Assembly (NCBI GenBank): GCA_016841965.1 | Contig: JAEANN010000046.1 | Span: 62,001-126,000 of the forward strand | Length of the DNA: 64,000 nucleotides | Direction of reading: 5' to 3' | Origin: Candidatus Roseilinea mizusawaensis | GTDB taxonomy: Bacteria; Chloroflexota; Anaerolineae; J036; Brachytrichaceae | In this document: piece after piece, positions 1-64,000 of the stretch | How the letters are laid out: the number at the start of each line of letters is the position of its first letter | Numbering within the stretch: position 1 is the stretch's first letter | Made by a program: the position numbers and the translations under genes | The notes under the pieces: model-generated | The model's database searches: none | The model's input: only the letters and a program-made list of their open reading frames with translations | Told to the model about the DNA's origin: nothing

Positions 1-1
1 G

Positions 2-304
2 GGTGGTGGGGCTTCAAGTGTCACCGGCCTGATCCCGGCCCTGTTTGGCGCGGCGCTGGTGGGGCTGGGCGCCTGGGGCAGCCGGGGCAATGAGAAGACC
101 CCCATGCACATTGCCGCTGTGGTGGGCTTGATCGGCTTCCTCGCTCCGCTCAGCCGCATTGTGCCGGGACTGGCCGGCGGGGCCGAGTTGAGCCTTGCGC
201 TGATCACCAACATTCTGATGTTTGTGATCTGTGGCGTGTTCGTCGCCTTGTGCGTCAAGTCGTTTGTGGATGCGCGCCGGGCGCGCGCGGCTTCAGCGGG
301 TTGA
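2..304 (+). CDS. Small integral membrane protein, 5' end outside window
   Basis: The frame is open from the left edge to a TGA ending at 304, so about 100 codons are seen and the true start lies upstream; an internal GTG at 59 is not convincing as a start. The protein is almost entirely hydrophobic, with three likely membrane segments (residues about 8-25, 35-58 and 65-85 of the visible part) and a basic tail rich in Arg/Ala, which by the positive-inside rule would be cytoplasmic. I do not recognise the family. It converges with the ABC permease gene that ends at 369, with only a 64-bp gap holding an imperfect hairpin. Its codon use matches the surrounding genes. Confidence 0.6.
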   Translation, partial: GGGASSVTGLIPALFGAALVGLGAWGSRGNEKTPMHIAAVVGLIGFLAPLSRIVPGLAGGAELSLALITNILMFVICGVFVALCVKSFVDARRARAASAG

Positions 305-334
305 ACAAGCCAGGGGCAGGTGAGCGGTAACGAA

Positions 335-365
335 GGGTAGGCGAAGGCATTGCCTGTGCTTACCC
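335..365. terminator. Imperfect hairpin between convergent genes
   Basis: Arms 335-349 and 351-365 pair over 15 positions with three mismatches and almost no loop. It sits between two convergent genes, where a bidirectional terminator would be expected, but there is no T tract on either strand, so termination is an inference. Confidence 0.3.
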
Positions 366-368
366 ATC

Positions 369-1271
369 TCACGCTTGCCCGACTCGTTGGCCCTGCTTCC
401 TGCGCGCATACACAAACAGCGCAATCAGCGTGGCGATGTAAGGCGCCATGCCGGTGAATTGCGCCGGCACCCCCACGCCCTGCGCAAATAACCCCATCCC
501 GTCGGCCAACCCAAACAACAAGGTGATCAGCGCAATGCCCCACGGGTTGCCGTTCACCAGGATCACCGCTGCCAGCGCGATCCAGCCGCGCCCGGCCGAC
601 ATGCCCTCTGCAAACAGGCGCACGTAGCCCAGCGATAAGAACGCTCCGCCCAGCCCGCACAGCACGCCGCACAACAGCAGCGCCGCCACGCGCACGTGCG
701 CCGGCCTGACCCCGCTCGACTCCAGGCTCGGCGCGTTGTAGCCGGCTGCTCGCAGTCGCAGTCCAAACGGCGTGCGAAAGATCAGCCACGCGCACCCCAG
801 CACGGCCAGCGCCGCCACGTATACGATCAGGTTTTGCCCGCTGAATACTTCGCCGACCAGTGGCGCCTGCGCCACAATCGGAATGTCCACGCGCGGAATG
901 GCCTGAATGCCGGCGTCGGTGAACGCCCCGCGCACACCGAACAGTTGCCGCAGCAGATACGTCGTTGCGCCGGCGGCAAACAGGTTCAGCGCGATGCCGG
1001 TCACGAACTCGTCCGTCTTCAGCACGATGGCGAACAGGATGAACAGCAACGACAACCCCAGCGCGCCGGCGATTGCGCACACCACGCCCACCACCCAACT
1101 CCCGGAGAAGAACGACCCCAGCGCCGCGCAGAATGCGCCCACCAACAACATGCCTTCCATGGCGATGTTGAATACGCCGGCGTAGAACGTGAACGCTCCG
1201 CCCAGCGCAGCCAGCAACACCGGCGTCGCGCCGGCCAGCATTCCATTCAGCAAACCAATTGCGATGCGCAT
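369..1271 (-). CDS. Nucleoside-type ABC transporter permease (BMP/NupQ-like)
   Basis: A 300-residue permease with about eight to ten hydrophobic helices. The N-terminal signature ([11 protein letters not shown] followed by [10 protein letters not shown]) is typical of the second permease (YufQ/NupQ) of importers served by BMP-family lipoproteins, which take up purine nucleosides in characterised bacteria. The ATG at 1271 is the only sensible start. It is the last gene of a four-gene unit (lipoprotein, ATPase, permease, permease), and the gap to the preceding permease stop at 1298 is filled with 7-bp repeat units. The family is secure; the substrate (nucleoside, possibly guanosine or adenosine) is inferred from the operon. 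Confidence 0.88.
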
Positions 1272-1306
1272 GATGATTGACGATTAGCGATGGACGATTA
1301 GCGGCG
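1272..1306. repeat. Five 7-bp repeat units (heptad locus 1)
   Basis: Units of seven bases (GATGATT, GACGATT, AGCGATG, GACGATT, AGCGGCG) run without gaps through the 26-bp intergenic region and over the TAA stop of the upstream permease gene. Similar heptad arrays occur at six other places in this window. Confidence 0.55.
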
Positions 1307-2365
1307 CGCGGTGTCGGCGCGCGTATCCAGCGATGGGCGAGTGAGCCGGCGCAGCGCCAGCCGATCCAGCAGCGCCGACAGATACCCTCGCCCGGCGACA
1401 CTGACCAGAACAATCACAGCTTGCAGCACCTGGATGAATTCGCTGGGCACGGCCGTCAGCAACTCCATGCCCAACGCGCCGGTTTGCAGCGCCGCAAAGA
1501 ACAGCCCATATCCCACCGTTGCGCCCAGCGCCGAGTTGGCGACGACGGCAATCATCACGCCGTCCCAAGCGTAGTTGGCGCCGATCCCGCGAATGAAGCG
1601 ATATGGCCCGGCCATGACCAGCAACCCACCGGCCAGTCCCGCCAACGCGCCCGACAACAACATGACGATGAAGAAGTTGCGATTGACCGGGCAGCCGCCC
1701 AGCCGCGCGAACAACGTGTTCTGGCCGGCCATGCGCCACTCATAACCCGGCCGCGTGCGATGAAACACATACCCGATCGCCCCCGCCGCCAGCGCCATGA
1801 CCACGATGCTGATATTGAATGCGCCGATGTCGCCCAGGCGTCCCCCGCTTGCAATGGCCGGCGAGCGCGGCGACAGCGCCCCTGCCTCGGCCAACGGGCC
1901 GCCAATTGTGATCAGCCAGGCTGTAAACAGGTCGGCGATGCTGTTCAACATTAACGTGACGATGAATTCGCTCATGTTGAAGGCGTGTCGCAACAGCGCC
2001 GCCACCCCGGCCCACAACGCCCCGCCGGCCAGCGCCGCTCCCATCAGCAGCGGCGCCATCAGTGGGGCCGGCAAATCGATCGAGAGGCCGACCAGCGTGG
2101 CTGCCAGCGCGCCCATCAGAAACTGCCCCGGCTGCCCCAGGTTCACCGGCCCCGACGCAAACGCCAGCGACGCCGATAGGCCGGTGAGGACGAGCGGCAC
2201 AGCATTCTTGAGCGTGACCGCCAATTTGTCGGCGTCGCCCAGCGACAACGCCACCAGCGCGCCGTACACCTCGAAGGGCTGCCGCCCTTCCAGCAGCAGG
2301 ATGAGCGCCCCCATCCCCAGGGCAATCCCGATACTGGCAAGCGCAGCGAACAGTTTTTGTCTCAT
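1298..2365 (-). CDS. Nucleoside-type ABC transporter permease (BMP/NupP-like)
   Basis: A 355-residue polytopic permease, the first of two in the operon. The motif P-V-N-L-G-Q-P-G-Q near residue 75 and the segment [13 protein letters not shown] mark the BPL_transp_2 family (YufP/NupP type). I chose the ATG at 2365 (M-R-Q-K-L-F) rather than an upstream in-frame start at 2662, because the longer version would run 281 bases into the ATPase gene and its extra residues look like antisense sequence. The gap to the ATPase stop (2382) is 16 bases, consistent with co-transcription. Eight to ten helices are predicted by eye. The substrate is inferred from the lipoprotein partner. Confidence 0.87.
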
Positions 2366-2381
2366 GGCAGCACAGCCGGTC

Positions 2382-3911
2382 TCAGGCCGGCGCGGGTTCG
2401 CGTCCTTGCAGCATCCAATAGCCCACCTGCTCCAGGCTGGTATGCGCGGTGGGGATGTCGGCCACGATCTCGCCGCGATGCATGACCGCGATGCGGTCGG
2501 CCAGGCTGAACAACTCTTCCAAGTCCGATGAGATGAGCAGAATGGCGCGCCCTGCATCGCGCTGGCGCAGCATTTGTTCGCGCACATATTCGGTCGAGCC
2601 GACATCCAGCCCGCGTGTCGGCTGATCGAGCAATAGGAAAGGCCGGTCGAGCAGCAGTTCACGCCCCAAGATCACTTTCTGTTGATTGCCGCCCGACAGC
2701 GCGCGAAAGGGCTGATCGGGCCGGCTCATGGCTACAGCAAACTGCTCGCGCACGCGTGTGGCAAACGCGGCGGCCTGTTGCATATCCAACCGCCAGCGCC
2801 GCCGCGCAAACGTCTCGTTCAACCGATGATGGGTCATGATGGCATTCTCGGCGATAGATGCGCTGAGGCTGGCCCCCATCCGACTGCGATCCTGCGCCAC
2901 AAAGGCGATGTGCCGGCGGCGTTCGAGGATCGAAGCATGTGTCAGATCGTGTCCGTTCACGCTCAGCGCGCCGGCAGCGGGTTGAATCAGGCCGATGATG
3001 ACGTTGACCAACTCGAACTGGCCGTTGCCTTCTACGCCGGCGATACCCACAATCTCGCCGGCGCGCACTTCCAGTGTCACCTCTCGCAGCCGGCTGATGT
3101 GTTTGTCATCGCGCGCCGATACACCCTCGGCGCGAAAGACTACCTCGCCTGGCGCGTGCACGGCAGGCCGGCCGGCAAACAACACGTCCCGGCCCACCAT
3201 CATGCGCGCCAGCTCGGCCTTAGAAGTCGAGCCGGCGGCCACCGTATCGACCTTCCTGCCGCGTCGCAGCACGGTCACCCGATCGCTCAGCTCGAGCACT
3301 TCGTCCAGATGGTGTGAGATGAACAGGATGGTCTTGCCGCCGGCGCGCAGCCGGCGCAGCTCCTCGAACAATTGCGGCACTTCCAGCGGCGTTAACACGG
3401 CGGTCGGCTCGTCGAGGATCAACACCGACACATCGCGGTAGAGCAGCTTCAGGATCTCAACCTTTTGCCGCGCGGCAATGGAGATTTGGCCTACCGGCGC
3501 GTCGGGGTCGAGATTGAAGCCAAAGGCGGCGATTTTGGCGCGCACGGCCTCACGCGCGCGCCGGCTGTCGAGTGCGCCCCAGCGCGTGCGCGGCTCTGCG
3601 CCCAGCACCACGTTCTGCCACACGGTGTATTCGGGGATGAGCAGGATTTCCTGATGCACCATGCCGATGCCGGCGGCAATCGCGTCGTTGGCGCTGCTGA
3701 ACTGAACCGGGCGCCCGTGCAGCGCGATCTCGCCGCGATCGGCGCGCAGCAGGCCATACAGCACTTTCATCAGCGTGCTTTTGCCGGCCCCATTCTCGCC
3801 CACCACAGCGTGAATCTCGCCGGTTTCGAACGACACCGACACGTCGTCGAGCGCAATCACGTTTGGCGGGAACGTTTTGGTGATGTGGCGCAGCGCGATA
3901 AAGTCAGACAT
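2382..3911 (-). CDS. Twin-NBD ABC transporter ATPase (BMP/NupO-like)
   Basis: A 509-residue protein with two nucleotide-binding domains in tandem, the usual form in sugar and nucleoside importers. The first NBD (residues 4-235) has Walker [10 protein letters not shown] at 38-46, a signature-like [10 protein letters not shown] and Walker B L-I-L-D-E-P-T. The second (about 255-500) has the family's degenerate Walker A (G-V-E-G-N-G-Q, no Lys), a good L-S-G-G-N-Q-Q-K signature and [11 protein letters not shown]. Only the first site should hydrolyse ATP normally, as is known for this group. It is preceded by the lipoprotein gene with a hairpin in the gap and followed at 16 bases by the permeases. 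Confidence 0.92.
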
Positions 3912-3928
3912 GGCCGGGGCGGGGCAGG

Positions 3929-3960
3929 GCCGGGAGGCGACAGACTGATGCGCTCCCGGC
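3929..3960 (-). promoter_or_regulatory. Intercistronic hairpin between lipoprotein and ATPase genes
   Basis: An 8-bp perfect inverted repeat (GCCGGGAG at 3929-3936, CTCCCGGC at 3953-3960) with a 16-base loop lies in the 77-bp gap after the lipoprotein gene. Stem-loops at this place in ABC operons commonly let the binding protein be made in excess. That role here is inferred; no T tract follows. Confidence 0.4.
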
Positions 3961-3988
3961 CCGGTTATCCGTGCACGTGTTTTTAAGG

Positions 3989-5050
3989 TTACGGCTGATA
4001 GCGCGCTACTTTCAGCGTCCCGTCGATGATCTGCTGCCGAATCTGCATGATCTTGTCCTGGGTGTCCTGCGGCAGCACCGGCTGTTTCGCTTCCAGCGCA
4101 ATATCCACCCCGCCTTGCTTGATGCCGTATTCCAGCACTGCGCCCGGCTTGTATGTTCCATTGCGGATGCTCTCGTACACGTCCTGGATGGCCTTGCCCA
4201 CGTTCTTGATGTCGCTGGCGATCACGTGGCCGGGTTCGAGATCGTTCTGGTTGGTGTCTACGCCGATGGCATATAGGCCGCGCTCTCTGGCTGCCTGCAA
4301 CACGCCCAGACCCGATGCTGCCGCGATCTGGAAGACCACATCAGCCTTCTGGTCGAACAGTTGCAGGGCGGCTTCTTTGCCTTTGGCCGGGTCATCCCAC
4401 ACGCCGCCCAGCGATTTCTCCAGCACCTGGATATCGGGATCGATGGATTGCGCGCCGTTCTTGTAGGCGAAGATGAAGCTGGATATCACGGGGTCTACGT
4501 CGCCGCCAACGGCGCCGATGATCTTGTCCGGGTTGATGCCGGGCAGGCGCGTGTCAGTGGTGGCGAGGGCGGCTGCCACGCCGGCCAGGTATGCGCTCTC
4601 TTCCTCTACAAAGTCCACCGAGGTAATGGTGTTCTTGTCGTTTTGCAGTGTGAAGTCAATGTTGACAAAAATCTTGTCCGGGTACTTGTCGGCGGTTTGC
4701 TTGAGCTGATCCTCGAAGCCGTAAGAGATGACGAAGATCACATCGGCGAACTGCACTGCGGCATCGAGGCTAGGCTGATATTTGCCGGCGTCAAACTGTG
4801 TTTCGATGGTGCGCGTTTCCAGGCCGTACTTTTGCTTCAGCGCGTCGATGCCCTGTTGGCCGGAGTCATAGAAAGCGTTGTCGCCCAGTGCGCCGTTGAT
4901 GAGATACACGACGCGCCGGTATTGATTGTCTGTCGCGGCGCTGGGAGTGGATGGGGCGCGGGCCGGCGCGCAGGCGGTCGCAATCACTGCCAACGCGATG
5001 CCGATCCCAAGCGCAGCCGTAAACTGTTTGGTCAATCGAGGGTGCTTCAT
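3989..5050 (-). CDS. BMP-family nucleoside-binding lipoprotein
   Basis: A 353-residue substrate-binding protein. The start at 5050 is decided by a strong ribosome site (GGGAGG about 10 bases upstream) and by a lipoprotein signal: K/R-rich N-terminus, hydrophobic stretch, and lipobox ending A-T-A-C with Cys27, followed by a Pro/Ala/Ser/Thr linker. The mature part follows the BMP pattern: G-D-N-A-F-Y-D-S-G early, then [35 protein letters not shown], and G-V-D-T-N-Q. It should sit on the outer face of the membrane and deliver a nucleoside to the permeases encoded downstream. It is the first gene of the transporter unit; a 106-bp gap separates it from the SDR gene upstream. Confidence 0.9.
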
Positions 5051-5156
5051 GCTGGAATTTCCTCCCGGAAACAGGAATTTGTGAGCAACTGTCTGGATGG
5101 TCGGCAGGATTATAACCACGCGCCGGCTGTTCATGCCGGCCTGTTGCGCGCAGGTG

Positions 5157-5888
5157 TCATGCCCACGGGGTCGCGCTTTCGCGGCGCAAGTCGAGCTGAT
5201 CGATCACGGCCTTGCTGCGCCGGGTGACCAGAAACAGCACGGCATCGGCGATGTCGTCGGGCGACATCAATGCAGCGCGGTCGAGATCGGGCCGGGCCTG
5301 GCCGGCCATATCCGTGTCCACGCCGCCGGGGCAGATCACATGCACGCGAATGCCATCGGCTTGTACCTCGCGCGCCAGCGCCTTGCTCATGCCCAGGATG
5401 GCGTGCTTGGAGGCGCTGTAGGCCGACTGGTTGGCGTAGCCCTTCACTGCCACGACCGACGCAATGTTGACGATGAACGTGGGGCGCTGCCGGCGCAGGT
5501 AGGGAATTGCCTCGCGGCATACCAGAAAAGTGCCGCGCGCGTTGACGGCCATCACACGATCCCATGTGTCGGCGCTTGTGCTTTCAAGCGGGCCGAATAA
5601 GCCGATGCCGGCGTTGTTCACCACGATATCGAGCCGGCCAAAGTGAGCCACCGTGTCTTGCACCAGCGCCACAACGCCGGCTTCGTCGCTGACATCTGTT
5701 GGGAATGCGGCGGCGCTTTGGCCGATGGCTTCGATGGCGCGTCGGGTTTCGATCAACTGCGCCTCGGTGCGCGCTGCCAGGGCCACGCACGCGCCGGCTT
5801 GCGCCAGCGCCAGCGCAATGCTGCGCCCGATGCCACGCCCGGCGCCGGTGACGAGCGCGACGCGATTGCTCAAGACAGCTTGGGTCAT
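5157..5888 (-). CDS. SDR-family NAD(P)-dependent oxidoreductase
   Basis: A 243-residue classical short-chain dehydrogenase. T-G-A-G-R-G-I-G (residues 14-21) is the dinucleotide-binding loop, N-N-A-G follows at about 90, and the catalytic Tyr/Lys appear as Y-S-A-S-K near 157 with S-V-V-A-V upstream supplying the Ser region. The start at 5888 (M-T-Q-A-V-L-S) follows a GGAG site 12 bases away; the longer frame would add about 98 residues with no similarity to the family. The C-terminus (V-I-D-Q-L-D-L-R-R) resembles 3-oxoacyl-reductase-like members. Substrate unknown. It lies upstream of and on the same strand as the BMP importer and may share its transcript. Confidence 0.87.
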   Translation of the reverse strand: MTQAVLSNRVALVTGAGRGIGRSIALALAQAGACVALAARTEAQLIETRRAIEAIGQSAAAFPTDVSDEAGVVALVQDTVAHFGRLDIVVNNAGIGLFGPLESTSADTWDRVMAVNARGTFLVCREAIPYLRRQRPTFIVNIASVVAVKGYANQSAYSASKHAILGMSKALAREVQADGIRVHVICPGGVDTDMAGQARPDLDRAALMSPDDIADAVLFLVTRRSKAVIDQLDLRRESATPWA

Positions 5889-6158
5889 AGCGAACTTTGT
5901 CTCCGTGGGTTGATTCGTCAACATGATTTGCGCATGGGGCATATGGCCTGCGCAGGCGCTAATTGTATGTGCTGCGCGGCTGCAAACCACGCGCGGGCAG
6001 CAATCCAAAAACACGGCCAGGCTGCGCGCCGCTGATCGTCTCACCATTCCCTCACTTTTCGCCGCTATCATTCCACCCTGAGCGTGGGGCGACTCTCGCT
6101 CAACCTCGCGCCGCCGGTGTGTTGCCCTGTGAGGCGTCGAGAGAGTCAAGGAGAGCGT

Positions 6159-6770
6159 ATGCAACTGAATTCTGTCGATCAACCTACATTAAAACGCGCG
6201 GCACGCTCGCGCTGGAGCACGCGCGAATTGCTCACAGCGGCCGTGTTGGCCATGGCGTTTGCCGTGTTGCTCGTGCCGTTCACGTACCTGTATGCTGCTG
6301 TGCTCAGCCTGGGCATTTTGGCCCGCTCGGCGTTGACCGGTTTGTTCTTCATGCCGGCTGCATTTGCTGCCTATACCCTGCGTAAGCCCGGCGCAGTCAT
6401 TTTTGTCAGTCTGGTAAGCGGCCTGGTCGCCATTCCCTTCACGCCGTATGGCCTGTTGGTTTTGGGGATTGGCGCGCTCACCGGCGCCATCGGTGAGGCT
6501 GCGTGCTGGCTGGTCACACGCTATCGCCACTTCAGCCTGGCGCGGATTGTCGGGCTGAGTTTTGTCGCCGGCCTGGTTGAATTTCTGCTTGTGCTGTTCA
6601 GCCTGCGTGTGTCGCAAATCGAACCGCTGATTCTGGTTGCTGCGATTGCGCTGTCTGTGCTTGGGTTTGTCGTGGTTGGGGTGGTCGCTCGCTTGCTGGC
6701 CGATGCTGTGGCGCGCACCGGGGCGCTGAACAACACTGCCCTCGGACGCGAGAGGGAACGCTATGTCTGA
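6159..6770 (+). CDS. ECF transporter substrate-binding membrane protein, YkoE-like
   Basis: A 203-residue membrane protein with five or six helices. The segment L-R-K-P-G-A followed by I-P-F-T-P-Y-G and G-A-L-T-G-A-I-G-E is the pattern of the YkoE family, the S component of thiamine/HMP ECF transporters. The ATG at 6159 is chosen because AAGGAGA lies just upstream. The stop overlaps the next gene by 8 bases, and the ATPase and EcfT genes follow, so all four genes probably form one unit. No TPP riboswitch could be recognised in the 270 bases upstream, so the thiamine-precursor substrate rests on family likeness only. Confidence 0.75.
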   Translation: MQLNSVDQPTLKRAARSRWSTRELLTAAVLAMAFAVLLVPFTYLYAAVLSLGILARSALTGLFFMPAAFAAYTLRKPGAVIFVSLVSGLVAIPFTPYGLLVLGIGALTGAIGEAACWLVTRYRHFSLARIVGLSFVAGLVEFLLVLFSLRVSQIEPLILVAAIALSVLGFVVVGVVARLLADAVARTGALNNTALGRERERYV

Positions 6771-7128
6771 CGCCACACCTGCTATCTCCAAAAACACAGA
6801 TGAGACATTCTGTGAGGCGGTTGCCTGCGCAGACGACGGTCGCGCTGCCGGCGATCGCCTGTTCACCGGCTCGCTGGCTTTTGTGGCATTGCGCTGCACG
6901 GTGCGTTACATCGCACTGCCGTTTCTCTTGCCGTTGCTGGGTTTGTCCGGTGGCTTGTCCGCCATCATCGCTCTGGTGATCGATGCCGTTGCTGTGACCA
7001 CCATTCTGTTGAACGTGCGCCGGCTGTGGAGCACCAGTTGGCGCTGGCGCTATGTGGGACTGGGCGCCGTGATGATGGTCCTGATTGCCATTCTGGCGTG
7101 GGGCGATTTGCAAACACTGATCCGGTAA
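6763..7128 (+). CDS. Small membrane protein of the ECF operon
   Basis: A 121-residue protein with a polar N-terminal 30 residues and then three likely helices (about 35-58, 62-80 and 92-115) separated by a basic loop (N-V-R-R-L-W). The ATG overlaps the end of the S-component gene by 8 bases, and the ATPase gene begins 6 bases after its stop, so it is tightly embedded in the operon and is presumably translationally coupled. I do not recognise the family. It may be an accessory or second membrane subunit of the transporter; this is inferred from position alone. Confidence 0.68.
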   Translation: MSDATPAISKNTDETFCEAVACADDGRAAGDRLFTGSLAFVALRCTVRYIALPFLLPLLGLSGGLSAIIALVIDAVAVTTILLNVRRLWSTSWRWRYVGLGAVMMVLIAILAWGDLQTLIR

Positions 7129-7134
7129 CTGATT

Positions 7135-8907
7135 GTGATCCACGTCGAAGACCTGACAGTGCGTTATCCGGGGCGCAAAGAGCCGGCATTGTCGCGCGTC
7201 AATTTAACATTGCGCGACGATGAGACGGTGCTGCTGCTTGGCCCAAGTGGTTGCGGCAAAAGCACGCTGGCGCTGGCCCTCAGCGGGCTGATTCCCAACA
7301 GCCTGGATGTGCAATTTTCGGGTCGTGTGCTGATCGACGGCGTCGACACGCGCGAGGCCGATATAGCCACCTTGTCCCGGCGCGTTGGCGTGGTCTTTCA
7401 AGACCCCGACGCCCAGTTCGTCATGCTCGATGTGGAAAGCGAGATGGCATTTGCGTTGGAGAACCTGCGCATGCCGCCGGCCGAAATTGATCGGCGCATT
7501 GACGATGCCCTCTCTGCCGCCAACATGACCGACCGGCGCTACGACAAGGTATGGCAGTTGAGTGGCGGCCAAAAGCAACGCGTGGCGCTGGCGGCGTTGC
7601 TCGCCATGCACCCTCAGGTAATTGTGTTCGACGAGCCGACGGCCAACCTCGATCCCGCCGGCGCGCGCGATGTGTTTGCCCAGATTGCCGCCCTCAAACG
7701 CGCCGGCCAGCATACCCTGGTCATCATCGAACATCGCCTCGATGCCATCATGCACCTGGTGGACCGCGTGGTGGTGATGGGTGAACAAGGGCGCATCGTC
7801 GCGGATGGCGCGCCCCAACATGTTTTCGACGATTGCTTCGGCGAGTTGCGCCGGCTGGGTGTGTGGATGCCGCAGGTTAGCGCTCTGGCGCATCGGCTGG
7901 GCGCGCGGCCTGCTCCGATTACGCTGGACGAAGCTCACGAATCCTGGCGCGCCCGCGTGTCACAATTCGCCTTCGAGCAGACGACTCGCGCGCCGACGCC
8001 GGGCAAGACGCCGGGCAGGGCGCCGGGCAAGACGCCGGGCAAGGCGCCGGGCAAGGCGCCGGGCAAGATTTGTTCTACCCAGGAATCGCCCGCTGTTCAC
8101 GTCCATCAACTGACCTACCGCTACCCCTCGCGCGTCGCGTTGGAGCGCGTCGATCTCAGCGTGCCCCGGCATGACTTTCTGGCGATTGTCGGCGCGAATG
8201 GGGCCGGCAAAACCACGCTGGCCGGCTGCATGGCCGGCGTGCTCACGCCTCCGGTCGGCACAGTGTTTATCAATGGCGCTGATGTCGCCACATTGTCTCC
8301 GCAAGCTCTGGCGCGTCAGGTCGGCTTTGTCTTTCAAAATCCAGAGCACCAGTTCGTCACCGATACGGTTGCCGACGAGCTGCGTTTCAGTTTGCGACGT
8401 TCTGATTTGCCCCGCGCAGAGATCGAGCGGCGGGTGGAAGCCATGCTGGCACGCTTCAGGCTCGATCGCTATGCCGGCGTCAATCCCTTTACCCTCAGCC
8501 ATGGAGAAAAGCGCCGGCTGAGCGTGGCAACCATGCTGATGCGCGACCAGGAGATTTTGATTCTCGACGAGCCAACATTTGGACAAGATCAGCATACCGC
8601 CGGCGAGCTGATGGCCATGTTGCGCGCCCTGCACGCCGAAGGTCGCACCATCGTCATCATCACCCATGACATGGCGCTGGCCGCCGAGCACGCCTGTCAC
8701 GTCGCTGTGATGGGCGAAGGGCGCATGCTGGACTGTGGCCCCACACGTGATGTATTTGCGAGGGCTGACACGCTTGCGCAGGCGCGCCTTGACTTGCCGC
8801 CGCTGGCCCGCCTGGCACAACGGCTCGGCTTCAACGCGCTGACCGTCGAGGACTTCTATGCGGTGACGCAGGGCGCTGCGCTGAACATGGCCCAGGGGGT
8901 GAGTTGA
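7135..8907 (+). CDS. ECF transporter ATPase, two ABC domains fused (YkoD-like)
   Basis: A 590-residue fusion of EcfA1-like and EcfA2-like ATPases. First domain: Walker A G-P-S-G-C-G-K-S-T at 36-44, L-S-G-G-Q-K-Q-R-V signature, Walker B V-I-V-F-D-E-P-T. Second domain (about 320-560): Walker A G-A-N-G-A-G-K-T-T, an altered signature L-S-H-G-E-K-R-R-L and Walker B I-L-I-L-D-E-P-T. Between them lies a Lys/Pro linker made of six tetrapeptides (T/A-P-G-K/R) encoded by a 12-bp DNA repeat. The start is GTG at 7135, 6 bases after the previous gene; there is no strong ribosome site, suggesting coupling. It powers the adjacent S and T components. Confidence 0.9.
   Translation: MIHVEDLTVRYPGRKEPALSRVNLTLRDDETVLLLGPSGCGKSTLALALSGLIPNSLDVQFSGRVLIDGVDTREADIATLSRRVGVVFQDPDAQFVMLDVESEMAFALENLRMPPAEIDRRIDDALSAANMTDRRYDKVWQLSGGQKQRVALAALLAMHPQVIVFDEPTANLDPAGARDVFAQIAALKRAGQHTLVIIEHRLDAIMHLVDRVVVMGEQGRIVADGAPQHVFDDCFGELRRLGVWMPQVSALAHRLGARPAPITLDEAHESWRARVSQFAFEQTTRAPTPGKTPGRAPGKTPGKAPGKAPGKICSTQESPAVHVHQLTYRYPSRVALERVDLSVPRHDFLAIVGANGAGKTTLAGCMAGVLTPPVGTVFINGADVATLSPQALARQVGFVFQNPEHQFVTDTVADELRFSLRRSDLPRAEIERRVEAMLARFRLDRYAGVNPFTLSHGEKRRLSVATMLMRDQEILILDEPTFGQDQHTAGELMAMLRALHAEGRTIVIITHDMALAAEHACHVAVMGEGRMLDCGPTRDVFARADTLAQARLDLPPLARLAQRLGFNALTVEDFYAVTQGAALNMAQGVS
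7996..8067 (+). repeat. Six 12-bp in-frame tandem repeats in the ATPase linker
   Basis: Six consecutive 12-bp units of the form (A/G)CGCCGGGCAAG, one of them ending in AGG, encode T-P-G-K, T-P-G-R, A-P-G-K, T-P-G-K, A-P-G-K, A-P-G-K between the two ABC domains. The near-identity of the units suggests recent slippage expansion. Confidence 0.9.
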
Positions 8908-8909
8908 GC

Positions 8910-9731
8910 ATGAATGCAACGGTGACAGTGCCGGAAAAGTCAGGGCTGGCCGGCCTGAACCCCTTGAGCAAGATCGCGGCGGTATTGCCGGCAATGCTGT
9001 TTGTCGCGCTGACGACCGATGTGTGGTCGCCGCTGGCGATCGCCGGCCTGGCGCTGGTTGTGTTAATGGGCGTTGGCCGCATCTCGCCGATGCGTTTGGC
9101 GCGCGCGCTGGGGCCGGTTGCGCTGGTTGTGCTGGGTTTTCTGCTGCTGTATCCACTGGTGGTGCGGCGCGAACTGGTGGCAGGCACACCTGTGTTCCTC
9201 GATCTGGGCTGGGCGGTTATTCACGAGGCTGCGCTGGAACTGGGCCTGACTGCCGGCCTGCGCATCTTTGCTTTTGTAGCCCTCACGATGATCTTCAATT
9301 TGACGACCGACGCGCATGATTTTGCGCGCGCGCTGGTGCAGCAGGCGCGTGTGCCGTACCGCGTCGGCTATGCAGCCATGGCTGCGCTGCGCTTTGCCCC
9401 GTTGCTGCGCCATGAGCTGAGCGTCATTCGCGCAGCGCACCGCCTGCGCGGATTGGGCGAGGCCGGCAGCCTGCGCGATCGCTTGGACATGCTATGGCGC
9501 ACCGCTGTGCCGTTGCTGGCATCGGCCATTCGCCGGGCCGAGCGCGCCGCGTTGGCCATGGATGGCCGCGCCTTCGGTGCATATCCCACGCGCACGCATT
9601 TGCGCCGCATGACATTCACCGGCCGCGATGTGGCCTTTGTGGCCGGCTTCTGGTTGCTGACGGCCCTGCTGGTGATTGCCTTGGCGCAACTCGGCCTGTT
9701 GGGGCCGCTGGCCTTTGTGCAGCGCGTGTAG
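8910..9731 (+). CDS. ECF transporter transmembrane protein EcfT (CbiQ/YkoC-like)
   Basis: A 273-residue membrane protein with about six helices. The cytoplasmic coupling region (R-A-A-H-R-L-R-G-L-G, then R-A-E-R-A-A-L-A-M-D-G-R-A-F-G-A) carries the Ala-Arg-Gly-type motifs that contact the ATPases in the EcfT/CbiQ family. ATG 8910 is preferred over TTG 8904 because a G-rich site (GGGGGTGAG) lies at a suitable distance. The start lies 3 bases after the ATPase stop. Together with the genes at 6159, 6763 and 7135 it makes a complete ECF importer. The gene converges with the CobW-like gene. Confidence 0.85.
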   Translation: MNATVTVPEKSGLAGLNPLSKIAAVLPAMLFVALTTDVWSPLAIAGLALVVLMGVGRISPMRLARALGPVALVVLGFLLLYPLVVRRELVAGTPVFLDLGWAVIHEAALELGLTAGLRIFAFVALTMIFNLTTDAHDFARALVQQARVPYRVGYAAMAALRFAPLLRHELSVIRAAHRLRGLGEAGSLRDRLDMLWRTAVPLLASAIRRAERAALAMDGRAFGAYPTRTHLRRMTFTGRDVAFVAGFWLLTALLVIALAQLGLLGPLAFVQRV

Positions 9732-9737
9732 CCTGTA

Positions 9738-9759
9738 GGGCAAGCCGCCAGGCTTGCCC
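9738..9759. terminator. Perfect hairpin between convergent genes
   Basis: GGGCAAGCC (9738-9746) and GGCTTGCCC (9751-9759) form a perfect 9-bp stem with a 4-base loop, directly after EcfT and before the end of the CobW-like gene on the other strand. The right arm is repeated again near 9779-9790. There is no T tract; use as a bidirectional terminator is inferred. Confidence 0.45.
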
Positions 9760-9806
9760 ATATGCGTCCCTGAATCTGCCAGGCTTGCCCAGGCCCGTTC
9801 TGTTGC

Positions 9807-10895
9807 TCAGGTGATGCGATGGGTGGGGGTGGGGAAGGCTGGATGGAACGCCGACAGATTCGACTCGCGCGCGACTGCGCCGGTTTGTGCCGCTGTGTGC
9901 TGCACTGCGTTGCCGATCAACTCGCGCAAGTTCTGGGCCGATGTCTCCACCCGCGCATTCACCATCAGCGTAATCTGATTGCCGGGGATATCCGGCACAT
10001 GCGCCTGCCAGTCCGGTTCGGTCAATGTCGGCAGGCTGATCTTGATCTCTTCCCCCTGCCTGCCGCTGCGTATCAGGAATTTGACATGTCCGATAGGGGT
10101 TGCCTGCCCGGCAACCCTCTGTGTAATCGTTTCGATGAACATCAGCACAACCTGGCGCGCCGTGCCATCAGGAACATCGAAATGCACGGCCTCGTCCAGC
10201 CAGGCCAGGTGCGCCTCGCCGGTGCCATAGCGCTGATAGTCGATCTCCACGCTGGTGCGCGGCGGCGCGATTGCGCCAGACTCCAGCAGCGCAATCCATT
10301 CGGCGATCTGTTCAGGCCGGCGTGAATCTTGCAAGCGCACATGCTTGCCGGGGAAGCGTGCCTGGGCCAGGCTGATTGTGCTTTCGGCTTGTTGTGGGCT
10401 GAGCAAGTCAGCCTTGTTCAGGATGAGCAGATTGGCTTCCTCGATCTGCTTGTCGAAGATGTACACCACGTCATCGCTGAACGGCATAGGTTGGTCGAGC
10501 AGCCGGCGGCGCAATAGCCGGATGTCGGTGAATACGGTGTAGGTGTCCAACGACAGGTTTGCCGTGCCCAGCTCGAGAAACGGCTTGACGACTGTGGCGA
10601 CCACATCGGCGCACGATCCAACCGACTCGGCGAAGATCACGTCCGGCTGAGCCGAGTCTTTCAACTGGCTCAGCCGGGCGCCCAGATCGTCGTAGTTGCA
10701 GCAGAAGCAACCACCGGTCACCTCGACGGTTGGCAGGCGCGCGGCCTGAAAGAAAGCCGTGTCCACCAGGAATTTGCCCTGGTCATTCGTGACGACGCCG
10801 ACGCGCCGGCCCTGACTCATCAAGTGGCGCGCCGCGCCGATGATGGCCGTGGTTTTGCCGCTGCCAAGAAACCCGCCGATCAGATGGAATCTCAT
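9807..10895 (-). CDS. CobW/G3E-family GTPase, likely metallochaperone-type
   Basis: A 362-residue G3E-family protein. Walker A G-G-F-L-G-S-G-K-T-T is at residues 7-16, the metal-binding G-G-C-F-C-C lies at 61-66 (Cys63, Cys65, Cys66) and the guanine-specificity motif N-K-A-D follows later. Such proteins use GTP to deliver a metal (Zn, Co or other) or to service a cobamide enzyme. ATG 10895 is taken as start rather than TTG 10901. It follows, on the same strand, the UroD/MtaA-like methyltransferase gene, with a 7-bp repeat array between; service to that enzyme (zinc or corrinoid) is a reasonable inference. The C-terminal 100 residues diverge from canonical CobW proteins. Confidence 0.82.
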   Translation of the reverse strand: MRFHLIGGFLGSGKTTAIIGAARHLMSQGRRVGVVTNDQGKFLVDTAFFQAARLPTVEVTGGCFCCNYDDLGARLSQLKDSAQPDVIFAESVGSCADVVATVVKPFLELGTANLSLDTYTVFTDIRLLRRRLLDQPMPFSDDVVYIFDKQIEEANLLILNKADLLSPQQAESTISLAQARFPGKHVRLQDSRRPEQIAEWIALLESGAIAPPRTSVEIDYQRYGTGEAHLAWLDEAVHFDVPDGTARQVVLMFIETITQRVAGQATPIGHVKFLIRSGRQGEEIKISLPTLTEPDWQAHVPDIPGNQITLMVNARVETSAQNLRELIGNAVQHTAAQTGAVARESNLSAFHPAFPTPTHRIT

Positions 10896-10925
10896 TGCCA
10901 ACGCGAAATATTGTTCAGGTTCTTA

Positions 10926-11073
10926 AGGTTGAAGGTTAAAGGTTGAGAGTTCAGAGTTCAGAGTACAGAGTACAGAGTTGGGTGCTGCGCTCTGTATTCT
11001 GTATTCTGTACTCTGTACTCTGTATTCTGTACTCTGTCGTCTGACCACTGACTACTGACAACTGACTACTGCT
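10926..11073. repeat. Long array of about 20 heptad units in two opposed halves (heptad locus 2)
   Basis: From 10926 eight 7-bp units run in one sense (AGGTTGA... GAGTTCA, GAGTACA, GAGTTGG), then after an 8-bp spacer (10982-10989) twelve or so units run in the opposed sense (CTCTGTA, TTCTGTA, CTCTGTA ... TACTGAC). The GAGTACA and CTCTGTA runs are complementary and can form a long hairpin. The array covers the whole intergenic region and includes the TAG stop codon (11066-11068) of the methyltransferase gene. Confidence 0.9.
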
Positions 11074-12457
11074 GACCGCCGCTCCCCGCCGCCTCGATTT
11101 CTGCGATCAGTTCTTTCTTCGACGGGATGATGGAGGAGAATTTAAGCTGGCCGTTGATGACGATGGCCGGCAGATTCTTCAGTCCCAGTTTCATCACGCG
11201 GGCGATGTTCTCTGGCTCCAGGATCTTGTACTCGACGTACTCCATCTTGTCGCCCAGATCCTGCTTGGCGGCGGCGACGGCGCCCACCATGTAGGTGCAT
11301 GCCGCACAAGTGGCCGAGTCGATGGTGAAGACTTCGACGAGGGGTTTGGTCAGCCTGGCGTAATCCGGCATCGGCACGTCGATGTTGAAGCCTTGCGAGG
11401 TATAGTTGGCCAGCGCCTTGCCGATGCTCTCGGGGTCGCGCACGGCTTGCAGCGCGCCGATGGTGTTCTCTACCGGAATGTCGTAGGGCATGTCGCAGCC
11501 CGGGGCCAGGATGAAGTTGCGCAGGCCCTGCTCGGTAGCCCTGAGCGTTGCCAGCAGATCGACCACAAATTTCATGTTGTCCTGTTGTGTGCCCAGTAAC
11601 ATCGTCGAGGTCAGCGGGATGTTACCGCCGATGGCGATGTTGTAACGGTCGGTGATTGCTTTGGCTTTCACCATGTCGATGTTTTCATCGATGCCGATCG
11701 AGTCCGGGCCGGTCAGGCACATCTGCTCAATGTTCTTGGTGGCGTCGCCGCACACGAAGTAGGACGAGAACACGCCGCGCGCGCGGATGAAATCAAACAC
11801 ACTGCGCACCGGCTCGTTCAGCAGCCGGCGGAAATGCTTTGGCGAGATTTGCGACACCAGCGGATCGACGATGGCAATGACGTCCATGCCGGCCTCGATG
11901 TAGAACTCGGCCATGCGCTTGTTGACGGCAGTCGTGTAGGCCAGCAAGCCGTCGAGGAATTCCTCGTTCTCGTACATGTCCATGAATATCTCGGTGCCGC
12001 GCAAGTGCGAGGCGAGTGTGAACGGGCCGCAGATTAGTCCGTACAGGGCGGTCTTCTCGCCCACGGCCTGCTTCATGGCGTGCATGGTGTCGAGAATCAG
12101 CGGGAGTCGGCCATCGGTTTTCTCTGGCAGCCGCGTTGGTACTTCGGCTTTGAAGGCCAGGGGATGTGTGGCCACAGATGGCGGTGTGCGTTCTGCCCAT
12201 GCCAGCTTGCAGCCCAGAATCTCGGCTTCGACCTGCAAGTCGAACAGAACCGGCTGGCCGTCTGGCTGATACTGCGCGTTGACTTCGATGAGCGATTCGA
12301 GCAGCTTGTTGCCGTCTGTGAGTACTTCGGTGGCGCTATAGCCTTTTAGCTTCCCGGCGTGAACGCCGGCGAATGGCACCCACGGAACGGAATCGGTCTG
12401 CTCGTGGCGAAGTGTGGCGAGCAACAATTGCTTGCCGGTGAGAGAAGGTGTAGTCAT
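11066..12457 (-). CDS. UroD/MtaA-like corrinoid methyltransferase fused to thioredoxin-like domain
   Basis: A 463-residue two-domain protein. Residues about 5-350 follow the uroporphyrinogen decarboxylase/MtaA/CmuA family, whose methyltransferase members move methyl groups to or from a corrinoid using zinc. The zinc Cys pair seems present (V-C-G at about 235, G-C-D-M-P at about 320), but the His normally two residues before the first Cys is Phe (Y-F-V-C-G). Residues about 375-455 form a thioredoxin-like domain with a C-A-A-C centre and L-P-A-I-V-I-N-G. The start at 12457 is the only good ATG. The neighbour is a CobW-like GTPase. The methyl substrate is unknown and no separate corrinoid protein is visible here. 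Confidence 0.82.
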   Translation of the reverse strand: MTTPSLTGKQLLLATLRHEQTDSVPWVPFAGVHAGKLKGYSATEVLTDGNKLLESLIEVNAQYQPDGQPVLFDLQVEAEILGCKLAWAERTPPSVATHPLAFKAEVPTRLPEKTDGRLPLILDTMHAMKQAVGEKTALYGLICGPFTLASHLRGTEIFMDMYENEEFLDGLLAYTTAVNKRMAEFYIEAGMDVIAIVDPLVSQISPKHFRRLLNEPVRSVFDFIRARGVFSSYFVCGDATKNIEQMCLTGPDSIGIDENIDMVKAKAITDRYNIAIGGNIPLTSTMLLGTQQDNMKFVVDLLATLRATEQGLRNFILAPGCDMPYDIPVENTIGALQAVRDPESIGKALANYTSQGFNIDVPMPDYARLTKPLVEVFTIDSATCAACTYMVGAVAAAKQDLGDKMEYVEYKILEPENIARVMKLGLKNLPAIVINGQLKFSSIIPSKKELIAEIEAAGSGGQQ

Positions 12458-12591
12458 GGTTGGTGTGTACTACCTGCAATGAGAACCTGGTTTCAGGCCA
12501 GGCGCCATTCTACCTGCGAGCCGATAACACCCGTTGGTGGATCAGTGCGCCGGGTTGGTAAACTAGTGCTGAGTCCGCAGAGGCCCGCTGT

Positions 12592-13050
12592 ATGGACGCT
12601 GGCATGGCAGACGAGACCAATGACGATGTGGTGGTCAATGCGCGCGTGCGTATTCCGCGCGCGGAGTTGACTTATCGTTTTGCGCGCGCCGGCGGGCCGG
12701 GGGGCCAGCACGTCAACAAGGTCGAGACGGCCGTTGAGCTGTGGTTCGATCTGGCGCGCACGCCCAGCTTGAGCGAAGCAGAGCGCGCGCAGGCCATGCA
12801 AAAGCTGGCGTCGCATCTCGACCAGGCCGGCATGATGCGCCTGGTGTCGCGCTCCGAACGCAGCCAGCTCGCCAACCGCGAACAGGTCACGCAGCGATTT
12901 GCCGAATTGCTGGCGCGCGCGTTGATCGCGCCGAAGGCGCGCAAGCGGGTCAGGCCGTCGCGGGCAGCCAGGGCGCGCCGCGTGTCGGCCAAGCGTCGCG
13001 TCGGCGCAGCCAAGCGGCTGCGCGCGCCGGTGTGGGACATGGAAGAGTAG
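12592..13050 (+). CDS. arfB: Alternative ribosome-rescue peptidyl-tRNA hydrolase, ArfB-like
   Basis: A 152-residue protein with the release-factor catalytic motif G-G-P-G-G-Q-H-V-N-K-V (GGQ at 37-39) and a very basic C-terminal tail (R/K-rich over the last 35 residues) that in ArfB/YaeJ enters the empty mRNA channel. It lacks the codon-recognition domains of RF1/RF2, and its length fits ArfB. It would release nascent chains from ribosomes stalled on non-stop mRNA. The start could also be ATG 12604; neither has a clear ribosome site. It is divergent from the methyltransferase gene. Confidence 0.86.
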   Translation: MDAGMADETNDDVVVNARVRIPRAELTYRFARAGGPGGQHVNKVETAVELWFDLARTPSLSEAERAQAMQKLASHLDQAGMMRLVSRSERSQLANREQVTQRFAELLARALIAPKARKRVRPSRAARARRVSAKRRVGAAKRLRAPVWDMEE

Positions 13051-13145
13051 GGTATCAGTGCCGGCGGGTATACTTGCCCCCTGTTCCAAACCATATCTCA
13101 TAGCGATGCAGACCGCATCGAAAACCCTCAACTGCGAAACAACAC

Positions 13146-14102
13146 ATGGACCAAGCTCAAGCTCCTTCTCCTTCTGTCTCTGCGCCGGCTGCTCAGCCCG
13201 CTACGCGCAATCGCTCGTTGATCGACTACTTCTGGGTGACGGCGCGCGGCCTTTGCATGGGCGCAGCCGATGTGGTGCCGGGCGTTTCTGGCGGCACGAT
13301 GGCGTTTATCCTGGGCATCTACGACGAATTGATCAGCGCGATCCACGCAGTCAATATCCGGTTTGTTCGGCGACTGATCGGCCTGCGCTGGCGCGAGGCG
13401 TTCGCAGAGTTTCCCTGGCGATTCCTGCTGGCGCTGGGGATGGGCATTGGCCTGGCGATTGTGATCCTCTCGCGGCCGCTGAGCCATGCGCTGCAGACAA
13501 GTCCTTCGCTGGTGTGGGCGTTCTTCTTCGGTCTGGTGCTGGCGTCGGTGTTGGTGGTGCGCAAGCGCGTCCGCCGCTGGACGCCGGCGACGATTGCGCT
13601 GGGGCTTGTGGCAGTGGTCGGCGCGTACATTCTGGTGGGGCTGACGCCGACCGAGACGCCGAACGACGCCTGGTTCATTTTCATCAGCGGCGCGATTGCC
13701 ATCTGCGCCATGATTCTGCCCGGCATTTCTGGCTCGTTTATCCTGGTGTTGTTGGGCAAATATCAGCACATTCTGGGCGCAGTGACTCGCCTGGATGTAG
13801 CCACGCTGGCGATTTTCGTTGCCGGCTGCGCAGTTGGCATCATCGCATTTGCGCGGGTGCTGCGCTGGCTGCTGCGCCATCATCACGATCCGACTGTGGC
13901 TGCGCTGGCCGGCTTCATGCTCGGCTCGTTGCGCAAGGTGTGGCCGTGGAAAGATGCAGTGGATGCGCAGGCCAATGTGCTCCCCGGCGCATTCACGCCT
14001 GAAGTGGCCCTGGCGCTCGGCTTGATGGTTGTGGGCGTGGCTCTGGTGATTGCCATCGATCGACTTGCCGAGCGCGCGCAGGCCGCGCCGGCAGCGCATT
14101 AA
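13146..14102 (+). CDS. DUF368 membrane protein (polyprenyl-phosphate transporter type)
   Basis: A 318-residue polytopic protein with a Pro/Ala-rich N-terminal 25 residues. The two internally similar motifs of DUF368 are clear: G-A-A-D-V-V-P-G-V-S-G-G-T near residue 40 and I-C-A-M-I-L-P-G-I-S-G-S-F near residue 190. Members of DUF368 have been identified as transporters that return undecaprenyl phosphate across the membrane for reuse in cell-envelope synthesis. Eight to ten helices are expected. A short hairpin (13107-13123) lies upstream. Function is taken from the family; nothing nearby contradicts it. Confidence 0.85.
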   Translation: MDQAQAPSPSVSAPAAQPATRNRSLIDYFWVTARGLCMGAADVVPGVSGGTMAFILGIYDELISAIHAVNIRFVRRLIGLRWREAFAEFPWRFLLALGMGIGLAIVILSRPLSHALQTSPSLVWAFFFGLVLASVLVVRKRVRRWTPATIALGLVAVVGAYILVGLTPTETPNDAWFIFISGAIAICAMILPGISGSFILVLLGKYQHILGAVTRLDVATLAIFVAGCAVGIIAFARVLRWLLRHHHDPTVAALAGFMLGSLRKVWPWKDAVDAQANVLPGAFTPEVALALGLMVVGVALVIAIDRLAERAQAAPAAH

Positions 14103-14111
14103 CGCAGGCTT

Positions 14112-14222
14112 TCAGGTCAACAGCGCCGAGAATATCTTGACAACCAGCGGGGCGATCAATGCCACACCAACGCCATACGAATGGTGAGCCTGACGATGTG
14201 GGCTGTGTAGCGCCGGCCCAGT
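14112..14222 (-). pseudogene. Fragment resembling a C-terminal membrane helix
   Basis: Directly after the stop of the feoA-like frame, and in the same frame, 36 sense codons run to a TGA at 14112-14114. The last 20 residues (Y-G-V-G-V-A-L-I-A-P-L-V-V ...) read as a membrane helix followed by a short tail. There is no start codon with a ribosome site and no family can be assigned. It is best read as the end of a lost membrane-protein gene. Confidence 0.35.
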
Positions 14223-14452
14223 TCACGTATCAAAACCGCCAGCAGATGCGATCTGCCGGCCCAATCCAATCGAGCGCCCATCCACTTTGATCAATGCCGG
14301 CCCTTCACGCGGCGCAACCTGCGTGACGCGCACCCACACGCCGGCTACCACCCCAAGCTGGCTCAGTTTGGCTACTAACGTGCGTCCCCCTTCAAGCCGA
14401 TGATGTGCGCCTGGCGTCCACGTGGCAGCTCGAGGAGCGACTGCTCGGCCAT
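14223..14452 (-). pseudogene. FeoA-like ferrous iron transport protein, frameshifted
   Basis: The first 25 codons from ATG 14452 (L-P-R-G-R-Q-A-H-I-I-G-L-K-G) and the following codons in the next frame (T-L-V-A-K-L-S-Q-L-G-V-V-A-G-V-W-V-R-V) together make a complete FeoA/SH3-like protein of 76 residues, the usual size. The two frames join if one G is restored in the G5 run near 14391-14395 (AAGGGGGAC), giving G-L-K-G-G-R-T-L-V. As written, translation stops at two adjacent TAG codons. Either a real one-base deletion, a phase-variable G tract, or a sequencing error in a homopolymer. No feoB is nearby. Confidence 0.7.
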
Positions 14453-14778
14453 TACCGCATCACCCTGGTGCAGAAAAAAAGAGGGAGTTTGGGCAATAAC
14501 TCTTTGTGGGGCAAAAGTGTTGGGGGGAGGAACACTTTTGGGAGGTCCCAGAGCTGCCCAGCTCCCAAGCGCAAGTGTATCAGCAATTGCGCAAGCGTCA
14601 AGGGTGCTTTCATTCTTGACAGGCCACGCACGTCGAACAGCCAGCCGCCGATTGTCGAACCCGCTATTCCCGCCAGGTTGGTCAGTGTTGTAAGCATATC
14701 TTGACTGTTCGCTTTGAATCCGCCGCGCGCTTGTCTGGCTCGGGCCGGCGAGACGAGATATGGCCTGTGGCATGGGTG
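14453..14778 (-). other. Degenerate stretch with remnant of a membrane protein
   Basis: An open minus-strand frame through 14452-14697 and further upstream includes a convincing membrane-like segment (L-T-N-L-A-G-I-A-G-S-T-I-G-G-W-L-F) and then turns into low-quality sequence around a strong inverted repeat. Its TAA overlaps the feoA ATG (TAATG). No intact start or recognised family was found, so I treat it as a relic rather than a gene. Confidence 0.4.
14512..14540. repeat. Perfect 10-bp inverted repeat in AT-richer patch
   Basis: CAAAAGTGTT (14512-14521) and AACACTTTTG (14531-14540) surround the loop GGGGGGAGG. On the minus strand a T7 run follows about 35 bases further on. The patch 14470-14545 is markedly less GC-rich than its surroundings and looks unlike the rest of the window; it could be a small inserted element or an old terminator. 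Confidence 0.6.
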
Positions 14779-15864
14779 TCAGTTGTGCGCCGGCCTGGAG
14801 GCGTGGAACACACTACTGACGATCTCGCCGGCCGGCATGACCACGACCAAGGCATGTGGATCACTCGCCAGGGTCAGCGCTTTTAACTGCGCCACTTCAG
14901 TTGCCGTGATGGCTATAAGCAGTACGCTGCGATCTTGCCCACTGTGCACGCTCTCACCTTTCCAGGCAGTCACGCCGCATTTCATCTCAGACACGATGCG
15001 ATTTGAGATCACCTGAGCCTGACTCGTCACAATCAGACACAGCAATTGCGAACCACTGGCTTGTGCCTGCGCTGAGGGGGCGCGGTCGGTCTGTTTTGAG
15101 CTGCTTTGTCGCAACGCCTTCAGCAGATCGATGTCGCCGGTCTCGAACTTGTCCAATATCTCGCCGCTCGCCTGGTGCAAACGGGTTGTAGCCAGGCCGA
15201 TCCCGAAGAGCAGCGCATAGAACGCCACCCCTGCGGCGAGCACGATCTCGCCGGCCAGAGGACCAAGCGCAGACCGTGCCACGAACTCCGGCCATGAAGC
15301 GGCAACATTGGGATGGATGTAGGACTTAAGAATCCAGGCCAGACCCAGCACCAGAAACATCCAGGAGTAGTTGCGCCGGAAGCGCCGGCCCAGCGCTTCC
15401 CACATGCTGATCGGAAACTGGGGGTGCAGCAGACTTTGCGCCAGATTCTCTGCCCAGTCTGGCTGCGGGCTGAATGGCGGCACAAGCATCGCGGCGAAAA
15501 AATCCGTTTCCATCAGCCGCGTGCGCAGGCTCCACAATTCGTAGTAACGATAGCGCCGAGCTTCGATCCATAGGAACAGGGCGATAAGCAGTGTGTTGAG
15601 GATGATGACGCCGTGATGATGCGCCGGCGCGCTTAGCGAGAAAGTGATGGCAGCGCTGGTCGAAACCACCGCCCAGTTGGTAGTTGCATCCAGGCGATTG
15701 CGCCATGTATTGCTGCGCTGTATTTCGGCGCGGTAATAGTGCACCATGGCGGTGGTGAACTCAGAGGGGCGCAGTTCGTAGCCGCGAAAGCGCCATACCG
15801 GCTTGCTCTGAGCACGCGATGACGACGCATACTCTGAATCAGAATGATTCGTGAATTCGTCCAT
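14779..15864 (-). CDS. DUF2270 membrane protein with C-terminal DUF2179-like domain
   Basis: A 361-residue protein. Residues about 30-235 match DUF2270: E-F-T-T-A-M-V-H-Y-Y-R-A-E, N-T-W-R-N-R-L-D-A-T-T-N-W-A-V-V, then E-A-R-R-Y-R-Y-Y-E-L-W, with four hydrophobic segments. After a linker, residues about 275-355 look like the DUF2179 (YitT C-terminal) ligand-binding fold: G-V-T-A-W-K-G, then R-S-V-L-L-I-A-I-T, and D-P-H-A-L-V-V-V-M. This pairing is not one I know. ATG 15864 is preferred; ATG 15894 and farther starts add residues that look non-coding. The function of both domains is unknown; a small-molecule sensor at the membrane is a guess. Confidence 0.78.
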   Translation of the reverse strand: MDEFTNHSDSEYASSSRAQSKPVWRFRGYELRPSEFTTAMVHYYRAEIQRSNTWRNRLDATTNWAVVSTSAAITFSLSAPAHHHGVIILNTLLIALFLWIEARRYRYYELWSLRTRLMETDFFAAMLVPPFSPQPDWAENLAQSLLHPQFPISMWEALGRRFRRNYSWMFLVLGLAWILKSYIHPNVAASWPEFVARSALGPLAGEIVLAAGVAFYALLFGIGLATTRLHQASGEILDKFETGDIDLLKALRQSSSKQTDRAPSAQAQASGSQLLCLIVTSQAQVISNRIVSEMKCGVTAWKGESVHSGQDRSVLLIAITATEVAQLKALTLASDPHALVVVMPAGEIVSSVFHASRPAHN

Positions 15865-15955
15865 TTGCTCTGTGCTGCCGCGAGTGTATCCCATGTGGGG
15901 CAAGCGATGTAGCCCCCAGCCGTAAGCTGCATGTAGGGCAAGCCCTGTCGTCCTG

Positions 15956-18277
15956 TCACAGATCGCGCAGGGCCGGATGGTCGAGCCGTTGCCGGAGCGC
16001 CGCCCATGCTTCTCGTGCAAATGGCTGGTCGAGATCGGGCACAAAACCAAAGTCGAGGTACAGCTTGATGGCTCCGACGCGGCCGGTGCTGGTGTCGAGC
16101 ATGGCGCGCGCGTGCCAGCGCGCCAGTTGTCTGAGGGTGAAACTCAAGCCGGCTTTTGCCAGTCCCTTGCCCTGATGCGCCCGGCGCGTTGCAACCCAAT
16201 GCACGCGGCCCCAGTCCTGCCCTTTGAAGTCGCGGCTGTACCACGCGCTGATCGTACCCACGGCGCATCCATCCGGCCCGACAATCAGGTAGCAGCGCCG
16301 TCCGATCGCGCTTGGGTCGTTGCCAAACTCACGCTCGAATAGGCCCGGCTCGACCGTGAAGAATGGTTCGGCATCGCGCTGGATGTCCTCCCACAGCCCC
16401 CCTTCGTTGGCGCGCATAGCCCGGATGCCATAGCCATCTGGAAATGCAACCTCTGGAATATCGTTCAAGTGAGGCCGCACCATCACGACCGGCGCGTTGT
16501 CCAGGTTTGGCGCGCCGCGCGGCGGGAATGTCCGCCCATACAGCCTGGCTATGCTGTGCAGGGCGCGTTTGGCCCGCCGATCGCGCGTGACGATCCCAAA
16601 GGGGCTGATCGTCATGTAGTTCAAAAAAGTTTCTTCAGGCCACGGGTGATCGGCGTAGCACCAGATGGTCATACCGCACACATATGGCTTCTCGAATGCT
16701 TGGGCTTCTGTGCGGATGGCGTCGTCCTGCGCGTCTTCGCCCACCCCGTTGTTTGCGATGCCATGCAACGCGGGATAGCCGAACGCGGTGATGAGAATTG
16801 GCTTGTCTGGATACAGGCGATGCAATGTGTCGAGATGTTCGTTCCACCAGCGCGCCGATGCAGCAAAGTCATCATCGGGATTGCACCCCCAACCACGTCT
16901 GCTCCAACTTGGGTAGCCGTTCACACATATCACGTCGTCTGCATCGAAAGCCGGCGTTGTTGTCCAGTGATTGGACATGTGGGTGGCCAGCCGCGAGCGA
17001 TCAAGGTGGTGCGCCAATTCAACCAGCGCGGCGTTGTCGGCTGAGACCTCTGGGCGTTGCTCATGCGTCTCGTTGCTCACATTCCAAAAGATGATCGACG
17101 GGTGGTTGACATCACGCGCGATCATCTCGCCCAACTGCCGGCGCGCAGCGTCCAGTTTGACAGAGGCCGGCTGATCGCCATCTGTATCGCCGTTCCACCA
17201 GTAGAGTGGGATTTCGCTCATTACCAGCAGGCCGATCTCGTCGCACAAGTCCAGCTCGCTGGGGTGATGGGGATAGCGGCACAGACGAACGAAGTTCGCC
17301 CCCAGTTGCTTGATGTGTTGCAGGTCACGCCTGGTTTGTTCAGGGTCGGGCGCCATACCGGCCCGCGCGGTGTCTTCGTGCCGGTTGAAACCGCGCAAAC
17401 GAATTGGTTCGCCGTTCAGCACCAGTTGATGCCCCACACGTTCGATCGTCCGAAAGCCGATCCGCAGGCTGATCTCGTCGAAGCCGGCCTCATGCGCAAG
17501 CCCAAACGCGGCTGTGTACAGGGTCGGAGAATCTGGCGACCATGGCATGACGTGCGGCGCGATGCCCACGATGGTCAGCCTTGCGGCATCGTGCGCGTCC
17601 ACGCTGGCTGGGTGGGCGGCGCTGGAAAAGACTGCCCTGCCGCTCGCGTCCAGGATTGCCAGGGCTACGCCGGCCTCGCACCCTTCACCTGTGTCATTGA
17701 CAACAGTCACGCGCGCTTCGAACACACCGGTGGCTTCTGCCACAATTACCGGGTGCTCAAGTCGGATGAGCGGTCGGCAATCCAGCATCACTTCGCGCAG
17801 GATGCCGCCAAAGGGGCGCCAACCACGCTCTTTGCCTGGCACTTCACCACGGCGGCGCGTGTTGTCTGCCCGCACTACCAGCGTATTTAGGCCAGGTTGC
17901 AGCAATTGCGCCACCGGCAATTCGAATCTCAGGAAGCCGCCGACGTGGCTGCCGGCCGGCTGTCCATTTACCCATACCTGCGCCTGGTCGTTCACCCCTT
18001 CGAACCGCAGACTGAGATGCTGTGATGCGCATTCTTCCGCCAACTCAAAATCGCAGCGGAACCAGCCAATGCCTTGGTATCCGCGCAGTTCGGGCAAGCA
18101 GTCATCGAATGCCGTGGGGATGCTCACCTCGCGCCAGAAGCGTATGTCACATGTCGGTTGAGGATAGCCCATGCGTTCTCCGTTTCCAAACACATCAGGT
18201 TGGAAGCGCCATATCCCGCTGGTTAGATCGATGCTGTGCCGCGCATTATTTGTATGTGCGCCCGTGATATGCTCCAT
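15956..18277 (-). CDS. GH2 glycosidase-like protein fused to GNAT acetyltransferase; nucleophile position is Ala
   Basis: A 773-residue fusion. Residues 15-165 are the GH2 sugar-binding jelly roll (W-F-R-C-D-F, G-V-N-D-Q-A-Q-V-W-V-N-G), about 175-275 the immunoglobulin-like domain, and about 285-590 the TIM barrel with R-L-R-G-F-N-R-H-E-D. The acid/base Glu is kept (W-N-V-S-N-E, Glu403), but the nucleophile motif that is normally T-E-F/Y-G reads T-A-F-G, with Ala498 (codon GCG at 16784-16786). From about 598 on is a GNAT fold with the acetyl-CoA loop H-Q-G-K-G-L-A. The fusion joint has a Met-Val-Arg-Pro that looks like the start of a stand-alone GNAT. The start at 18277 has AGGAG upstream. 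Divergent from the ptsI-like gene. Confidence 0.85.
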   Translation of the reverse strand: MEHITGAHTNNARHSIDLTSGIWRFQPDVFGNGERMGYPQPTCDIRFWREVSIPTAFDDCLPELRGYQGIGWFRCDFELAEECASQHLSLRFEGVNDQAQVWVNGQPAGSHVGGFLRFELPVAQLLQPGLNTLVVRADNTRRRGEVPGKERGWRPFGGILREVMLDCRPLIRLEHPVIVAEATGVFEARVTVVNDTGEGCEAGVALAILDASGRAVFSSAAHPASVDAHDAARLTIVGIAPHVMPWSPDSPTLYTAAFGLAHEAGFDEISLRIGFRTIERVGHQLVLNGEPIRLRGFNRHEDTARAGMAPDPEQTRRDLQHIKQLGANFVRLCRYPHHPSELDLCDEIGLLVMSEIPLYWWNGDTDGDQPASVKLDAARRQLGEMIARDVNHPSIIFWNVSNETHEQRPEVSADNAALVELAHHLDRSRLATHMSNHWTTTPAFDADDVICVNGYPSWSRRGWGCNPDDDFAASARWWNEHLDTLHRLYPDKPILITAFGYPALHGIANNGVGEDAQDDAIRTEAQAFEKPYVCGMTIWCYADHPWPEETFLNYMTISPFGIVTRDRRAKRALHSIARLYGRTFPPRGAPNLDNAPVVMVRPHLNDIPEVAFPDGYGIRAMRANEGGLWEDIQRDAEPFFTVEPGLFEREFGNDPSAIGRRCYLIVGPDGCAVGTISAWYSRDFKGQDWGRVHWVATRRAHQGKGLAKAGLSFTLRQLARWHARAMLDTSTGRVGAIKLYLDFGFVPDLDQPFAREAWAALRQRLDHPALRDL

Positions 18278-18320
18278 ATCTCGTTGTTCTCCTGTCGGGC
18301 CGTGGCCGGGTGGTAGACAG

Positions 18321-20585
18321 ATGATAATGCCGCTGAGAAGATATCATGCGAGCCGAGAGGCCGCTGACCGTGACCCGTTGCCGGCCTTGCCGGTGCATGA
18401 GACCACTCCTTCGTGCGGCGTGGCGGCCGATGTGTCAGCCGGCCAGATTGTGGTCATACTGGAGAATGCGCAGGGGTTGCATCTCCGGCCGGCAGCGCGA
18501 TTTGTGCAAACAGCGGCGCGCTTCGGTGCGACCGTCACAGTGCGCAAACTCGCGGCGGATGGCAATCCAACAGGCGTTGTTGCGTCGGCGCGCAGTGTCA
18601 ACCAACTGGCTATGCTGGGCGCGCAACGTGGCGATCGGCTGCTCATCCAGGCGCACGGCGCCCAGGCGGGCCAGGCATTGCAAGCACTTCGTGAACTGGT
18701 AGACGCACACTTTGGCGAGCGCGACGCGATTGAGTCTGCGGATCGCGCTCCTGAAGCCGGCGCTGCTGATGCGCATCGCGCCGGCCTTGTAGCTGCGCCT
18801 GCGCCGCAGGTTGGCCCCGAACGCAGCCAAAGCGATGGAGCGCTGCTTGCGCTGCCGGTCTCGGAAGGTATTGCGATTGGTCTGGCTGTACGCGCACAGG
18901 TGCGCGCGCAGGCGTACCGGCCTGTCATCGCTGAAACAGCTCGGCCGGCTGATGCAGACGGGATCTGCGCGGATGCCGAGTTGCGCCGGTTGGATGATGC
19001 GCTTGCCCGCGCGCGATTCGACATCGATGCACGTCGCCAGCGCGTTGCCGCCGGCGTAGATGAACAAAGCGCTGCCATCTTCGACGCCCAGCGGCTGATT
19101 CTCGATGATGAGATGTTGGTTGGCCGCGCACAGCGCTGGATCCGCGAAGCGCAGATGGGCGCGACGCAGGCGTGGCATCGCGCAGTGGAGGAGTTGGCCG
19201 ATGCGTACCGTACCCTGCCCGACGCATACATGCGACAGCGCGCCGCCGATGTGCGCGATGTGGGGGCGCAGGTGTTGGCGTATCTTGGCGAGATCGATCA
19301 ACCTGGCGTAACGATGCCTGCCGACCAGCCGGTCATTCTCCTGGGGCAAGATTTCACGCCGACGCAAGTGGCGCAACTTGACCTGCAACACGTGGCCGGC
19401 CTGGTGAGCGCGGGCGGCAGCCAAGATTCGCACGCTGCTATTCTCATGCGCGCGCTGGGCGTGCCGGCCGTAGCCGGCGCAGGCGCCCTCATCGATCAGA
19501 TCCCCGACGCGGCGCAGGTCGCTGTAGATGGATTTACCGGCTGCATCTGGATCGACCCCGCGCCAGAGCGGGTGGCCGAACTCGAAAGCCGCCGCGATGC
19601 CTGGCGCGAACAGCAGCGCCGACTGCGCGCAGCCGGCCAGGCCCTCACGACCACCCGCGACGGCGCGCGCATCGAAGTGGCCGCCAATCTGGGCAGCCTT
19701 GCCGACGCGCCGGCGGCCCTTGTCAACGGCGCCGAGGCGGTTGGCGTGCTGCGCACCGAGTTTCTGTATCTCACCCGCCACGAGCCGCCGGGGGAAGACG
19801 AACAGGTGGCGGCGCTGGCGCAGATTGGACGCATCCTGCAGGGCCGGCCGATCATTGCGCGCACGCTCGACGTGGGCGGCGACAAAGCGATTCCGTATCT
19901 GCCATTGCAGCCCGAAGCTAACCCTTTTCTCGGCGTGCGCGCCATCCGCCTGTTGCTGCGCCGGCGAGAGTTGTTCCTGACCCAACTGCGCGCCATACTG
20001 CGCGCCGGGGCCGAACACGATGTGCGTGTGCTATTGCCCATGATCTCACTGGTGGAAGAGATCGAACAGGCACAGGACTGCCTGGATGAGGCGCATCACA
20101 TGCTGATGGCCGACGGCTTGCCGCATCGCTGGCCGGCGGCGCTGGGCGTGATGGTCGAAACGCCGTCCGCCGCGTTGATGGCCGATGCCCTTGCGAGGCG
20201 GGTTGACTTTCTGAGCATCGGCACAAATGACCTCACCCAGTACACGCTGGCGGCAGAGCGCGGCAATGCCAACCTGGCCGCGTTTGCCGACGCGCTACAC
20301 CCGGCCGTTTTAAGGTTGATCAAAATAGTCGCCGATGCGGCGGCCCGGCATGGCAAGTGGGCCGGCGTGTGCGGCGAGATCGCCGCCGATCCGCTGGCCG
20401 TGCCGGTGTTGATCGGCCTCGGCGTGACCGAGTTGAGCTTGAATCCGGCCAGCATCGCAAACGTCAAAGCTGTGGTGCGCGCACTGGACACGCGCCAGGC
20501 CGGCCGGCTGGCCGATCAAGCCTTGCAGCAAGAGACGGCTCAAGCTGTGCGCCAACTGGCCGCGCAGTTTCTTGAAAGTTTGTAA
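18321..20585 (+). CDS. HPr-Enzyme I fusion of the phosphotransferase system
   Basis: A 754-residue phosphotransferase. An HPr domain (about 42-130) has the phospho-acceptor His54 in Q-G-L-H-L-R-P-A-A and a Ser at the place of the regulatory serine (A-R-S-V-N-Q-L). After an Ala-rich linker comes Enzyme I, with the active-site His371 in G-G-S-Q-D-S-H-A-A-I, the PEP-binding barrel (L-R-T-E-F-L-Y, G-G-D-K, V-M-V-E-T-P, G-T-N-D-L-T-Q-Y) and the C-terminal V-C-G-E. There is no EIIA domain, which distinguishes it from FruB/FPr and DhaM. No sugar permease is in the window, so the acceptor (for example a dihydroxyacetone kinase system) is unknown. ATG 18321 and 18327 are both possible. Confidence 0.88.
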   Translation: MIMPLRRYHASREAADRDPLPALPVHETTPSCGVAADVSAGQIVVILENAQGLHLRPAARFVQTAARFGATVTVRKLAADGNPTGVVASARSVNQLAMLGAQRGDRLLIQAHGAQAGQALQALRELVDAHFGERDAIESADRAPEAGAADAHRAGLVAAPAPQVGPERSQSDGALLALPVSEGIAIGLAVRAQVRAQAYRPVIAETARPADADGICADAELRRLDDALARARFDIDARRQRVAAGVDEQSAAIFDAQRLILDDEMLVGRAQRWIREAQMGATQAWHRAVEELADAYRTLPDAYMRQRAADVRDVGAQVLAYLGEIDQPGVTMPADQPVILLGQDFTPTQVAQLDLQHVAGLVSAGGSQDSHAAILMRALGVPAVAGAGALIDQIPDAAQVAVDGFTGCIWIDPAPERVAELESRRDAWREQQRRLRAAGQALTTTRDGARIEVAANLGSLADAPAALVNGAEAVGVLRTEFLYLTRHEPPGEDEQVAALAQIGRILQGRPIIARTLDVGGDKAIPYLPLQPEANPFLGVRAIRLLLRRRELFLTQLRAILRAGAEHDVRVLLPMISLVEEIEQAQDCLDEAHHMLMADGLPHRWPAALGVMVETPSAALMADALARRVDFLSIGTNDLTQYTLAAERGNANLAAFADALHPAVLRLIKIVADAAARHGKWAGVCGEIAADPLAVPVLIGLGVTELSLNPASIANVKAVVRALDTRQAGRLADQALQQETAQAVRQLAAQFLESL

Positions 20586-20600
20586 GAATCACGCATGGTG

Positions 20601-20614
20601 CAAGATTAATCTTG
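20601..20614. promoter_or_regulatory. 14-bp perfect AT-rich palindrome upstream of the M16 protease
   Basis: CAAGATTAATCTTG is perfectly self-complementary and lies in the 51-bp gap between the HPr-EI gene and the protease gene, 22 bases before the start codon. It stands out in a GC-rich region and is of operator size. Binding by any regulator is inference. Confidence 0.4.
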
Positions 20615-20636
20615 TGTCATCTAAGGAGTGGCTTTC

Positions 20637-23582
20637 ATGTCAGAGAACCAACAACATGGCTTTCAGTTGGTGGAAGAGCGCGTCATTGCGGAGATGAACG
20701 CGACGGCGCGTTTGTATCGCCACATCAAGACCGGCGCACGTTTATTATCTGTGATCAACGACGATGAGAATAAAGTGTTCGGCATTGCGTTCGCCACGCC
20801 GCCCGAAGACTCGACCGGCCTGCCGCACATTCTGGAGCACTCGGTGCTGTGCGGCTCGCGCAAGTACCCGGTCAAAGAGCCGTTCGTCGAGCTGATGAAA
20901 GGATCGTTGAACACCTTTCTGAATGCTTTCACCTATCCCGACAAGACTTGCTACCCGGTTGCCAGCCAGAACCTGCAAGATTTCTACAACTTGATCGACG
21001 TGTACCTCGATGCAGTGTTCTATCCGCGTATCACGCCAGACACGCTGCGACAAGAAGGCTGGCACTACGAACTAGACACGCCCAACGCGCCGCTGACATT
21101 CAAGGGCGTGGTGTTCAACGAGATGAAAGGCGCGTATTCGTCGCCGGACAATTTGCTCGGTCGCTACTCGCAGCAGTCTCTCTTCCCTGACAACGCTTAT
21201 GGCCTCGATTCAGGCGGCGATCCCCAGCGCATCCCTGACCTGACCTATGAGCAGTTCAAGCGCTATCACGAGAGGCACTATCACCCCTCGAACGCCTGGA
21301 TTGTTTTTTACGGCGATGACGACCCGACCATGCGGCTACAAATTTTGGACGCCTATCTGAAAGATTTCGAGCCGCTGACTGCGCTGCCGCGCATTGCGTT
21401 GCAGCCCCCCTTTGGCGAGACGCGCCGCTTTGAGTATGGCTACGATGCCGGCGTAGACGCCGGCGTAGACGCCGGCGCAGATGGCCCGGCGCGCAAGAGT
21501 TACTTCACGCTCAACTGGATGCTCAGCGAGGCGACCGACGATGAAACTGTGCTGGCGCTGCAAATCTTGTCGCACATTTTGTTGGGCGCGCCGGCCTCGC
21601 CGTTGCGCAAGGCGCTTATCGACTCGGGCCTGGGTGAGAATCTGGCCGGCGGCGGCCTGGAAGAAGACTTGCGCCAGATGATGTTCTCAACTGGCTTGAA
21701 GGGCATTCAGGCGCAAGACGCGCAGAAAGTGGAGGAGCTGATTCTACGCACGCTCGAACAGCTTGCCGAAGCCGGCATCGAGCGCGACATGATCGAAGCG
21801 TCCCTAAACACGATCGAGTTTGCGCTGCGCGAGAACAACACCGGCGGCTTCCCGCGCGGCATTGCGCTCATGCTGCGCGCGCTGGCGAGCTGGCTGTATG
21901 GCGGCGATCCGCTCTCGCGGCTGGCCTTTGAAGCGCCGCTCAACGCTATCAAAGCCAAATGGCAGGCCGATCCGCATTACTTTGAGCGCCTGGTCCGGCA
22001 ATATCTGTTGCAAAACCCGCATCGCGCCAGTGTGCTGCTCAAGCCCGAAGCGGGACTGGGGCAGCGCCAAGCTGCCGAGGAGCAGGCTCGCCTGGAGCGC
22101 GCCCGCGCTGCAATGAGCGAAGCAGACCTCAAGCGCATCATGGATGAGGCGCAAGCGTTGAAGCGCCGGCAAGAAACCCCTGATCCGCCCGAGGCGCTGG
22201 CGACTATTCCCACCCTGAAGTTGAGCGACCTGGATCGCAAGAACAAAGTGATTCCCCTGGCGGTGTCGCGGGCAGCCGGCGCGCAGGTGTTGTATCACGA
22301 CTTGTTCACCAATGGCATTGTGTATCTGGATGTCGGCTTCGACTTGCGCGCATTGCCGCAGCAGTATCTGCCCTATGTGCCGTTGTTTGGCCGCGCGCTG
22401 TTGGAGATGGGCACTGCACGCGAGGATTTCGTCAAGCTGTCGCAACGTATTGGACGCAAGACCGGCGGCATTCGCTCTGCCACGTTGTCCAGCGCCATTC
22501 GCGCAACGGGCGACGCAGCAACCTGGCTATTCCTGCGCAGCAAGGCGACGACGGCGCAGGCGCAGGACGCACTCGATATTCTGCGCGATGTATTGTTGAC
22601 GGCCCGCCTCGACAACCGTGAGCGCTTTCGTCAGATCGTGCTCGAGGACAAGGCCAGCCGCGAGTCGGGGTTGACGCCGGGCGGGCACATCATGGTCAAT
22701 CGCCGGCTGCGCGCGCGTTTCAGCCGCGCCGACTGGGTTGCCGAGCAGATGAGTGGCGTGGATGGGTTGTTGTTTGTGCGCAGGCTGGCCGAGCGCATCG
22801 ATCAAGACTGGCCATCGGTGCAGGCGGATCTGGAGGAGATGCGCCGGCTGTTGGTCAATCGCAACGCCATGATCTGCAATGTGACGCTGGATGCCTCTGC
22901 GTACCGCGCCTTCGAGCCGGCGCTAACAGCGTTCATCGAACAGATGCCGGCTGCTTCGCTCGATCCTGCTGTCTGGCAGCCGGTCACGCCGGCCGGCCCC
23001 GAAGCGCTGATGATCCCGGCGCAGGTCAACTTTGTGGGCAAAGGCGCCAATCTATACAAACTGGGCTATCGCCTGCATGGATCGGCGTTGGTTGTCACGC
23101 ACTACCTCAGCACAACATGGCTGTGGGATCGCGTGCGGGTGCAGGGCGGCGCCTATGGTGGGTTCAGCGTGTTCGACCATCGCTCGGGCGTGTTCACCTA
23201 TCTGTCCTACCGCGACCCCAATCTGCTGGGCACGCTGGCGAACTACGATGGCGCGGCCCGCTTTTTGCGCGACCTTGATCTATCCGAAGACGAATTGACC
23301 AAAGCCATCATCGGCGTGATCGGCGATCTCGATACGTATATGTTGCCGGACGCGAAAGGCTACACTTCGATGATGCGCTGGTTGGCCGGTGACACCGAAG
23401 AAAGCCGGCAGCAGTTGCGCGACGAAGTGTTATCCACCACAGCCGCTGACTTCAAAGCGTTTGCCGATGCTCTGGAGCAAGTGCAGCGCAAGGGGGAGAT
23501 CGTCGTCATGGGATCCGACAGGGCTGTGGCCGAGGCAAATGCGCACATGCCGCGCCAATTCGAAGTGCTGAGGGTTCTGTAG
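20637..23582 (+). CDS. M16C-family zinc metalloprotease (presequence protease type)
   Basis: A 981-residue insulinase-like enzyme. The inverted zinc motif H-x-x-E-H is at 64-68 (H-I-L-E-H), and the third ligand region F-N-E-M-K-G-A-Y appears about 95 residues on. Length, the L-C-G-S-R-K-Y-P-V-K-E-P-F block and the late R-V-Q-G-G-A-Y-G-G segment fit the M16C (PreP/Cym1) group, which degrades small peptides in a closed chamber made of two halves. ATG 20637 follows AAGGAG at 8 bases. A 12-bp repeat inserts D-A-G-V three times at about residue 270. No signal peptide, so cytosolic. Possibly co-transcribed with the HPr-EI gene 51 bases upstream. Confidence 0.9.
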   Translation: MSENQQHGFQLVEERVIAEMNATARLYRHIKTGARLLSVINDDENKVFGIAFATPPEDSTGLPHILEHSVLCGSRKYPVKEPFVELMKGSLNTFLNAFTYPDKTCYPVASQNLQDFYNLIDVYLDAVFYPRITPDTLRQEGWHYELDTPNAPLTFKGVVFNEMKGAYSSPDNLLGRYSQQSLFPDNAYGLDSGGDPQRIPDLTYEQFKRYHERHYHPSNAWIVFYGDDDPTMRLQILDAYLKDFEPLTALPRIALQPPFGETRRFEYGYDAGVDAGVDAGADGPARKSYFTLNWMLSEATDDETVLALQILSHILLGAPASPLRKALIDSGLGENLAGGGLEEDLRQMMFSTGLKGIQAQDAQKVEELILRTLEQLAEAGIERDMIEASLNTIEFALRENNTGGFPRGIALMLRALASWLYGGDPLSRLAFEAPLNAIKAKWQADPHYFERLVRQYLLQNPHRASVLLKPEAGLGQRQAAEEQARLERARAAMSEADLKRIMDEAQALKRRQETPDPPEALATIPTLKLSDLDRKNKVIPLAVSRAAGAQVLYHDLFTNGIVYLDVGFDLRALPQQYLPYVPLFGRALLEMGTAREDFVKLSQRIGRKTGGIRSATLSSAIRATGDAATWLFLRSKATTAQAQDALDILRDVLLTARLDNRERFRQIVLEDKASRESGLTPGGHIMVNRRLRARFSRADWVAEQMSGVDGLLFVRRLAERIDQDWPSVQADLEEMRRLLVNRNAMICNVTLDASAYRAFEPALTAFIEQMPAASLDPAVWQPVTPAGPEALMIPAQVNFVGKGANLYKLGYRLHGSALVVTHYLSTTWLWDRVRVQGGAYGGFSVFDHRSGVFTYLSYRDPNLLGTLANYDGAARFLRDLDLSEDELTKAIIGVIGDLDTYMLPDAKGYTSMMRWLAGDTEESRQQLRDEVLSTTAADFKAFADALEQVQRKGEIVVMGSDRAVAEANAHMPRQFEVLRVL
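21442..21477 (+). repeat. Three 12-bp in-frame repeats in the M16 protease
   Basis: Units GATGCCGGCGTA, GACGCCGGCGTA and GACGCCGGCGCA encode D-A-G-V, D-A-G-V, D-A-G-A at a loop of the protease. The unit contains the hexamer GCCGGC. Confidence 0.85.
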
Positions 23583-23644
23583 CCTTTCGTGGCGCGTCGT
23601 GGAGGCGCGCGCCGGCTCTAAACGGTGTGTGCCGACGATTCTGC

Positions 23645-26600
23645 TCATCGCATGGTCTTGCTAACCAAGAATTGCAGAATTTGACCGTTAGCGGCGTCGG
23701 TGACAAGCAAGACATCGCCATTGACCGTCAGGCCGGTGGGCAGGCTGCCCTGGGGTGTGGTGAGGTTGGCTTCGATCTGCTCGCCGGCCAGCGTATAGGC
23801 CAGTACTTCGCCTGTGCGCGGGCTGCTCACGTACAGCGTGTTGCCGCTGATGGCCAGGAAAGGCTTGTGATCGACTGCCTGAAGGTCTGTGGCCTCCATC
23901 GTCAGCCACGAATTGATCGGCCACGCCCGCAAAAACTTGAACGCGCTGTCGAAGACCTGGATGCGCCTGTTCCAGGTATCGGCCACGTAGATATTGCCGG
24001 CGGCGTCGATGGCCAGCCCGACCGGCTCGTTGAACTCGCCGTTTCCTGCGCCCTCGCGGCCAAATTGCGCCAGGAAATTGCCCTCGCTGTCAAAGACCTG
24101 CACACGCTTGTTGCCGGTGTCGGTCACCAGCAGCCGGTTCTTCCGATCGATCACAATGGCGCGCGGGCCGAAGAAAGTGGTGTCGCGTCCAGAACCGTTT
24201 GCGGTGCTGACGCCCGGCCGGCCCCACGCAAACAGGAAGTTGCCGGCGCGGTCAAATTTCTGGATGCGGTGATTGAATGTGTCGGCCACGTAGATGTTCC
24301 CGTTGCTGTCGATGGCGACGCCCCACGCGTCGTTAAAGCGCCCCGGCCCTCCACCCAGACCGCCCCATGCCGTCTGAACGATGTTGTCGGCGTTGAGAAC
24401 GAACAGCCGGTTGGCCTTGCGGTCGATCACCAAACGATCGCCGTTAGCGGCGACCGCGATGCCGGTTGGGTTTTGCAGGCGCGGGAGGGGGGCGCTCAGC
24501 TCTGCGCCGCCGGCGCCTCCTGCCAGCGCGCCGGCCCGATAGTCCCACACCTGCGCCGCCAAGTCGTTGCGCAGATACAGGCTAAACCGATGCGCCGGCG
24601 ACCATGTGTCGGCGGTTAGCGTCGTCTTGTTGAAGACCTGCGAGTAGCGCGTGAAATCGCGATTGAAGATGATGTCCCACAGCGCGGCGCGCGCCTGTGG
24701 GTTGAAGAGCGAATACGAGATGCGCTCCCATGTCAGGTCGAAGTAGTCTTGCATTGGCCACCACACCAGCGTGTAGTGGAAACGGCTGTAGTTTTCCAGC
24801 AACTGTGGCTCGATCTCATTGCGTTTGGGGTGCTGGTCGCTGATCAACATGGCATCCAGGTCCATGTAGTCCGCCGGCAAATCGTTGCCGATGAAGCGCG
24901 CGTTTGGGAACAAGCGCATGTACCAGCTCATCGGCCAACTGGTTTCACTGTCATAGCCAACCCTGATCCCATCGCCGCCCTTCAAGCGCTTCGACAGGTC
25001 TTCGAGCTGCTGAATAGCCAACTTTGTGCCCGGCGCGCCGTGCGCGTAAAACAGAAACTCGCGCGTGTAGTCATAGTTGATGTAGGTCACGGTGTAGGCG
25101 GTGCGCACCGTCAGGGCGACACCCAGGCAGAGCGCCGCCACCACGACCATGCGCCAGGCCCAGCGCCCGCACAAAAACCGCAGCGCCGCCAGCGCAGTGA
25201 TCAGCATCACGCCGCTCAGCCCGAACACGCCAAGCCATGCCAGCAGTCTGGCCGTGTCGCCCTCAGGGATGTCAAGACTGCCGATCAGCGATAGCAGCCT
25301 GATGACGAGAAGCACCGCCAGGCCGGCCAACGTCACCCCGCCCAGTTTGCTTGCCCCGTTCATCTGCCGCCAGTTCGGCCCGATTGCGCACATGATGCGC
25401 TCGACGAACCAGCCGGTGAGAAACGCCATGGGCAGCGCAATGTGCACGGTCAACCAGGGCATCTTTTCGCCGGCTGCGCTGAAAATCAGCAGCGCCGAAA
25501 TGCTCCACCAGCCGGCGAACACAGGCCATAGGTCGATTTGGGATTTTGGATTTTGGATTGTGGATTGTGTCGGCGGTTCGGGGTTGGCAATTGGTGATTG
25601 CGGCGCGTCGATGGTGTTCGATGGCCCAGCGGACTGAGGCGCGCGCAACAGGCCGGCCAATCCGCGCGCAGCCATCGTGATGAATGCGCCGGCTGCGCCG
25701 GCCACCACCAGGTACTCGTACAGCGGCACAAGCAACAGGTAGTAATACCAGGGCTGGCTGCCGCGCTGCACCGGATGTTGCGCCATCCAATACCCAAGCT
25801 GCCCGACAAAACCGGTGCCGATGCCCCCCACGTTGGTGAAGACGGTGGTGAACAGGGTCACCGTGATGACGCCAAACACGGCGATGATCAATAGCCACAG
25901 CCGCCAGTTCCACGTGACGCCGATGGCGATGCTGATGGCAGCCATGCCCACGCTGAGCGCCAGCATAGTCGTGATCACCTGTGTGTTCGTGCTCAGATTG
26001 CTCATCGAGCCAAGCAGCTCGACTGATACCAGCTCCTCGCCGGTGACGCGCGCCCACAGCGGGTTGAGCACGAGGAGCATAGCCGGCGCTGCCATGAACA
26101 TGGTCGTCGTCACCATCACTACGGCAGTGTTGAACCAGGGCGATTGGCTGCCTGCCATCGCCAGCCATTGCCCGAACCACAGCCGCAACAAGAAGGCGAC
26201 CAGCGCCGCCAGCGCCACGCCGGCCAGCGCGATCACCACGGCAAATACCATCAATTGCAGATTCAAAGACAACACCAGCGGTTCGATCTGCTGCACCACG
26301 CTGCCGATGCTCAGCGCCTGGGTCAGCAGGCGCGCCAGCGCCTCCATCGCCACGCAGACGATGAGCATGGCGACGGCCAGAAAGCCGGCATAGCCAACAG
26401 CCGTCCACACATCTTGCATCCGCCTGCGCATGACATAGAACTCGCGCAGCGCGACTACGCCTGCAAATGCCGTAATCCAGGCCACAGTGAGGAAGGACGT
26501 GGATTTGTCTGTGGCGTGAAAGGCCAGCGTCGCCGTCAGCGCAATGAGCCAGCCGGCGCGACGGGTCTCGATGTAGCGCCATATGAATAGAACGGTTAAC

Positions 26601-27190
26601 GTCACCCAAACCAGGATGAATGCTTCCTGGCGGATGTAGCGGGCGTGATAGAGGATCGAGGGCGAGATGAGCAACGCAGCCGATGTGGCCAGCGCGCCGG
26701 CCCGACCCAGTTGCCGGCGAAAGAAGAAGGGCAATCCCACCAACGCGACGCCGAACAGCGCAGCGGGAATGCGCGACGTGAAGTCGTCTGCGCCGAACAG
26801 GAAATAGGACAGCGCCGTGATGTGGAAGAGGAATGGCCCGTGCATCAACGGCGTGTGACTGAAACCCTTGCCGGTAGCAAGCTGATACGAGAAGTAGGTG
26901 TGCAGGCTCTCGTCGTGACTCATCACCCGCGCGCCGAGGTCCCAGAAGCGGGTGAGCACAGCCGCGACGATGAGCGCGAGATACAAGACTTTCTCCCAGT
27001 TGAGCGCGACAAGCAGTGGCTGATCCAGCCATGCCGTCACGCGCGCGCTCACGGTTGGCGGCTCTGACTTGTCTGAGGGCTGAGCGGATGTTGGCGCCGG
27101 CGCAACAGCCGGCGCAGCAGCATTGTTGGCCGGATCACCGGCTTGATTGACCATGTTGGAAATAGGTTCGGTTTCGAGCGAGTTCGTCAT
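23645..27190 (-). CDS. Agl23/TIGR03663-like glycosyltransferase-39-type membrane protein with C-terminal NHL propeller
   Basis: An 1181-residue protein. After a Pro/Ala-rich cytosolic N-terminus (about 55 residues) come 12-15 helices of the PMT/GT39-like fold, with the diagnostic first loop S-H-D-E-S-L-H-T-Y-F-S-Y and H-G-P-F-L-F-H of TIGR03663 (flippase-activity-associated Agl23). A soluble domain follows, and residues about 900-1180 are NHL repeats (V-A-I-D-S-N-G-N-I-Y-V-A-D-T-F-N-H-R and relatives), expected outside the cell. ATG 27190 is chosen; a longer frame upstream overlaps the next gene. A heptad repeat insert (25535-25569) falls in a loop between helices. Last gene of the four-gene envelope cluster, 35 bases after the previous gene. 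Confidence 0.83.
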   Translation of the reverse strand: MTNSLETEPISNMVNQAGDPANNAAAPAVAPAPTSAQPSDKSEPPTVSARVTAWLDQPLLVALNWEKVLYLALIVAAVLTRFWDLGARVMSHDESLHTYFSYQLATGKGFSHTPLMHGPFLFHITALSYFLFGADDFTSRIPAALFGVALVGLPFFFRRQLGRAGALATSAALLISPSILYHARYIRQEAFILVWVTLTVLFIWRYIETRRAGWLIALTATLAFHATDKSTSFLTVAWITAFAGVVALREFYVMRRRMQDVWTAVGYAGFLAVAMLIVCVAMEALARLLTQALSIGSVVQQIEPLVLSLNLQLMVFAVVIALAGVALAALVAFLLRLWFGQWLAMAGSQSPWFNTAVVMVTTTMFMAAPAMLLVLNPLWARVTGEELVSVELLGSMSNLSTNTQVITTMLALSVGMAAISIAIGVTWNWRLWLLIIAVFGVITVTLFTTVFTNVGGIGTGFVGQLGYWMAQHPVQRGSQPWYYYLLLVPLYEYLVVAGAAGAFITMAARGLAGLLRAPQSAGPSNTIDAPQSPIANPEPPTQSTIQNPKSQIDLWPVFAGWWSISALLIFSAAGEKMPWLTVHIALPMAFLTGWFVERIMCAIGPNWRQMNGASKLGGVTLAGLAVLLVIRLLSLIGSLDIPEGDTARLLAWLGVFGLSGVMLITALAALRFLCGRWAWRMVVVAALCLGVALTVRTAYTVTYINYDYTREFLFYAHGAPGTKLAIQQLEDLSKRLKGGDGIRVGYDSETSWPMSWYMRLFPNARFIGNDLPADYMDLDAMLISDQHPKRNEIEPQLLENYSRFHYTLVWWPMQDYFDLTWERISYSLFNPQARAALWDIIFNRDFTRYSQVFNKTTLTADTWSPAHRFSLYLRNDLAAQVWDYRAGALAGGAGGAELSAPLPRLQNPTGIAVAANGDRLVIDRKANRLFVLNADNIVQTAWGGLGGGPGRFNDAWGVAIDSNGNIYVADTFNHRIQKFDRAGNFLFAWGRPGVSTANGSGRDTTFFGPRAIVIDRKNRLLVTDTGNKRVQVFDSEGNFLAQFGREGAGNGEFNEPVGLAIDAAGNIYVADTWNRRIQVFDSAFKFLRAWPINSWLTMEATDLQAVDHKPFLAISGNTLYVSSPRTGEVLAYTLAGEQIEANLTTPQGSLPTGLTVNGDVLLVTDAANGQILQFLVSKTMR
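25535..25569. repeat. Five heptad units inside the Agl23-like gene (heptad locus 3)
   Basis: GATTTGG, GATTTTG, GATTTTG, GATTGTG, GATTGTG lie head to tail in the coding sequence, read on the other strand as a hydrophilic loop containing S-T-I-Q-N-P-K-S-Q-I. Two more weak units follow at about 25588-25601. Confidence 0.85.
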
Positions 27191-27225
27191 AGCGCAGGTG
27201 TAAACACAAAATCGAGGGTGAAAAC

Positions 27226-29103
27226 TCACCGGCCGCTGTAGCGTCTGGCCACATCCTGGCGCAGCCACAGCACCCAGCGTGTCTGGGTAGGGATAGCGCT
27301 TCCATCCAGGTTGCGCAGGATCAGCCAGCGCGCCAACGGGTAACAATTGAACTGGCCGGATCGGTCGTCGCATCCCGCCGAGCGGATGGAAGCGGTGGAT
27401 GCGATGCGAAACTCGCTGCCGATGTAGGTGTAGTCGGTTTGAATGGTTGCACCCATTGGCGTCAACAATGTCTCCGCTGCGCCTGGCTGCGATGTGATGG
27501 TTGCTCGCTGCCAGTCGCGCACTGCCCACTTCAGACTGGCCGGCGCCGATTCAGGCAACTCAATCGAGATTGCCAGCGGCTCGCCGGACGCCCGCGCGCT
27601 GACATCGCCCAGCGCGTTGCGCAGGTCATGCACGCCGGGCAAGGTCGCCCGGACGTTGTACGGCTCGGCGGGGTTATCCGGACGGGTCTGAGTCAGTTGG
27701 ACGCCGGCGCTGAGCGTGTAGAGCAGCAGGCAGATGCCGGCCGCGATGCCCACACCGGCCAGCGCCGATTGTGTATTCAGCGTCATGCCTGCCACAATCG
27801 CAATGCCGCCCACCATCACCAGCGCAATCAGGCCGGTCAACAACCAGGTGACTGCGCCCTGCCCGGCGTAGAACAGCGCGCCAATGAACCCATACACGAG
27901 CATGATGGCAGAAATGCCGGCCACAGCAGCGATGGATGCCCATTGCCGGCGGTCAGCCAGTTCGGTCAGGATGCGTTCAACGGCGATAGTTGCCAGGGCT
28001 GCGCAGCCAATCACGACCGGCGCAAGCCCATCTGCTGTGCGTGACTGTGTGAGCAACCACAGGCCAAAGCCTGCCCCGGCCCACGCCGGCCAGGGCGTCG
28101 CGCCGCGCATCGCGCCGCGCATCGCGCCGCGCAGCACACGCGCATCACGCGATCTCGGAGCGTTCGATGAACCATGCTGCGCGCTGCGTCGCAGAACAAG
28201 CACTGCGCCGCCTGTGATGGCCCCAATCCAGATCAACGGTTCGTAGAGCACAAAGCCGGCTGCGCCGCGCAAGGCCGGCAATATCCACAGGCCGGCGCCT
28301 GGCTCTGGCAACGGCGCGCCGGTTAGTTCGGCGAACCACATGGCATAGCCGTTGAACATATCGCCCAGCCCCGACAGTCGCAGGCCGAAGCCTGTCGCGC
28401 CGATTGCGCACGCGCCTGCGGCAATCAGCGCGCCGGTTGCGTTGATCCGCAGCCGGCTGAATGCGTTGCCGGCGGCCAGCGCGGCCGCAACGGTCAATGC
28501 CGGCGTCACTGCATCCGCGCCGCACGCCAGCAACAGGCCGGCCAGCAGCCAGCCCATCTCGGCGCGCGCGTTTGTGCTCCATACACACCACATGCCAAAT
28601 GCCAGCGTCCACGCGAGCAATGCGCCGTCTGATTGGCGCGCGATGAACCACAGGGTGGGTGAGAGCGCCAGCAGTCCGCCAAATGCCAGCCCACGGGCCG
28701 GCCCGATCTCGCGGCGCAGCAGGGCCGGCAGCAGGCACAGCGCAACGCCGGCCAGCGCCGATAGCCAGCGCGCTGTGGCATCTGTTGCGCCGAAGATGGA
28801 CATCCAGATGGCCTGTGTTGCGCTAAAGAGCGGATTAGCGGGCGAGGTAGATGCGAACGCTGTTGCCATTGGGCTGGCATGGCCGGCCAGCGCCAGAGAT
28901 TGCAGCGCCAGTGCGGCCTCGGCATCGTTGAGCGGGGCGCTGCCCAGCGCCCATAAGCGCGTGAGGCCGGCAACTGCGCCAATGCCCAGCCACAACAGGG
29001 TCTCGCGGGTGACTCGCACCCGCGATGCCGTCTCGTCCGACGGCCCTGCGTGCGCGAGCGGTGTCTTGGTTTCATGAGGGTCAAGTGGCGTGCTGACAAT
29101 CAT
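27226..29103 (-). CDS. PMT/GT39-like polytopic membrane protein
   Basis: A 625-residue membrane protein with about 12 helices. The N-terminal soluble 30 residues are followed by G-L-T-R-L-W-A-L-G-S-A-P-L-N-D-A-E-A-A, the first external loop typical of ArnT/PMT-like lipid-linked sugar transferases, here with the acidic pair D-A-E. The C-terminal 150 residues form a soluble domain after the last helix. ATG 29103 overlaps the stop of the upstream YYY gene (ATGA), so translation is coupled. The exact donor and acceptor are unknown. A 12-bp repeat (R-G-A-M three times) sits in a loop at about residue 330. Confidence 0.72.
   Translation of the reverse strand: MIVSTPLDPHETKTPLAHAGPSDETASRVRVTRETLLWLGIGAVAGLTRLWALGSAPLNDAEAALALQSLALAGHASPMATAFASTSPANPLFSATQAIWMSIFGATDATARWLSALAGVALCLLPALLRREIGPARGLAFGGLLALSPTLWFIARQSDGALLAWTLAFGMWCVWSTNARAEMGWLLAGLLLACGADAVTPALTVAAALAAGNAFSRLRINATGALIAAGACAIGATGFGLRLSGLGDMFNGYAMWFAELTGAPLPEPGAGLWILPALRGAAGFVLYEPLIWIGAITGGAVLVLRRSAQHGSSNAPRSRDARVLRGAMRGAMRGATPWPAWAGAGFGLWLLTQSRTADGLAPVVIGCAALATIAVERILTELADRRQWASIAAVAGISAIMLVYGFIGALFYAGQGAVTWLLTGLIALVMVGGIAIVAGMTLNTQSALAGVGIAAGICLLLYTLSAGVQLTQTRPDNPAEPYNVRATLPGVHDLRNALGDVSARASGEPLAISIELPESAPASLKWAVRDWQRATITSQPGAAETLLTPMGATIQTDYTYIGSEFRIASTASIRSAGCDDRSGQFNCYPLARWLILRNLDGSAIPTQTRWVLWLRQDVARRYSGR
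28100..28135 (-). repeat. Three 12-bp in-frame repeats in the PMT-like gene
   Basis: Two copies of GCGCCGCGCATC and one of GCGCCGCGCAGC encode successive R-G-A-M-type tetrapeptides in a basic loop between helices. Confidence 0.8.
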
Positions 29104-31565
29104 GGTTGAGTGCGGGTCGGGCCGGGCGCGATCTGATAGATGATTGTGCTGCCCGATTGGAAGACGGGCTGCCCCAGCCGTTCGAATTTAGCCAGCCCCT
29201 CGGCTGAATATCGGTTGCGTTCGGGCGGCCCAACGATAACATATCGCACGTTGAATTCGTCGAGCACGGCGCGGGAGGCGCGCGCATCTGTGCTGTTGAA
29301 CAGTGTTTCGATCAACGGTTCGCGGCGCGCCGGCTCGGTGTAGTTGCCGCGCCACTGGTGCTGGTGCCCGCCCCAGCCGAGTAGGGTGGGCAGGCCGGTA
29401 AACGCAGAGATGCGGCCATGATAGGAATAGGCCGCGTAGCGGTCGGCCGGCGCTTCGGCGATGACAGGCGCGCCGGTCACGTTGGTGTTCAGCCATGCAA
29501 TGGCTGCGGCATCGTCGGGGCGGGTGGTTTTGAGATATGCTGCGCCGTCGAGGGTGGGCCGGCGCGAGAAACCATCGGTGCGGCTTTGCATGGTGAAGAG
29601 GGGATACAACAGCCCGCCGGCGATCAACAGGCCAGACAGAATTCCGGCCAGCTTTGGCCACATCCCGCGCGCGCCGAACAGACTGGTCAATGCAAAGCCG
29701 CCGGCAACAGCCCACACCGTCCACGCTTGATAGTAGAACTTGAACACTGTGTTCATGCGCGTGCCGAACATGTCGCGCACGAACACAAATTCCACCGCTG
29801 CTGTCAGCAAGGCTCCGCCCAGTAAGAGCAGCAGCACGAAGAGATCGGGCCGGCCGGTGTTTGTTGTGCCCTCAGAGGCAGCCGGCGATGCGCTCAGTGC
29901 GGTCAAGATCAGCGCCACACACAGCGCCGCGCAGGCCAGCAGTGCGAGCGGGACCCAGGGGTCGCTCAGACGAAGCGCCAGACGTTGCAGGGCAATCTCG
30001 CGCGTGACGCCAAACACGCTGCCGCCTTCTTGCATGACCTGGGTGAATATCTCGCGCAATTGCGGCGAGATCAACCCGATGACGGTAACGCCGGCCAGCG
30101 CGCCGAGCAGGGCGAGCAGGGTCAGGCCGGCGGCGCGGCCCAGCAGCGCCACAATGGGTGTCTGTGTCGCGCGACTGATGCGATGCGTCGTCAGCGCGAT
30201 GAAGGCCAGGCCGATCACAAGGAATGGCGCAAACATCAAGACAAACTGCGGCCAGCGCGTGCCGTTGAATAAATTGATGCCGATGCCGGCCGCCTGTGAA
30301 GCAAATGTGGCGTAGAACGGCAGATACGCTCCATAACCTAGCGCCAGCATCGCTGCGCTGAACAGCAACGCCGGCCCCAATGTTTCACGCCGTAACAGCC
30401 GGCCCAGCAGTAGCCCGCCGATTGCCAGCGCGCCGTACACCGGAAAATCCCATGTGTTCATGAAGGCCAGTCCACCCACAACGATAGCCGACAATGCCAG
30501 AGGGGGTAGGCCGGCGAGCGAGCCGAAGCGCGGGGGGAGCGATGGACGATGGTACAGGCTGAGGGCGAGTGCAATGGCGACCAGTGCGAAAGGCAGCCCC
30601 ATCACGTGGGGGTGATTGTCGCCCAGCAGGAAGCTGAAGGCCGGCGATTCGGTGATCACTTCCTGGTCGCGGCCATCGGGGGTGTAGTCGTGCACGACGC
30701 GCGACCAGTCCCACCACCAGTAGTAGCGCGTCGGGGCCAGTCCGTTGCACTCGACCTGTTGTGCGGCGATCTGGCGCACATCCAGCCATGTCCAGAACGC
30801 ATCCGGCGTCACGCCTGCGCATCGCGCCGCTTCCATGAATCCGCCCATGTTGCCCATCACGGCCAGCATGAGCGCGGTGAGCAGGCCGGCCACAGTTGCC
30901 TTCGGAGTGCTGAGTGGTGAGTGCTGAGTATTGGCCAGGTTCCACCCCAGGCTGTATGCGCCGGCGAGCGTGAGGGCAAAGAAGGTAGCGTTGCCCAGGT
31001 TGAAAGCGACGGTGGACGCCAGGCCGCTGAGGCGTGTGAGCATGGCCAGGATGACATAGCCGAAGTAGTAGTAGCTGATGCTGAAGCCCGACAGCCAGGC
31101 GTCGTTGGGTGGAAAGGCCGGGCTGCGCAAAATGGCGTTCAGCATCATGATCTCCATGAACTTTTCGCCGCCGGCTTCCAGGATGTCGGGGTTGTATGCG
31201 CGGTAGGCGGCCCACAGAAACAGGCCGGCTGCAAACAGCGCCTCGGTCACGATGACGGACGAGCGGGCCGGCCACAGCACAAGCCGCGCGCGCGAGGCGT
31301 CGGTTGCGCGCCGTTGATCGAGCTGCCAGAGCGCGATGCCGGCGCCAAACAGGACGGCCAGCGCCATCAGCGCCGCGCCGGTGTTGTTGGCCGACAGCCG
31401 CGCTGTGACGATCCACCAGTAGGCAAACCCGCCCAGCAGCAGACCGAGCGCCTTGCTCGCGCCATAGCCGCGATCGGGCAGTCCGCGCAGCCAGCGCGAG
31501 GCAATCAGCCAGCCGCCCAGGCTGAATGCTTGTAGCCACACGTACCACACCAGAATTTCGAGCAT
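29100..31565 (-). CDS. DUF2298 'Chlor_Arch_YYY' membrane protein
   Basis: An 821-residue protein with about 15 helices. The name-giving motif is present (S-Y-Y-Y-F-G-Y near residue 160), along with G-G-E-K-F-M-E, the block P-D-G-R-D-Q-E-V-I-T-E-S-P-A-F and D-N-H-P-H-V. These mark DUF2298, a family found mainly in Chloroflexota and archaea and related to GT39-type transferases; its reaction is not established. A tail of about 150 residues lies outside the membrane. It couples to the next gene by an ATGA overlap and follows the PMT-YYY fusion gene with a heptad-filled gap. A heptad array (30905-30932) lies in a loop at about residue 215. Confidence 0.85.
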   Translation of the reverse strand: MLEILVWYVWLQAFSLGGWLIASRWLRGLPDRGYGASKALGLLLGGFAYWWIVTARLSANNTGAALMALAVLFGAGIALWQLDQRRATDASRARLVLWPARSSVIVTEALFAAGLFLWAAYRAYNPDILEAGGEKFMEIMMLNAILRSPAFPPNDAWLSGFSISYYYFGYVILAMLTRLSGLASTVAFNLGNATFFALTLAGAYSLGWNLANTQHSPLSTPKATVAGLLTALMLAVMGNMGGFMEAARCAGVTPDAFWTWLDVRQIAAQQVECNGLAPTRYYWWWDWSRVVHDYTPDGRDQEVITESPAFSFLLGDNHPHVMGLPFALVAIALALSLYHRPSLPPRFGSLAGLPPLALSAIVVGGLAFMNTWDFPVYGALAIGGLLLGRLLRRETLGPALLFSAAMLALGYGAYLPFYATFASQAAGIGINLFNGTRWPQFVLMFAPFLVIGLAFIALTTHRISRATQTPIVALLGRAAGLTLLALLGALAGVTVIGLISPQLREIFTQVMQEGGSVFGVTREIALQRLALRLSDPWVPLALLACAALCVALILTALSASPAASEGTTNTGRPDLFVLLLLLGGALLTAAVEFVFVRDMFGTRMNTVFKFYYQAWTVWAVAGGFALTSLFGARGMWPKLAGILSGLLIAGGLLYPLFTMQSRTDGFSRRPTLDGAAYLKTTRPDDAAAIAWLNTNVTGAPVIAEAPADRYAAYSYHGRISAFTGLPTLLGWGGHQHQWRGNYTEPARREPLIETLFNSTDARASRAVLDEFNVRYVIVGPPERNRYSAEGLAKFERLGQPVFQSGSTIIYQIAPGPTRTQP
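30905..30932. repeat. Four heptad units inside the YYY gene (heptad locus 4)
   Basis: GAGTGCT, GAGTGGT, GAGTGCT, GAGTATT. On the coding strand they give N-T-Q-H-S-P-L-S-T, a hydrophilic loop between two helices. Confidence 0.85.
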
Positions 31566-31570
31566 GGCGG

Positions 31571-31598
31571 TAGACAGTAGTCAGTAGTCAGTAGTCAG
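31571..31598. repeat. Four heptad units between the two YYY genes (heptad locus 5)
   Basis: TAGACAG followed by three TAGTCAG units occupy the 77-bp gap directly upstream of the 821-residue YYY gene. The unit resembles the TACTGAC units of the array at 11053 on the opposite strand. Confidence 0.9.
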
Positions 31599-31642
31599 AA
31601 GGTGTTGCGCACGGGCAAGGGATCGTCTGGCGGAAGCGGCGC

Positions 31643-34600
31643 TTAACGCTTAACGTGATAGATTGTGGTGCCCGGATTTTGATAAGCGATGGCGAGATAG
31701 CCGAGCCGCACCATTTCGTCAAACTTGCTGAAGCCGGCCTCGTTGTAGTACACGCGCTCTAGATCGCCGACGATGATGTAAGCTGCGTTGTAGCGCCGGA
31801 TGAGCGTTAGAGCGCGCCCAATGTCGGGTGTGTTGTAGAACTCGCTCAGGTCGTCGTCGCGGTCGTACACGATGCGATCGCTCAGCGCGGCGCGCTGCTG
31901 GCGCTGATGCCATTGCCAGCCCACCACCGCCGTCAGGCCGGTGTAGATCGAGAAGCGATTACCCCAGCGATACAAGTTCCCGCCGGTGGTGCCTTCGATA
32001 ATGACCGGCGAGCCGGCCACATGATCCTGCATCCAGCGTATGGCGTCGTAGTCATAGCGCAGCGGGAACGTGCGCTCTTTGCCGCCGATGCCCTCGAAAC
32101 GCTCGGCATAGCGCATGTAAGCCATGCCGTCCAGCCCTTGCGGTGCGGCGCGCGTGTAACGGTCGTTGATCTTGGCTGGGATGGCAAAGGCCGGATACAA
32201 CGCGGCGACGAACAACGACACGGTCATGCCGGCCACAAACGCGCCTTTTAAGAAAGTTAAAGACAATCGTCTGCGCGCCGGCTGAGCCGTTGTTGCGTCC
32301 ATCGGCTTGTCGCTCATGCGTTCGACCTGCCACACACAGGCGACCGGCGCGCTAATGCTCAGCAGAAGCCATGCCTGAATGTAGAACTTGAACACGGTGT
32401 TCATGCGGCCGATGTCGCCGCGCAATGTGAACAGTTCCACGAACACGGTCAGCGCGAATGCCCCGGCGGTCATCAGCCACAGCGCGCGTGTCGGGCCACT
32501 GGCGCCCGGCATCACGGCTGCCAGCGCCGCCAATGTCATCATCGGCACAGCGATAATGGCGATGGGCGCATGTTGGCCGGCCAGAATGAGCGCCAGCGCG
32601 CCTGTCGCAACGCTGACTATGAGGCCCACCACCAGCCATTGCCGGCGCGCGCCCGGCGACCGGCTGCGCAGCGTGCGCAGTAGCGTGCGCTGCAGCGTGC
32701 GCTGTAGCGTGCGCCAGACGCCCCATGCAAAGTACACGATGAGGGGAATCAGAAATATGCCGTAGATGGTGCGATAGACACTGAGCGGCGTTGTCTCGGC
32801 CTGCCAGCGATCGATCTGGTTATAGGCCGAGCCGTAGTTCTCCAGATAGGGCACGTAGAACGCGCGCGTGAGCACGACGAAGACGATCATGGCCGGCAGC
32901 GCCATGCGCACGAACGCGCCAACGCAAGCGCGTCCCTCGCATCTGGCTTCGTGTGCTGCGCCAATCGCAATGGCCGCCAGAGTCAGCAGCAGATAAACGG
33001 GATAGTCCCATGAGTTCGTCGGCCACAATGCGCCGACCACCAGCGCGGCCATGACTATGCTGAACCAGCGCCGCGCGCCGCCGGCCAGCGCGAGCGCCAG
33101 CGCCATTGCCAGATATGCGAGCGGCATGGCGATCATGTGCGCGTGCAGGTCGGCATACAGGAACGTGAACTGCGGAAACTCGGCAATCGGCACGGCCTCG
33201 TGCAGACGGGTCGGGTTCCAGTACGGCCAGTTGGGGTAGATGGGCAGCGGCTGGCCCTGCACCCATTTGAGGATGCCGTTGAGCGTGGCGACCAGCGCAG
33301 GTGTTCCATCCTCGATGCCACCGAGTTTCTGCCAGGCCGGCAAGATCACATCTGGCTGACCCCAGTTGCCGATGCCCACGACGAACACAGCAGCCAGCGT
33401 GCCGGCAACGATGGCGCGATTGGTTCGCACGGATGCGCGCGCCGTTCCGGGTTGTCCGGCGCGCCAGGCATAGAACGACGCGCCCAGGCCGAACGCGCCG
33501 CACGCGGTCAGGCCGAACAATGTCGGCACAGCCAGATTGTAGGCAATGGCCGGGTCGATGCCCAGCGCCTTGATCGGCGCGCCGATCAGCACGAAGCCAA
33601 AGTAGTAATAGTTGATGTAGCCGCCGGCGAACCATGGGTCGTATGGCGGGAAGTAGCTGGACTTCAGCACGGCGTTGAGGTAAGCGAAGTCCATCGGTTT
33701 TTCGCCGCCCATGTACGGATGCCACAGATCAGGGTTGCCGGCGCGCACCAGCAGCCACAGCCCAAAGCCGATCAGGAACACCAGCTCTGTGGCGAGGATG
33801 ACGCCGGCGCGCGCTTTGAGCAGCGCGCCCAGCTCGTGCCGATAGCGCCACCAGACGAACAGGCCGGCGATTCCCAGCGCAGCCACAACCGTCCAGATTT
33901 GCGCGGCTGTGAACATGGCGATCCTGGCGCTGCCCAGCCACCACGTCACGAATGCCACCAGCAGCAGGCCGAGCACTTTGCTGAAGGCGTAGCCGCCGTC
34001 CAGCAATTTTGGATGTTGGATGTTGGATTTTGGATTTGGTGTAGCGGATTGCGAGTTCTGTGTTCTGGATTCTGTGTTCTGGATTCTGGATTCTCGGTCC
34101 CGCACGGCGGCGAAGAGCAGCGGGAAGGCCGCCAGACCCAGCGCCTCGATCAAGGCCAACCAGGCCAGTACTGCCAGCGCCTGGGACTGGTTGAGGAGTG
34201 ACTCGCGCGGGAACAGCTCGCGCCATGTGCCGCCGGCCTGTTGCGCTGCGCGTGTCGTGTCGTCGAACAACATGCCGCGCGGCGTGTTCACTGCTTGTAG
34301 CGGCGTCTGCCGGATCACGCGCGTCAGATCGTATTTGCCCAGCACCTGTTCCGCCAGCGCGCGCGAATAAGCCGGCGTCTTGCGGAAGATCAACACGCGC
34401 GGATGGTCGTACACCGAGAAGGCTTCCTCGGCGGTTGGGTAGGGCATCCAGATGCCTGCCGGTGTGCCTTGCGTCTTTGGACTGCGGCGCAACGGCTGCG
34501 GCATCTCCTGATCGTTGAAGTGCAGCGGGCCAATGCGCGGGAACGAATGGAAGTCGGCGGCCAACTCGAACCCCAGTTCGCCGTTGAACAGCGCGCGATA

Positions 34601-36898
34601 GTACTCGGTTGCCATCGGGAAGCGCCACGGCAGGCGTGGGATCGAGCCGTACAGCCGGTTGCTCGACAACACCAGATAGTCTGCTTCGTCGAGCCAGTTC
34701 AACACCTGCGGCAACTTCTCCGGCGCATCTTCGGCGTAATTCTGAATCTGGCCGTCGCTGCTGGATGACAGTCCGACGTAGTACATGCCGTAGGCGTCTT
34801 TGCCCGGCAGGTTGCGCGGCACGGCGTCGTCCCAGTGCTCGTTGGCGACAACGCTGGTGCTGGCGAGCAGATCGTCGCCGGCGATGTGCTCGAAAGCAAT
34901 GAGGTACATGCGTCCACGTGGAATATCGGGGAAACGCAGGGTGGGATTGTCTGGGCTGACGACGGTGCGCGCCATGGCGATTTCCTGGCCGGTGGCCGGA
35001 TCGATCAGCGTAGCCAGCAAGTCGCCGACGCCTTGGAGTTTGTTGAGCGTCAATCTTAAAACGCCGCTGTCGCCGGGCGGGTTGCTTTCTGCGCTGCTGA
35101 CTGCGCCTTCTGTTGTCTCGGCGTGCAGCAACACGGTTTGCGACTGGCCGGGGGTCAGGCTAAGTGTGCGCAAGGGAAGCTGATACCGGTCTGTCACGGC
35201 GCCGTTGTCATCCAGCCACTCGGCGGTCAGTGCAGTGGGGATGTTTTCATAGGCCCAGTAAGTGGCGGCCAGGCGTGATACGGGTTGGCGGTAAATCGTG
35301 GTGAAGGCCAGCGCCCATGCCAACGCGCCGGCCAGCACGACCCCGATCAGGATGGCCGGGTTGAGCAGGCCGGCCATCCTGCGCCGGGCGCCCTTGCCCA
35401 CGCGCCGGAGTTGTCCCCCGCGCCATAATGCGATCAGCCACGCTGCGGCCAGCAGGCACAGCACGGGGTAGATCGGCAGCAGGTAGCGCATCGACTTGGT
35501 CCATTGCGTGCTCTGGTACACAAAGTACACGCCGCCCCACAGCACCGGGATCAAGTAAGCCCACCAGCGCCGGCCACGCCATAGCTGGCGCAGGCCGGCC
35601 AGCAGGCCGGCACAGGCTGCCAGCCCCAGCGGAATGCCCATCCCCCAGAACACCAGATTGATGAGCGGGAACACAATCGGCGTGCGATTGGCCCACTGGT
35701 GGCCGAAGGGCACATCGATTGTGCCGTTGACAAAGCCTTGCGCCAGCGCCAGTTTCTGAATCCAGCGTCCAGACGGCGCCACGAGCACGCGCACGGGTTC
35801 GGGCAGATTGGCGGCCAGTGCGCACACGCGGTTGAGCAGGTCGCCCGATTGTCCGGCGCATTGGGCAAGCGTCAACTCAAACTCGGACTGGCTGCTGCCG
35901 ACGAAGGCGTAGGGCTGGGCGACACGGAACGCGGCAAAGGCGCCCACGCCGGCCAGAACCAGCGCGGCGAACGTGCGCCAGATGGGGGCCGGCCCGCGCG
36001 ATCGGTCGCGCGCCAGAGCGACGATGCCGCTCAGCACGATCAGCGGAATCAACGGCCACACGCTGACTTTGCTGGCCAGCGCGCAGCCGGCCATGAGGCC
36101 GGCCAGCAGACCATCGGCAAGCACGCCGAAACGAGCGTCGATGGATGACCGACGATCGCCGACCGAAGATTGCCGCGTAACCATGCGCGCGCAGAAGTAC
36201 AGCGTAAGCATGGTGAACAACACGGCCATGCTGTCCACAGTGTAGAAGTGCGCCGACTGAATTTGCAGCACCGCAGCCCCGCTGAGCGCCGTCGCCAGCA
36301 ACCCAACCCGCCAGCCAAACAGCCGTCGGCCTGTCAGGAAGAGTGTGAGCAGGGTCAGCAGGTCGGCCAGCGCAGAGATAGCCCGCCCGATCAACGTGGT
36401 GCGGGTGAAGCCGGTGAATGCGCCGCGCTGGCACTCGACCGCTTCCTCACCGACGAGCAGGTGGGCGATCAGGCGTGGGGCGGCGGCAACGCCGGCGGGC
36501 GCAGCCGGCTGGGTCTGCGTGTCGCGCGAAATGCAGCCGCTGTCCAGCCATTCTGCGGCAAAGCGCCCCACGAATAGAGGCAGTGTACCGTACACATAGT
36601 CGCGCCCCCAACTGGTGTTAAACGGGTTAAGGGGCGACGCGCCAGAGTCGAAATATTCGCTCAGGTTCTGCGGTGTGCGGACGGTGCTGGCCAGCACGCC
36701 TACATAGCGCTCGTCGGGATGAAGAAGCTGGTCTTCGTCCCAGTTGAGGCCGGTGAAACGCAACCAGCCGGCTACAATGAGGACGACGATCAACAAGGCC
36801 GGGCGTAGTATCGGCCACACCCGCGTGCGTCTTGTTTTGGTGGTATGGGTGCGGCTTCCGCCGGCCTTGGTGAAAGTAGGCGAAGCTACGTCAGGCAT
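31643..36898 (-). CDS. Giant fusion: PMT-like glycosyltransferase plus DUF2298/YYY domain
   Basis: A 1751-residue protein, first gene of the envelope cluster. Residues about 25-530 are a PMT/GT39-like module (G-L-N-W-D-E-D-Q-L-L-H-P-D-E-R-Y in the first loop), about 545-905 a soluble domain, then a helix, a heptad-encoded linker (about 934-964) and a full YYY domain (about 965-1745) with G-G-E-K-P-M-D, I-N-Y-Y-Y-F-G-F and M-N-T-V-F-K-F-Y. The second module is clearly homologous to the 821-residue protein encoded downstream. It probably acts in sugar transfer on the outer face of the membrane; this is inferred. A 12-bp repeat expands R-T-L-Q/L in a basic loop near residue 1400. Start ATG 36898. 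Confidence 0.85.
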   Translation of the reverse strand: MPDVASPTFTKAGGSRTHTTKTRRTRVWPILRPALLIVVLIVAGWLRFTGLNWDEDQLLHPDERYVGVLASTVRTPQNLSEYFDSGASPLNPFNTSWGRDYVYGTLPLFVGRFAAEWLDSGCISRDTQTQPAAPAGVAAAPRLIAHLLVGEEAVECQRGAFTGFTRTTLIGRAISALADLLTLLTLFLTGRRLFGWRVGLLATALSGAAVLQIQSAHFYTVDSMAVLFTMLTLYFCARMVTRQSSVGDRRSSIDARFGVLADGLLAGLMAGCALASKVSVWPLIPLIVLSGIVALARDRSRGPAPIWRTFAALVLAGVGAFAAFRVAQPYAFVGSSQSEFELTLAQCAGQSGDLLNRVCALAANLPEPVRVLVAPSGRWIQKLALAQGFVNGTIDVPFGHQWANRTPIVFPLINLVFWGMGIPLGLAACAGLLAGLRQLWRGRRWWAYLIPVLWGGVYFVYQSTQWTKSMRYLLPIYPVLCLLAAAWLIALWRGGQLRRVGKGARRRMAGLLNPAILIGVVLAGALAWALAFTTIYRQPVSRLAATYWAYENIPTALTAEWLDDNGAVTDRYQLPLRTLSLTPGQSQTVLLHAETTEGAVSSAESNPPGDSGVLRLTLNKLQGVGDLLATLIDPATGQEIAMARTVVSPDNPTLRFPDIPRGRMYLIAFEHIAGDDLLASTSVVANEHWDDAVPRNLPGKDAYGMYYVGLSSSSDGQIQNYAEDAPEKLPQVLNWLDEADYLVLSSNRLYGSIPRLPWRFPMATEYYRALFNGELGFELAADFHSFPRIGPLHFNDQEMPQPLRRSPKTQGTPAGIWMPYPTAEEAFSVYDHPRVLIFRKTPAYSRALAEQVLGKYDLTRVIRQTPLQAVNTPRGMLFDDTTRAAQQAGGTWRELFPRESLLNQSQALAVLAWLALIEALGLAAFPLLFAAVRDRESRIQNTESRTQNSQSATPNPKSNIQHPKLLDGGYAFSKVLGLLLVAFVTWWLGSARIAMFTAAQIWTVVAALGIAGLFVWWRYRHELGALLKARAGVILATELVFLIGFGLWLLVRAGNPDLWHPYMGGEKPMDFAYLNAVLKSSYFPPYDPWFAGGYINYYYFGFVLIGAPIKALGIDPAIAYNLAVPTLFGLTACGAFGLGASFYAWRAGQPGTARASVRTNRAIVAGTLAAVFVVGIGNWGQPDVILPAWQKLGGIEDGTPALVATLNGILKWVQGQPLPIYPNWPYWNPTRLHEAVPIAEFPQFTFLYADLHAHMIAMPLAYLAMALALALAGGARRWFSIVMAALVVGALWPTNSWDYPVYLLLTLAAIAIGAAHEARCEGRACVGAFVRMALPAMIVFVVLTRAFYVPYLENYGSAYNQIDRWQAETTPLSVYRTIYGIFLIPLIVYFAWGVWRTLQRTLQRTLLRTLRSRSPGARRQWLVVGLIVSVATGALALILAGQHAPIAIIAVPMMTLAALAAVMPGASGPTRALWLMTAGAFALTVFVELFTLRGDIGRMNTVFKFYIQAWLLLSISAPVACVWQVERMSDKPMDATTAQPARRRLSLTFLKGAFVAGMTVSLFVAALYPAFAIPAKINDRYTRAAPQGLDGMAYMRYAERFEGIGGKERTFPLRYDYDAIRWMQDHVAGSPVIIEGTTGGNLYRWGNRFSIYTGLTAVVGWQWHQRQQRAALSDRIVYDRDDDLSEFYNTPDIGRALTLIRRYNAAYIIVGDLERVYYNEAGFSKFDEMVRLGYLAIAYQNPGTTIYHVKR
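32670..32714 (-). repeat. 12-bp in-frame repeats in the PMT-YYY gene
   Basis: Three full units (AGCGTGCGCAGT, AGCGTGCGCTGC, AGCGTGCGCTGT) and a partial fourth encode R-T-L-x tetrapeptides in a basic, presumably cytoplasmic loop. Confidence 0.85.
34007..34097. repeat. Thirteen heptad units at the PMT/YYY junction (heptad locus 6)
   Basis: Thirteen contiguous 7-bp units (TTTTGGA, TGTTGGA, TGTTGGA, TTTTGGA ... TTCTGTG, TTCTGGA, TTCTGGA, TTCTCGG). Because three units make 21 bases, the coding strand gives a heptapeptide period (E-S-R-I-Q-N-T, E-S-R-T-Q-N-S and so on). The paralogous YYY gene at 29100-31565 lacks any insert at the matching place. Confidence 0.92.
36140..36174. repeat. Five heptad units in the N-terminal part of the PMT-YYY gene (heptad locus 7)
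   Basis: GATGGAT, GACCGAC, GATCGCC, GACCGAA, GATTGCC in the coding sequence. They give S-S-V-G-D-R-R-S-S-I-D-A-R in a loop between membrane helices. Confidence 0.7.
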
Positions 36899-37036
36899 GT
36901 GTGTCTGGGTGATCGCGCGCGCTCAGAATTAGGTGCATGAACGATGATGCCAGACGTTGGTTCTGTCATGGCACACCGGAGCGCGACAATCCCGCCGATT
37001 TTAACCTATGAGCGCCCGCAATCGGCTCATCTGCTG

Positions 37037-37063
37037 TTGCGCGGTGTCTGCTCTCACTATAAT
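37037..37063 (+). promoter_or_regulatory. Candidate promoter of nagA
   Basis: A perfect -10 box TATAAT (37058-37063) lies 24 bases before the ATG. The best -35 candidates are TTGCGC (37037-37042, spacer 15) or TGTTGC (37035-37040, spacer 17). Confidence 0.45.
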
Positions 37064-37086
37064 GTGGCTGAGGAGATGAATGAACG

Positions 37087-38265
37087 ATGACCGGCGCATC
37101 TTCCGCCCCGATTGTAGTTGTGCGCTGCGGCACATTGGTTTTGCCGAACGAAACGCGCCATAACGTCAACGTGATCGCGCAAGACGGCGTCGTGCGCGAG
37201 ATCGCCGATCATGTAGACACTCCAGCGGGCGCGCTGGTGATCGATGCCCGTCAGCACATCGTCGCCCCCGGCTTCATCGACATTCACGTGCATGGCGCAA
37301 TGGGCGCAGATACGATGGATGCGACGCCGGAGACATTGGAGACGATGTCAGCGTTCTTTGCCCGGCATGGCGTGACGAGTTTTTTGCCCACGACCATCAC
37401 CGCCGCGCGTGAAGACATCGACCGCGCGTTGGATATGGTGGCCGGCGTGATGGCGCGTGGGGTCAGCGGCGCGCAGATTCTGGGCGCGCACATCGAAGGT
37501 CCGTATTTGAATGTCAAGCAGTGTGGCGCGCAATTCCCCGGACACATTCGCCCGGCCCATCCCGCTGAATATTGCGAGTGGTTTGCGCGTGGCATTGTGC
37601 GGCTGGTGACGGTTGCGCCGGAGATCGAGGGCAATCTGCGCATGATCGAGGACGCTCACCGTGAGGGCATCGCGCTGGCGATTGGGCACAGCGACGCCGA
37701 CTACAACACGTGTATGCATGCTGTGGCTTGCGGCGCGAATCAGGCCACGCACACCTTCAACGGTATGCGCGGATTGCATCACCGCGAGCCGGGTGTGGCC
37801 GGCGCTACCCTGTCGAGCGACGATCTGGTCGCGCAGCTCATCACCGACAACATCCATGTCCACCCGGCGATCATGAAGATTGTCGTGCGCGCAAAGTCGC
37901 CGCAGCGCGTGGCGGTAATCACCGATGCCATGCGCGCCACCGGCCTCGGTGATGGCGAATATGATCTGGGCGGCCAGACCGTTTACGTGCGCGGGCGCGA
38001 AGCGCGACTGGCCAACGGCAGTTTGGCCGGCTCTACCCTGACGATGGATGCGGCCTTCCGTAACATCATGGCGGCTGCCGGCTGCTCGCTCAACGACGCG
38101 GTGACGATGTGCGCCACCACGCCGGCCCGTGCGATTTTTGTGGACGATCGCAAGGGCACGCTGGCGCCGGGCAAGGATGCCGATCTTGTGATTCTGGACT
38201 CGGCTCTGACCGTGCGGCAGACGATCGTTAAAGGCCGGGTGGTGTTCGACGCGCAGGGCAACTGA
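37087..38265 (+). CDS. nagA: N-acetylglucosamine-6-phosphate deacetylase
   Basis: A 392-residue amidohydrolase. Metal and catalytic positions are all present: F-I-D-I-H-V-H-G (first His pair), H-I-E-G-P-Y-L-N (metal Glu), A-I-G-H-S-D-A, A-T-H-T-F-N-G-M and V-I-T-D-A-M (catalytic Asp). It converts GlcNAc-6-phosphate to glucosamine-6-phosphate and acetate in amino-sugar recycling. Length and motif order are normal. A ribosome site GAGGAG lies about 11 bases upstream and a TATAAT box precedes it. NagB is not in the window. It is divergent from the giant membrane-protein cluster. Confidence 0.95.
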   Translation: MTGASSAPIVVVRCGTLVLPNETRHNVNVIAQDGVVREIADHVDTPAGALVIDARQHIVAPGFIDIHVHGAMGADTMDATPETLETMSAFFARHGVTSFLPTTITAAREDIDRALDMVAGVMARGVSGAQILGAHIEGPYLNVKQCGAQFPGHIRPAHPAEYCEWFARGIVRLVTVAPEIEGNLRMIEDAHREGIALAIGHSDADYNTCMHAVACGANQATHTFNGMRGLHHREPGVAGATLSSDDLVAQLITDNIHVHPAIMKIVVRAKSPQRVAVITDAMRATGLGDGEYDLGGQTVYVRGREARLANGSLAGSTLTMDAAFRNIMAAAGCSLNDAVTMCATTPARAIFVDDRKGTLAPGKDADLVILDSALTVRQTIVKGRVVFDAQGN

Positions 38266-38289
38266 TCGCTGTCAGGGTGCGCGCAATGG

Positions 38290-38295
38290 TATGAT
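38290..38295 (+). promoter_or_regulatory. Candidate -10 box of the tRNA gene
   Basis: TATGAT lies 14 bases before the first tRNA base. A -35 box is not clear (CTGTCA-like, about 17 bases upstream). Confidence 0.35.
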
Positions 38296-38309
38296 TGTCG
38301 CGCATCGTC

Positions 38310-38381
38310 GGGCCTGTAGCTCAACGGCAGAGCAGCGCCCTCATAAGGCGTGGGTTGCTGGTTCGAATCCAGCCGGGCCCA
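38310..38381 (+). tRNA. tRNA-Met (anticodon CAT)
   Basis: A complete cloverleaf of 72 bases. The acceptor stem is GGGCCTG/CGGGCCC with one U-G pair, the D stem GCTC/GAGC, the anticodon stem GCGCC/GGCGT with loop CTCATAA (anticodon CAT at 38342-38344), variable loop GGGTT, and T arm GCTGG-TTCGAAT-CCAGC, with discriminator A and no encoded CCA. The first pair is G-C, so it is not the initiator type (which has an unpaired position 1). An elongator tRNA-Met is most likely; a tRNA-Ile2 with lysidine-modified C34 cannot be excluded from sequence alone. Confidence 0.93.
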
Positions 38382-38382
38382 T

Positions 38383-39480
38383 GTGTTCGCTTTCATCGCC
38401 GACTTCCTCATCTGCTTTGGCCTCGTTCAGTGGGTTGCTGCGTTTGGTGAGCTGCGCGGCCTGTCGGTAGTTGGCTTCCTCTATCGCGCCGGCATCGTCC
38501 TCGGCTTCGTCAGCTTTGTGAGCGGTGTGTATCTCGCGCTGGCCGAACCGGTTGCGCTGTTGCTGCTCTGGTTATTACCCGCTTGGGTGTTGGCTGCGGC
38601 GCTCTCGGTGGTGGGCGGCGTGCTCACGGCCTGGACAACCAATCCCACGCGCGCCCTGATGACCCCGCGCCCGGAGGATGGCTACACCGCTGTTGATGTG
38701 TGTGTGTCTGTGCCGGAAATCGGGCCGCAGGTTGAGATGCCGGCCACGTATTTCGTCCCCGTCGGCAGGCCGGCGCAAGGGGGCGTGTTGTTTGTGTGCG
38801 GGGCCAGCGATGATCGGCTCGCCTTCAAGTGGCGGCTTATCCGCGAGCTGCTCTCGGTCGGCCTGGCTGTATTGACCATCGATCCACCGGGGCACGGCGC
38901 GTTTCGCAGCGCGCCCATGACCAGGGCCAATGCGCTGAAAGCCGGCCGCGCTGCGCTGGCGTGGCTGCGCGCACAGCCGGGCATCGCGCGCGTGGCCGTG
39001 TGTGGAATGAGTTTGGGCGGCTGTCAGGCGATCAATCTGGCCGCGGAAGATACGCAGGTCAACGCTGTGGCGCTGCTGTGCACGCCGGTTCGTCTCGATC
39101 GGATAACCCGCCGCACCTACATCCGCGAGATTGCGGCGCTGTTGTTGCCGCGGAATCTGAGTCTGCTGCGCGAAGGCTCGGCCTGGACATTGTTGCGCGA
39201 GTGGCGCAGCCTGAAGCGGGCCTGGTTTGGAACCGATCTGTACCGGCTGATCGAAGAGCTGGACGTGTTGGCGGCTGCGGGCCGGTTGAATGGCCGGCCG
39301 CTGCTGATTGTGCATGGCACAGCCGATACAGCCGTGCCGGCCTCGAATGCGCGGCGCATTGCCAACGCCGCCGGCAGTGCGGCCCGTGTGATGCTCGCGC
39401 CGCAGGCCACGCATGTCAGCCTGGTGCTGTTTGCAGAGGAGATGCGCCGGCTGGCCGACTGGCTGGCGCGGCATGTGTGA
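38383..39480 (+). CDS. Membrane-anchored alpha/beta hydrolase
   Basis: About 365 residues. Two or three N-terminal membrane segments (through about residue 85) precede an alpha/beta hydrolase fold with the nucleophile elbow G-M-S-L-G-G, the acid G-T-A-D-T-A-V-P and the His A-T-H-V-S-L. The best start is GTG 38383, one base after the tRNA discriminator nucleotide; the frame stays open into the tRNA, but those codons are the tRNA itself. There is no Shine-Dalgarno sequence other than tRNA bases. The substrate is unknown. A later GTG (about 38516) would remove the first helices. Confidence 0.75.
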   Translation: MFAFIADFLICFGLVQWVAAFGELRGLSVVGFLYRAGIVLGFVSFVSGVYLALAEPVALLLLWLLPAWVLAAALSVVGGVLTAWTTNPTRALMTPRPEDGYTAVDVCVSVPEIGPQVEMPATYFVPVGRPAQGGVLFVCGASDDRLAFKWRLIRELLSVGLAVLTIDPPGHGAFRSAPMTRANALKAGRAALAWLRAQPGIARVAVCGMSLGGCQAINLAAEDTQVNAVALLCTPVRLDRITRRTYIREIAALLLPRNLSLLREGSAWTLLREWRSLKRAWFGTDLYRLIEELDVLAAAGRLNGRPLLIVHGTADTAVPASNARRIANAAGSAARVMLAPQATHVSLVLFAEEMRRLADWLARHV

Positions 39481-39518
39481 ACGGCAGTGGGCCGGCGCTG
39501 TGTGTTGTGTTGTGGCGT

Positions 39519-39767
39519 TCAGGCTCCAGCCTGAATCGGCGTCCATCCCCGGCGCGGATAGCTGATATAGCGCGCGTTGTCGAACAGGCTGCGCCGGCGT
39601 GAGAATGTCTCGAAGTCGGCCACCTGTTCGGGGTGCAGTCTGCTTTGCACCACAAAATCGGCCTCGGGCGGATAGCACGCCATGTGCCACGGCACGACGC
39701 CGCGCTTGATCCTCGGCAGTTTGAGCCGGATGCGATAGACCGACGAGCCGACCGGAGGTTTGCCGGC
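39519..39767 (-). CDS. Small hypothetical protein, start unresolved
   Basis: Downstream of the TauE gene the minus strand encodes a protein-like stretch (K-R-G-V-V-P-W-H-M-A-C-Y-P-P-E-A-D-F, then F-D-N-A-R-Y-I-S-Y-P-R-R-G-W) ending at 39519. The frame is open back into the TauE gene, and the only clear internal starts are GTG 39695 and a Met at about 39683, which would give about 58 or 54 residues. Amino-acid composition is normal and not that of an antisense shadow. It may be a small gene coupled to TauE or the tail of a truncated one. No family recognised. Confidence 0.45.
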   Translation of the reverse strand, partial: AGKPPVGSSVYRIRLKLPRIKRGVVPWHMACYPPEADFVVQSRLHPEQVADFETFSRRRSLFDNARYISYPRRGWTPIQAGA

Positions 39768-40537
39768 TATGAAAAGATGAGCCGAATGGCGGCGATGCCG
39801 GCCAGGCTGAGCGCCAGAAAGTCGAACAGGCGTTGCGGGATGTGCGGCAGCAGCCACTTGCCCAGAAATGCGCCGGCAATAATCACTGGCAACAGGGTCA
39901 GGTTCAACGTCACCGTTTCAGGGGTGACGAGCGGGCTTTGCGGGTTCAACGCGCTTAGCAGGATGTAGATCGGCAGCTTGGTCAGGTTGAACATGAAGAA
40001 GTACCAGGCGGTCGATCCCATGAACTGTTGCTTGGGCAGCTTGAGCGCGTTGAAATAGATGGCCATGATCGGTCCGGCGGCGTTGGAGATGGTTGTGGTG
40101 AAGCCGGCGGCGCTGCCGGTGATCGCCACGCCGGCCGGCGAATGGGGCGTGAGCTGCTCGCCCCACTTGCGCCGGGCCAGATTGATCGCCAGCATCACCA
40201 GCACCAGCAGGCCGATGATAGGGTTCAGGCCGGCCTTCGACGCCGCGTTCTGTCCCATCACAAACAACATCACCGCGCCAATGGCGATGCCGGCCAGCAC
40301 CCAGGGGATCAGCCTGCCCAGGGTGTCCCAGCGGGCGTGCTGGCGATACCACAACACGGCAAATACGTCGCCCATGATGAGCATGGGCAGTGTGATGCCG
40401 ACCGAGTTCCACCCGCCGAAGGCCGTGGCCATCAACGGGACGATCAAGATGCCGAGGCCGGGCACGCCGGTCTTGGTGAAGCCGATGAGCAGCGCGCCAA
40501 GCGCGCCGAAAATCCATTGCTCGGGGGTGAGGGTCAT
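39767..40537 (-). CDS. TauE/SafE-family sulfite exporter-like permease
   Basis: A 256-residue membrane protein with seven or eight helices and the duplicated TauE/SafE layout: G-A-L-L-I-G-F-T-K-T-G-V-P-G-L-G in the first half and A-A-G-F-T-T-T-I-S-N-A-A-G-P in the second. The family exports or imports small anions (sulfite, sulfonates, organic anions); the substrate here is unknown. The upstream gene on the same strand, DUF4091, ends at 40577, so the two may be co-transcribed. Confidence 0.87.
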   Translation of the reverse strand: MTLTPEQWIFGALGALLIGFTKTGVPGLGILIVPLMATAFGGWNSVGITLPMLIMGDVFAVLWYRQHARWDTLGRLIPWVLAGIAIGAVMLFVMGQNAASKAGLNPIIGLLVLVMLAINLARRKWGEQLTPHSPAGVAITGSAAGFTTTISNAAGPIMAIYFNALKLPKQQFMGSTAWYFFMFNLTKLPIYILLSALNPQSPLVTPETVTLNLTLLPVIIAGAFLGKWLLPHIPQRLFDFLALSLAGIAAIRLIFS

Positions 40538-40576
40538 AAGTTTTTTAAGGTTCTTAAAGCGGCTCAGGGCGAAGGT

Positions 40577-42184
40577 TCAGGGTTGGGCTGTGGCAAGCAG
40601 GAGGTCGCGGGTGGTGGTGATCCACTCGGCGGACTTGGGGAAATCGTCGTAGTCGTTGAGGCCGGCTAACCGGGTATCATCGCGCGCCACGCCGAGCGAT
40701 TGCAGCAACGCATAGTCCTGCAGCGACTCGGCGAACACTTCCCAGCGCAGCGAATCGATCGGACCGTCGGGGCCGGGATAGACCATGAAGGGATCCCCGT
40801 AGGCCCAGCCCGGCCAGGCCAGGCCGGCCTGCTCGGTGAACGGGTCGATGAGTCGCCGAGTCTGCGATTTGTGCCAGTAGTTGTAGCCCCAATGCAGGAA
40901 GCCGCGCGCGTCGAGTTTGTAGAACAGCCAGCCGTTCATGCGGATCTTCGGTAGTGGCGTGTCCATCAACCGCTGGACGTAGCGCCCGCGCGGGCCGCAG
41001 CAGTAGTACACCCATGAGGGGATGCCGGCAGCCTGACAGTCTCGCGCCGCTGAGATACTCGGAATCGGGGTGTCGGTCAACCCCTCGCGCCCGTACTCGA
41101 TGTGGCTGAGCGCATCGGACACTTTCATCCAGGGGGCCAGCTCGGCCAGCATTTGGCGCGCCTTGCGATAGTTGTCCAGATGTTCCGCGCCCGGCTCATC
41201 CGATACGTGAAAGAATGACACATCGAGCAGATTCTCAGTGGTGAGGAATACGTGGAACTGCGGCAGAAACTGTGATAAGAAGGCGCGATACTTGTCGGAC
41301 GTGGCCGCGGTTTCGGGCGGCCACAACAGCGAGTCTGCATTGCGGCTGTTGCGATAGATGCGAATGGCGTGCTGTGCGCCCCATTGTGTGAACAGGTGGG
41401 TCCACTCGAAATAACGCGCGCCGCATGCGCGGGCCAGCCTGACCCATCGCCGCACGTTGCTGAAATCAAAGTAGTAGCTGCCGGGGGCCGGCTCGCTGAT
41501 GCTGAGCAATTGTGTGGGACGTTTGACGCCATCGGTGGGCGGTGTGAAGATCGGCACATACTGACAATCCGTTCCGTGCTCGGCCAGATTCTGCATGTAT
41601 GGCTTCACCACGTCCCAGAATTTCTCCTCGAAGGGTTCCAGCCTGTACCAGTCGCATAGCGCATCGGCGTAGAACCAGTGCGTAACGGGGAAATCCCGGC
41701 GCGGCGCCACGGTCACGGGATGCACATCGATGGTTGCGGTCAGGCTCTCGCGGTGTTCTGCGCCAAGAGTGAATGTGACACGCACGTCGCGTGGCCCCGG
41801 CGCGACCTCGGCCGGCACGCGCACCGTGATCCAGAATGCATGTGTCTCGAATGGGCCGAGCTGGACGTGCTGATCCGGGTAGAGCGGGTCGGGAGCGAAG
41901 CCGGGCACGTGGTTGACGCCGTCGAGTTCGTCGGGCGGTGTGTCGGTGTTGAGATGGGCAACCGGCACATAGCCCACGCGCCGGACAAGCAGACCGAGAT
42001 CATCTGGCCCTTCCACTGTGATGCGCGCCTCGATCGCGCCGGCGCTGAGATTGCGGACACAAGCCTGAGATGAGAGTCGTTCGTTGCGCGCGGCGCCCAG
42101 GACAAGCTGGCGCGCCTCTGACGCCGGCGTGCCGGGATAGAAGCGTTGCAGCGCGTGGCTGAGCCAAACAGCGTAGTCGGCCAT
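40577..42184 (-). CDS. DUF4091 glycoside-hydrolase-like protein
   Basis: A 535-residue protein. A beta-sandwich-like N-terminal part (about 1-150) is followed by a TIM-barrel-like region and the DUF4091 C-terminal segment (Y-K-L-D-A-R-G-F-L-H-W-G-Y-N-Y-W, then G-D-P-F-M-V-Y-P-G-P-D-G-P-I-D-S-L-R-W-E). Proteins of this kind are predicted glycoside hydrolases. Acidic candidates include D-E-P-G in S-F-F-H-V-S-D-E-P-G. No signal peptide. The start at 42184 (M-A-D-Y) has GGAGGA about 14 bases upstream; the longer frame adds 30 unlikely residues. It lies divergent from the NfeD gene. Confidence 0.82.
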   Translation of the reverse strand: MADYAVWLSHALQRFYPGTPASEARQLVLGAARNERLSSQACVRNLSAGAIEARITVEGPDDLGLLVRRVGYVPVAHLNTDTPPDELDGVNHVPGFAPDPLYPDQHVQLGPFETHAFWITVRVPAEVAPGPRDVRVTFTLGAEHRESLTATIDVHPVTVAPRRDFPVTHWFYADALCDWYRLEPFEEKFWDVVKPYMQNLAEHGTDCQYVPIFTPPTDGVKRPTQLLSISEPAPGSYYFDFSNVRRWVRLARACGARYFEWTHLFTQWGAQHAIRIYRNSRNADSLLWPPETAATSDKYRAFLSQFLPQFHVFLTTENLLDVSFFHVSDEPGAEHLDNYRKARQMLAELAPWMKVSDALSHIEYGREGLTDTPIPSISAARDCQAAGIPSWVYYCCGPRGRYVQRLMDTPLPKIRMNGWLFYKLDARGFLHWGYNYWHKSQTRRLIDPFTEQAGLAWPGWAYGDPFMVYPGPDGPIDSLRWEVFAESLQDYALLQSLGVARDDTRLAGLNDYDDFPKSAEWITTTRDLLLATAQP

Positions 42185-42317
42185 GCTTGTGTTTCCAGTC
42201 CTCCGAGATATGGGCGTAGTGTAGTGCGGGTTTGAGGGCGCGGGGGCGCAGGCGGGCGGGATATACTGAGTCATGCAAAAGCCGGATCAGTTTGAGTGCC
42301 GATAGGAAGACTGCCAG

Positions 42318-43670
42318 ATGAGAATGACGCGATCTGTGACGATCCTCTTTGCCGTGTGGCTCAGCCTGATTGCGGCGCTGTCGCTGCCGCGCGCCGGCCT
42401 GGCGCAAGTGGACGGCGGCGTGGGCCGACACGCGCTGGTGTTGATGGCCGAGGGGCCGCTCACGCCGGCGATGGTCAACTACATTCAACGCGGCATCGAC
42501 ACGGCGGCATTGCAAGGCAGCGCGGTCATCATCCTGCAACTGAATACGCCGGGCGGCGCGATCGATCTGATGGACAAGATCATCAACTCGATCCTGGAGA
42601 GCCGCGTGCCGGTGATTGTCTATGTTGCGCCGCGTGGGGCAATGGCCGGCAGCGCCGGCACGCTTATCACGCTGGCCGGCCACGCCAGCGCAATGGCGCC
42701 GCAGACCGCCATCGGCGCAGCCAGCCCGGTTGGCGGTGAGGGCCAGGACATCGGCGAGACGATGGAGGCCAAAGTGAAGAATGCGCTCAAAGCGCAGGCC
42801 CGCGCGCTGGCTGCCGGGCGCGGCGCTGAGGCTGTCGCGCTGGCCGAAGCCACCATCGAAGAGGCCAAAGCGGCCACGGCTGAGGAAGCCAAGGCCGCCG
42901 GCCTGATCGACATCATCGCCGGCGACCTCTCCGACTTGCTCGATCAACTGGATGGGCGCACGGTCAAAGTGCAAGAGCGCGATGTGGCGCTGCGCACCGG
43001 CGACCTGGTTGTGCTGCCGCTTGAGATGAGCTTCGTCGAGACGTTGCTCAACCTGTTGACCAATCCCAACATCATTGCCCTCTTGCTTTTCATCGGTGTG
43101 CAGGCTGTGCTGGCCGAGCTGTCCAGCCCTGGCATTGGCCTGCCCGGCCTGGTTGGCGTCATCTGTCTAGCGCTGGCGTTCTATGGCCTGGGGGTGTTGC
43201 CGGTCAACTGGTTCGGGATGATTTTCATCGGCCTGGCGGTGGTTCTGTTTCTAATTGATCTGCAGACCGGGCTTGGATTGCTCAGCGTGGGCGCGGTGAT
43301 CTCGCTGGCTATTGGCGTGTTGGTGTTGTTCAACTCGCCCGGCTCGCTGCCGTACTTTCAGGTGTCGGTGCCACTTGTAATCGGCGCGTCGGTTGTGCTT
43401 GGTTCGGGTTTCCTGGGGCTGGTGTTTCTGATTTTGCGGGCACGCCGACGCCCGGTCGGTGTAGCGGCGGTTACATCGTTGGTGGGGCAGGTGGCCGAGG
43501 TGCGTCAGGCGTTGAACCCGCGTGGCACGGTGCAACTGGCCGGCGAGTTGTGGACGGCCGAGAGCGAAGGCGGGCCGGTAGCAGCCGGCCGGCATGTGCG
43601 TGTGGTCGGTGTGGATGGCCTCAAACTCAAAGTGCGCCCCGAAGATGACTCCATCACCGTGTCACCCTGA
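42318..43670 (+). CDS. NfeD-type membrane-bound ClpP-class serine protease
   Basis: A 450-residue protein with a signal peptide (residues 1-29), a ClpP/SppA-like protease domain (about 35-235) and a membrane part of about five helices (245-380), then a C-terminal OB-fold domain (about 390-450). The motif L-N-T-P-G-G and the nucleophile region G-A-M-A-G-S-A-G-T fit long-form NfeD (1510-N type), in which Ser and a later Lys form the dyad. Long NfeD proteins usually work with a stomatin/SPFH partner on membrane proteins; none is encoded beside it here. The start ATG 42318 has AGGAAG upstream. Confidence 0.88.
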   Translation: MRMTRSVTILFAVWLSLIAALSLPRAGLAQVDGGVGRHALVLMAEGPLTPAMVNYIQRGIDTAALQGSAVIILQLNTPGGAIDLMDKIINSILESRVPVIVYVAPRGAMAGSAGTLITLAGHASAMAPQTAIGAASPVGGEGQDIGETMEAKVKNALKAQARALAAGRGAEAVALAEATIEEAKAATAEEAKAAGLIDIIAGDLSDLLDQLDGRTVKVQERDVALRTGDLVVLPLEMSFVETLLNLLTNPNIIALLLFIGVQAVLAELSSPGIGLPGLVGVICLALAFYGLGVLPVNWFGMIFIGLAVVLFLIDLQTGLGLLSVGAVISLAIGVLVLFNSPGSLPYFQVSVPLVIGASVVLGSGFLGLVFLILRARRRPVGVAAVTSLVGQVAEVRQALNPRGTVQLAGELWTAESEGGPVAAGRHVRVVGVDGLKLKVRPEDDSITVSP

Positions 43671-43717
43671 GTCTGGAGCCTTGCGCGCAACGCAAAACCC
43701 ATTTCCGGAAGTCACTC

Positions 43718-44854
43718 ATGCGAATTCAATCAATCGAAGCCATTCCCCTCGTTCGGAATCTGCAGGACGTTTTTCAGGGCGGCACATACAAGATCACCAG
43801 CCGCAACACGATCGTTACCCGCGTGGTGCTTGACAATGGCATTGTTGGCGAGACATTTGGAGGCGACGAAGATCAGTATCAGTTTGAGGTGTGCCGTATC
43901 GTCAACGATATTTACCGGCCTTTGTTGCTGGGTGAAGATGTGCGCGACGTGGAGAAAAACTGGGAGCGCATGTGGCTGACGCGCGTCGATCTCAACAACC
44001 GCGGCATTCACACCCTCGATCTGGCCAAACACTGTGTGGAGACTCAGGCCATTGCAGCAGTGGACAACGCCTGTTGGGACGCGCTGGGCAAAGCGTTGAA
44101 TCAGCCGGTGTACAAATTGCTGGGCGGCTACCGCGACCACGTGCCGGTGCTGGCGATCGGTGGCTATGTCATGCAGGGTAAGACGCTGGCTGATCTGGAG
44201 CGGGAAGTCGAGTACTACAAGGAACATGGCATCTTTGGCATGAAGCTGAAGGTGGGTTATCTGTCTGTGGATGAGGACATCGAGCGGGCGCATGTGGCGC
44301 GCAAAGCCGGCGGGCCGCGTTTCCATCTGTGCGTGGATGCGAATCAAGCCTGGACGGTCGCTGAGGCGATGCAGTTCGCGCGCGGCGTGCGCGATCTGAA
44401 TCTGGCCTGGCTGGAGGAGCCGGTGCGCTGGTATGACCAGATTGAGGGCAACGCGCGTGTGCGCACGTTGGGCATTCCCGTCAACGCCGGCCAGGGTGAA
44501 ATCTCGCGCCATGGCTGCCGCGACTTGATCGTGCGCGGCGCGGTGGACATCCTGAATGTCGATGTGACGATAGCGGCCGGCGTCACCGAATGGCGGCGCA
44601 TTGCCGCCATGGCGCACAGTTTCGGCGTCAGCATGGCCCATCACGAAGAACCGCAGATCGCGCTGCACTTGCTGGCGGCCGTGCCCAACGGCCTGCACGT
44701 GGAGATCTTCCCCAACTATCAGCGCGATCCGATGTGGTATGACCTGCCGGTTCAGCAACCCGTCATCCGGGATGGCTTGATGTATGCGCCGGATGGGCCG
44801 GGCTTTGGGATGCCGCTGCGCCAAGACACCATCGACAAGTGGCGCGCCCGATAG
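43718..44854 (+). CDS. Mandelate racemase/muconate-lactonizing enzyme family dehydratase
   Basis: A 378-residue enolase-superfamily enzyme. M-K-L-K-V-G supplies the Lys pair, D-A-N-Q-A-W the first metal Asp, W-L-E-E-P the second ligand, G-Q-G-E-I-S the third, and M-A-H-H-E-E-P a His at the place of the mandelate-racemase general base. That pattern fits acid-sugar dehydratases of the MR subgroup, but the specific sugar acid cannot be told. The gene is convergent with the AraC-type regulator (one base between stops), which may control it. Start ATG 43718. Confidence 0.87.
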   Translation: MRIQSIEAIPLVRNLQDVFQGGTYKITSRNTIVTRVVLDNGIVGETFGGDEDQYQFEVCRIVNDIYRPLLLGEDVRDVEKNWERMWLTRVDLNNRGIHTLDLAKHCVETQAIAAVDNACWDALGKALNQPVYKLLGGYRDHVPVLAIGGYVMQGKTLADLEREVEYYKEHGIFGMKLKVGYLSVDEDIERAHVARKAGGPRFHLCVDANQAWTVAEAMQFARGVRDLNLAWLEEPVRWYDQIEGNARVRTLGIPVNAGQGEISRHGCRDLIVRGAVDILNVDVTIAAGVTEWRRIAAMAHSFGVSMAHHEEPQIALHLLAAVPNGLHVEIFPNYQRDPMWYDLPVQQPVIRDGLMYAPDGPGFGMPLRQDTIDKWRAR

Positions 44855-44855
44855 G

Positions 44856-45671
44856 CTACTGCCATGCCGCCTGACGCAACGCGCGCGGCGACATCTGATA
44901 GCGCTGCTTGACCATGCGCGAGAAGTGGAAGGGGTTGCGAAAGCCGGTGCGCTGAGCGATTTCGGCGATGGGCAGGCCGGTCTCGCGCAGCAATTCCACG
45001 CCGCGTTCCAGGCGCAGTTGCCACCAGTAACGCGCCGGCGTGGTGCCGAGATATTGCCGGAACAGCCGAATCAGATGCGGTGGGGTGATGTAGGCCGCGC
45101 CGGCCACGGCGCGCAAGGTGAGTGGTTCGGCCAGGTGATTGTTGATGAAGGCCAGCGCTGCGCGCAAGGCTTCGGGTTCTGTGCGCGCACGATGGGCAAC
45201 TTCGGCGTCGAAGACGTACTGGCATAGGGCGGCCAGCCCCAGATGTTCGATGATGCCGGCTGCAACAGGGGTGTCGGCATCCGGCGCGCTCAAGCCTGTT
45301 TCGATCAATGTGCGCAGTCGCCCGCTGAGAACCTGGCAGGCCGGCGCCAGCGCTAACCGCCGGCCCAGCTCATCGGGCACAAGGTGCGGATGCACAGCGC
45401 ACCAGGTGTGATGCGTGTCGGCATCCGGCGTGAAACGAAAATACTCGCGCCGGCCGGGAAGCATCAGGGCTGCGTGGCGCACCGGCACATGCAGCAGCGC
45501 TCCGTCGACCTCGACGCTTGCCTCGCCCTGTTCCATCACCACAATTTGAAAGTCGCTTTGCACGCGCGGCCCGCACACCCCGCCGGGGCGGTACTGCACT
45601 TCGCCAAAGAACACGCCGTTGCCCGCGGCGCGCCGGATGGTTCTGGATAGGTTCTGAATCACACTTTCCAT
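44856..45671 (-). CDS. AraC-family transcriptional regulator
   Basis: A 271-residue regulator: an N-terminal cupin-type sensor (V-M-E-Q-G-E-A-S-V-E-V-D-G-A-L-L-H-V) and a C-terminal double helix-turn-helix of about 95 residues (L-T-L-R-A-V-A-G-A-A-Y-I-T-P-P-H-L-I-R-L-F, then I-A-E-I-A-Q-R-T-G-F-R-N-P-F-H-F-S-R). It probably senses a sugar or sugar acid. It lies between the MR-family dehydratase and, divergently, the PhyH gene, and either may be a target. The 142-bp divergent gap to PhyH shows no clear direct repeats. Confidence 0.9.
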   Translation of the reverse strand: MESVIQNLSRTIRRAAGNGVFFGEVQYRPGGVCGPRVQSDFQIVVMEQGEASVEVDGALLHVPVRHAALMLPGRREYFRFTPDADTHHTWCAVHPHLVPDELGRRLALAPACQVLSGRLRTLIETGLSAPDADTPVAAGIIEHLGLAALCQYVFDAEVAHRARTEPEALRAALAFINNHLAEPLTLRAVAGAAYITPPHLIRLFRQYLGTTPARYWWQLRLERGVELLRETGLPIAEIAQRTGFRNPFHFSRMVKQRYQMSPRALRQAAWQ

Positions 45672-45813
45672 GTTTGCCGGTGGGATGATGATAATCGCAG
45701 ATAGTTTTCGACGCGCTTCGGCTATGGCGAGCCGGCCTGACGCGTGGTATCACAGTGGACGCTTGCTCAATCAATTTCTGTGAAAGACCGCGCTGTTTTG
45801 TGGAGGAATGCAG

Positions 45814-46797
45814 ATGGAAACGACAACGGCAACCACGCCAACCAACGGACATGTGAAGGAAGGCCAGATCGACACCACGCACCGTATCGAGGTTCCGAAG
45901 ATGCTCAACGAAGCGCAGGTGCGCTTTTTTGTCGAGCAGGGGTATCTCATTCTTGAAGGTCTTATCACGCCGGATGAGCTGGATGAGCTGAAGCGCGACA
46001 CGGCGTTTATTGCGCGCGGCGGCTATCCGAATCAAACCCTGAAGCCGCTGCCGGCCACGATGAGCGACGCCGAGGTGTTGCGCAACATCTTGTGCATTCA
46101 TCAGCCGCATTACATCAGCCCGGTCATGCTCAAGTACGTCAAGCATCCCAAGATTTGCGGCGTGCTCAGCCAGATTACGGCTGCGCATCTGCCGTACTGG
46201 GATGGCAGCGTCAAGTGCATGCAGTCTATGTTGTTCGTCAAGCCGCCGCAGTTTCAGGGGCAGGCCTGGCATCAGGACGAGATCTATATCCCCACCCGCG
46301 ACCGGTCGTTGATCGGCGCGTGGATTGCAATTGACGATGCCACAGTGGAAAACGGCTGTCTGTTTGTCATCCCCGGCTCGCATCGCAGCGGCTATCTGTT
46401 CCCGCAGCGCCCGCACAACAACCCCGATGAATTCGACTTTGCGCCGGAGAGCTATGGATTCGACGAGTCGAAGGAAGTGCCGGTGGAAGTTAAAGCCGGC
46501 GCAGTCGTGTTCTTCAACGGCTATTTGTTGCACCGCTCACGCAAGAACCGCAGCCAGGGCTATCGGCGCGTGCTGGTCAATCACTACATGAATGCCTGGT
46601 CGCTGTTGCCCTGGAGTCTGAAGGAGGGTGAGCGGCCCGCCAATGCAGATGTGCGCAAGATCGTGCCGGTGGCCGGTGTTGATCCTTATAGCTGGAAGGG
46701 CTACGAGCCGGTGGCGCAGGACGTGTGGCTGCGCACCTGCAAGGCCAACACGGACGGCAGCACGTTTGATGAAGACGAAAAGCCGGCCGACGATTAA
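45814..46797 (+). CDS. Phytanoyl-CoA dioxygenase (PhyH)-family oxygenase
   Basis: A 327-residue Fe(II)/2-oxoglutarate oxygenase. The iron triad is visible: A-W-H-Q-D-E for the H-x-D pair and L-H-R-S-R-K-N for the distal His, with V-E-N-G-C-L-F-V-I-P-G-S-H between them. Two ATGs compete; GGAGG at 45802-45806 is one base from ATG 45808 but seven from ATG 45814, which decides for 45814. The substrate is unknown; many bacterial PhyH enzymes hydroxylate small metabolites rather than phytanoyl-CoA. It is followed by a rho-independent terminator. Confidence 0.88.
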   Translation: METTTATTPTNGHVKEGQIDTTHRIEVPKMLNEAQVRFFVEQGYLILEGLITPDELDELKRDTAFIARGGYPNQTLKPLPATMSDAEVLRNILCIHQPHYISPVMLKYVKHPKICGVLSQITAAHLPYWDGSVKCMQSMLFVKPPQFQGQAWHQDEIYIPTRDRSLIGAWIAIDDATVENGCLFVIPGSHRSGYLFPQRPHNNPDEFDFAPESYGFDESKEVPVEVKAGAVVFFNGYLLHRSRKNRSQGYRRVLVNHYMNAWSLLPWSLKEGERPANADVRKIVPVAGVDPYSWKGYEPVAQDVWLRTCKANTDGSTFDEDEKPADD

Positions 46798-46837
46798 ACG
46801 CCTGCCATGCCCTCGCAGTCTGTCGTGTTTGTCAATC

Positions 46838-46872
46838 AATCGCCTGGCAATTAATCGGCCCAGGCGATTTTA
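46838..46872 (+). terminator. Rho-independent terminator after the PhyH gene
   Basis: AATCGCCTGG (46838-46847) pairs perfectly with CCAGGCGATT (46860-46869) around a 12-base loop, followed by a short T run. It isolates rpoC from upstream transcription. Confidence 0.75.
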
Positions 46873-46900
46873 TGCTATAGTCGCGTTCTGTCTGGCATAC

Positions 46901-46928
46901 TTGACTTTGGCTGCCGGCGTTCTATAAT
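46901..46928 (+). promoter_or_regulatory. Strong sigma-70-type promoter of rpoC
   Basis: TTGACT (46901-46906), a 16-base spacer and a perfect TATAAT (46923-46928). This is the best consensus promoter in the window and leaves a leader of about 100 bases before rpoC. Confidence 0.8.
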
Positions 46929-47035
46929 TTGACTACAATCAAGAAATCCGGTCTTCAGTGCTTAGGGTGCTTAAGCGCGGGCGATGGCTATCGCACGCGC
47001 TATCGTTTGTTTTCCAGCAAGGAGTGTGCGCATTA

Positions 47036-50000
47036 ATGGAACTGCGGGATTTTAAAGCTCTTCGAATCAGTCTAGCGTCTCCCGAGCAGATTCGCTCCTG
47101 GTCCTATGGTGAAGTCACCAAGCCCGAGACCATCAACTATCGACGTTTGCGCGCCGAGAAAGATGGTCTGTTCGACGAGGCTATCTTCGGCCCAACCAAG
47201 GATTACCAGTGCTATTGCGGCAAGTACAAGAATATTCGATACAAGGGCATCATTTGCGATAAGTGCGGCGTTGAAGTGACGAAAGCCTCGGTGCGTCGTG
47301 AGCGCATGGGGCATATCAATCTGGCTGCGCCGGTGGCGCATGTGTGGTACACCCGGCGTGTCCCTAGTTTCCTGGGTACCTTGCTCGATATCAGCCGGCG
47401 CAATCTTGATCGCGTGTTGTACTTTGCCCAGTACATCGTGACCTATGTGGACGAAGATGCCCGGCAGAAGGCGTTGCGCCGGCTGCAAGAGGACTATGAC
47501 AGGCGCATCGCCGATCTGGAAGCCAAGACCAAGGCCCAGGAAGATAGCGCCAGCGGCAAACTGCTGAAGCAACTGGTCAAGCTGCAACAGACGCTGGATG
47601 CGACCATTCAGAAATACGACGAAGAGCTGGCTGCTGCCACCGAGCCGATCATGAAGGCTGCCCAGCGTCTGCAAAAGGAGATCGACACCAAGCAGGGGCG
47701 CACCATTCGTGTGCCAATCGTCTATGAGCCGACCAACACTGTGATTGCGTCCGAGGGCGACACGGTGGGTCGCGAACATATCACCATGCTGAACCGCGTG
47801 GTGAAAGAGCAGCTCAATGCCATCGAGTCCAAGATCAACGAGGAGAAAGATCGGCAGGTCAGCAAGATTCAGGGCGAAATCCAAATTCTGCAGGGCAAGG
47901 TGGACGATGAGACGCGCGTGATCGCTGAGCGCCTGTCTCAGGAAATGGAGACGCTGACGGCTCGCTATGCCCAAGACCGCGAGGATTTACAGTCGCTGGC
48001 AGTATCGCAGTTCTTGCCTGAGTCTCGCATGCGCGAGCTAAAGCAGAAGTTTGGCCAGGTGTTTAAGGCGGATATGGGCGCCGAGGCGTTTTACGAGATT
48101 CTCCGCCGCATCGATCTCGATCAATTGGCGAAAGAATTGTGGCGCGAAGTGCGCCACAGCCTGAGCAAAGTCAAGAAGAAGAAGGCGATCAAGCGCCTGC
48201 GCATCGTCGAGGCGTTGCGCAAGAGCGGCAATCGGCCCGAATGGATGATTCTAACCGTTCTGCCGGTCATTCCACCGGAGCTTCGCCCTATGGTGCAGCT
48301 CGATGGCGGCCGCTTTGCCACGTCCGACTTGAACGACTTGTATCGGCGGGTGATCAACCGCAACAACCGGCTCAAGCGTCTGCTGGAGCTTGGAGCGCCG
48401 GATGTGATCGTGCGTAACGAAAAGCGCATGTTGCAGGAGGCAGTCGATTCTCTGATCGACAACTCGCAGCGCGGCAAGGCGCTTAGCCGGCGTGGTCGCC
48501 GCGAACTGAAGTCATTGAGCGACATGCTCAAAGGCAAGAAGGGCCGCTTCCGCCGCAACCTGTTGGGCAAGCGTGTGGACTATTCCGGCCGTTCGGTCAT
48601 CGTAGTCGGCCCGAACCTCAAGCTGCATCAGTGCGGCCTGCCCAAGACCATGGCGCTTGAGTTGTTCAAGCCGTTTGTCATTCAAAAGCTGGTGGAGCTG
48701 AACTATGCCTCGAATGTGAAAGGCGCCAAGCGCGTCATTGAGCGCGAGCGGCCTGAGGTCTTCGAGGTGCTGGAGGATGTTATCAAGACCCGTCCGGTGC
48801 TGCTCAACCGCGCGCCCACGCTGCACCGGCTTGGGATCCAAGCGTTCGAACCGTTGCTGGTTGAGGGCAAAGCCATCCAGCTTCATCCGCTGGTGTGCGC
48901 CGCGTTCAACGCGGACTTCGACGGCGATCAGATGGCTGTGCACGTTCCGCTCTCGCGCAAAGCGGTTGAGGAGGCGCGCCGGCTGATGATCTCGACCCAG
49001 AACCTGCTTAAGCCCAGCGACGGTGAGCCGGTGGTTGCGCCGTCCAAGGACATGGTGTTGGGCGTGTATTACCTGACTATGGCCGAGCCGGCCAAACTGA
49101 AGGGCGATGGGCGCAGCTTCAGCAGCATCGATGAAGTCGATATGGCCTATGCCAATGGCTTGCTGCATATCCACGCAAATATCAGCTTATTGGTAGAAAC
49201 CTACTTCGACGACAACGGCGCGCGCTACCCAGACGAGAAGCCGGTGCGCCGCGTGCTGAAGACAACTGTTGGTCGCGCGTTGTTCAATCGCATCGTCCCG
49301 TCGGAAATGCGCTTCGTCAATCGCACGCTTGACAAGGGCGATCTTCAGAAACTGATTGCGCAAACCTTCCGCGTGCTGGGCCCCGGTCGTCACGACGATG
49401 TCATCCAGTTTCTCGATGCTGTCAAGCATATCGGCTTCAAGTACGCCACGCTGTCTGGCGTCAGCGTAGCGATCAGCGATATCACGGTTCCTCCAGAGAA
49501 GTCCAGTATTCTCGAAGAAGCCGAAAGCAAGGTGCGCGAAGTCGAGCGACAATTCCGTCGTGGATTGATGACCGATGACGAGCGTGAGAGCCGCACAATT
49601 GCCATCTGGACAGATGCCAAAGATCAGGTTGCGAGCGCCGTCAAGAAGTTTATGGATCCGATTGGCAATCTGAGTGTGATGGCCGTATCCGGCGCCACGA
49701 AGGGTGGATTCGGTCCTATCGCGCAGTTGGCTGGTATGCGCGGCATGATGGCTGACCCTTCAGGGCGCATTATTGCGCTGCCAATTCGCTCTAACTTCCG
49801 CGAGGGTCTGGATGCGCTCGAGTTCTTCATTTCGACGCACGGCCAGCGCAAAGGTCTGGCAGATACAGCGATGCGCACGGCCGACGCCGGCTACCTGACC
49901 CGGCGCCTGGTGGATGTAGCCCAGGATGTGATTATCAACGCGCAAGATTGTGGCACGACCAGCGGGATATGGATTCGGGCTACCGACGACATCGGCGGAC

Positions 50001-51421
50001 AAAAAATGCGCGAGCGTTTGCTGGGCCGTGTGGCCGCTGCGCCGGTGTTGCATCCCAAGACGGGTGAGCTGCTGATCGATCGCAATCAGTTGATCGATGA
50101 AGCCACCGCCGACGCTATCGAAAAAGCCAAGGTGCAAGAAGTGCTGGTTCGCTCGCCGCTGACATGCGAGATGGAGCACGGCCTGTGCCAGATGTGCTAT
50201 GGGCGCGACCTTGGCCGTGGCCGGTTGGTTGCCATTGGCGCTGCAGTGGGCATCATCGCTGCCCAGTCGATTGGCGAACCGGGAACCCAGTTGACCTTGC
50301 GCACTTTCCACACCGGCGGCGTGGCCAGCGCAACCGACATTACGCAGGGTCTGCCACGCGTCGAAGAGTTGCTCGAAGCGCGCAAGAAACCAAAAGCTGA
50401 GGCAATCATGGCTGACATCTCCGGCAAGGTGTCGATCGAGCGCCTGGACGGCGGTATCCGCCGTGTGCGTGTGGTCGATGCGCAGGTGCAGCGCGACGAG
50501 TACAACGTGCCCGGCAACTGGTCTATCAAAGTTGAAGATCAGCAGGAGATCAAAGACAAGGAAGTTATCGCCGTGCGCGGCGACCAGGAAATGCGCGCTG
50601 AGCATGGCGGTCGTGTCGTGCGCGATGGGTTGACTGTCACGGTCGTGTACGAAACGCGCGAAGAAATGGACTATGAGGTGCCGCCGGCTGCCCGCCTGCT
50701 GGTGCAAGAAGGCCAGATGATCAACGCAGGGGATCCCATCACCGAAGGCACTAAGAACCCGCACATGCTGCTTAAAGTGCTGGGCCGTGAGGCGGCGCAG
50801 CAGTACTTGCTCAGCGAAGTCCAGAAAGTGTATCGCTCGCAGGGCGTCAACATCAATGACAAGCACTTCGAGATCATCATCCGCAAGATGATGAGCCGGG
50901 TGCAGATCACCGCGCCGGGCGATTCAGGGTATCTGCCCGGAGATCTGGTGCACCGGCTAGAGCTGCAGCGCACCAACGAGGCCTTGACGGCTGAAGGAAA
51001 GCGGCCGGCCATCGGCGCGCCGGTGTTGCTGGGGATCAGCAAGGCCGCTTTGGCAACTGATTCATTCCTGTCGGCCTCTTCGTTCCAGCAGACGATCAAG
51101 GTGCTGGCCGGCGCAGCTATCGAGGGCAAGCGCGACGACCTGCTGGGCCTGAAAGAGAACGTGATCTTGGGTAAGCTGATTCCCGCCGGCACTGCCATCC
51201 GCACCGATATTGTGGATAACTACGAGGGTGTGCTGTTGCCGTCGGCAGAGCCGAAAGTCAAGTTGCCCAGCACGCGCCGCGCTGAAATTGCCTTGCTAGG
51301 CATTGGCCCCGAAGGTGAGGCAATTCTGGAAGAGGCGTTGCCCAGGTTGGAGGAGTCCTCGCTCTTAGCCAGCCAGCCCGACATTCCGCCCAATGGCGGC
51401 ACAGAAGACGATTTGCAGTAG
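47036..51421 (+). CDS. rpoC: DNA-directed RNA polymerase subunit beta'
   Basis: A 1461-residue beta' subunit. The first zinc site is C-Y-C-G...C-D-K-C (Cys59, 61, 74, 77), the Mg-binding active centre N-A-D-F-D-G-D-Q-M lies near residue 627, and the second zinc site uses C-G-T-T-S and [11 protein letters not shown] at about 970-1060. A charged coiled-coil insert occupies about 140-330. ATG 47036 (M-E-L-R-D-F) has AAGGAG 11 bases upstream; an earlier frame start would add 26 unlike residues. The gene stands alone between a terminator plus promoter and a terminator; rpoB is not adjacent upstream, as it is in most bacteria. Confidence 0.97.
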
Positions 51422-51449
51422 TCCCGGCGCAGTGTCTGCTCGATAAACG

Positions 51450-51486
51450 AAGAACCTGAAGGAGCACCCTTCAGGTTCTTTGTTTC
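51450..51486. terminator. Strong terminator between rpoC and the aldo/keto reductase gene
   Basis: A perfect 13-bp stem (AAGAACCTGAAGG at 51450-51462 with CCTTCAGGTTCTT at 51468-51480) and 5-base loop, followed by a T-rich run (TTTGTTTC, overlapping the stem end). It also faces the convergent reductase gene and may act in both directions. Confidence 0.9.
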
Positions 51487-51516
51487 TGCACGCTGAGTGT
51501 CTCGTATGACCACCGA

Positions 51517-52527
51517 TTACCACCGATGGGGATGCGGCCCGAAGTCGGCCTCGTAGTAGGGTGCGACCATCTGGCCGGGCGGAATGATCTCGTTGATGCG
51601 CTTCGTGTCCTCGTCAGTGATCTTGACCTGGAGTGCCTGAAGATTGTCTTCGAGTTGTTCCATTGTGCGTGGGCCAATGATTGGGCTGGTCACACCGGGC
51701 TGCTGGGCGCACCAGGCGAGCGCTAGTTGTGACAGCGTACATCCCTTGTCCTGTGCAATCGGCTGAAGCCCCTCGATCACGTCGAAGATGCGCTCGGTCC
51801 AGCGCCGGCGCAGGATGGGGTTGTCCTTGTATTCGGCGAAACGCGTGCCTTCCGGCGGTTCCTGCCCGCGCTGATACTTGCCGGTCAACAACCCTCCTGC
51901 CAGCGGGCTCCAGGGAATGGTGGCAAAACCATAGGTCATAGCCATCGGCAAGAGTTCGCGCTCGATGCGCCGGTCGAGCAGGTTATAGGGCGGTTGCTCA
52001 CAGATGAAGCGGTTGAGGCCCAGCTCTCTGGCTACCCACAAAGATTCGACCAGTTGCCACGCGCTGTAGGTGCTGGTGCCGATATAGCGCACTTTGCCGG
52101 CGCGGATCAGGTCATCCAGCGCGCGCAATGTCTCGTCGATCGGGATCGATGATTGCGGGCGGTGAATTTGATACAGGTCGATGTAATCGGTTTGCAGCCG
52201 GCGCAGGCTGGCCTCGCACTGCTGGATGATATGGCGCCGGCTATTGCCCTTCATGTTCGGGTCGCTGTCGTCCATTGTCCCGTGAACCTTGGTGGCCAGC
52301 ACGATCTGATGCCGCTTGCCGTTGCGCTTCAACGCTTCGCCGGTGACTTCCTCGCTGCGGCCCCGGCTGTACACATTCGCCGTGTCCAGAAAGTTGATGC
52401 CGGCGTCTATGGCCTTGTCGATGATGGCATAGGACGCTTCGGGGCCGGTCTTGCCGCCGAACATCATGCAGCCCAGACACAACACGCTGACTTCAACGCC
52501 CGTGCGGCCCAGGGATCGATATTCCAT
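51517..52527 (-). CDS. Aldo/keto reductase
   Basis: A 336-residue NADP-dependent (beta/alpha)8 oxidoreductase. F-L-D-T-A-N-V-Y gives the catalytic Asp and Tyr, L-A-T-K-V the Lys and Y-Q-I-H-R the His; the I-I-G-P-R-T segment binds the cofactor phosphate. The start at 52527 has AAGGAG 9 bases upstream, and these bases are the last sense codons of the fucosidase gene, so the two genes are translationally linked. It most resembles YghZ/auxin-induced-type members that reduce sugars and aldehydes; action on released fucose or a related sugar is an inference from the neighbour. Confidence 0.92.
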   Translation of the reverse strand: MEYRSLGRTGVEVSVLCLGCMMFGGKTGPEASYAIIDKAIDAGINFLDTANVYSRGRSEEVTGEALKRNGKRHQIVLATKVHGTMDDSDPNMKGNSRRHIIQQCEASLRRLQTDYIDLYQIHRPQSSIPIDETLRALDDLIRAGKVRYIGTSTYSAWQLVESLWVARELGLNRFICEQPPYNLLDRRIERELLPMAMTYGFATIPWSPLAGGLLTGKYQRGQEPPEGTRFAEYKDNPILRRRWTERIFDVIEGLQPIAQDKGCTLSQLALAWCAQQPGVTSPIIGPRTMEQLEDNLQALQVKITDEDTKRINEIIPPGQMVAPYYEADFGPHPHRW

Positions 52528-52533
52528 ACTGCT

Positions 52534-53859
52534 TCACTCCTTGAGGAAAATTTCAACTACTGGCACGATCACGTCCGGCTTCTTCACCGGCAACTCTAGC
52601 ACAGCGGTGTCTTCGGGAATATATTGGGTTACCGCTTCGTAGTCGTAGTCGCGCAGAACGGATTTGACCGGCACTTCGCTGGCGTCGTGCAGCATCTGAG
52701 CGTATTCGATCTTGCCGGCCATGCCATCCAGGTAGATCCACTTGAACGGCCAGTTGAAAATGTGCAGGTACAGCCGGTTGCCGTTCTGAGTGAAACGGCA
52801 ATCTTGTGGCGGCGCGTAGTCGCTCATGGTGCAGCCATAGATTGACCGGCTGTGTAACGCCATCCACTGCGCGTACACATCGAGGGCGGCCAGGGCGCGG
52901 TTGTCGAAGCGCCCGCGCGCCGTGGGGCCGACGTTCATGATGAGATTGCCGCCCATTGCCACTGTATTGATGAGCATCTGCACCAGTTGCTCGGGGCTTT
53001 TCCACGTGTCTTCGTCGCGGTAATAGCCCCACGATCCGCTGAAAGTCTGGCACGCTTCCCAGTACACCGGCTTGCCGTTCACATGCACCCAGCGCCGGGG
53101 CTGATATTGTTCTGGCGTGTAAAAGTCAGCGTAACCGGGTGGAAGGTTCAGCCGGTTGTTGATGAGAATGCCGGGTTGCAGTTCGCGCGCGAGGGCAATC
53201 AGTTTCTCACTTTCCCACTCGTTGCGCCCTTTGCCGGGCAGGCCGCGATAACTGAAATCGGGGTAGGAGAAATCAAACCACATCAGGTCGATGCGGCCAT
53301 ATTGGGTGAGCAGTTCGCGCACCTGATTGCGCATATATTCGGCGTAGCGGCGCATCTCACGGCTGCGATTGAGTTCGGCGGCATCGGGCAGGTTGCGCTG
53401 AGGATGCTGGCCGTCGATGGGGAAGTCGGGGTGATGCCAGTCGAGCAGCGAGTAGTACAGACCGATGCGCAATCCCTCAGCGCGAAAGGCGTCAACAAAG
53501 GGGCGCAGGGCATCTTTCGCATAGGCAGTATTTGTGATCTTGTAGTCGGTGAATTGCGAATCCCACAAACAAAACCCTTCATGATGCTTGGCAGTGAGCA
53601 CCACATACTTCATGCCGGCCTTGCAGGCGGCTTTTGCCCAGGCTACCGGATCGTACTGATCGGGAGCAAAGCGCTCAAAGTAACGCTGATAGAACGTATC
53701 ACTCAACTCCTCGCGGTGTTTCACCCACTCGTGACGAGCGGGCAGGGCGTACAAACCCCAATGGATGAACATGCCGAAGCGATCGTGAACAAACCAGTCG
53801 ATATCGCCGGGTGTTGGATCGGGATGATACATAGTAGGCCACAGTTTACGCCTACTCAT
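52534..53859 (-). CDS. GH29 alpha-L-fucosidase
   Basis: A 441-residue (or 432 from ATG 53832) glycosidase. F-G-M-F-I-H-W-G-L-Y near the N-terminus, T-A-K-H-H-E-G-F, and the nucleophile region M-W-F-D-F (Asp at about 197) are diagnostic for GH29, followed by N-V-G-P-T-A-R-G. A C-terminal beta domain of about 90 residues is present. There is no signal peptide, so it should act inside the cell on imported oligosaccharides. Neither start has a clear ribosome site. It forms a two-gene unit with the aldo/keto reductase (6-base gap). Confidence 0.9.
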   Translation of the reverse strand: MSRRKLWPTMYHPDPTPGDIDWFVHDRFGMFIHWGLYALPARHEWVKHREELSDTFYQRYFERFAPDQYDPVAWAKAACKAGMKYVVLTAKHHEGFCLWDSQFTDYKITNTAYAKDALRPFVDAFRAEGLRIGLYYSLLDWHHPDFPIDGQHPQRNLPDAAELNRSREMRRYAEYMRNQVRELLTQYGRIDLMWFDFSYPDFSYRGLPGKGRNEWESEKLIALARELQPGILINNRLNLPPGYADFYTPEQYQPRRWVHVNGKPVYWEACQTFSGSWGYYRDEDTWKSPEQLVQMLINTVAMGGNLIMNVGPTARGRFDNRALAALDVYAQWMALHSRSIYGCTMSDYAPPQDCRFTQNGNRLYLHIFNWPFKWIYLDGMAGKIEYAQMLHDASEVPVKSVLRDYDYEAVTQYIPEDTAVLELPVKKPDVIVPVVEIFLKE

Positions 53860-53940
53860 TGCTGAGACAATGTCTCGCAGGCTTCGAGACTTCAGATTTC
53901 AACTAGGCCCAGCAGCTAAGCATGAAAAGGGAACTATGCA

Positions 53941-53974
53941 GCGAAGCCGGCGCAAGGCCGGCCTCGCTTTCTTT
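53941..53974 (+). terminator. Terminator-like hairpin
   Basis: GCGAAGCCGGC (53941-53951) and GCCGGCCTCGC (53957-53967) pair with one mismatch, followed by TTTCTTT. It lies between the 3' end of the giant nuclease gene (minus) and the 5' end of the fucosidase gene (minus); the T tract is on the plus strand, so its working direction is unclear. Confidence 0.4.
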
Positions 53975-54009
53975 AGTCTTTAACTTGTCGGGGCAGTTTC
54001 ACCAGGGCG

Positions 54010-57000
54010 CTAGCGCAGTGCAATCGGCACGAACGCTTTGCGTGCCTGCACCGGTACGACACTGCTCAGGTCAATCCCGGTGTCTTCGTTGTTTGCGTAT
54101 ATACGCGGGCGATTGGTGATCTCCCCTTCCAGAATCACAACCTGCACCGCGTAACTTAGCGTGTGCGATGCACCCGGCGCAAGACCGCCCGACCACGTCA
54201 CGGCATTTTGTGGCGCGTTCGGGCCGAGCACACCCATGAGACCCATGCTCAGGCCGGCGTAGTTGCCACCACTGGCGCTGCCGGCGATATAAGTCGTGCC
54301 GCTCGGTATTGGTGCGACGATCAGTAGGTTGCTCAGCGCGCCACTGCCGCCGTTGGTCACGATGACCGAATAGGTGATCACATCCCCCCTGCGCACGGCA
54401 TCGAAGGTTGTCGTCACGGCGCTCAAGCTGCCGACCAGTCCGAGTTGTGACGTGGGCGGTTGCTGGTATGTGATGGGTGTCTGGGCAATCAGGCTGCCGG
54501 CTAGCGCAGCGATGTTTTCTACGGCCGGCGTGGTCGAAGTGAGTACAACGCTCGCTTGACCGCTTGCATCTGTTGCGCTGCTCGATGGGCTAAAGGCCCC
54601 AATGCCGGCCAGGAACTGCACGGCGACCCCGCTGACCGGGTTGCCAAACGCATCGGTCACAGTAGCCACAACAACGCTCTGGCTGATGCCGTTCGCATAG
54701 ATGACAGATGGCGTGGCGCTGAGCGTCACCTGGGCCGGCGCGCCGGCTGTGAACGTCACCACCGTGGCTGCCTGACTCCCGGTGACAGTTGCCGTGACCG
54801 TCAGCGGCCCGGCGATGGTCGAAGACACCTGTGCCGTGGCGATCCCGCCCAGCGTGCTGGCTGTGTTCGGGCTGACAGAGCCGGCTGAGACGCTGAATGT
54901 GACCTGAACGCCATCTGGGGCCGGCAGCCCGCTGAGATCGGTGACGGTGGCCGTGACGGTGCTCAGGCTGCCTACAGGCAGCGTGGTCGGCGCAGCGGTG
55001 ATCGACACATTGAGGCCGGCATTCACATGCAGCGTGATCAGGCCAAAGTTGTCGGCCATGCCATCACTGACAAAAGCCGAGACGATCACTGTGCTGCTCA
55101 GTCCGGCGGTCGGTGTGAATAATGCGCCGGCCAGTGTTGCGTTTACGTCGGTGATCGAGCCGCTGACGGTGTACACGCCGCCGGCCACGTTGAAGACGCC
55201 GCTGGCGCCCCCGGCCAGTGGCAGGTTCAGCGCGCCCTGCGCCGGATTCACTGTCAGGGTCACGGTGAATGTGTCGTTCCAGTCTGGATCGAGCACTGTT
55301 AGGTCGTGCAAGGGGAAAGCGTTCGCGGTGGCGCGTTGCTGGGTGAAGATGTGCTGGCCGACCGGTACGCGAGCAATGGTCAATGTGCCGCTGACTTCGT
55401 TTGCCGCTAACACATAGAGCGCGTTGTTGCGCGCGACCAGTTTCACGCCCTCCGGCCCTATGCCGGTAGGGATTAAGCCCAACACGGTGGGCGTGGCCGG
55501 TTGTGTCACGTCGATCACTACGATTGCGTTGGCGCGCTCCAGGCCGACAGCCGCAATGGCGCGACCGTCGAATAGCACGGCGTCCACGACTTCTGGCTCG
55601 CTGCCGCCGCGATTGCTGCGCGTGTCGGGATAGCGGTTCCAGCGTGCAGCCAAATCGTCCAGACTGCCGGCTGTATCGGCCACAAGCGACCCGTCATCGG
55701 CGCGGAACACGCTAACTGTGCGCCCCCCGCGCACACCGGCGCTGCCTGCGCTGGGCCGGGTATCGCCTTCGTCGGCGGTGATGAAGTACGTGTCACCGGC
55801 GATATCGAGGACAGCCACGCCGTCCGGCTCGCGCCAGGCCGTCAGTAATTGCGTCGGATTGTAGCCGCCGCCGTTGGTGAGGTCGGCGTAGTGCGTTGTG
55901 CTGTACAAGCCGAAGAAGGTCAGGGTGTAGGGCGCGTTCATGGCCACGCGCACGACGCCGTTGTTTTCCTGAAGCGAGACAAAGGCGTATTGTGAATCTT
56001 CGGAGAAGCTCACGCTCTCTGGCTCCAACGTGTCGGGCGTGTTATCAATCAACAGACGCCCGATGTCGTCATAGCGGCCCACACTGAAGCCGGGCGTCCC
56101 GCTTTGCGCCGGCAGGCTAAGCGTGATCACATTCAGCGTCGTGGGCGTGTCGGGATCGAAGCCGGTCAGGTCGACAATCGAGATCGAGCCGGGGCCGCCA
56201 TTGTCGAATGTGCCCGGCGCTTCGGCTTCGTTGGCGACCACGGCATAGTTGCCGTCGGGCGAAATGGCAATCGAATCAGGCTGGATGCCGACCAGCGCCT
56301 CGGTGATGAACGCGCCGCTGGTCAGCCGATAAGCCAGCACCTTGCCATAGATCGGATTGGCAGCCGGCGCAGCCGAGCCGGCCACGGCCAGCAGCAGGTC
56401 TTTGCTGGGGTGAATGGCCAGTGAGTTCAAGCCGGCCAGTTGCGCGGTTGGTCCAACGCGCTGCTGCAGCGATGGCGCGAGAATGTCGCTTAGGTCGAGC
56501 AAGTCAAAGCTGGTGTCGCCGGCGTTGCTCAGTGCGCCATCTGCACCGCGCACGCTGATGATCTCGGCGCCGTTGCCGGCCAGGCCGGTGTCATACGTGG
56601 CGATGGCCGAGAGCTGCGGCGCGGCGTTCAGATTCAAGCCGACAATCACCGGGTCATGGTCAGACGAACGGAACGGGTCGGCGTTGTACAAGCTAATCTG
56701 TTGAGCCGGCGATTTGAAATTCGTGTTGTAGTCCAGCACCGACGGTTCATCGGCATTAACGTGCCATTCTGCCACGCCGCTGACCTGTGCATCCAATGTC
56801 GGCGAGGCCAGCGCATAGTCCAGATAGCCCCATTGCCCGCTGAATGAGTACGAGTATGCAGCGGGGCCAAGACGGTCCTCCACCAGATTGACATAGCCGG
56901 CGTTTTTGAGCGCGGTGATTGGGTCTTCCTGCGCGTATGAGTTCAGGTCGCCCACGATCAAGATGTCGGGATCGGCGATGCCGGTGGGATCGTTGGCCAA

Positions 57001-59451
57001 CCAGATCGCCAGTTCTTCTGCGGCAGCCTTGCGCGTCAGGTTGCAGTTACCCTGCCCGTCGCCGATGTCGGGGTCAGAGCCGATTGGGCTGAAGTTGTCT
57101 GCGCACGACGACCCTTTGGACTTGAGGTGATTGACGACCACGGTGAAACGCGCGCCGGTTGCGTTGTCTTGGAAACTTTGCGCCAGCGGTGGGCGATTGC
57201 GCTGGGTCAGGCCGTTGGTGGTCGAGAAGATGCCAAATGCGCCGGTGGTCAGCACGGCGGTCTGGCCGACCGGCGTGACACGGCCGGGGCGATAGATCAC
57301 GCCAACTTTGATCGCGTCCACCCCAAGCGTGTTGGTGACGCCGATGGCCGCATCGGGGTTGATGAAGGCGTATGTGCCGGGAGCAGTAGCGGCGTTCAGC
57401 CGATCAACCAGGTCTTGAACAGCACTGGCCGGCCCATATCCGTCATTTTCCAACTCCATCAGGCCGATCACATCTGCATTCAGGCCCAGCAACATCGGCA
57501 CGGTCTTGGAGATTTGCCGGCTGAATTCGGTGCTGTTCTCCGCGCCGCGACAATCGGTGGGCGCCCCGCCCACCCCAAGCGCGCATGCGCCTACGCCGAA
57601 GGTGTTGAAGTAGTTGAGCAGGTTGGTGGCGGCCACGCGCAGCGCGCCGCCCACGATGGGCGCGCTGGTTGGGCGCAGGTTGGCCGGCGTGAATGTCACC
57701 GGCTGCGTGGGCCGTACGCGATACGCATCGGGGCTGGCGCTTGCGCCGCCCCAGCCATACGTCATCACGCCCACCACGTTGCTTACGGTGTCGCCGCCGC
57801 GCAAGGTGTTCAGCGCGCTGAGCGGCAATCCATTGCGCCCGAAGATGATTGGATCGGGGTTCTGGATGTTGCGGTCGTCATCCAGCAAGATGCGGTTAAG
57901 GTTGTTGATTGCCTGTTGCGCCAGGGCCGGTGCGCCGGGGGCTGCGATGTGGGTTGGTTGTTGCAAGCGCGCGCCCGATGACAACGTGACCTGTCCGAAC
58001 CGCCCCAGGTAAAAATTGTCGGTGACGATTAGGTTCTGCGGCAGGCGCACGCGCATGCCCTCATAACGTTCGGCGTCGTCGGCGCTGCTGAACGGCAGCG
58101 TAACATCGGTGGGGGCCGGCAGTGGCGCAGGGCCGCACACCAGGATGCTCGGCGCGTTGCCGAGGCGGGTCTGGTTGTTCGTCTCGCGCACTGTGTCGGT
58201 CACTACTACCAGATCGCCCAGGTTGACCGAGTTGGTGGCGCCGTTGAAGACAAACAGGCCTTCCGACGTGAGGGGGGTGCCGTCCGGCGTTTCGCTCTGG
58301 ATGTAGAAGCCTTGCAGGTGACTGATGGTTTCGAAGTCGCCCACGACGACGCCGCGCACGGTGACCACCGTGCCGCTGAGTGGACTGCTGCTGGTTGTGC
58401 CCTGTACGGCGCTGATCGGCGTCGGAGAGGAATCGGTGCAGATGGCCGGCAGCGGCGCGACCGTGCTGAAGTTGCTGGAGAAGTTAGCCGTCATCGTGTC
58501 CGGCGGGTCGTCCCCGTCCTGATCGGTCACATTGGCCGCGAATACGGTGAGGGTGCAGGTTTCGCCGGCGCTGAAGTCTGTGTCGGGGTCGAGGGTAAAC
58601 ACAGTTGGTCCGCCGCTCACGGTGATATTGCTGGCGCTGGGGGTGCGCGTCCCGCTCGATCCGCAGGCCAGCGTGAACCAGTCGCCCGTGACGGCAACTG
58701 CTTCTGTGAACGTGATCACCGCGTTGCTGTTCAGCGCCACATTAGTCGCGCTGTTGGGCGGTGTCACAGCGGCCACTGCCGGCGCTGCGTCGCTGGCGAT
58801 TGCGTTGCCGCTAAAGGTGACGTTATCGAAGCGCAGTGTGCCGCCCGGCCCGTAAGTGCTGCTGGGGTTCGACGCCACATATTGTGTGTTGGTGGGTGGG
58901 CCAAACGACGACACCACGCGCACGCGCAAATCGGCAATGTTGTTGACTGCTGGAATACTGCTGAGGTCAACTGTGCGGGTGTACCACGTGTCGCCGGCTG
59001 GCGCGGTGAACGTTGCCACATCCGTGAATGACAGGCCGCCATCAACTGAGTATTGCGCCACGACAGTGTTTGCAGACGTGTTACTATGGCGCTGATGGAA
59101 GAAAAGCTGGATGTCCTGCCAACCCACGGTGCTGATCTGGAATTGCGCGCCGGCAGTTTTGTTGTTGGTGCCCTGGGCGGGGTAGGTTGTAGTGTTCCAG
59201 CCACGACCACCAAGAAAGCCGGCAGCAAACGTGGCAGTTGTGCCGCCCACTAACGAGGCGGTGCCGCTGCCGGTGGCCGGCACAGTCGTGTCCCCTTCGA
59301 ACGTCCACTGAGTGATGACACTGAGCGCACGGGCCGGCTGCGGCAATGCAAGCGGCGTGAGGGCTGCCGTAGCCATCAGCGCCATAGTCGTGACGACGCG
59401 AATCAGAACAAAGGCAAGACGAGACCAATGGGTAAAACGAGTGAATGTCAT
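54010..59451 (-). CDS. Giant secreted ExeM/NucH-type nuclease fused to choice-of-anchor-I propeller and Ig-like domains
   Basis: An 1813-residue exported protein. In order: signal peptide (1-43), a beta-sandwich (about 45-215), an Ig-like Big_5-type domain (220-330), an OB-fold of extracellular nucleases (about 340-470), an endonuclease/exonuclease/phosphatase domain (about 600-935) with M-E-L-E-N, N-H-L-K-S-K, G-D-L-N-S-Y and S-D-H-D-P all intact, a choice-of-anchor-I beta-propeller (about 940-1362), Ig-like repeats (about 1480-1663) and a DUF11 domain (1670-1800). It ends A-F-V-P-I-A-L-R. It would degrade extracellular DNA, perhaps also releasing phosphate. The C-terminal tail matches that of the divergent protein at 59852. 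The start ATG 59451 has only a weak ribosome site. Confidence 0.87.
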   Translation of the reverse strand: MTFTRFTHWSRLAFVLIRVVTTMALMATAALTPLALPQPARALSVITQWTFEGDTTVPATGSGTASLVGGTTATFAAGFLGGRGWNTTTYPAQGTNNKTAGAQFQISTVGWQDIQLFFHQRHSNTSANTVVAQYSVDGGLSFTDVATFTAPAGDTWYTRTVDLSSIPAVNNIADLRVRVVSSFGPPTNTQYVASNPSSTYGPGGTLRFDNVTFSGNAIASDAAPAVAAVTPPNSATNVALNSNAVITFTEAVAVTGDWFTLACGSSGTRTPSASNITVSGGPTVFTLDPDTDFSAGETCTLTVFAANVTDQDGDDPPDTMTANFSSNFSTVAPLPAICTDSSPTPISAVQGTTSSSPLSGTVVTVRGVVVGDFETISHLQGFYIQSETPDGTPLTSEGLFVFNGATNSVNLGDLVVVTDTVRETNNQTRLGNAPSILVCGPAPLPAPTDVTLPFSSADDAERYEGMRVRLPQNLIVTDNFYLGRFGQVTLSSGARLQQPTHIAAPGAPALAQQAINNLNRILLDDDRNIQNPDPIIFGRNGLPLSALNTLRGGDTVSNVVGVMTYGWGGASASPDAYRVRPTQPVTFTPANLRPTSAPIVGGALRVAATNLLNYFNTFGVGACALGVGGAPTDCRGAENSTEFSRQISKTVPMLLGLNADVIGLMELENDGYGPASAVQDLVDRLNAATAPGTYAFINPDAAIGVTNTLGVDAIKVGVIYRPGRVTPVGQTAVLTTGAFGIFSTTNGLTQRNRPPLAQSFQDNATGARFTVVVNHLKSKGSSCADNFSPIGSDPDIGDGQGNCNLTRKAAAEELAIWLANDPTGIADPDILIVGDLNSYAQEDPITALKNAGYVNLVEDRLGPAAYSYSFSGQWGYLDYALASPTLDAQVSGVAEWHVNADEPSVLDYNTNFKSPAQQISLYNADPFRSSDHDPVIVGLNLNAAPQLSAIATYDTGLAGNGAEIISVRGADGALSNAGDTSFDLLDLSDILAPSLQQRVGPTAQLAGLNSLAIHPSKDLLLAVAGSAAPAANPIYGKVLAYRLTSGAFITEALVGIQPDSIAISPDGNYAVVANEAEAPGTFDNGGPGSISIVDLTGFDPDTPTTLNVITLSLPAQSGTPGFSVGRYDDIGRLLIDNTPDTLEPESVSFSEDSQYAFVSLQENNGVVRVAMNAPYTLTFFGLYSTTHYADLTNGGGYNPTQLLTAWREPDGVAVLDIAGDTYFITADEGDTRPSAGSAGVRGGRTVSVFRADDGSLVADTAGSLDDLAARWNRYPDTRSNRGGSEPEVVDAVLFDGRAIAAVGLERANAIVVIDVTQPATPTVLGLIPTGIGPEGVKLVARNNALYVLAANEVSGTLTIARVPVGQHIFTQQRATANAFPLHDLTVLDPDWNDTFTVTLTVNPAQGALNLPLAGGASGVFNVAGGVYTVSGSITDVNATLAGALFTPTAGLSSTVIVSAFVSDGMADNFGLITLHVNAGLNVSITAAPTTLPVGSLSTVTATVTDLSGLPAPDGVQVTFSVSAGSVSPNTASTLGGIATAQVSSTIAGPLTVTATVTGSQAATVVTFTAGAPAQVTLSATPSVIYANGISQSVVVATVTDAFGNPVSGVAVQFLAGIGAFSPSSSATDASGQASVVLTSTTPAVENIAALAGSLIAQTPITYQQPPTSQLGLVGSLSAVTTTFDAVRRGDVITYSVIVTNGGSGALSNLLIVAPIPSGTTYIAGSASGGNYAGLSMGLMGVLGPNAPQNAVTWSGGLAPGASHTLSYAVQVVILEGEITNRPRIYANNEDTGIDLSSVVPVQARKAFVPIALR

Positions 59452-59851
59452 CCGAGTTTGCTCTATCCCTTTTCACGATGTTATTCGGGTTGGACGGGGC
59501 GATGCTACTGCGAAAAGGTTAAGAAAAGATTGTCTGCGGGATGTGTGGTTGCTCCAGGTTCGTGTGTCCCGTCTGCCGGATACAATCGCGGCAGCGTGGT
59601 GTGTTGTGCAAAAACGGAATGGGTTGGCAGCCTGATTGATTGTCGCACTCACAGTGGCCGGCCCAATGCGTCGTGTTATATGTATGGGACACCGCCAAGC
59701 ATAGCCGAAGCCGAGGACTGCAACGCTGCCGGCCGGCCCCGGCTTGATGTGGTGTGGGGCGACGCAATCCAGCTTCCGGCGCGCGTGTTTGTGCCGCGCG
59801 TTGCAAGGCCGTGACGGTGAGCCTCAAAGCGTTGCAAGAGGAGGTGTCAGG
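59452..59851. other. 400-bp divergent intergenic region
   Basis: This region separates the two giant secreted-protein genes and must hold both promoters. I found no convincing -35/-10 pair on either strand and no palindrome of note. The short open frames within it lack ribosome sites and look non-coding. Confidence 0.6.
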
Positions 59852-62800
59852 ATGTCTGGATATTCGCTGCCGTACGTTAAGCGTCTCGGACTGTTGACCG
59901 GGTTCTTGGTTGTCTGCGGTCTGTGCTCCGTGATCTGGCTGGCTTGCGCGACACAGCCGGCGCTCGCTGCGCAGTCCTTTGAGCGGCCACGTTTACAACA
60001 GCCGCCGGCTATCAGCAACGTGGTGATCCTGTCGCCCACGCTGGCGGTGTTCGAGAGGTTCGAGGCGCATTTCGATGTGGCAACGGTGGCGACGCTGCTC
60101 GATCTGCCGTTTGACCCCGCTCCGCCATCTGGGTTGCCGGCCGGGGCCGGCGTCAGCGTAGATGTGTTGTTCTCGCCCGATAACTGGGGCACGGTCATCA
60201 CGCAGCCGGCTTTCCTGTATCAGCCCTTCACGATCACGTTGCGCAGCAACCGCGATCACCTTGTGCCGGCCGGCCCGCCGCGCTGGGCAGTGCGCTTTGC
60301 GCCGCAGCGCGCCGGCGCGTGGCAATTTCGCATCCGCGTTCAGGATGCCGGCGGCGTCAGCGTGTATCCGCCGGCCGGCGCGCTCACCTTCACGGTCAGC
60401 GGTCAAAGCGCCAATCCCCACATCCGGCGCGGCTTCCTGCGCGTCAGCCCAACCGACTCGCGCTATTTCGAGTTTCAGAATGGCGCGCCGTTTGTCGGGG
60501 TGGGGTACAACGGCGGGTTTGCGTCCAGCGCCGCCGAGGTCGAGCAACGCATGGCGCTGTACGAAGAATATGGCATGAACTTTTTCCGCGTTTGGCTCAG
60601 CATGTTTGGCATCAATGGCTCGGCGTGGACTTCCTGGGCGTGGCCCAATCAGCCAATGGATGGCTATGTGCCGGCCACCAATCTGGAAATCTTCAAGACG
60701 TTCAACGGCGCGGATGTGTCTTTGCGCCTGGCGCACGTCATGCGGTGTTACTTCGCCGATTTCTGGCAGGATGGCATTCCGATTGAGCCGAACACCGTCT
60801 ATAGCCTGACCGCTCGCGTGATGCTGGATGGGGTGACCGGGCCGGCTACCGCGGGTCAGCCCTATGGCTTTGTGGTCAAGCGCGGTGGCTGGCCCGATAG
60901 CACGTGCAGCGGCGGGACGCGCATCACCGCGCCTGTGGCCGGCACAACCGGCTGGATCACTGTCACCGGCGTGTACACCAGCGGCGCCAACGAGCGCTGG
61001 CTGGACTATGTCTATCTGGCGCTGGACAACACCACCGCCGGCTATGTGTACATCGATGACGTGCGGCTGTGGCGGGCCGCAGATCCGTATCGCATCAACT
61101 TGCTGCGCGAGCCCAACGCCAACAGCCATCTGTACTTCGACCCGCTGAATGCAGCCAGAGTCGATGCGCAATTCGAGGCGGCGCAGCGCCACGGCGTCTA
61201 TCTGAAGGTCGTGCTCGACGAGAAGAGCGAGTGGATTCGCAATCGTATTCTGCCGGGTGGCGCCATGACCACCACCGCCAACGGCAACAACTACTTTTAC
61301 GCCGCGCCGGGGACAAAAGGGCGCTGGTTACATCAAGCCTGGTGGCGCTATGTGATTGCGCGCTGGGGGTACAGCACGGCCATTCACTCTTTCGAGTTCA
61401 TCAATGAGGGCGATCCCTACAACGGCAATCACTACGGCATCGCCAACGACATGGCGCGCTATTTTCAGCGACACGATCCGTCCGGGCACATGGTCAGCAC
61501 ATCGTTTTGGCACTCGCTGCCTAACCACGAGTTCTGGTCGAACGCGAATTACCCCGATGTGGACTATGTTGATCTGCACGCCTATATCTCCACCGGCTGG
61601 GGCAACACTGCCGCGTTTCTGGACGCCGGCCGGGTCGAGACCCGCACACAGCACGTGCGCACCGGCAGCGCCTCGGCGCGCGTGGCCGGCGCAGACAACA
61701 GCCGCCGCCCCATTACGCCGCGCGGCCTGGTCATCCGCGAGCCGGGCGAATGGATTGTCCGTTACTGGATGAAGGCCGAGAACTTCAGCGCGAACTGCCC
61801 CTTCAACACCACCGGCGGCATGCAGCGCGTGCGCTGGGGCCTCAGCGATGGTCGGGAGGGCATTGTGCCGGCCGACCCGGAGGGCAAGGACTTCATTTGC
61901 ACTTCGCCGGCCGGCACATTTGGCTGGACGCAATTCCACAGCGACCGCGATCGCGCCGGCCAGATCGTGCCGCTGCAATACCGGCTTGTCATCACCCCCG
62001 GCCACCCGCGCGAGATCACGCTGTGGATCGAAAATTCAAATGGCGTGACCGGCACAGCCTGGTTCGATGATGTCGAGCTGGTCAGTCCGTCTGGCCGGGT
62101 GGTGCCGGTGATCGGACAGTTCGATCTCACGCCGTTTGACGAAGACACTGCCTGGTACACCCGTGCCTATGGCGATCTGCACGGCGCGGCCAGCCCGGCC
62201 GGCGTGACCAAACCGCTGGTACGCGGCGAAACCGGCGTGGATACAGTGGCCGAACAAGACTGGCAGCGCGCCGTCAACAGCGACACGCAGGGCATCTGGT
62301 TGCACAACCATGTTTGGGGCCAGATCAACCCCGGCGGCATGTACGACCTGATGTGGTGGGCTGCTGAGACGATTGATCGCTATACCAGCGGCAACTTTGA
62401 CATCAACCAGTTGCGCGCCCGGCACATCTACACGCCGTTCCTGACTTATCGCGCCTTCATGGCCGGCATCCCGCTCAACAACGGCCATTACCGCGACCTG
62501 GCGGCGACCACATCGCATCCTGACCTGCGCGCGTGGGGCCAGCGCGACGATGTGAACGGCCGCATGCATGTGTGGGTGCAGAATCGCAATCACACCTGGA
62601 AGCGCGTGATCTCCGGCGCCGTTGGCGCGCCGATCAGTGGATCGCTGGTGATCGCCGGCCTGCCCAACGGTGTGTACACCGTGACATGGTGGAACCCCTA
62701 CAGCGTGAGCGCGCCGATTTTTCTGACACAAACCTTTGGTGTTGCGAGCAGCGCACTGACCATTCCACTGCCGGCGCCTTTGCAGACAGATGTTGCGCTA

Positions 62801-62878
62801 AAGGTCGAGCGGCTTTTCCAGCCGCCGGCCGGCTTTGGCCCGCGCGCGTTTTTGCCGATTGTGATGCGCGAGTTGTAA
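59852..62878 (+). CDS. Secreted DUF5060/TIM-barrel glycoside hydrolase with inserted sandwich modules
   Basis: A 1008-residue exported enzyme. The start ATG 59852 has GAGGAGG 7 bases upstream. Signal peptide (about 1-42), a DUF5060-type N-terminal domain (about 50-185), then a TIM barrel that begins Y-G-M-N-F-F-R-V-W-L. Clan-A-like catalytic glutamates are Glu519 (F-I-N-E-G-D) and Glu793 (V-R-G-E-T-G). Two stretches look like inserted carbohydrate-binding jelly rolls (about 285-415, ending Y-I-D-D-V-R-L-W, and 590-760, containing W-F-D-D-V-E-L). It ends R-A-F-L-P-I-V-M-R-E-L, like the protein encoded divergently. Likely a polysaccharide-degrading enzyme; the substrate is unknown. Confidence 0.85.
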   Translation: MSGYSLPYVKRLGLLTGFLVVCGLCSVIWLACATQPALAAQSFERPRLQQPPAISNVVILSPTLAVFERFEAHFDVATVATLLDLPFDPAPPSGLPAGAGVSVDVLFSPDNWGTVITQPAFLYQPFTITLRSNRDHLVPAGPPRWAVRFAPQRAGAWQFRIRVQDAGGVSVYPPAGALTFTVSGQSANPHIRRGFLRVSPTDSRYFEFQNGAPFVGVGYNGGFASSAAEVEQRMALYEEYGMNFFRVWLSMFGINGSAWTSWAWPNQPMDGYVPATNLEIFKTFNGADVSLRLAHVMRCYFADFWQDGIPIEPNTVYSLTARVMLDGVTGPATAGQPYGFVVKRGGWPDSTCSGGTRITAPVAGTTGWITVTGVYTSGANERWLDYVYLALDNTTAGYVYIDDVRLWRAADPYRINLLREPNANSHLYFDPLNAARVDAQFEAAQRHGVYLKVVLDEKSEWIRNRILPGGAMTTTANGNNYFYAAPGTKGRWLHQAWWRYVIARWGYSTAIHSFEFINEGDPYNGNHYGIANDMARYFQRHDPSGHMVSTSFWHSLPNHEFWSNANYPDVDYVDLHAYISTGWGNTAAFLDAGRVETRTQHVRTGSASARVAGADNSRRPITPRGLVIREPGEWIVRYWMKAENFSANCPFNTTGGMQRVRWGLSDGREGIVPADPEGKDFICTSPAGTFGWTQFHSDRDRAGQIVPLQYRLVITPGHPREITLWIENSNGVTGTAWFDDVELVSPSGRVVPVIGQFDLTPFDEDTAWYTRAYGDLHGAASPAGVTKPLVRGETGVDTVAEQDWQRAVNSDTQGIWLHNHVWGQINPGGMYDLMWWAAETIDRYTSGNFDINQLRARHIYTPFLTYRAFMAGIPLNNGHYRDLAATTSHPDLRAWGQRDDVNGRMHVWVQNRNHTWKRVISGAVGAPISGSLVIAGLPNGVYTVTWWNPYSVSAPIFLTQTFGVASSALTIPLPAPLQTDVALKVERLFQPPAGFGPRAFLPIVMREL

Positions 62879-62895
62879 CCTGCGCGCTGCGCAGG
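62879..62895. terminator. Short hairpin between convergent genes
   Basis: CCTGCGC and GCGCAGG pair perfectly around GCT in the 21-bp gap between the glycosidase stop and the VTT gene stop. No T tract. Confidence 0.35.
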
Positions 62896-62899
62896 CTCA

Positions 62900-63508
62900 C
62901 TACTGCAACCCGAAAAGCTGGCGCAGCCAGGGGGCGCTGCTCATGCAGACAAAGGCCAGCACACCCAGCCTGACTGTTTTGCCGGCCCAGGCGCTGGCGA
63001 TGAAGGCCCACAGCGGCATGCGCATGGCGCCGGCCAGAATGCCACCTACATCGAAGATGGGGTTGGGAACAGCGGCCAACACGAAGATCGCCGCCATGCC
63101 ATGCCGTTGCATGAAGGTTCGCATGCGTTCATACAGCCTGCCGTGCGGGATAACTGCTGTCCCCCCGTAGCCGGCCAGGTAACCCGTCAGCTCGCCGAGG
63201 GCAGCGCCCAGGCCGGCCACAACACCGACGGCCGCAAAGCTGAATACAGTGCCGGCGGCGCAAGCGAATACAAACACCGGCGCCGGGATGATCAATGTGG
63301 CGTTGCCCAGGACGCTGAGGATGAAGAGGCCGATCAGGCCGGCGCTGCCCAGGCTTTGGATTTCATCGTGGAAGCGAGAGGTCAGCCACAGCACGCCTGC
63401 GCTGATTGCGATGGCCAGCACGAACGAGGCGATGGCGCGCAGCCGCACGAATCCATTGCCGGCCGGCGCAGGGGGTGTGACGGGGGCGGTGTGTTCGATG
63501 TTGTCCAT
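62900..63508 (-). CDS. VTT-domain (DedA/TVP38-like) membrane protein
   Basis: A 202-residue membrane protein with five or six helices. The VTT pattern is visible: G-L-F-I-L-S-V-L-G-N-A-T-L-I-I-P-A-P, then G-A-A-L-G-E-L-T-G-Y-L-A-G and A-A-V-P-N-P-I-F-D-V-G-G-I-L-A-G. Such proteins move or scramble lipids; some DedA members recycle undecaprenyl phosphate, and this YqaA/TVP38-like subgroup is less defined. ATG 63508 is preferred; a longer frame start (63574) would overlap nearly the whole gap to the next gene and adds a Cys/Pro-rich stretch. Confidence 0.82.
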   Translation of the reverse strand: MDNIEHTAPVTPPAPAGNGFVRLRAIASFVLAIAISAGVLWLTSRFHDEIQSLGSAGLIGLFILSVLGNATLIIPAPVFVFACAAGTVFSFAAVGVVAGLGAALGELTGYLAGYGGTAVIPHGRLYERMRTFMQRHGMAAIFVLAAVPNPIFDVGGILAGAMRMPLWAFIASAWAGKTVRLGVLAFVCMSSAPWLRQLFGLQ

Positions 63509-63579
63509 GTGGTGTGCAGCGCAGGGCGCCGGCTCAACGTCTTGTGCTGGCGACCCTGCGGTGCGCACGAACACGAATG

Positions 63580-63843
63580 TTAGCCGCCGCTGATCGCCGG
63601 CACAAAATGCACCTCGCTCTGCTCACTCACCGGCTGGCGCAGACCCTGCCGGCTGCGCACACCATCCACCACCACGGCGATGTTTGGGCGCAGCCGGTCA
63701 TCTTCCATCAGCCGCTCGCGGATGCCGGGGTAGCGCGCTTCAAGCGCATCAATCAGCGCGCGCACCGTCTCGCCCGGCAACTCAATCTCGCTCTGCCCGC
63801 CGGTCATCCCGCGCAACAACGCCGGAATCCACACCTTTGCCAT
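63580..63843 (-). CDS. MoaD/ThiS-family small sulfur-carrier-like protein
   Basis: An 87-residue ubiquitin-like protein ending in Gly-Gly (A-I-S-G-G), the C-terminus that is thiocarboxylated in MoaD and ThiS. I-P-A-L-L-R near the start and V-D-G-V-R-S-R-Q-G-L then V-H-F-V-P-A-I fit the family. It lies 16 bases after the stop of a molybdopterin-enzyme subunit gene, so a role in molybdenum cofactor supply for that enzyme is likely, though a different sulfur-transfer role is possible. Confidence 0.87.
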   Translation of the reverse strand: MAKVWIPALLRGMTGGQSEIELPGETVRALIDALEARYPGIRERLMEDDRLRPNIAVVVDGVRSRQGLRQPVSEQSEVHFVPAISGG

Positions 63844-63859
63844 ACCCGACGCAGAAATC

Positions 63860-64000
63860 CTATGCTTTCTGCAACGCTTCCAGGATGCGCGCCGGCGACA
63901 TGGGCAGGGTATTCATCCTTACGCCGATGGCGTGATAGATGGCGTTGGCAACTGCGCCGGCCGGCGGCACAATCGGCGTCTCGCCCACGCCGCGCACACC
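63860..64000 (-). CDS. Xanthine dehydrogenase-family molybdopterin-binding subunit, C-terminal end
   Basis: The last 46 residues of a gene that begins outside the window, read from the right edge to the TAG at 63860-63862. G-V-R-G-V-G-E-T-P-I-V-P-P-A-G-A followed by N-A-I-Y-H-A-I-G-V-R and L-P-M-S-P is the conserved C-terminus of the large subunit of xanthine/CO/aldehyde dehydrogenase-type enzymes; its Glu in G-E-T-P corresponds to the active-site glutamate region. Substrate cannot be judged from this fragment. Confidence 0.85.
   Translation of the reverse strand, partial: GVRGVGETPIVPPAGAVANAIYHAIGVRMNTLPMSPARILEALQKA

Follow-up and report, generated by a model that had tools for sequence, protein, structure and literature searches.

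The window analyzed here, a stretch of 64,000 nucleotides from Candidatus Roseilinea mizusawaensis (genome G000), carries on its minus strand two YYY/DUF2298 genes, the long P0001 and its paralog P0002, and several tandem arrays of 7-bp units (heptads) lie within them, between them and close by:

25535–25569, minus strand: in-frame GATTTTG array (coding strand IQNPKSQ) in a membrane-protein loop (Agl23-like, TIGR03663)
29100–31565, minus strand: paralog P0002, 821 aa, YYY/DUF2298, with the homologous loop free of an insert
30905–30929, minus strand: short in-frame heptad array in P0002 (GAGTGCT on the plus strand), about residue 212, peptide NTQHSPLSTPK
31570–31598, plus strand: GTAGTCA array in the P0001–P0002 spacer
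31643–36898, minus strand: host gene P0001, 1751 aa, with a PMT_2-like (glycosyltransferase-type) N-terminal half and a YYY/DUF2298 half
34007–34097, minus (coding) strand: 13 degenerate heptads encoding about 30 residues, RESRIQNTESRTQNSQSATPNPKSNIQHPK
34009–34039, plus strand: strong sub-block 1, TTGGATG/TTTTGGA units (coding strand CAAAATC), TRF
34055–34094, plus strand: strong sub-block 2, TTCTGTG/TTCTGGA units, TRF; this block has 21 bp fewer in the related genome G001

Read on the coding strand from 34097 to 34007, the units are CCGAGAA TCCAGAA TCCAGAA CACAGAA TCCAGAA CACAGAA CTCGCAA TCCGCTA CACCAAA TCCAAAA TCCAACA TCCAACA TCCAAAA, i.e., a CAGAATC/CAGAACA block and then a CAAAATC/CAACATC block, with three degenerate units forming a weak center between these two strong blocks. 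The first-pass annotation had described 13 contiguous heptads set between VRDR and LLDGGYAFSK, and both parts of this description hold: all units fall in one register; at lag 7 the sequence agrees with itself in 60 of 84 positions, where the window averages 21.5 (sd 4.9) and none of 100,000 shuffled versions of the 91 bp scores as high; and the residues flanking the insert are FAAVRDR and LLDGGYAFSK. The top lag-7 score of the window belongs to a different heptad array, around 10917–11071. When the whole window was scanned at the same threshold, lag 7 alone yielded arrays among lags 4–11 (zero at each of the others), and lag 12, a codon multiple, yielded four. A 12-bp in-frame repeat (RTLQ) elsewhere in P0001 (32670–32714) is an ordinary repeat of this codon-multiple kind. 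Because three heptads equal 21 bases, a perfect heptad gives one cyclic heptapeptide in every frame; the frame-independent heptapeptide period that had been claimed is thus correct for a perfect unit, and the encoded peptide displays it (ESRIQNT-ESRTQNS-QSATPNP-KSNIQHP).

Within P0001, residues 171–301 match PMT_2, residues 980–1513 match DUF2298 (PF10060), and residues 962–1750 match the YYY model TIGR03662, starting at model position 27. In P0002, the match to the same model begins at model position 3, so the P0001 insert lies inside the first YYY stretch and not merely at the domain border. Hydropathy places the insert between predicted membrane helices at residues 914–932 and 966–984, and AlphaFold2 modeling of the region from 36 sequences (mean pLDDT 86) gives approximately 55–77 for the insert and 95–98 for the flanking helices. 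The 34007–34097 array lengthens the loop that joins membrane helices 1 and 2 of the YYY/DUF2298 domain.

The P0001 protein was matched in 39 of 40 relatives. In class-level relatives and in the paralog, the helix anchors at this loop stand 3–8 residues apart (e.g., RHLADRGH, RGLPDRGY), and in family f1 the loop spans 8–48 residues that are unalignable and share no residues, while both flanking helices are conserved. As distant orthologs show no conserved residues here, the proposal that the array is an insertion in a hydrophilic loop stands, supported by these sequence comparisons. G001, a genome of the same genus whose protein is 85% identical, shares the two-block array, in frame and 21 bp shorter in the CAGAATC block. 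A third genome of the genus, G002 (77–79% identity), retains a decayed remnant at the loop (NPKSAIPSP); in G023, the loop is occupied by a long array built of other heptads (CAGAGGC, then GACGCAG, then its inverse CTTGCGT), and G021 has a degenerate array whose heptad sequence differs from that of G000. In approximately 20 further P0001 orthologs, no array above threshold was found at the loop.

These comparisons bear on two other explanations of the insert. Repeats are error-prone and the source assembly is a draft of 59 contigs, yet an assembly or sequencing artifact is extremely improbable, given that the independent genome G001 carries the array with both the 21-bp difference and independent substitutions, that the ORF is open, and that similar heptad arrays are present in many independent assemblies. 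Selection for a functional linker, in which the heptapeptide spacer would determine how far apart the halves of the fusion protein lie or how they move relative to each other, could draw on the greater length of the loop across most of family f1, compared to outside the family, whether or not heptads are recognizable; however, with lengths of 8–48, no shared residues, sequence that is replaced between genera, and similar arrays in unrelated loops of unrelated proteins, we consider such a linker very unlikely.

Loops elsewhere in the same protein family are also array sites. Among P0001 orthologs, arrays occupy five loops, at about residues 242–258 (G001), 493–518 (G020, G021, G023), 934–967 (G000, G001, G021, G023), 1270–1281 (G028), and 1441–1466 (L064), the first three of which fall exactly between predicted helices, and all complete array-bearing orthologs are in frame. 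Further array-bearing genes include a large antiporter-type subunit and a MurF–alanine racemase fusion. In the latter, the same surface loop carries CAAAATC heptads in G000 (L156) and CAATCGT heptads in G001 (L157), the proteins being 84% identical around the loop, and in G002 (L158) a relic of the CAATCGT type survives (WQSSIANGQS); the unit type has thus turned over at a fixed site. In the other ten spanning orthologs, this loop measures 11–28 residues with no array. A restriction of arrays to membrane proteins had been considered and was abandoned because the MurF–alanine racemase fusion carries them. The stop-free orientation of coding arrays was excluded as evidence, since it is already implied by the open frame.

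The paralog P0002 had been presented as insert-free. This is correct at the loop homologous to the 34007–34097 insert, where it reads RGLPDRGYGASK, and incorrect for the protein as a whole, which has its own heptad array at 30905–30929. Among P0002 orthologs, arrays lie near residues 83–127, 211–275, 340, and 396–429 (three or four loops). At the residue-212 site, the G001 ortholog has an array of 101 bp that is 73 bp longer in total, and its frame is broken across this long array into ORFs of 342 and 639 aa (L128, contig C75, about 33752–33852). The spacer between P0001 and P0002 also differs between the two genomes, with CAATACG/CAACACG heptads in G001 where G000 has GTAGTCA, and in G001 this spacer heptad recurs, inverted, in the nearby P0002 loop.

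The broken G001 gene speaks for a contingency locus, in which gain or loss of a 7-nt unit (7 = 1 mod 3) would shift the frame and switch a membrane protein on and off, the array being kept for that purpose; heptamer phase variation is known for the Haemophilus influenzae hmw genes. The break may be a real pseudogene (i.e., a dying gene), an off state, or an assembly error. Against such switching, the P0001 orthologs found to bear arrays are all in frame, the G000–G001 difference is exactly 21 bp, most arrays are intergenic, and arrays also occur in the MurF–alanine racemase fusion, which would be costly to switch off; we regard a contingency locus as distinctly improbable.

Beyond these genes, the 34007–34097 array is one member of a heptad family dispersed across the genome, a point absent from the first-pass annotation. 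In 471 kb of G000, there are 27 period-7 arrays (25 without G-runs), compared to 2, 2, 5, 2, 5, 1, and 4 arrays at periods 4, 5, 6, 8, 10, 11, and 13, and a third-order Markov simulation used as control gave 0; in 201 kb of G001, 18 period-7 arrays stand against 0–5 at other periods. BLASTN of the 98-bp array region against its own genome found 47 places, and a 17-nt CAAAATC probe (2 mismatches) found 184 places vs 1 for the reversed control. The probe GGTGCGGAGGTGCG had no match in G000. Array bases are underrepresented in called genes, by the reckoning of our own simple codon-model gene finder: 14% of them are coding in G000, where 73% of the sampled sequence is called coding, and 25% in G001, where 84% is called coding. 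The long G runs with which G000 contig C19 starts (L091:1–100) are probably an artifact of assembly or sequencing.

Array density is uneven within family f1, with several genera showing none in 25–40 kb. Matches to the CTGACTA probe are plentiful in G000, G001, G003, G015, and G019 and absent from most others; an exact TTTTGGA probe is present in only 7 of 199 class genomes, and this unit is therefore not ancestral to the class. Many units follow a CAR/YTG pattern (109 of 163 arrays vs 66 expected), which we had considered as a rule for all arrays and now treat as a bias.

Some arrays are paired as inverted copies, as in the window's highest-scoring region:

10925–10978, plus strand: left arm of an inverted heptad pair (AAGGTTG, AGAGTTC, AGAGTAC)
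10991–11071, plus strand: right arm of the pair (TCTGTAT, CTGTACT, then CTGACTA)

By the adjacent-pair inversion test, close inverted pairs are rare in G000, although several TTTTGGA arrays there have their inverse nearby, and frequent in the sister genus g2, where inverted copies make up 20 of the 41 adjacent pairs of G015 and all 4 of those in G003 (random pairs, about 10–14%). In g2 (L093–L112, e.g., L096:4689–4741 and L098:4907–5052), nested inverted heptad pairs (hairpins) fill short intergenic gaps, and they often overlap a stop codon or end a few bases before a start codon. In the cases listed, the CTGACTA pairs of g2 have CAGTAGT on the left and CTGACTA on the right; a rule that the CAG arm is always left was rejected, as the arrangement is reversed in the TTTTGGA pairs of G000. 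Between G003 and G019 (91–97% identical over aligned pieces), arrays differ by 7 or 14 bp (L060, L061; three sites): at one site each arm has lost one unit, and at another, part of one arm has been swapped for its inverse. Judged from these sequences, the paired arm changes point to copying within the hairpin.

A common order of heptads tends to recur in mosaic arrays at unlinked loci. On the YTG strand, it runs TTTTGGA, TTGCGTA/G, TTCTGTG or TTCTGAC, CTGACTA, and it is kept in 15 of 17 informative mosaic clusters of G000 (1.25 Mb) and in 7 of 7 of G001 (hand count), though the rule was suggested by about six of the counted loci, such that the test is only partly independent and fresh loci stand at roughly 13 to 2. 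The 34007–34097 array and the pair at 10925–11071 both obey it, with further loci at L181, L182, L183, L184, and L188. The shared order may reflect dispersed copies of one mosaic, or it may reflect directional growth.

In the first case, the mosaics would be copies of one ordered series inserted at many sites as a mobile or templated element. The order itself favors this, as do the alignment of unlinked arrays in register with 34007–34097 at 70–83% and the start of TTTTGGA arrays after CG above expectation (14–18 of 30). However, the order rule was drawn in part from the loci on which it was tested, most arrays have a single heptad type, in-register alignment is trivial for any two heptad arrays, and no associated gene, target duplication, or conserved flank beyond the CG preference was found; an element of this kind is, on balance, unlikely. 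Alternatively, arrays would be written by an active directional process advancing in 7-nt steps (driven either by a polymerase activity specific to it or by an ordered heptad series carried on RNA or DNA as template) that lays down the same order at unlinked intergenic and loop sites and overwrites heptad types at fixed sites. This bolder possibility we likewise hold to be improbable.

Instead, the insert is probably a simple-sequence-repeat array of heptanucleotides that changes in 7-nt steps and is filtered by selection. Under this simple-sequence-repeat reading, heptad arrays would grow, shrink, and change unit type in steps of 7 nt, and replication slippage together with template switching between heptads would most likely be the generating step. 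The combination is in keeping with 7-nt steps, with degenerate units that drift over the length of an array, and with the replacement of one unit type by another. The copy-number steps seen between relatives, with each species represented by a single genome (21 bp at 34007–34097; 7 and 14 bp in the G003–G019 comparison), are of the expected size, with the +73 bp of the G001 P0002 array not fitting. Within coding sequence, selection would pass only arrays with a stop-free sense strand, a net length that is a multiple of three, and a position in a flexible surface loop. At 34007–34097, the outcome would be a spacer of about 30 disordered residues rich in Q, N, S, P, and K, presumably neutral, although it could have been recruited for some role. 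Slippage alone leaves three things unaccounted for, namely the restriction to period 7, the inverted neighbors in g2, and the common heptad order at unlinked loci.

Heptamer repeats have been described in cyanobacteria, Xanthomonas, Beggiatoaceae, and Bacteroidetes, including coding copies restricted to the stop-free orientation (PMC4679880; PMC4692102), and the 34007–34097 array is best explained as an ordinary, if vivid, example of this known kind, new in its host group and unit sequences. As summarized in the sources that cite them, the long SSRs or STRRs of cyanobacteria, Xanthomonas, and Nostoc (Mrazek 2007 and others, cited in PMC4679880; PMC4692102) share with the present arrays degenerate and dispersed tandem 7-mers, a mostly intergenic location, and over-representation of period 7 but not of neighboring lengths. 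The present arrays differ in having other units (GGGNATC, GGGGAYT, and CCCCARY heptads occur in 0 of 163), a Chloroflexota family as host, and more than one heptad type per array. The TAACTGA direct repeats of marine Beggiatoaceae (MacGregor 2015, PMC4679880) are likewise mostly intergenic, show 7-nt indels between close strains, and have coding copies in the stop-free orientation only, mostly outside functional regions. There, however, a single heptad type is involved, compared to many here, and arrays here sit mid-protein, in inter-helix and surface loops; the TAACTGA unit was found in 0 of 163 arrays. Bacterial in-frame coding repeats with 3n units offer a further parallel, i.e., length variation in a tolerant region of a protein, while with a unit of 7 the frame is kept solely by three-unit steps.

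Bacterial heptamer repeats have long been on record, with their length of seven and their mode of spread left without explanation; that the length arises via polymerase contact is Mrazek's idea, as reported in PMC4679880. The family studied here supplies closely related, array-rich genomes, units exchanged at fixed coding sites, arms that change together, and an apparent heptad order, and so makes the origin of heptads testable. It also illustrates that a non-triplet repeat can repeatedly lengthen protein loops, those of a cell-wall enzyme among them, and on occasion disrupt a gene.

A further related system, with inverted arms, is the P6b stem-loop of the Nostoc tRNA-Leu(UAA) intron, whose heptads fall into Class I (TDNGATT) and Class II (NNTGAGT), with class shifts at a fixed site (PMC4476775). 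Shared features are the 7-nt units, inverted arms forming a stem, and the shift of class at a fixed site; in Nostoc, however, the repeat is a structural element of an intron RNA, whereas here it resides in intergenic DNA and protein loops. Both Nostoc consensus classes are more frequent among the 163 arrays than among shuffled units (TDNGATT 14 vs 2.6 expected; NNTGAGT 11 vs 4.3), with the caveat that arrays from the same genome are non-independent. CAAAATC arrays occur in putatively viral contigs as well, with exact GGATTTTGGATTTTGGATTTTGG in thirteen stretches (L113–L125).
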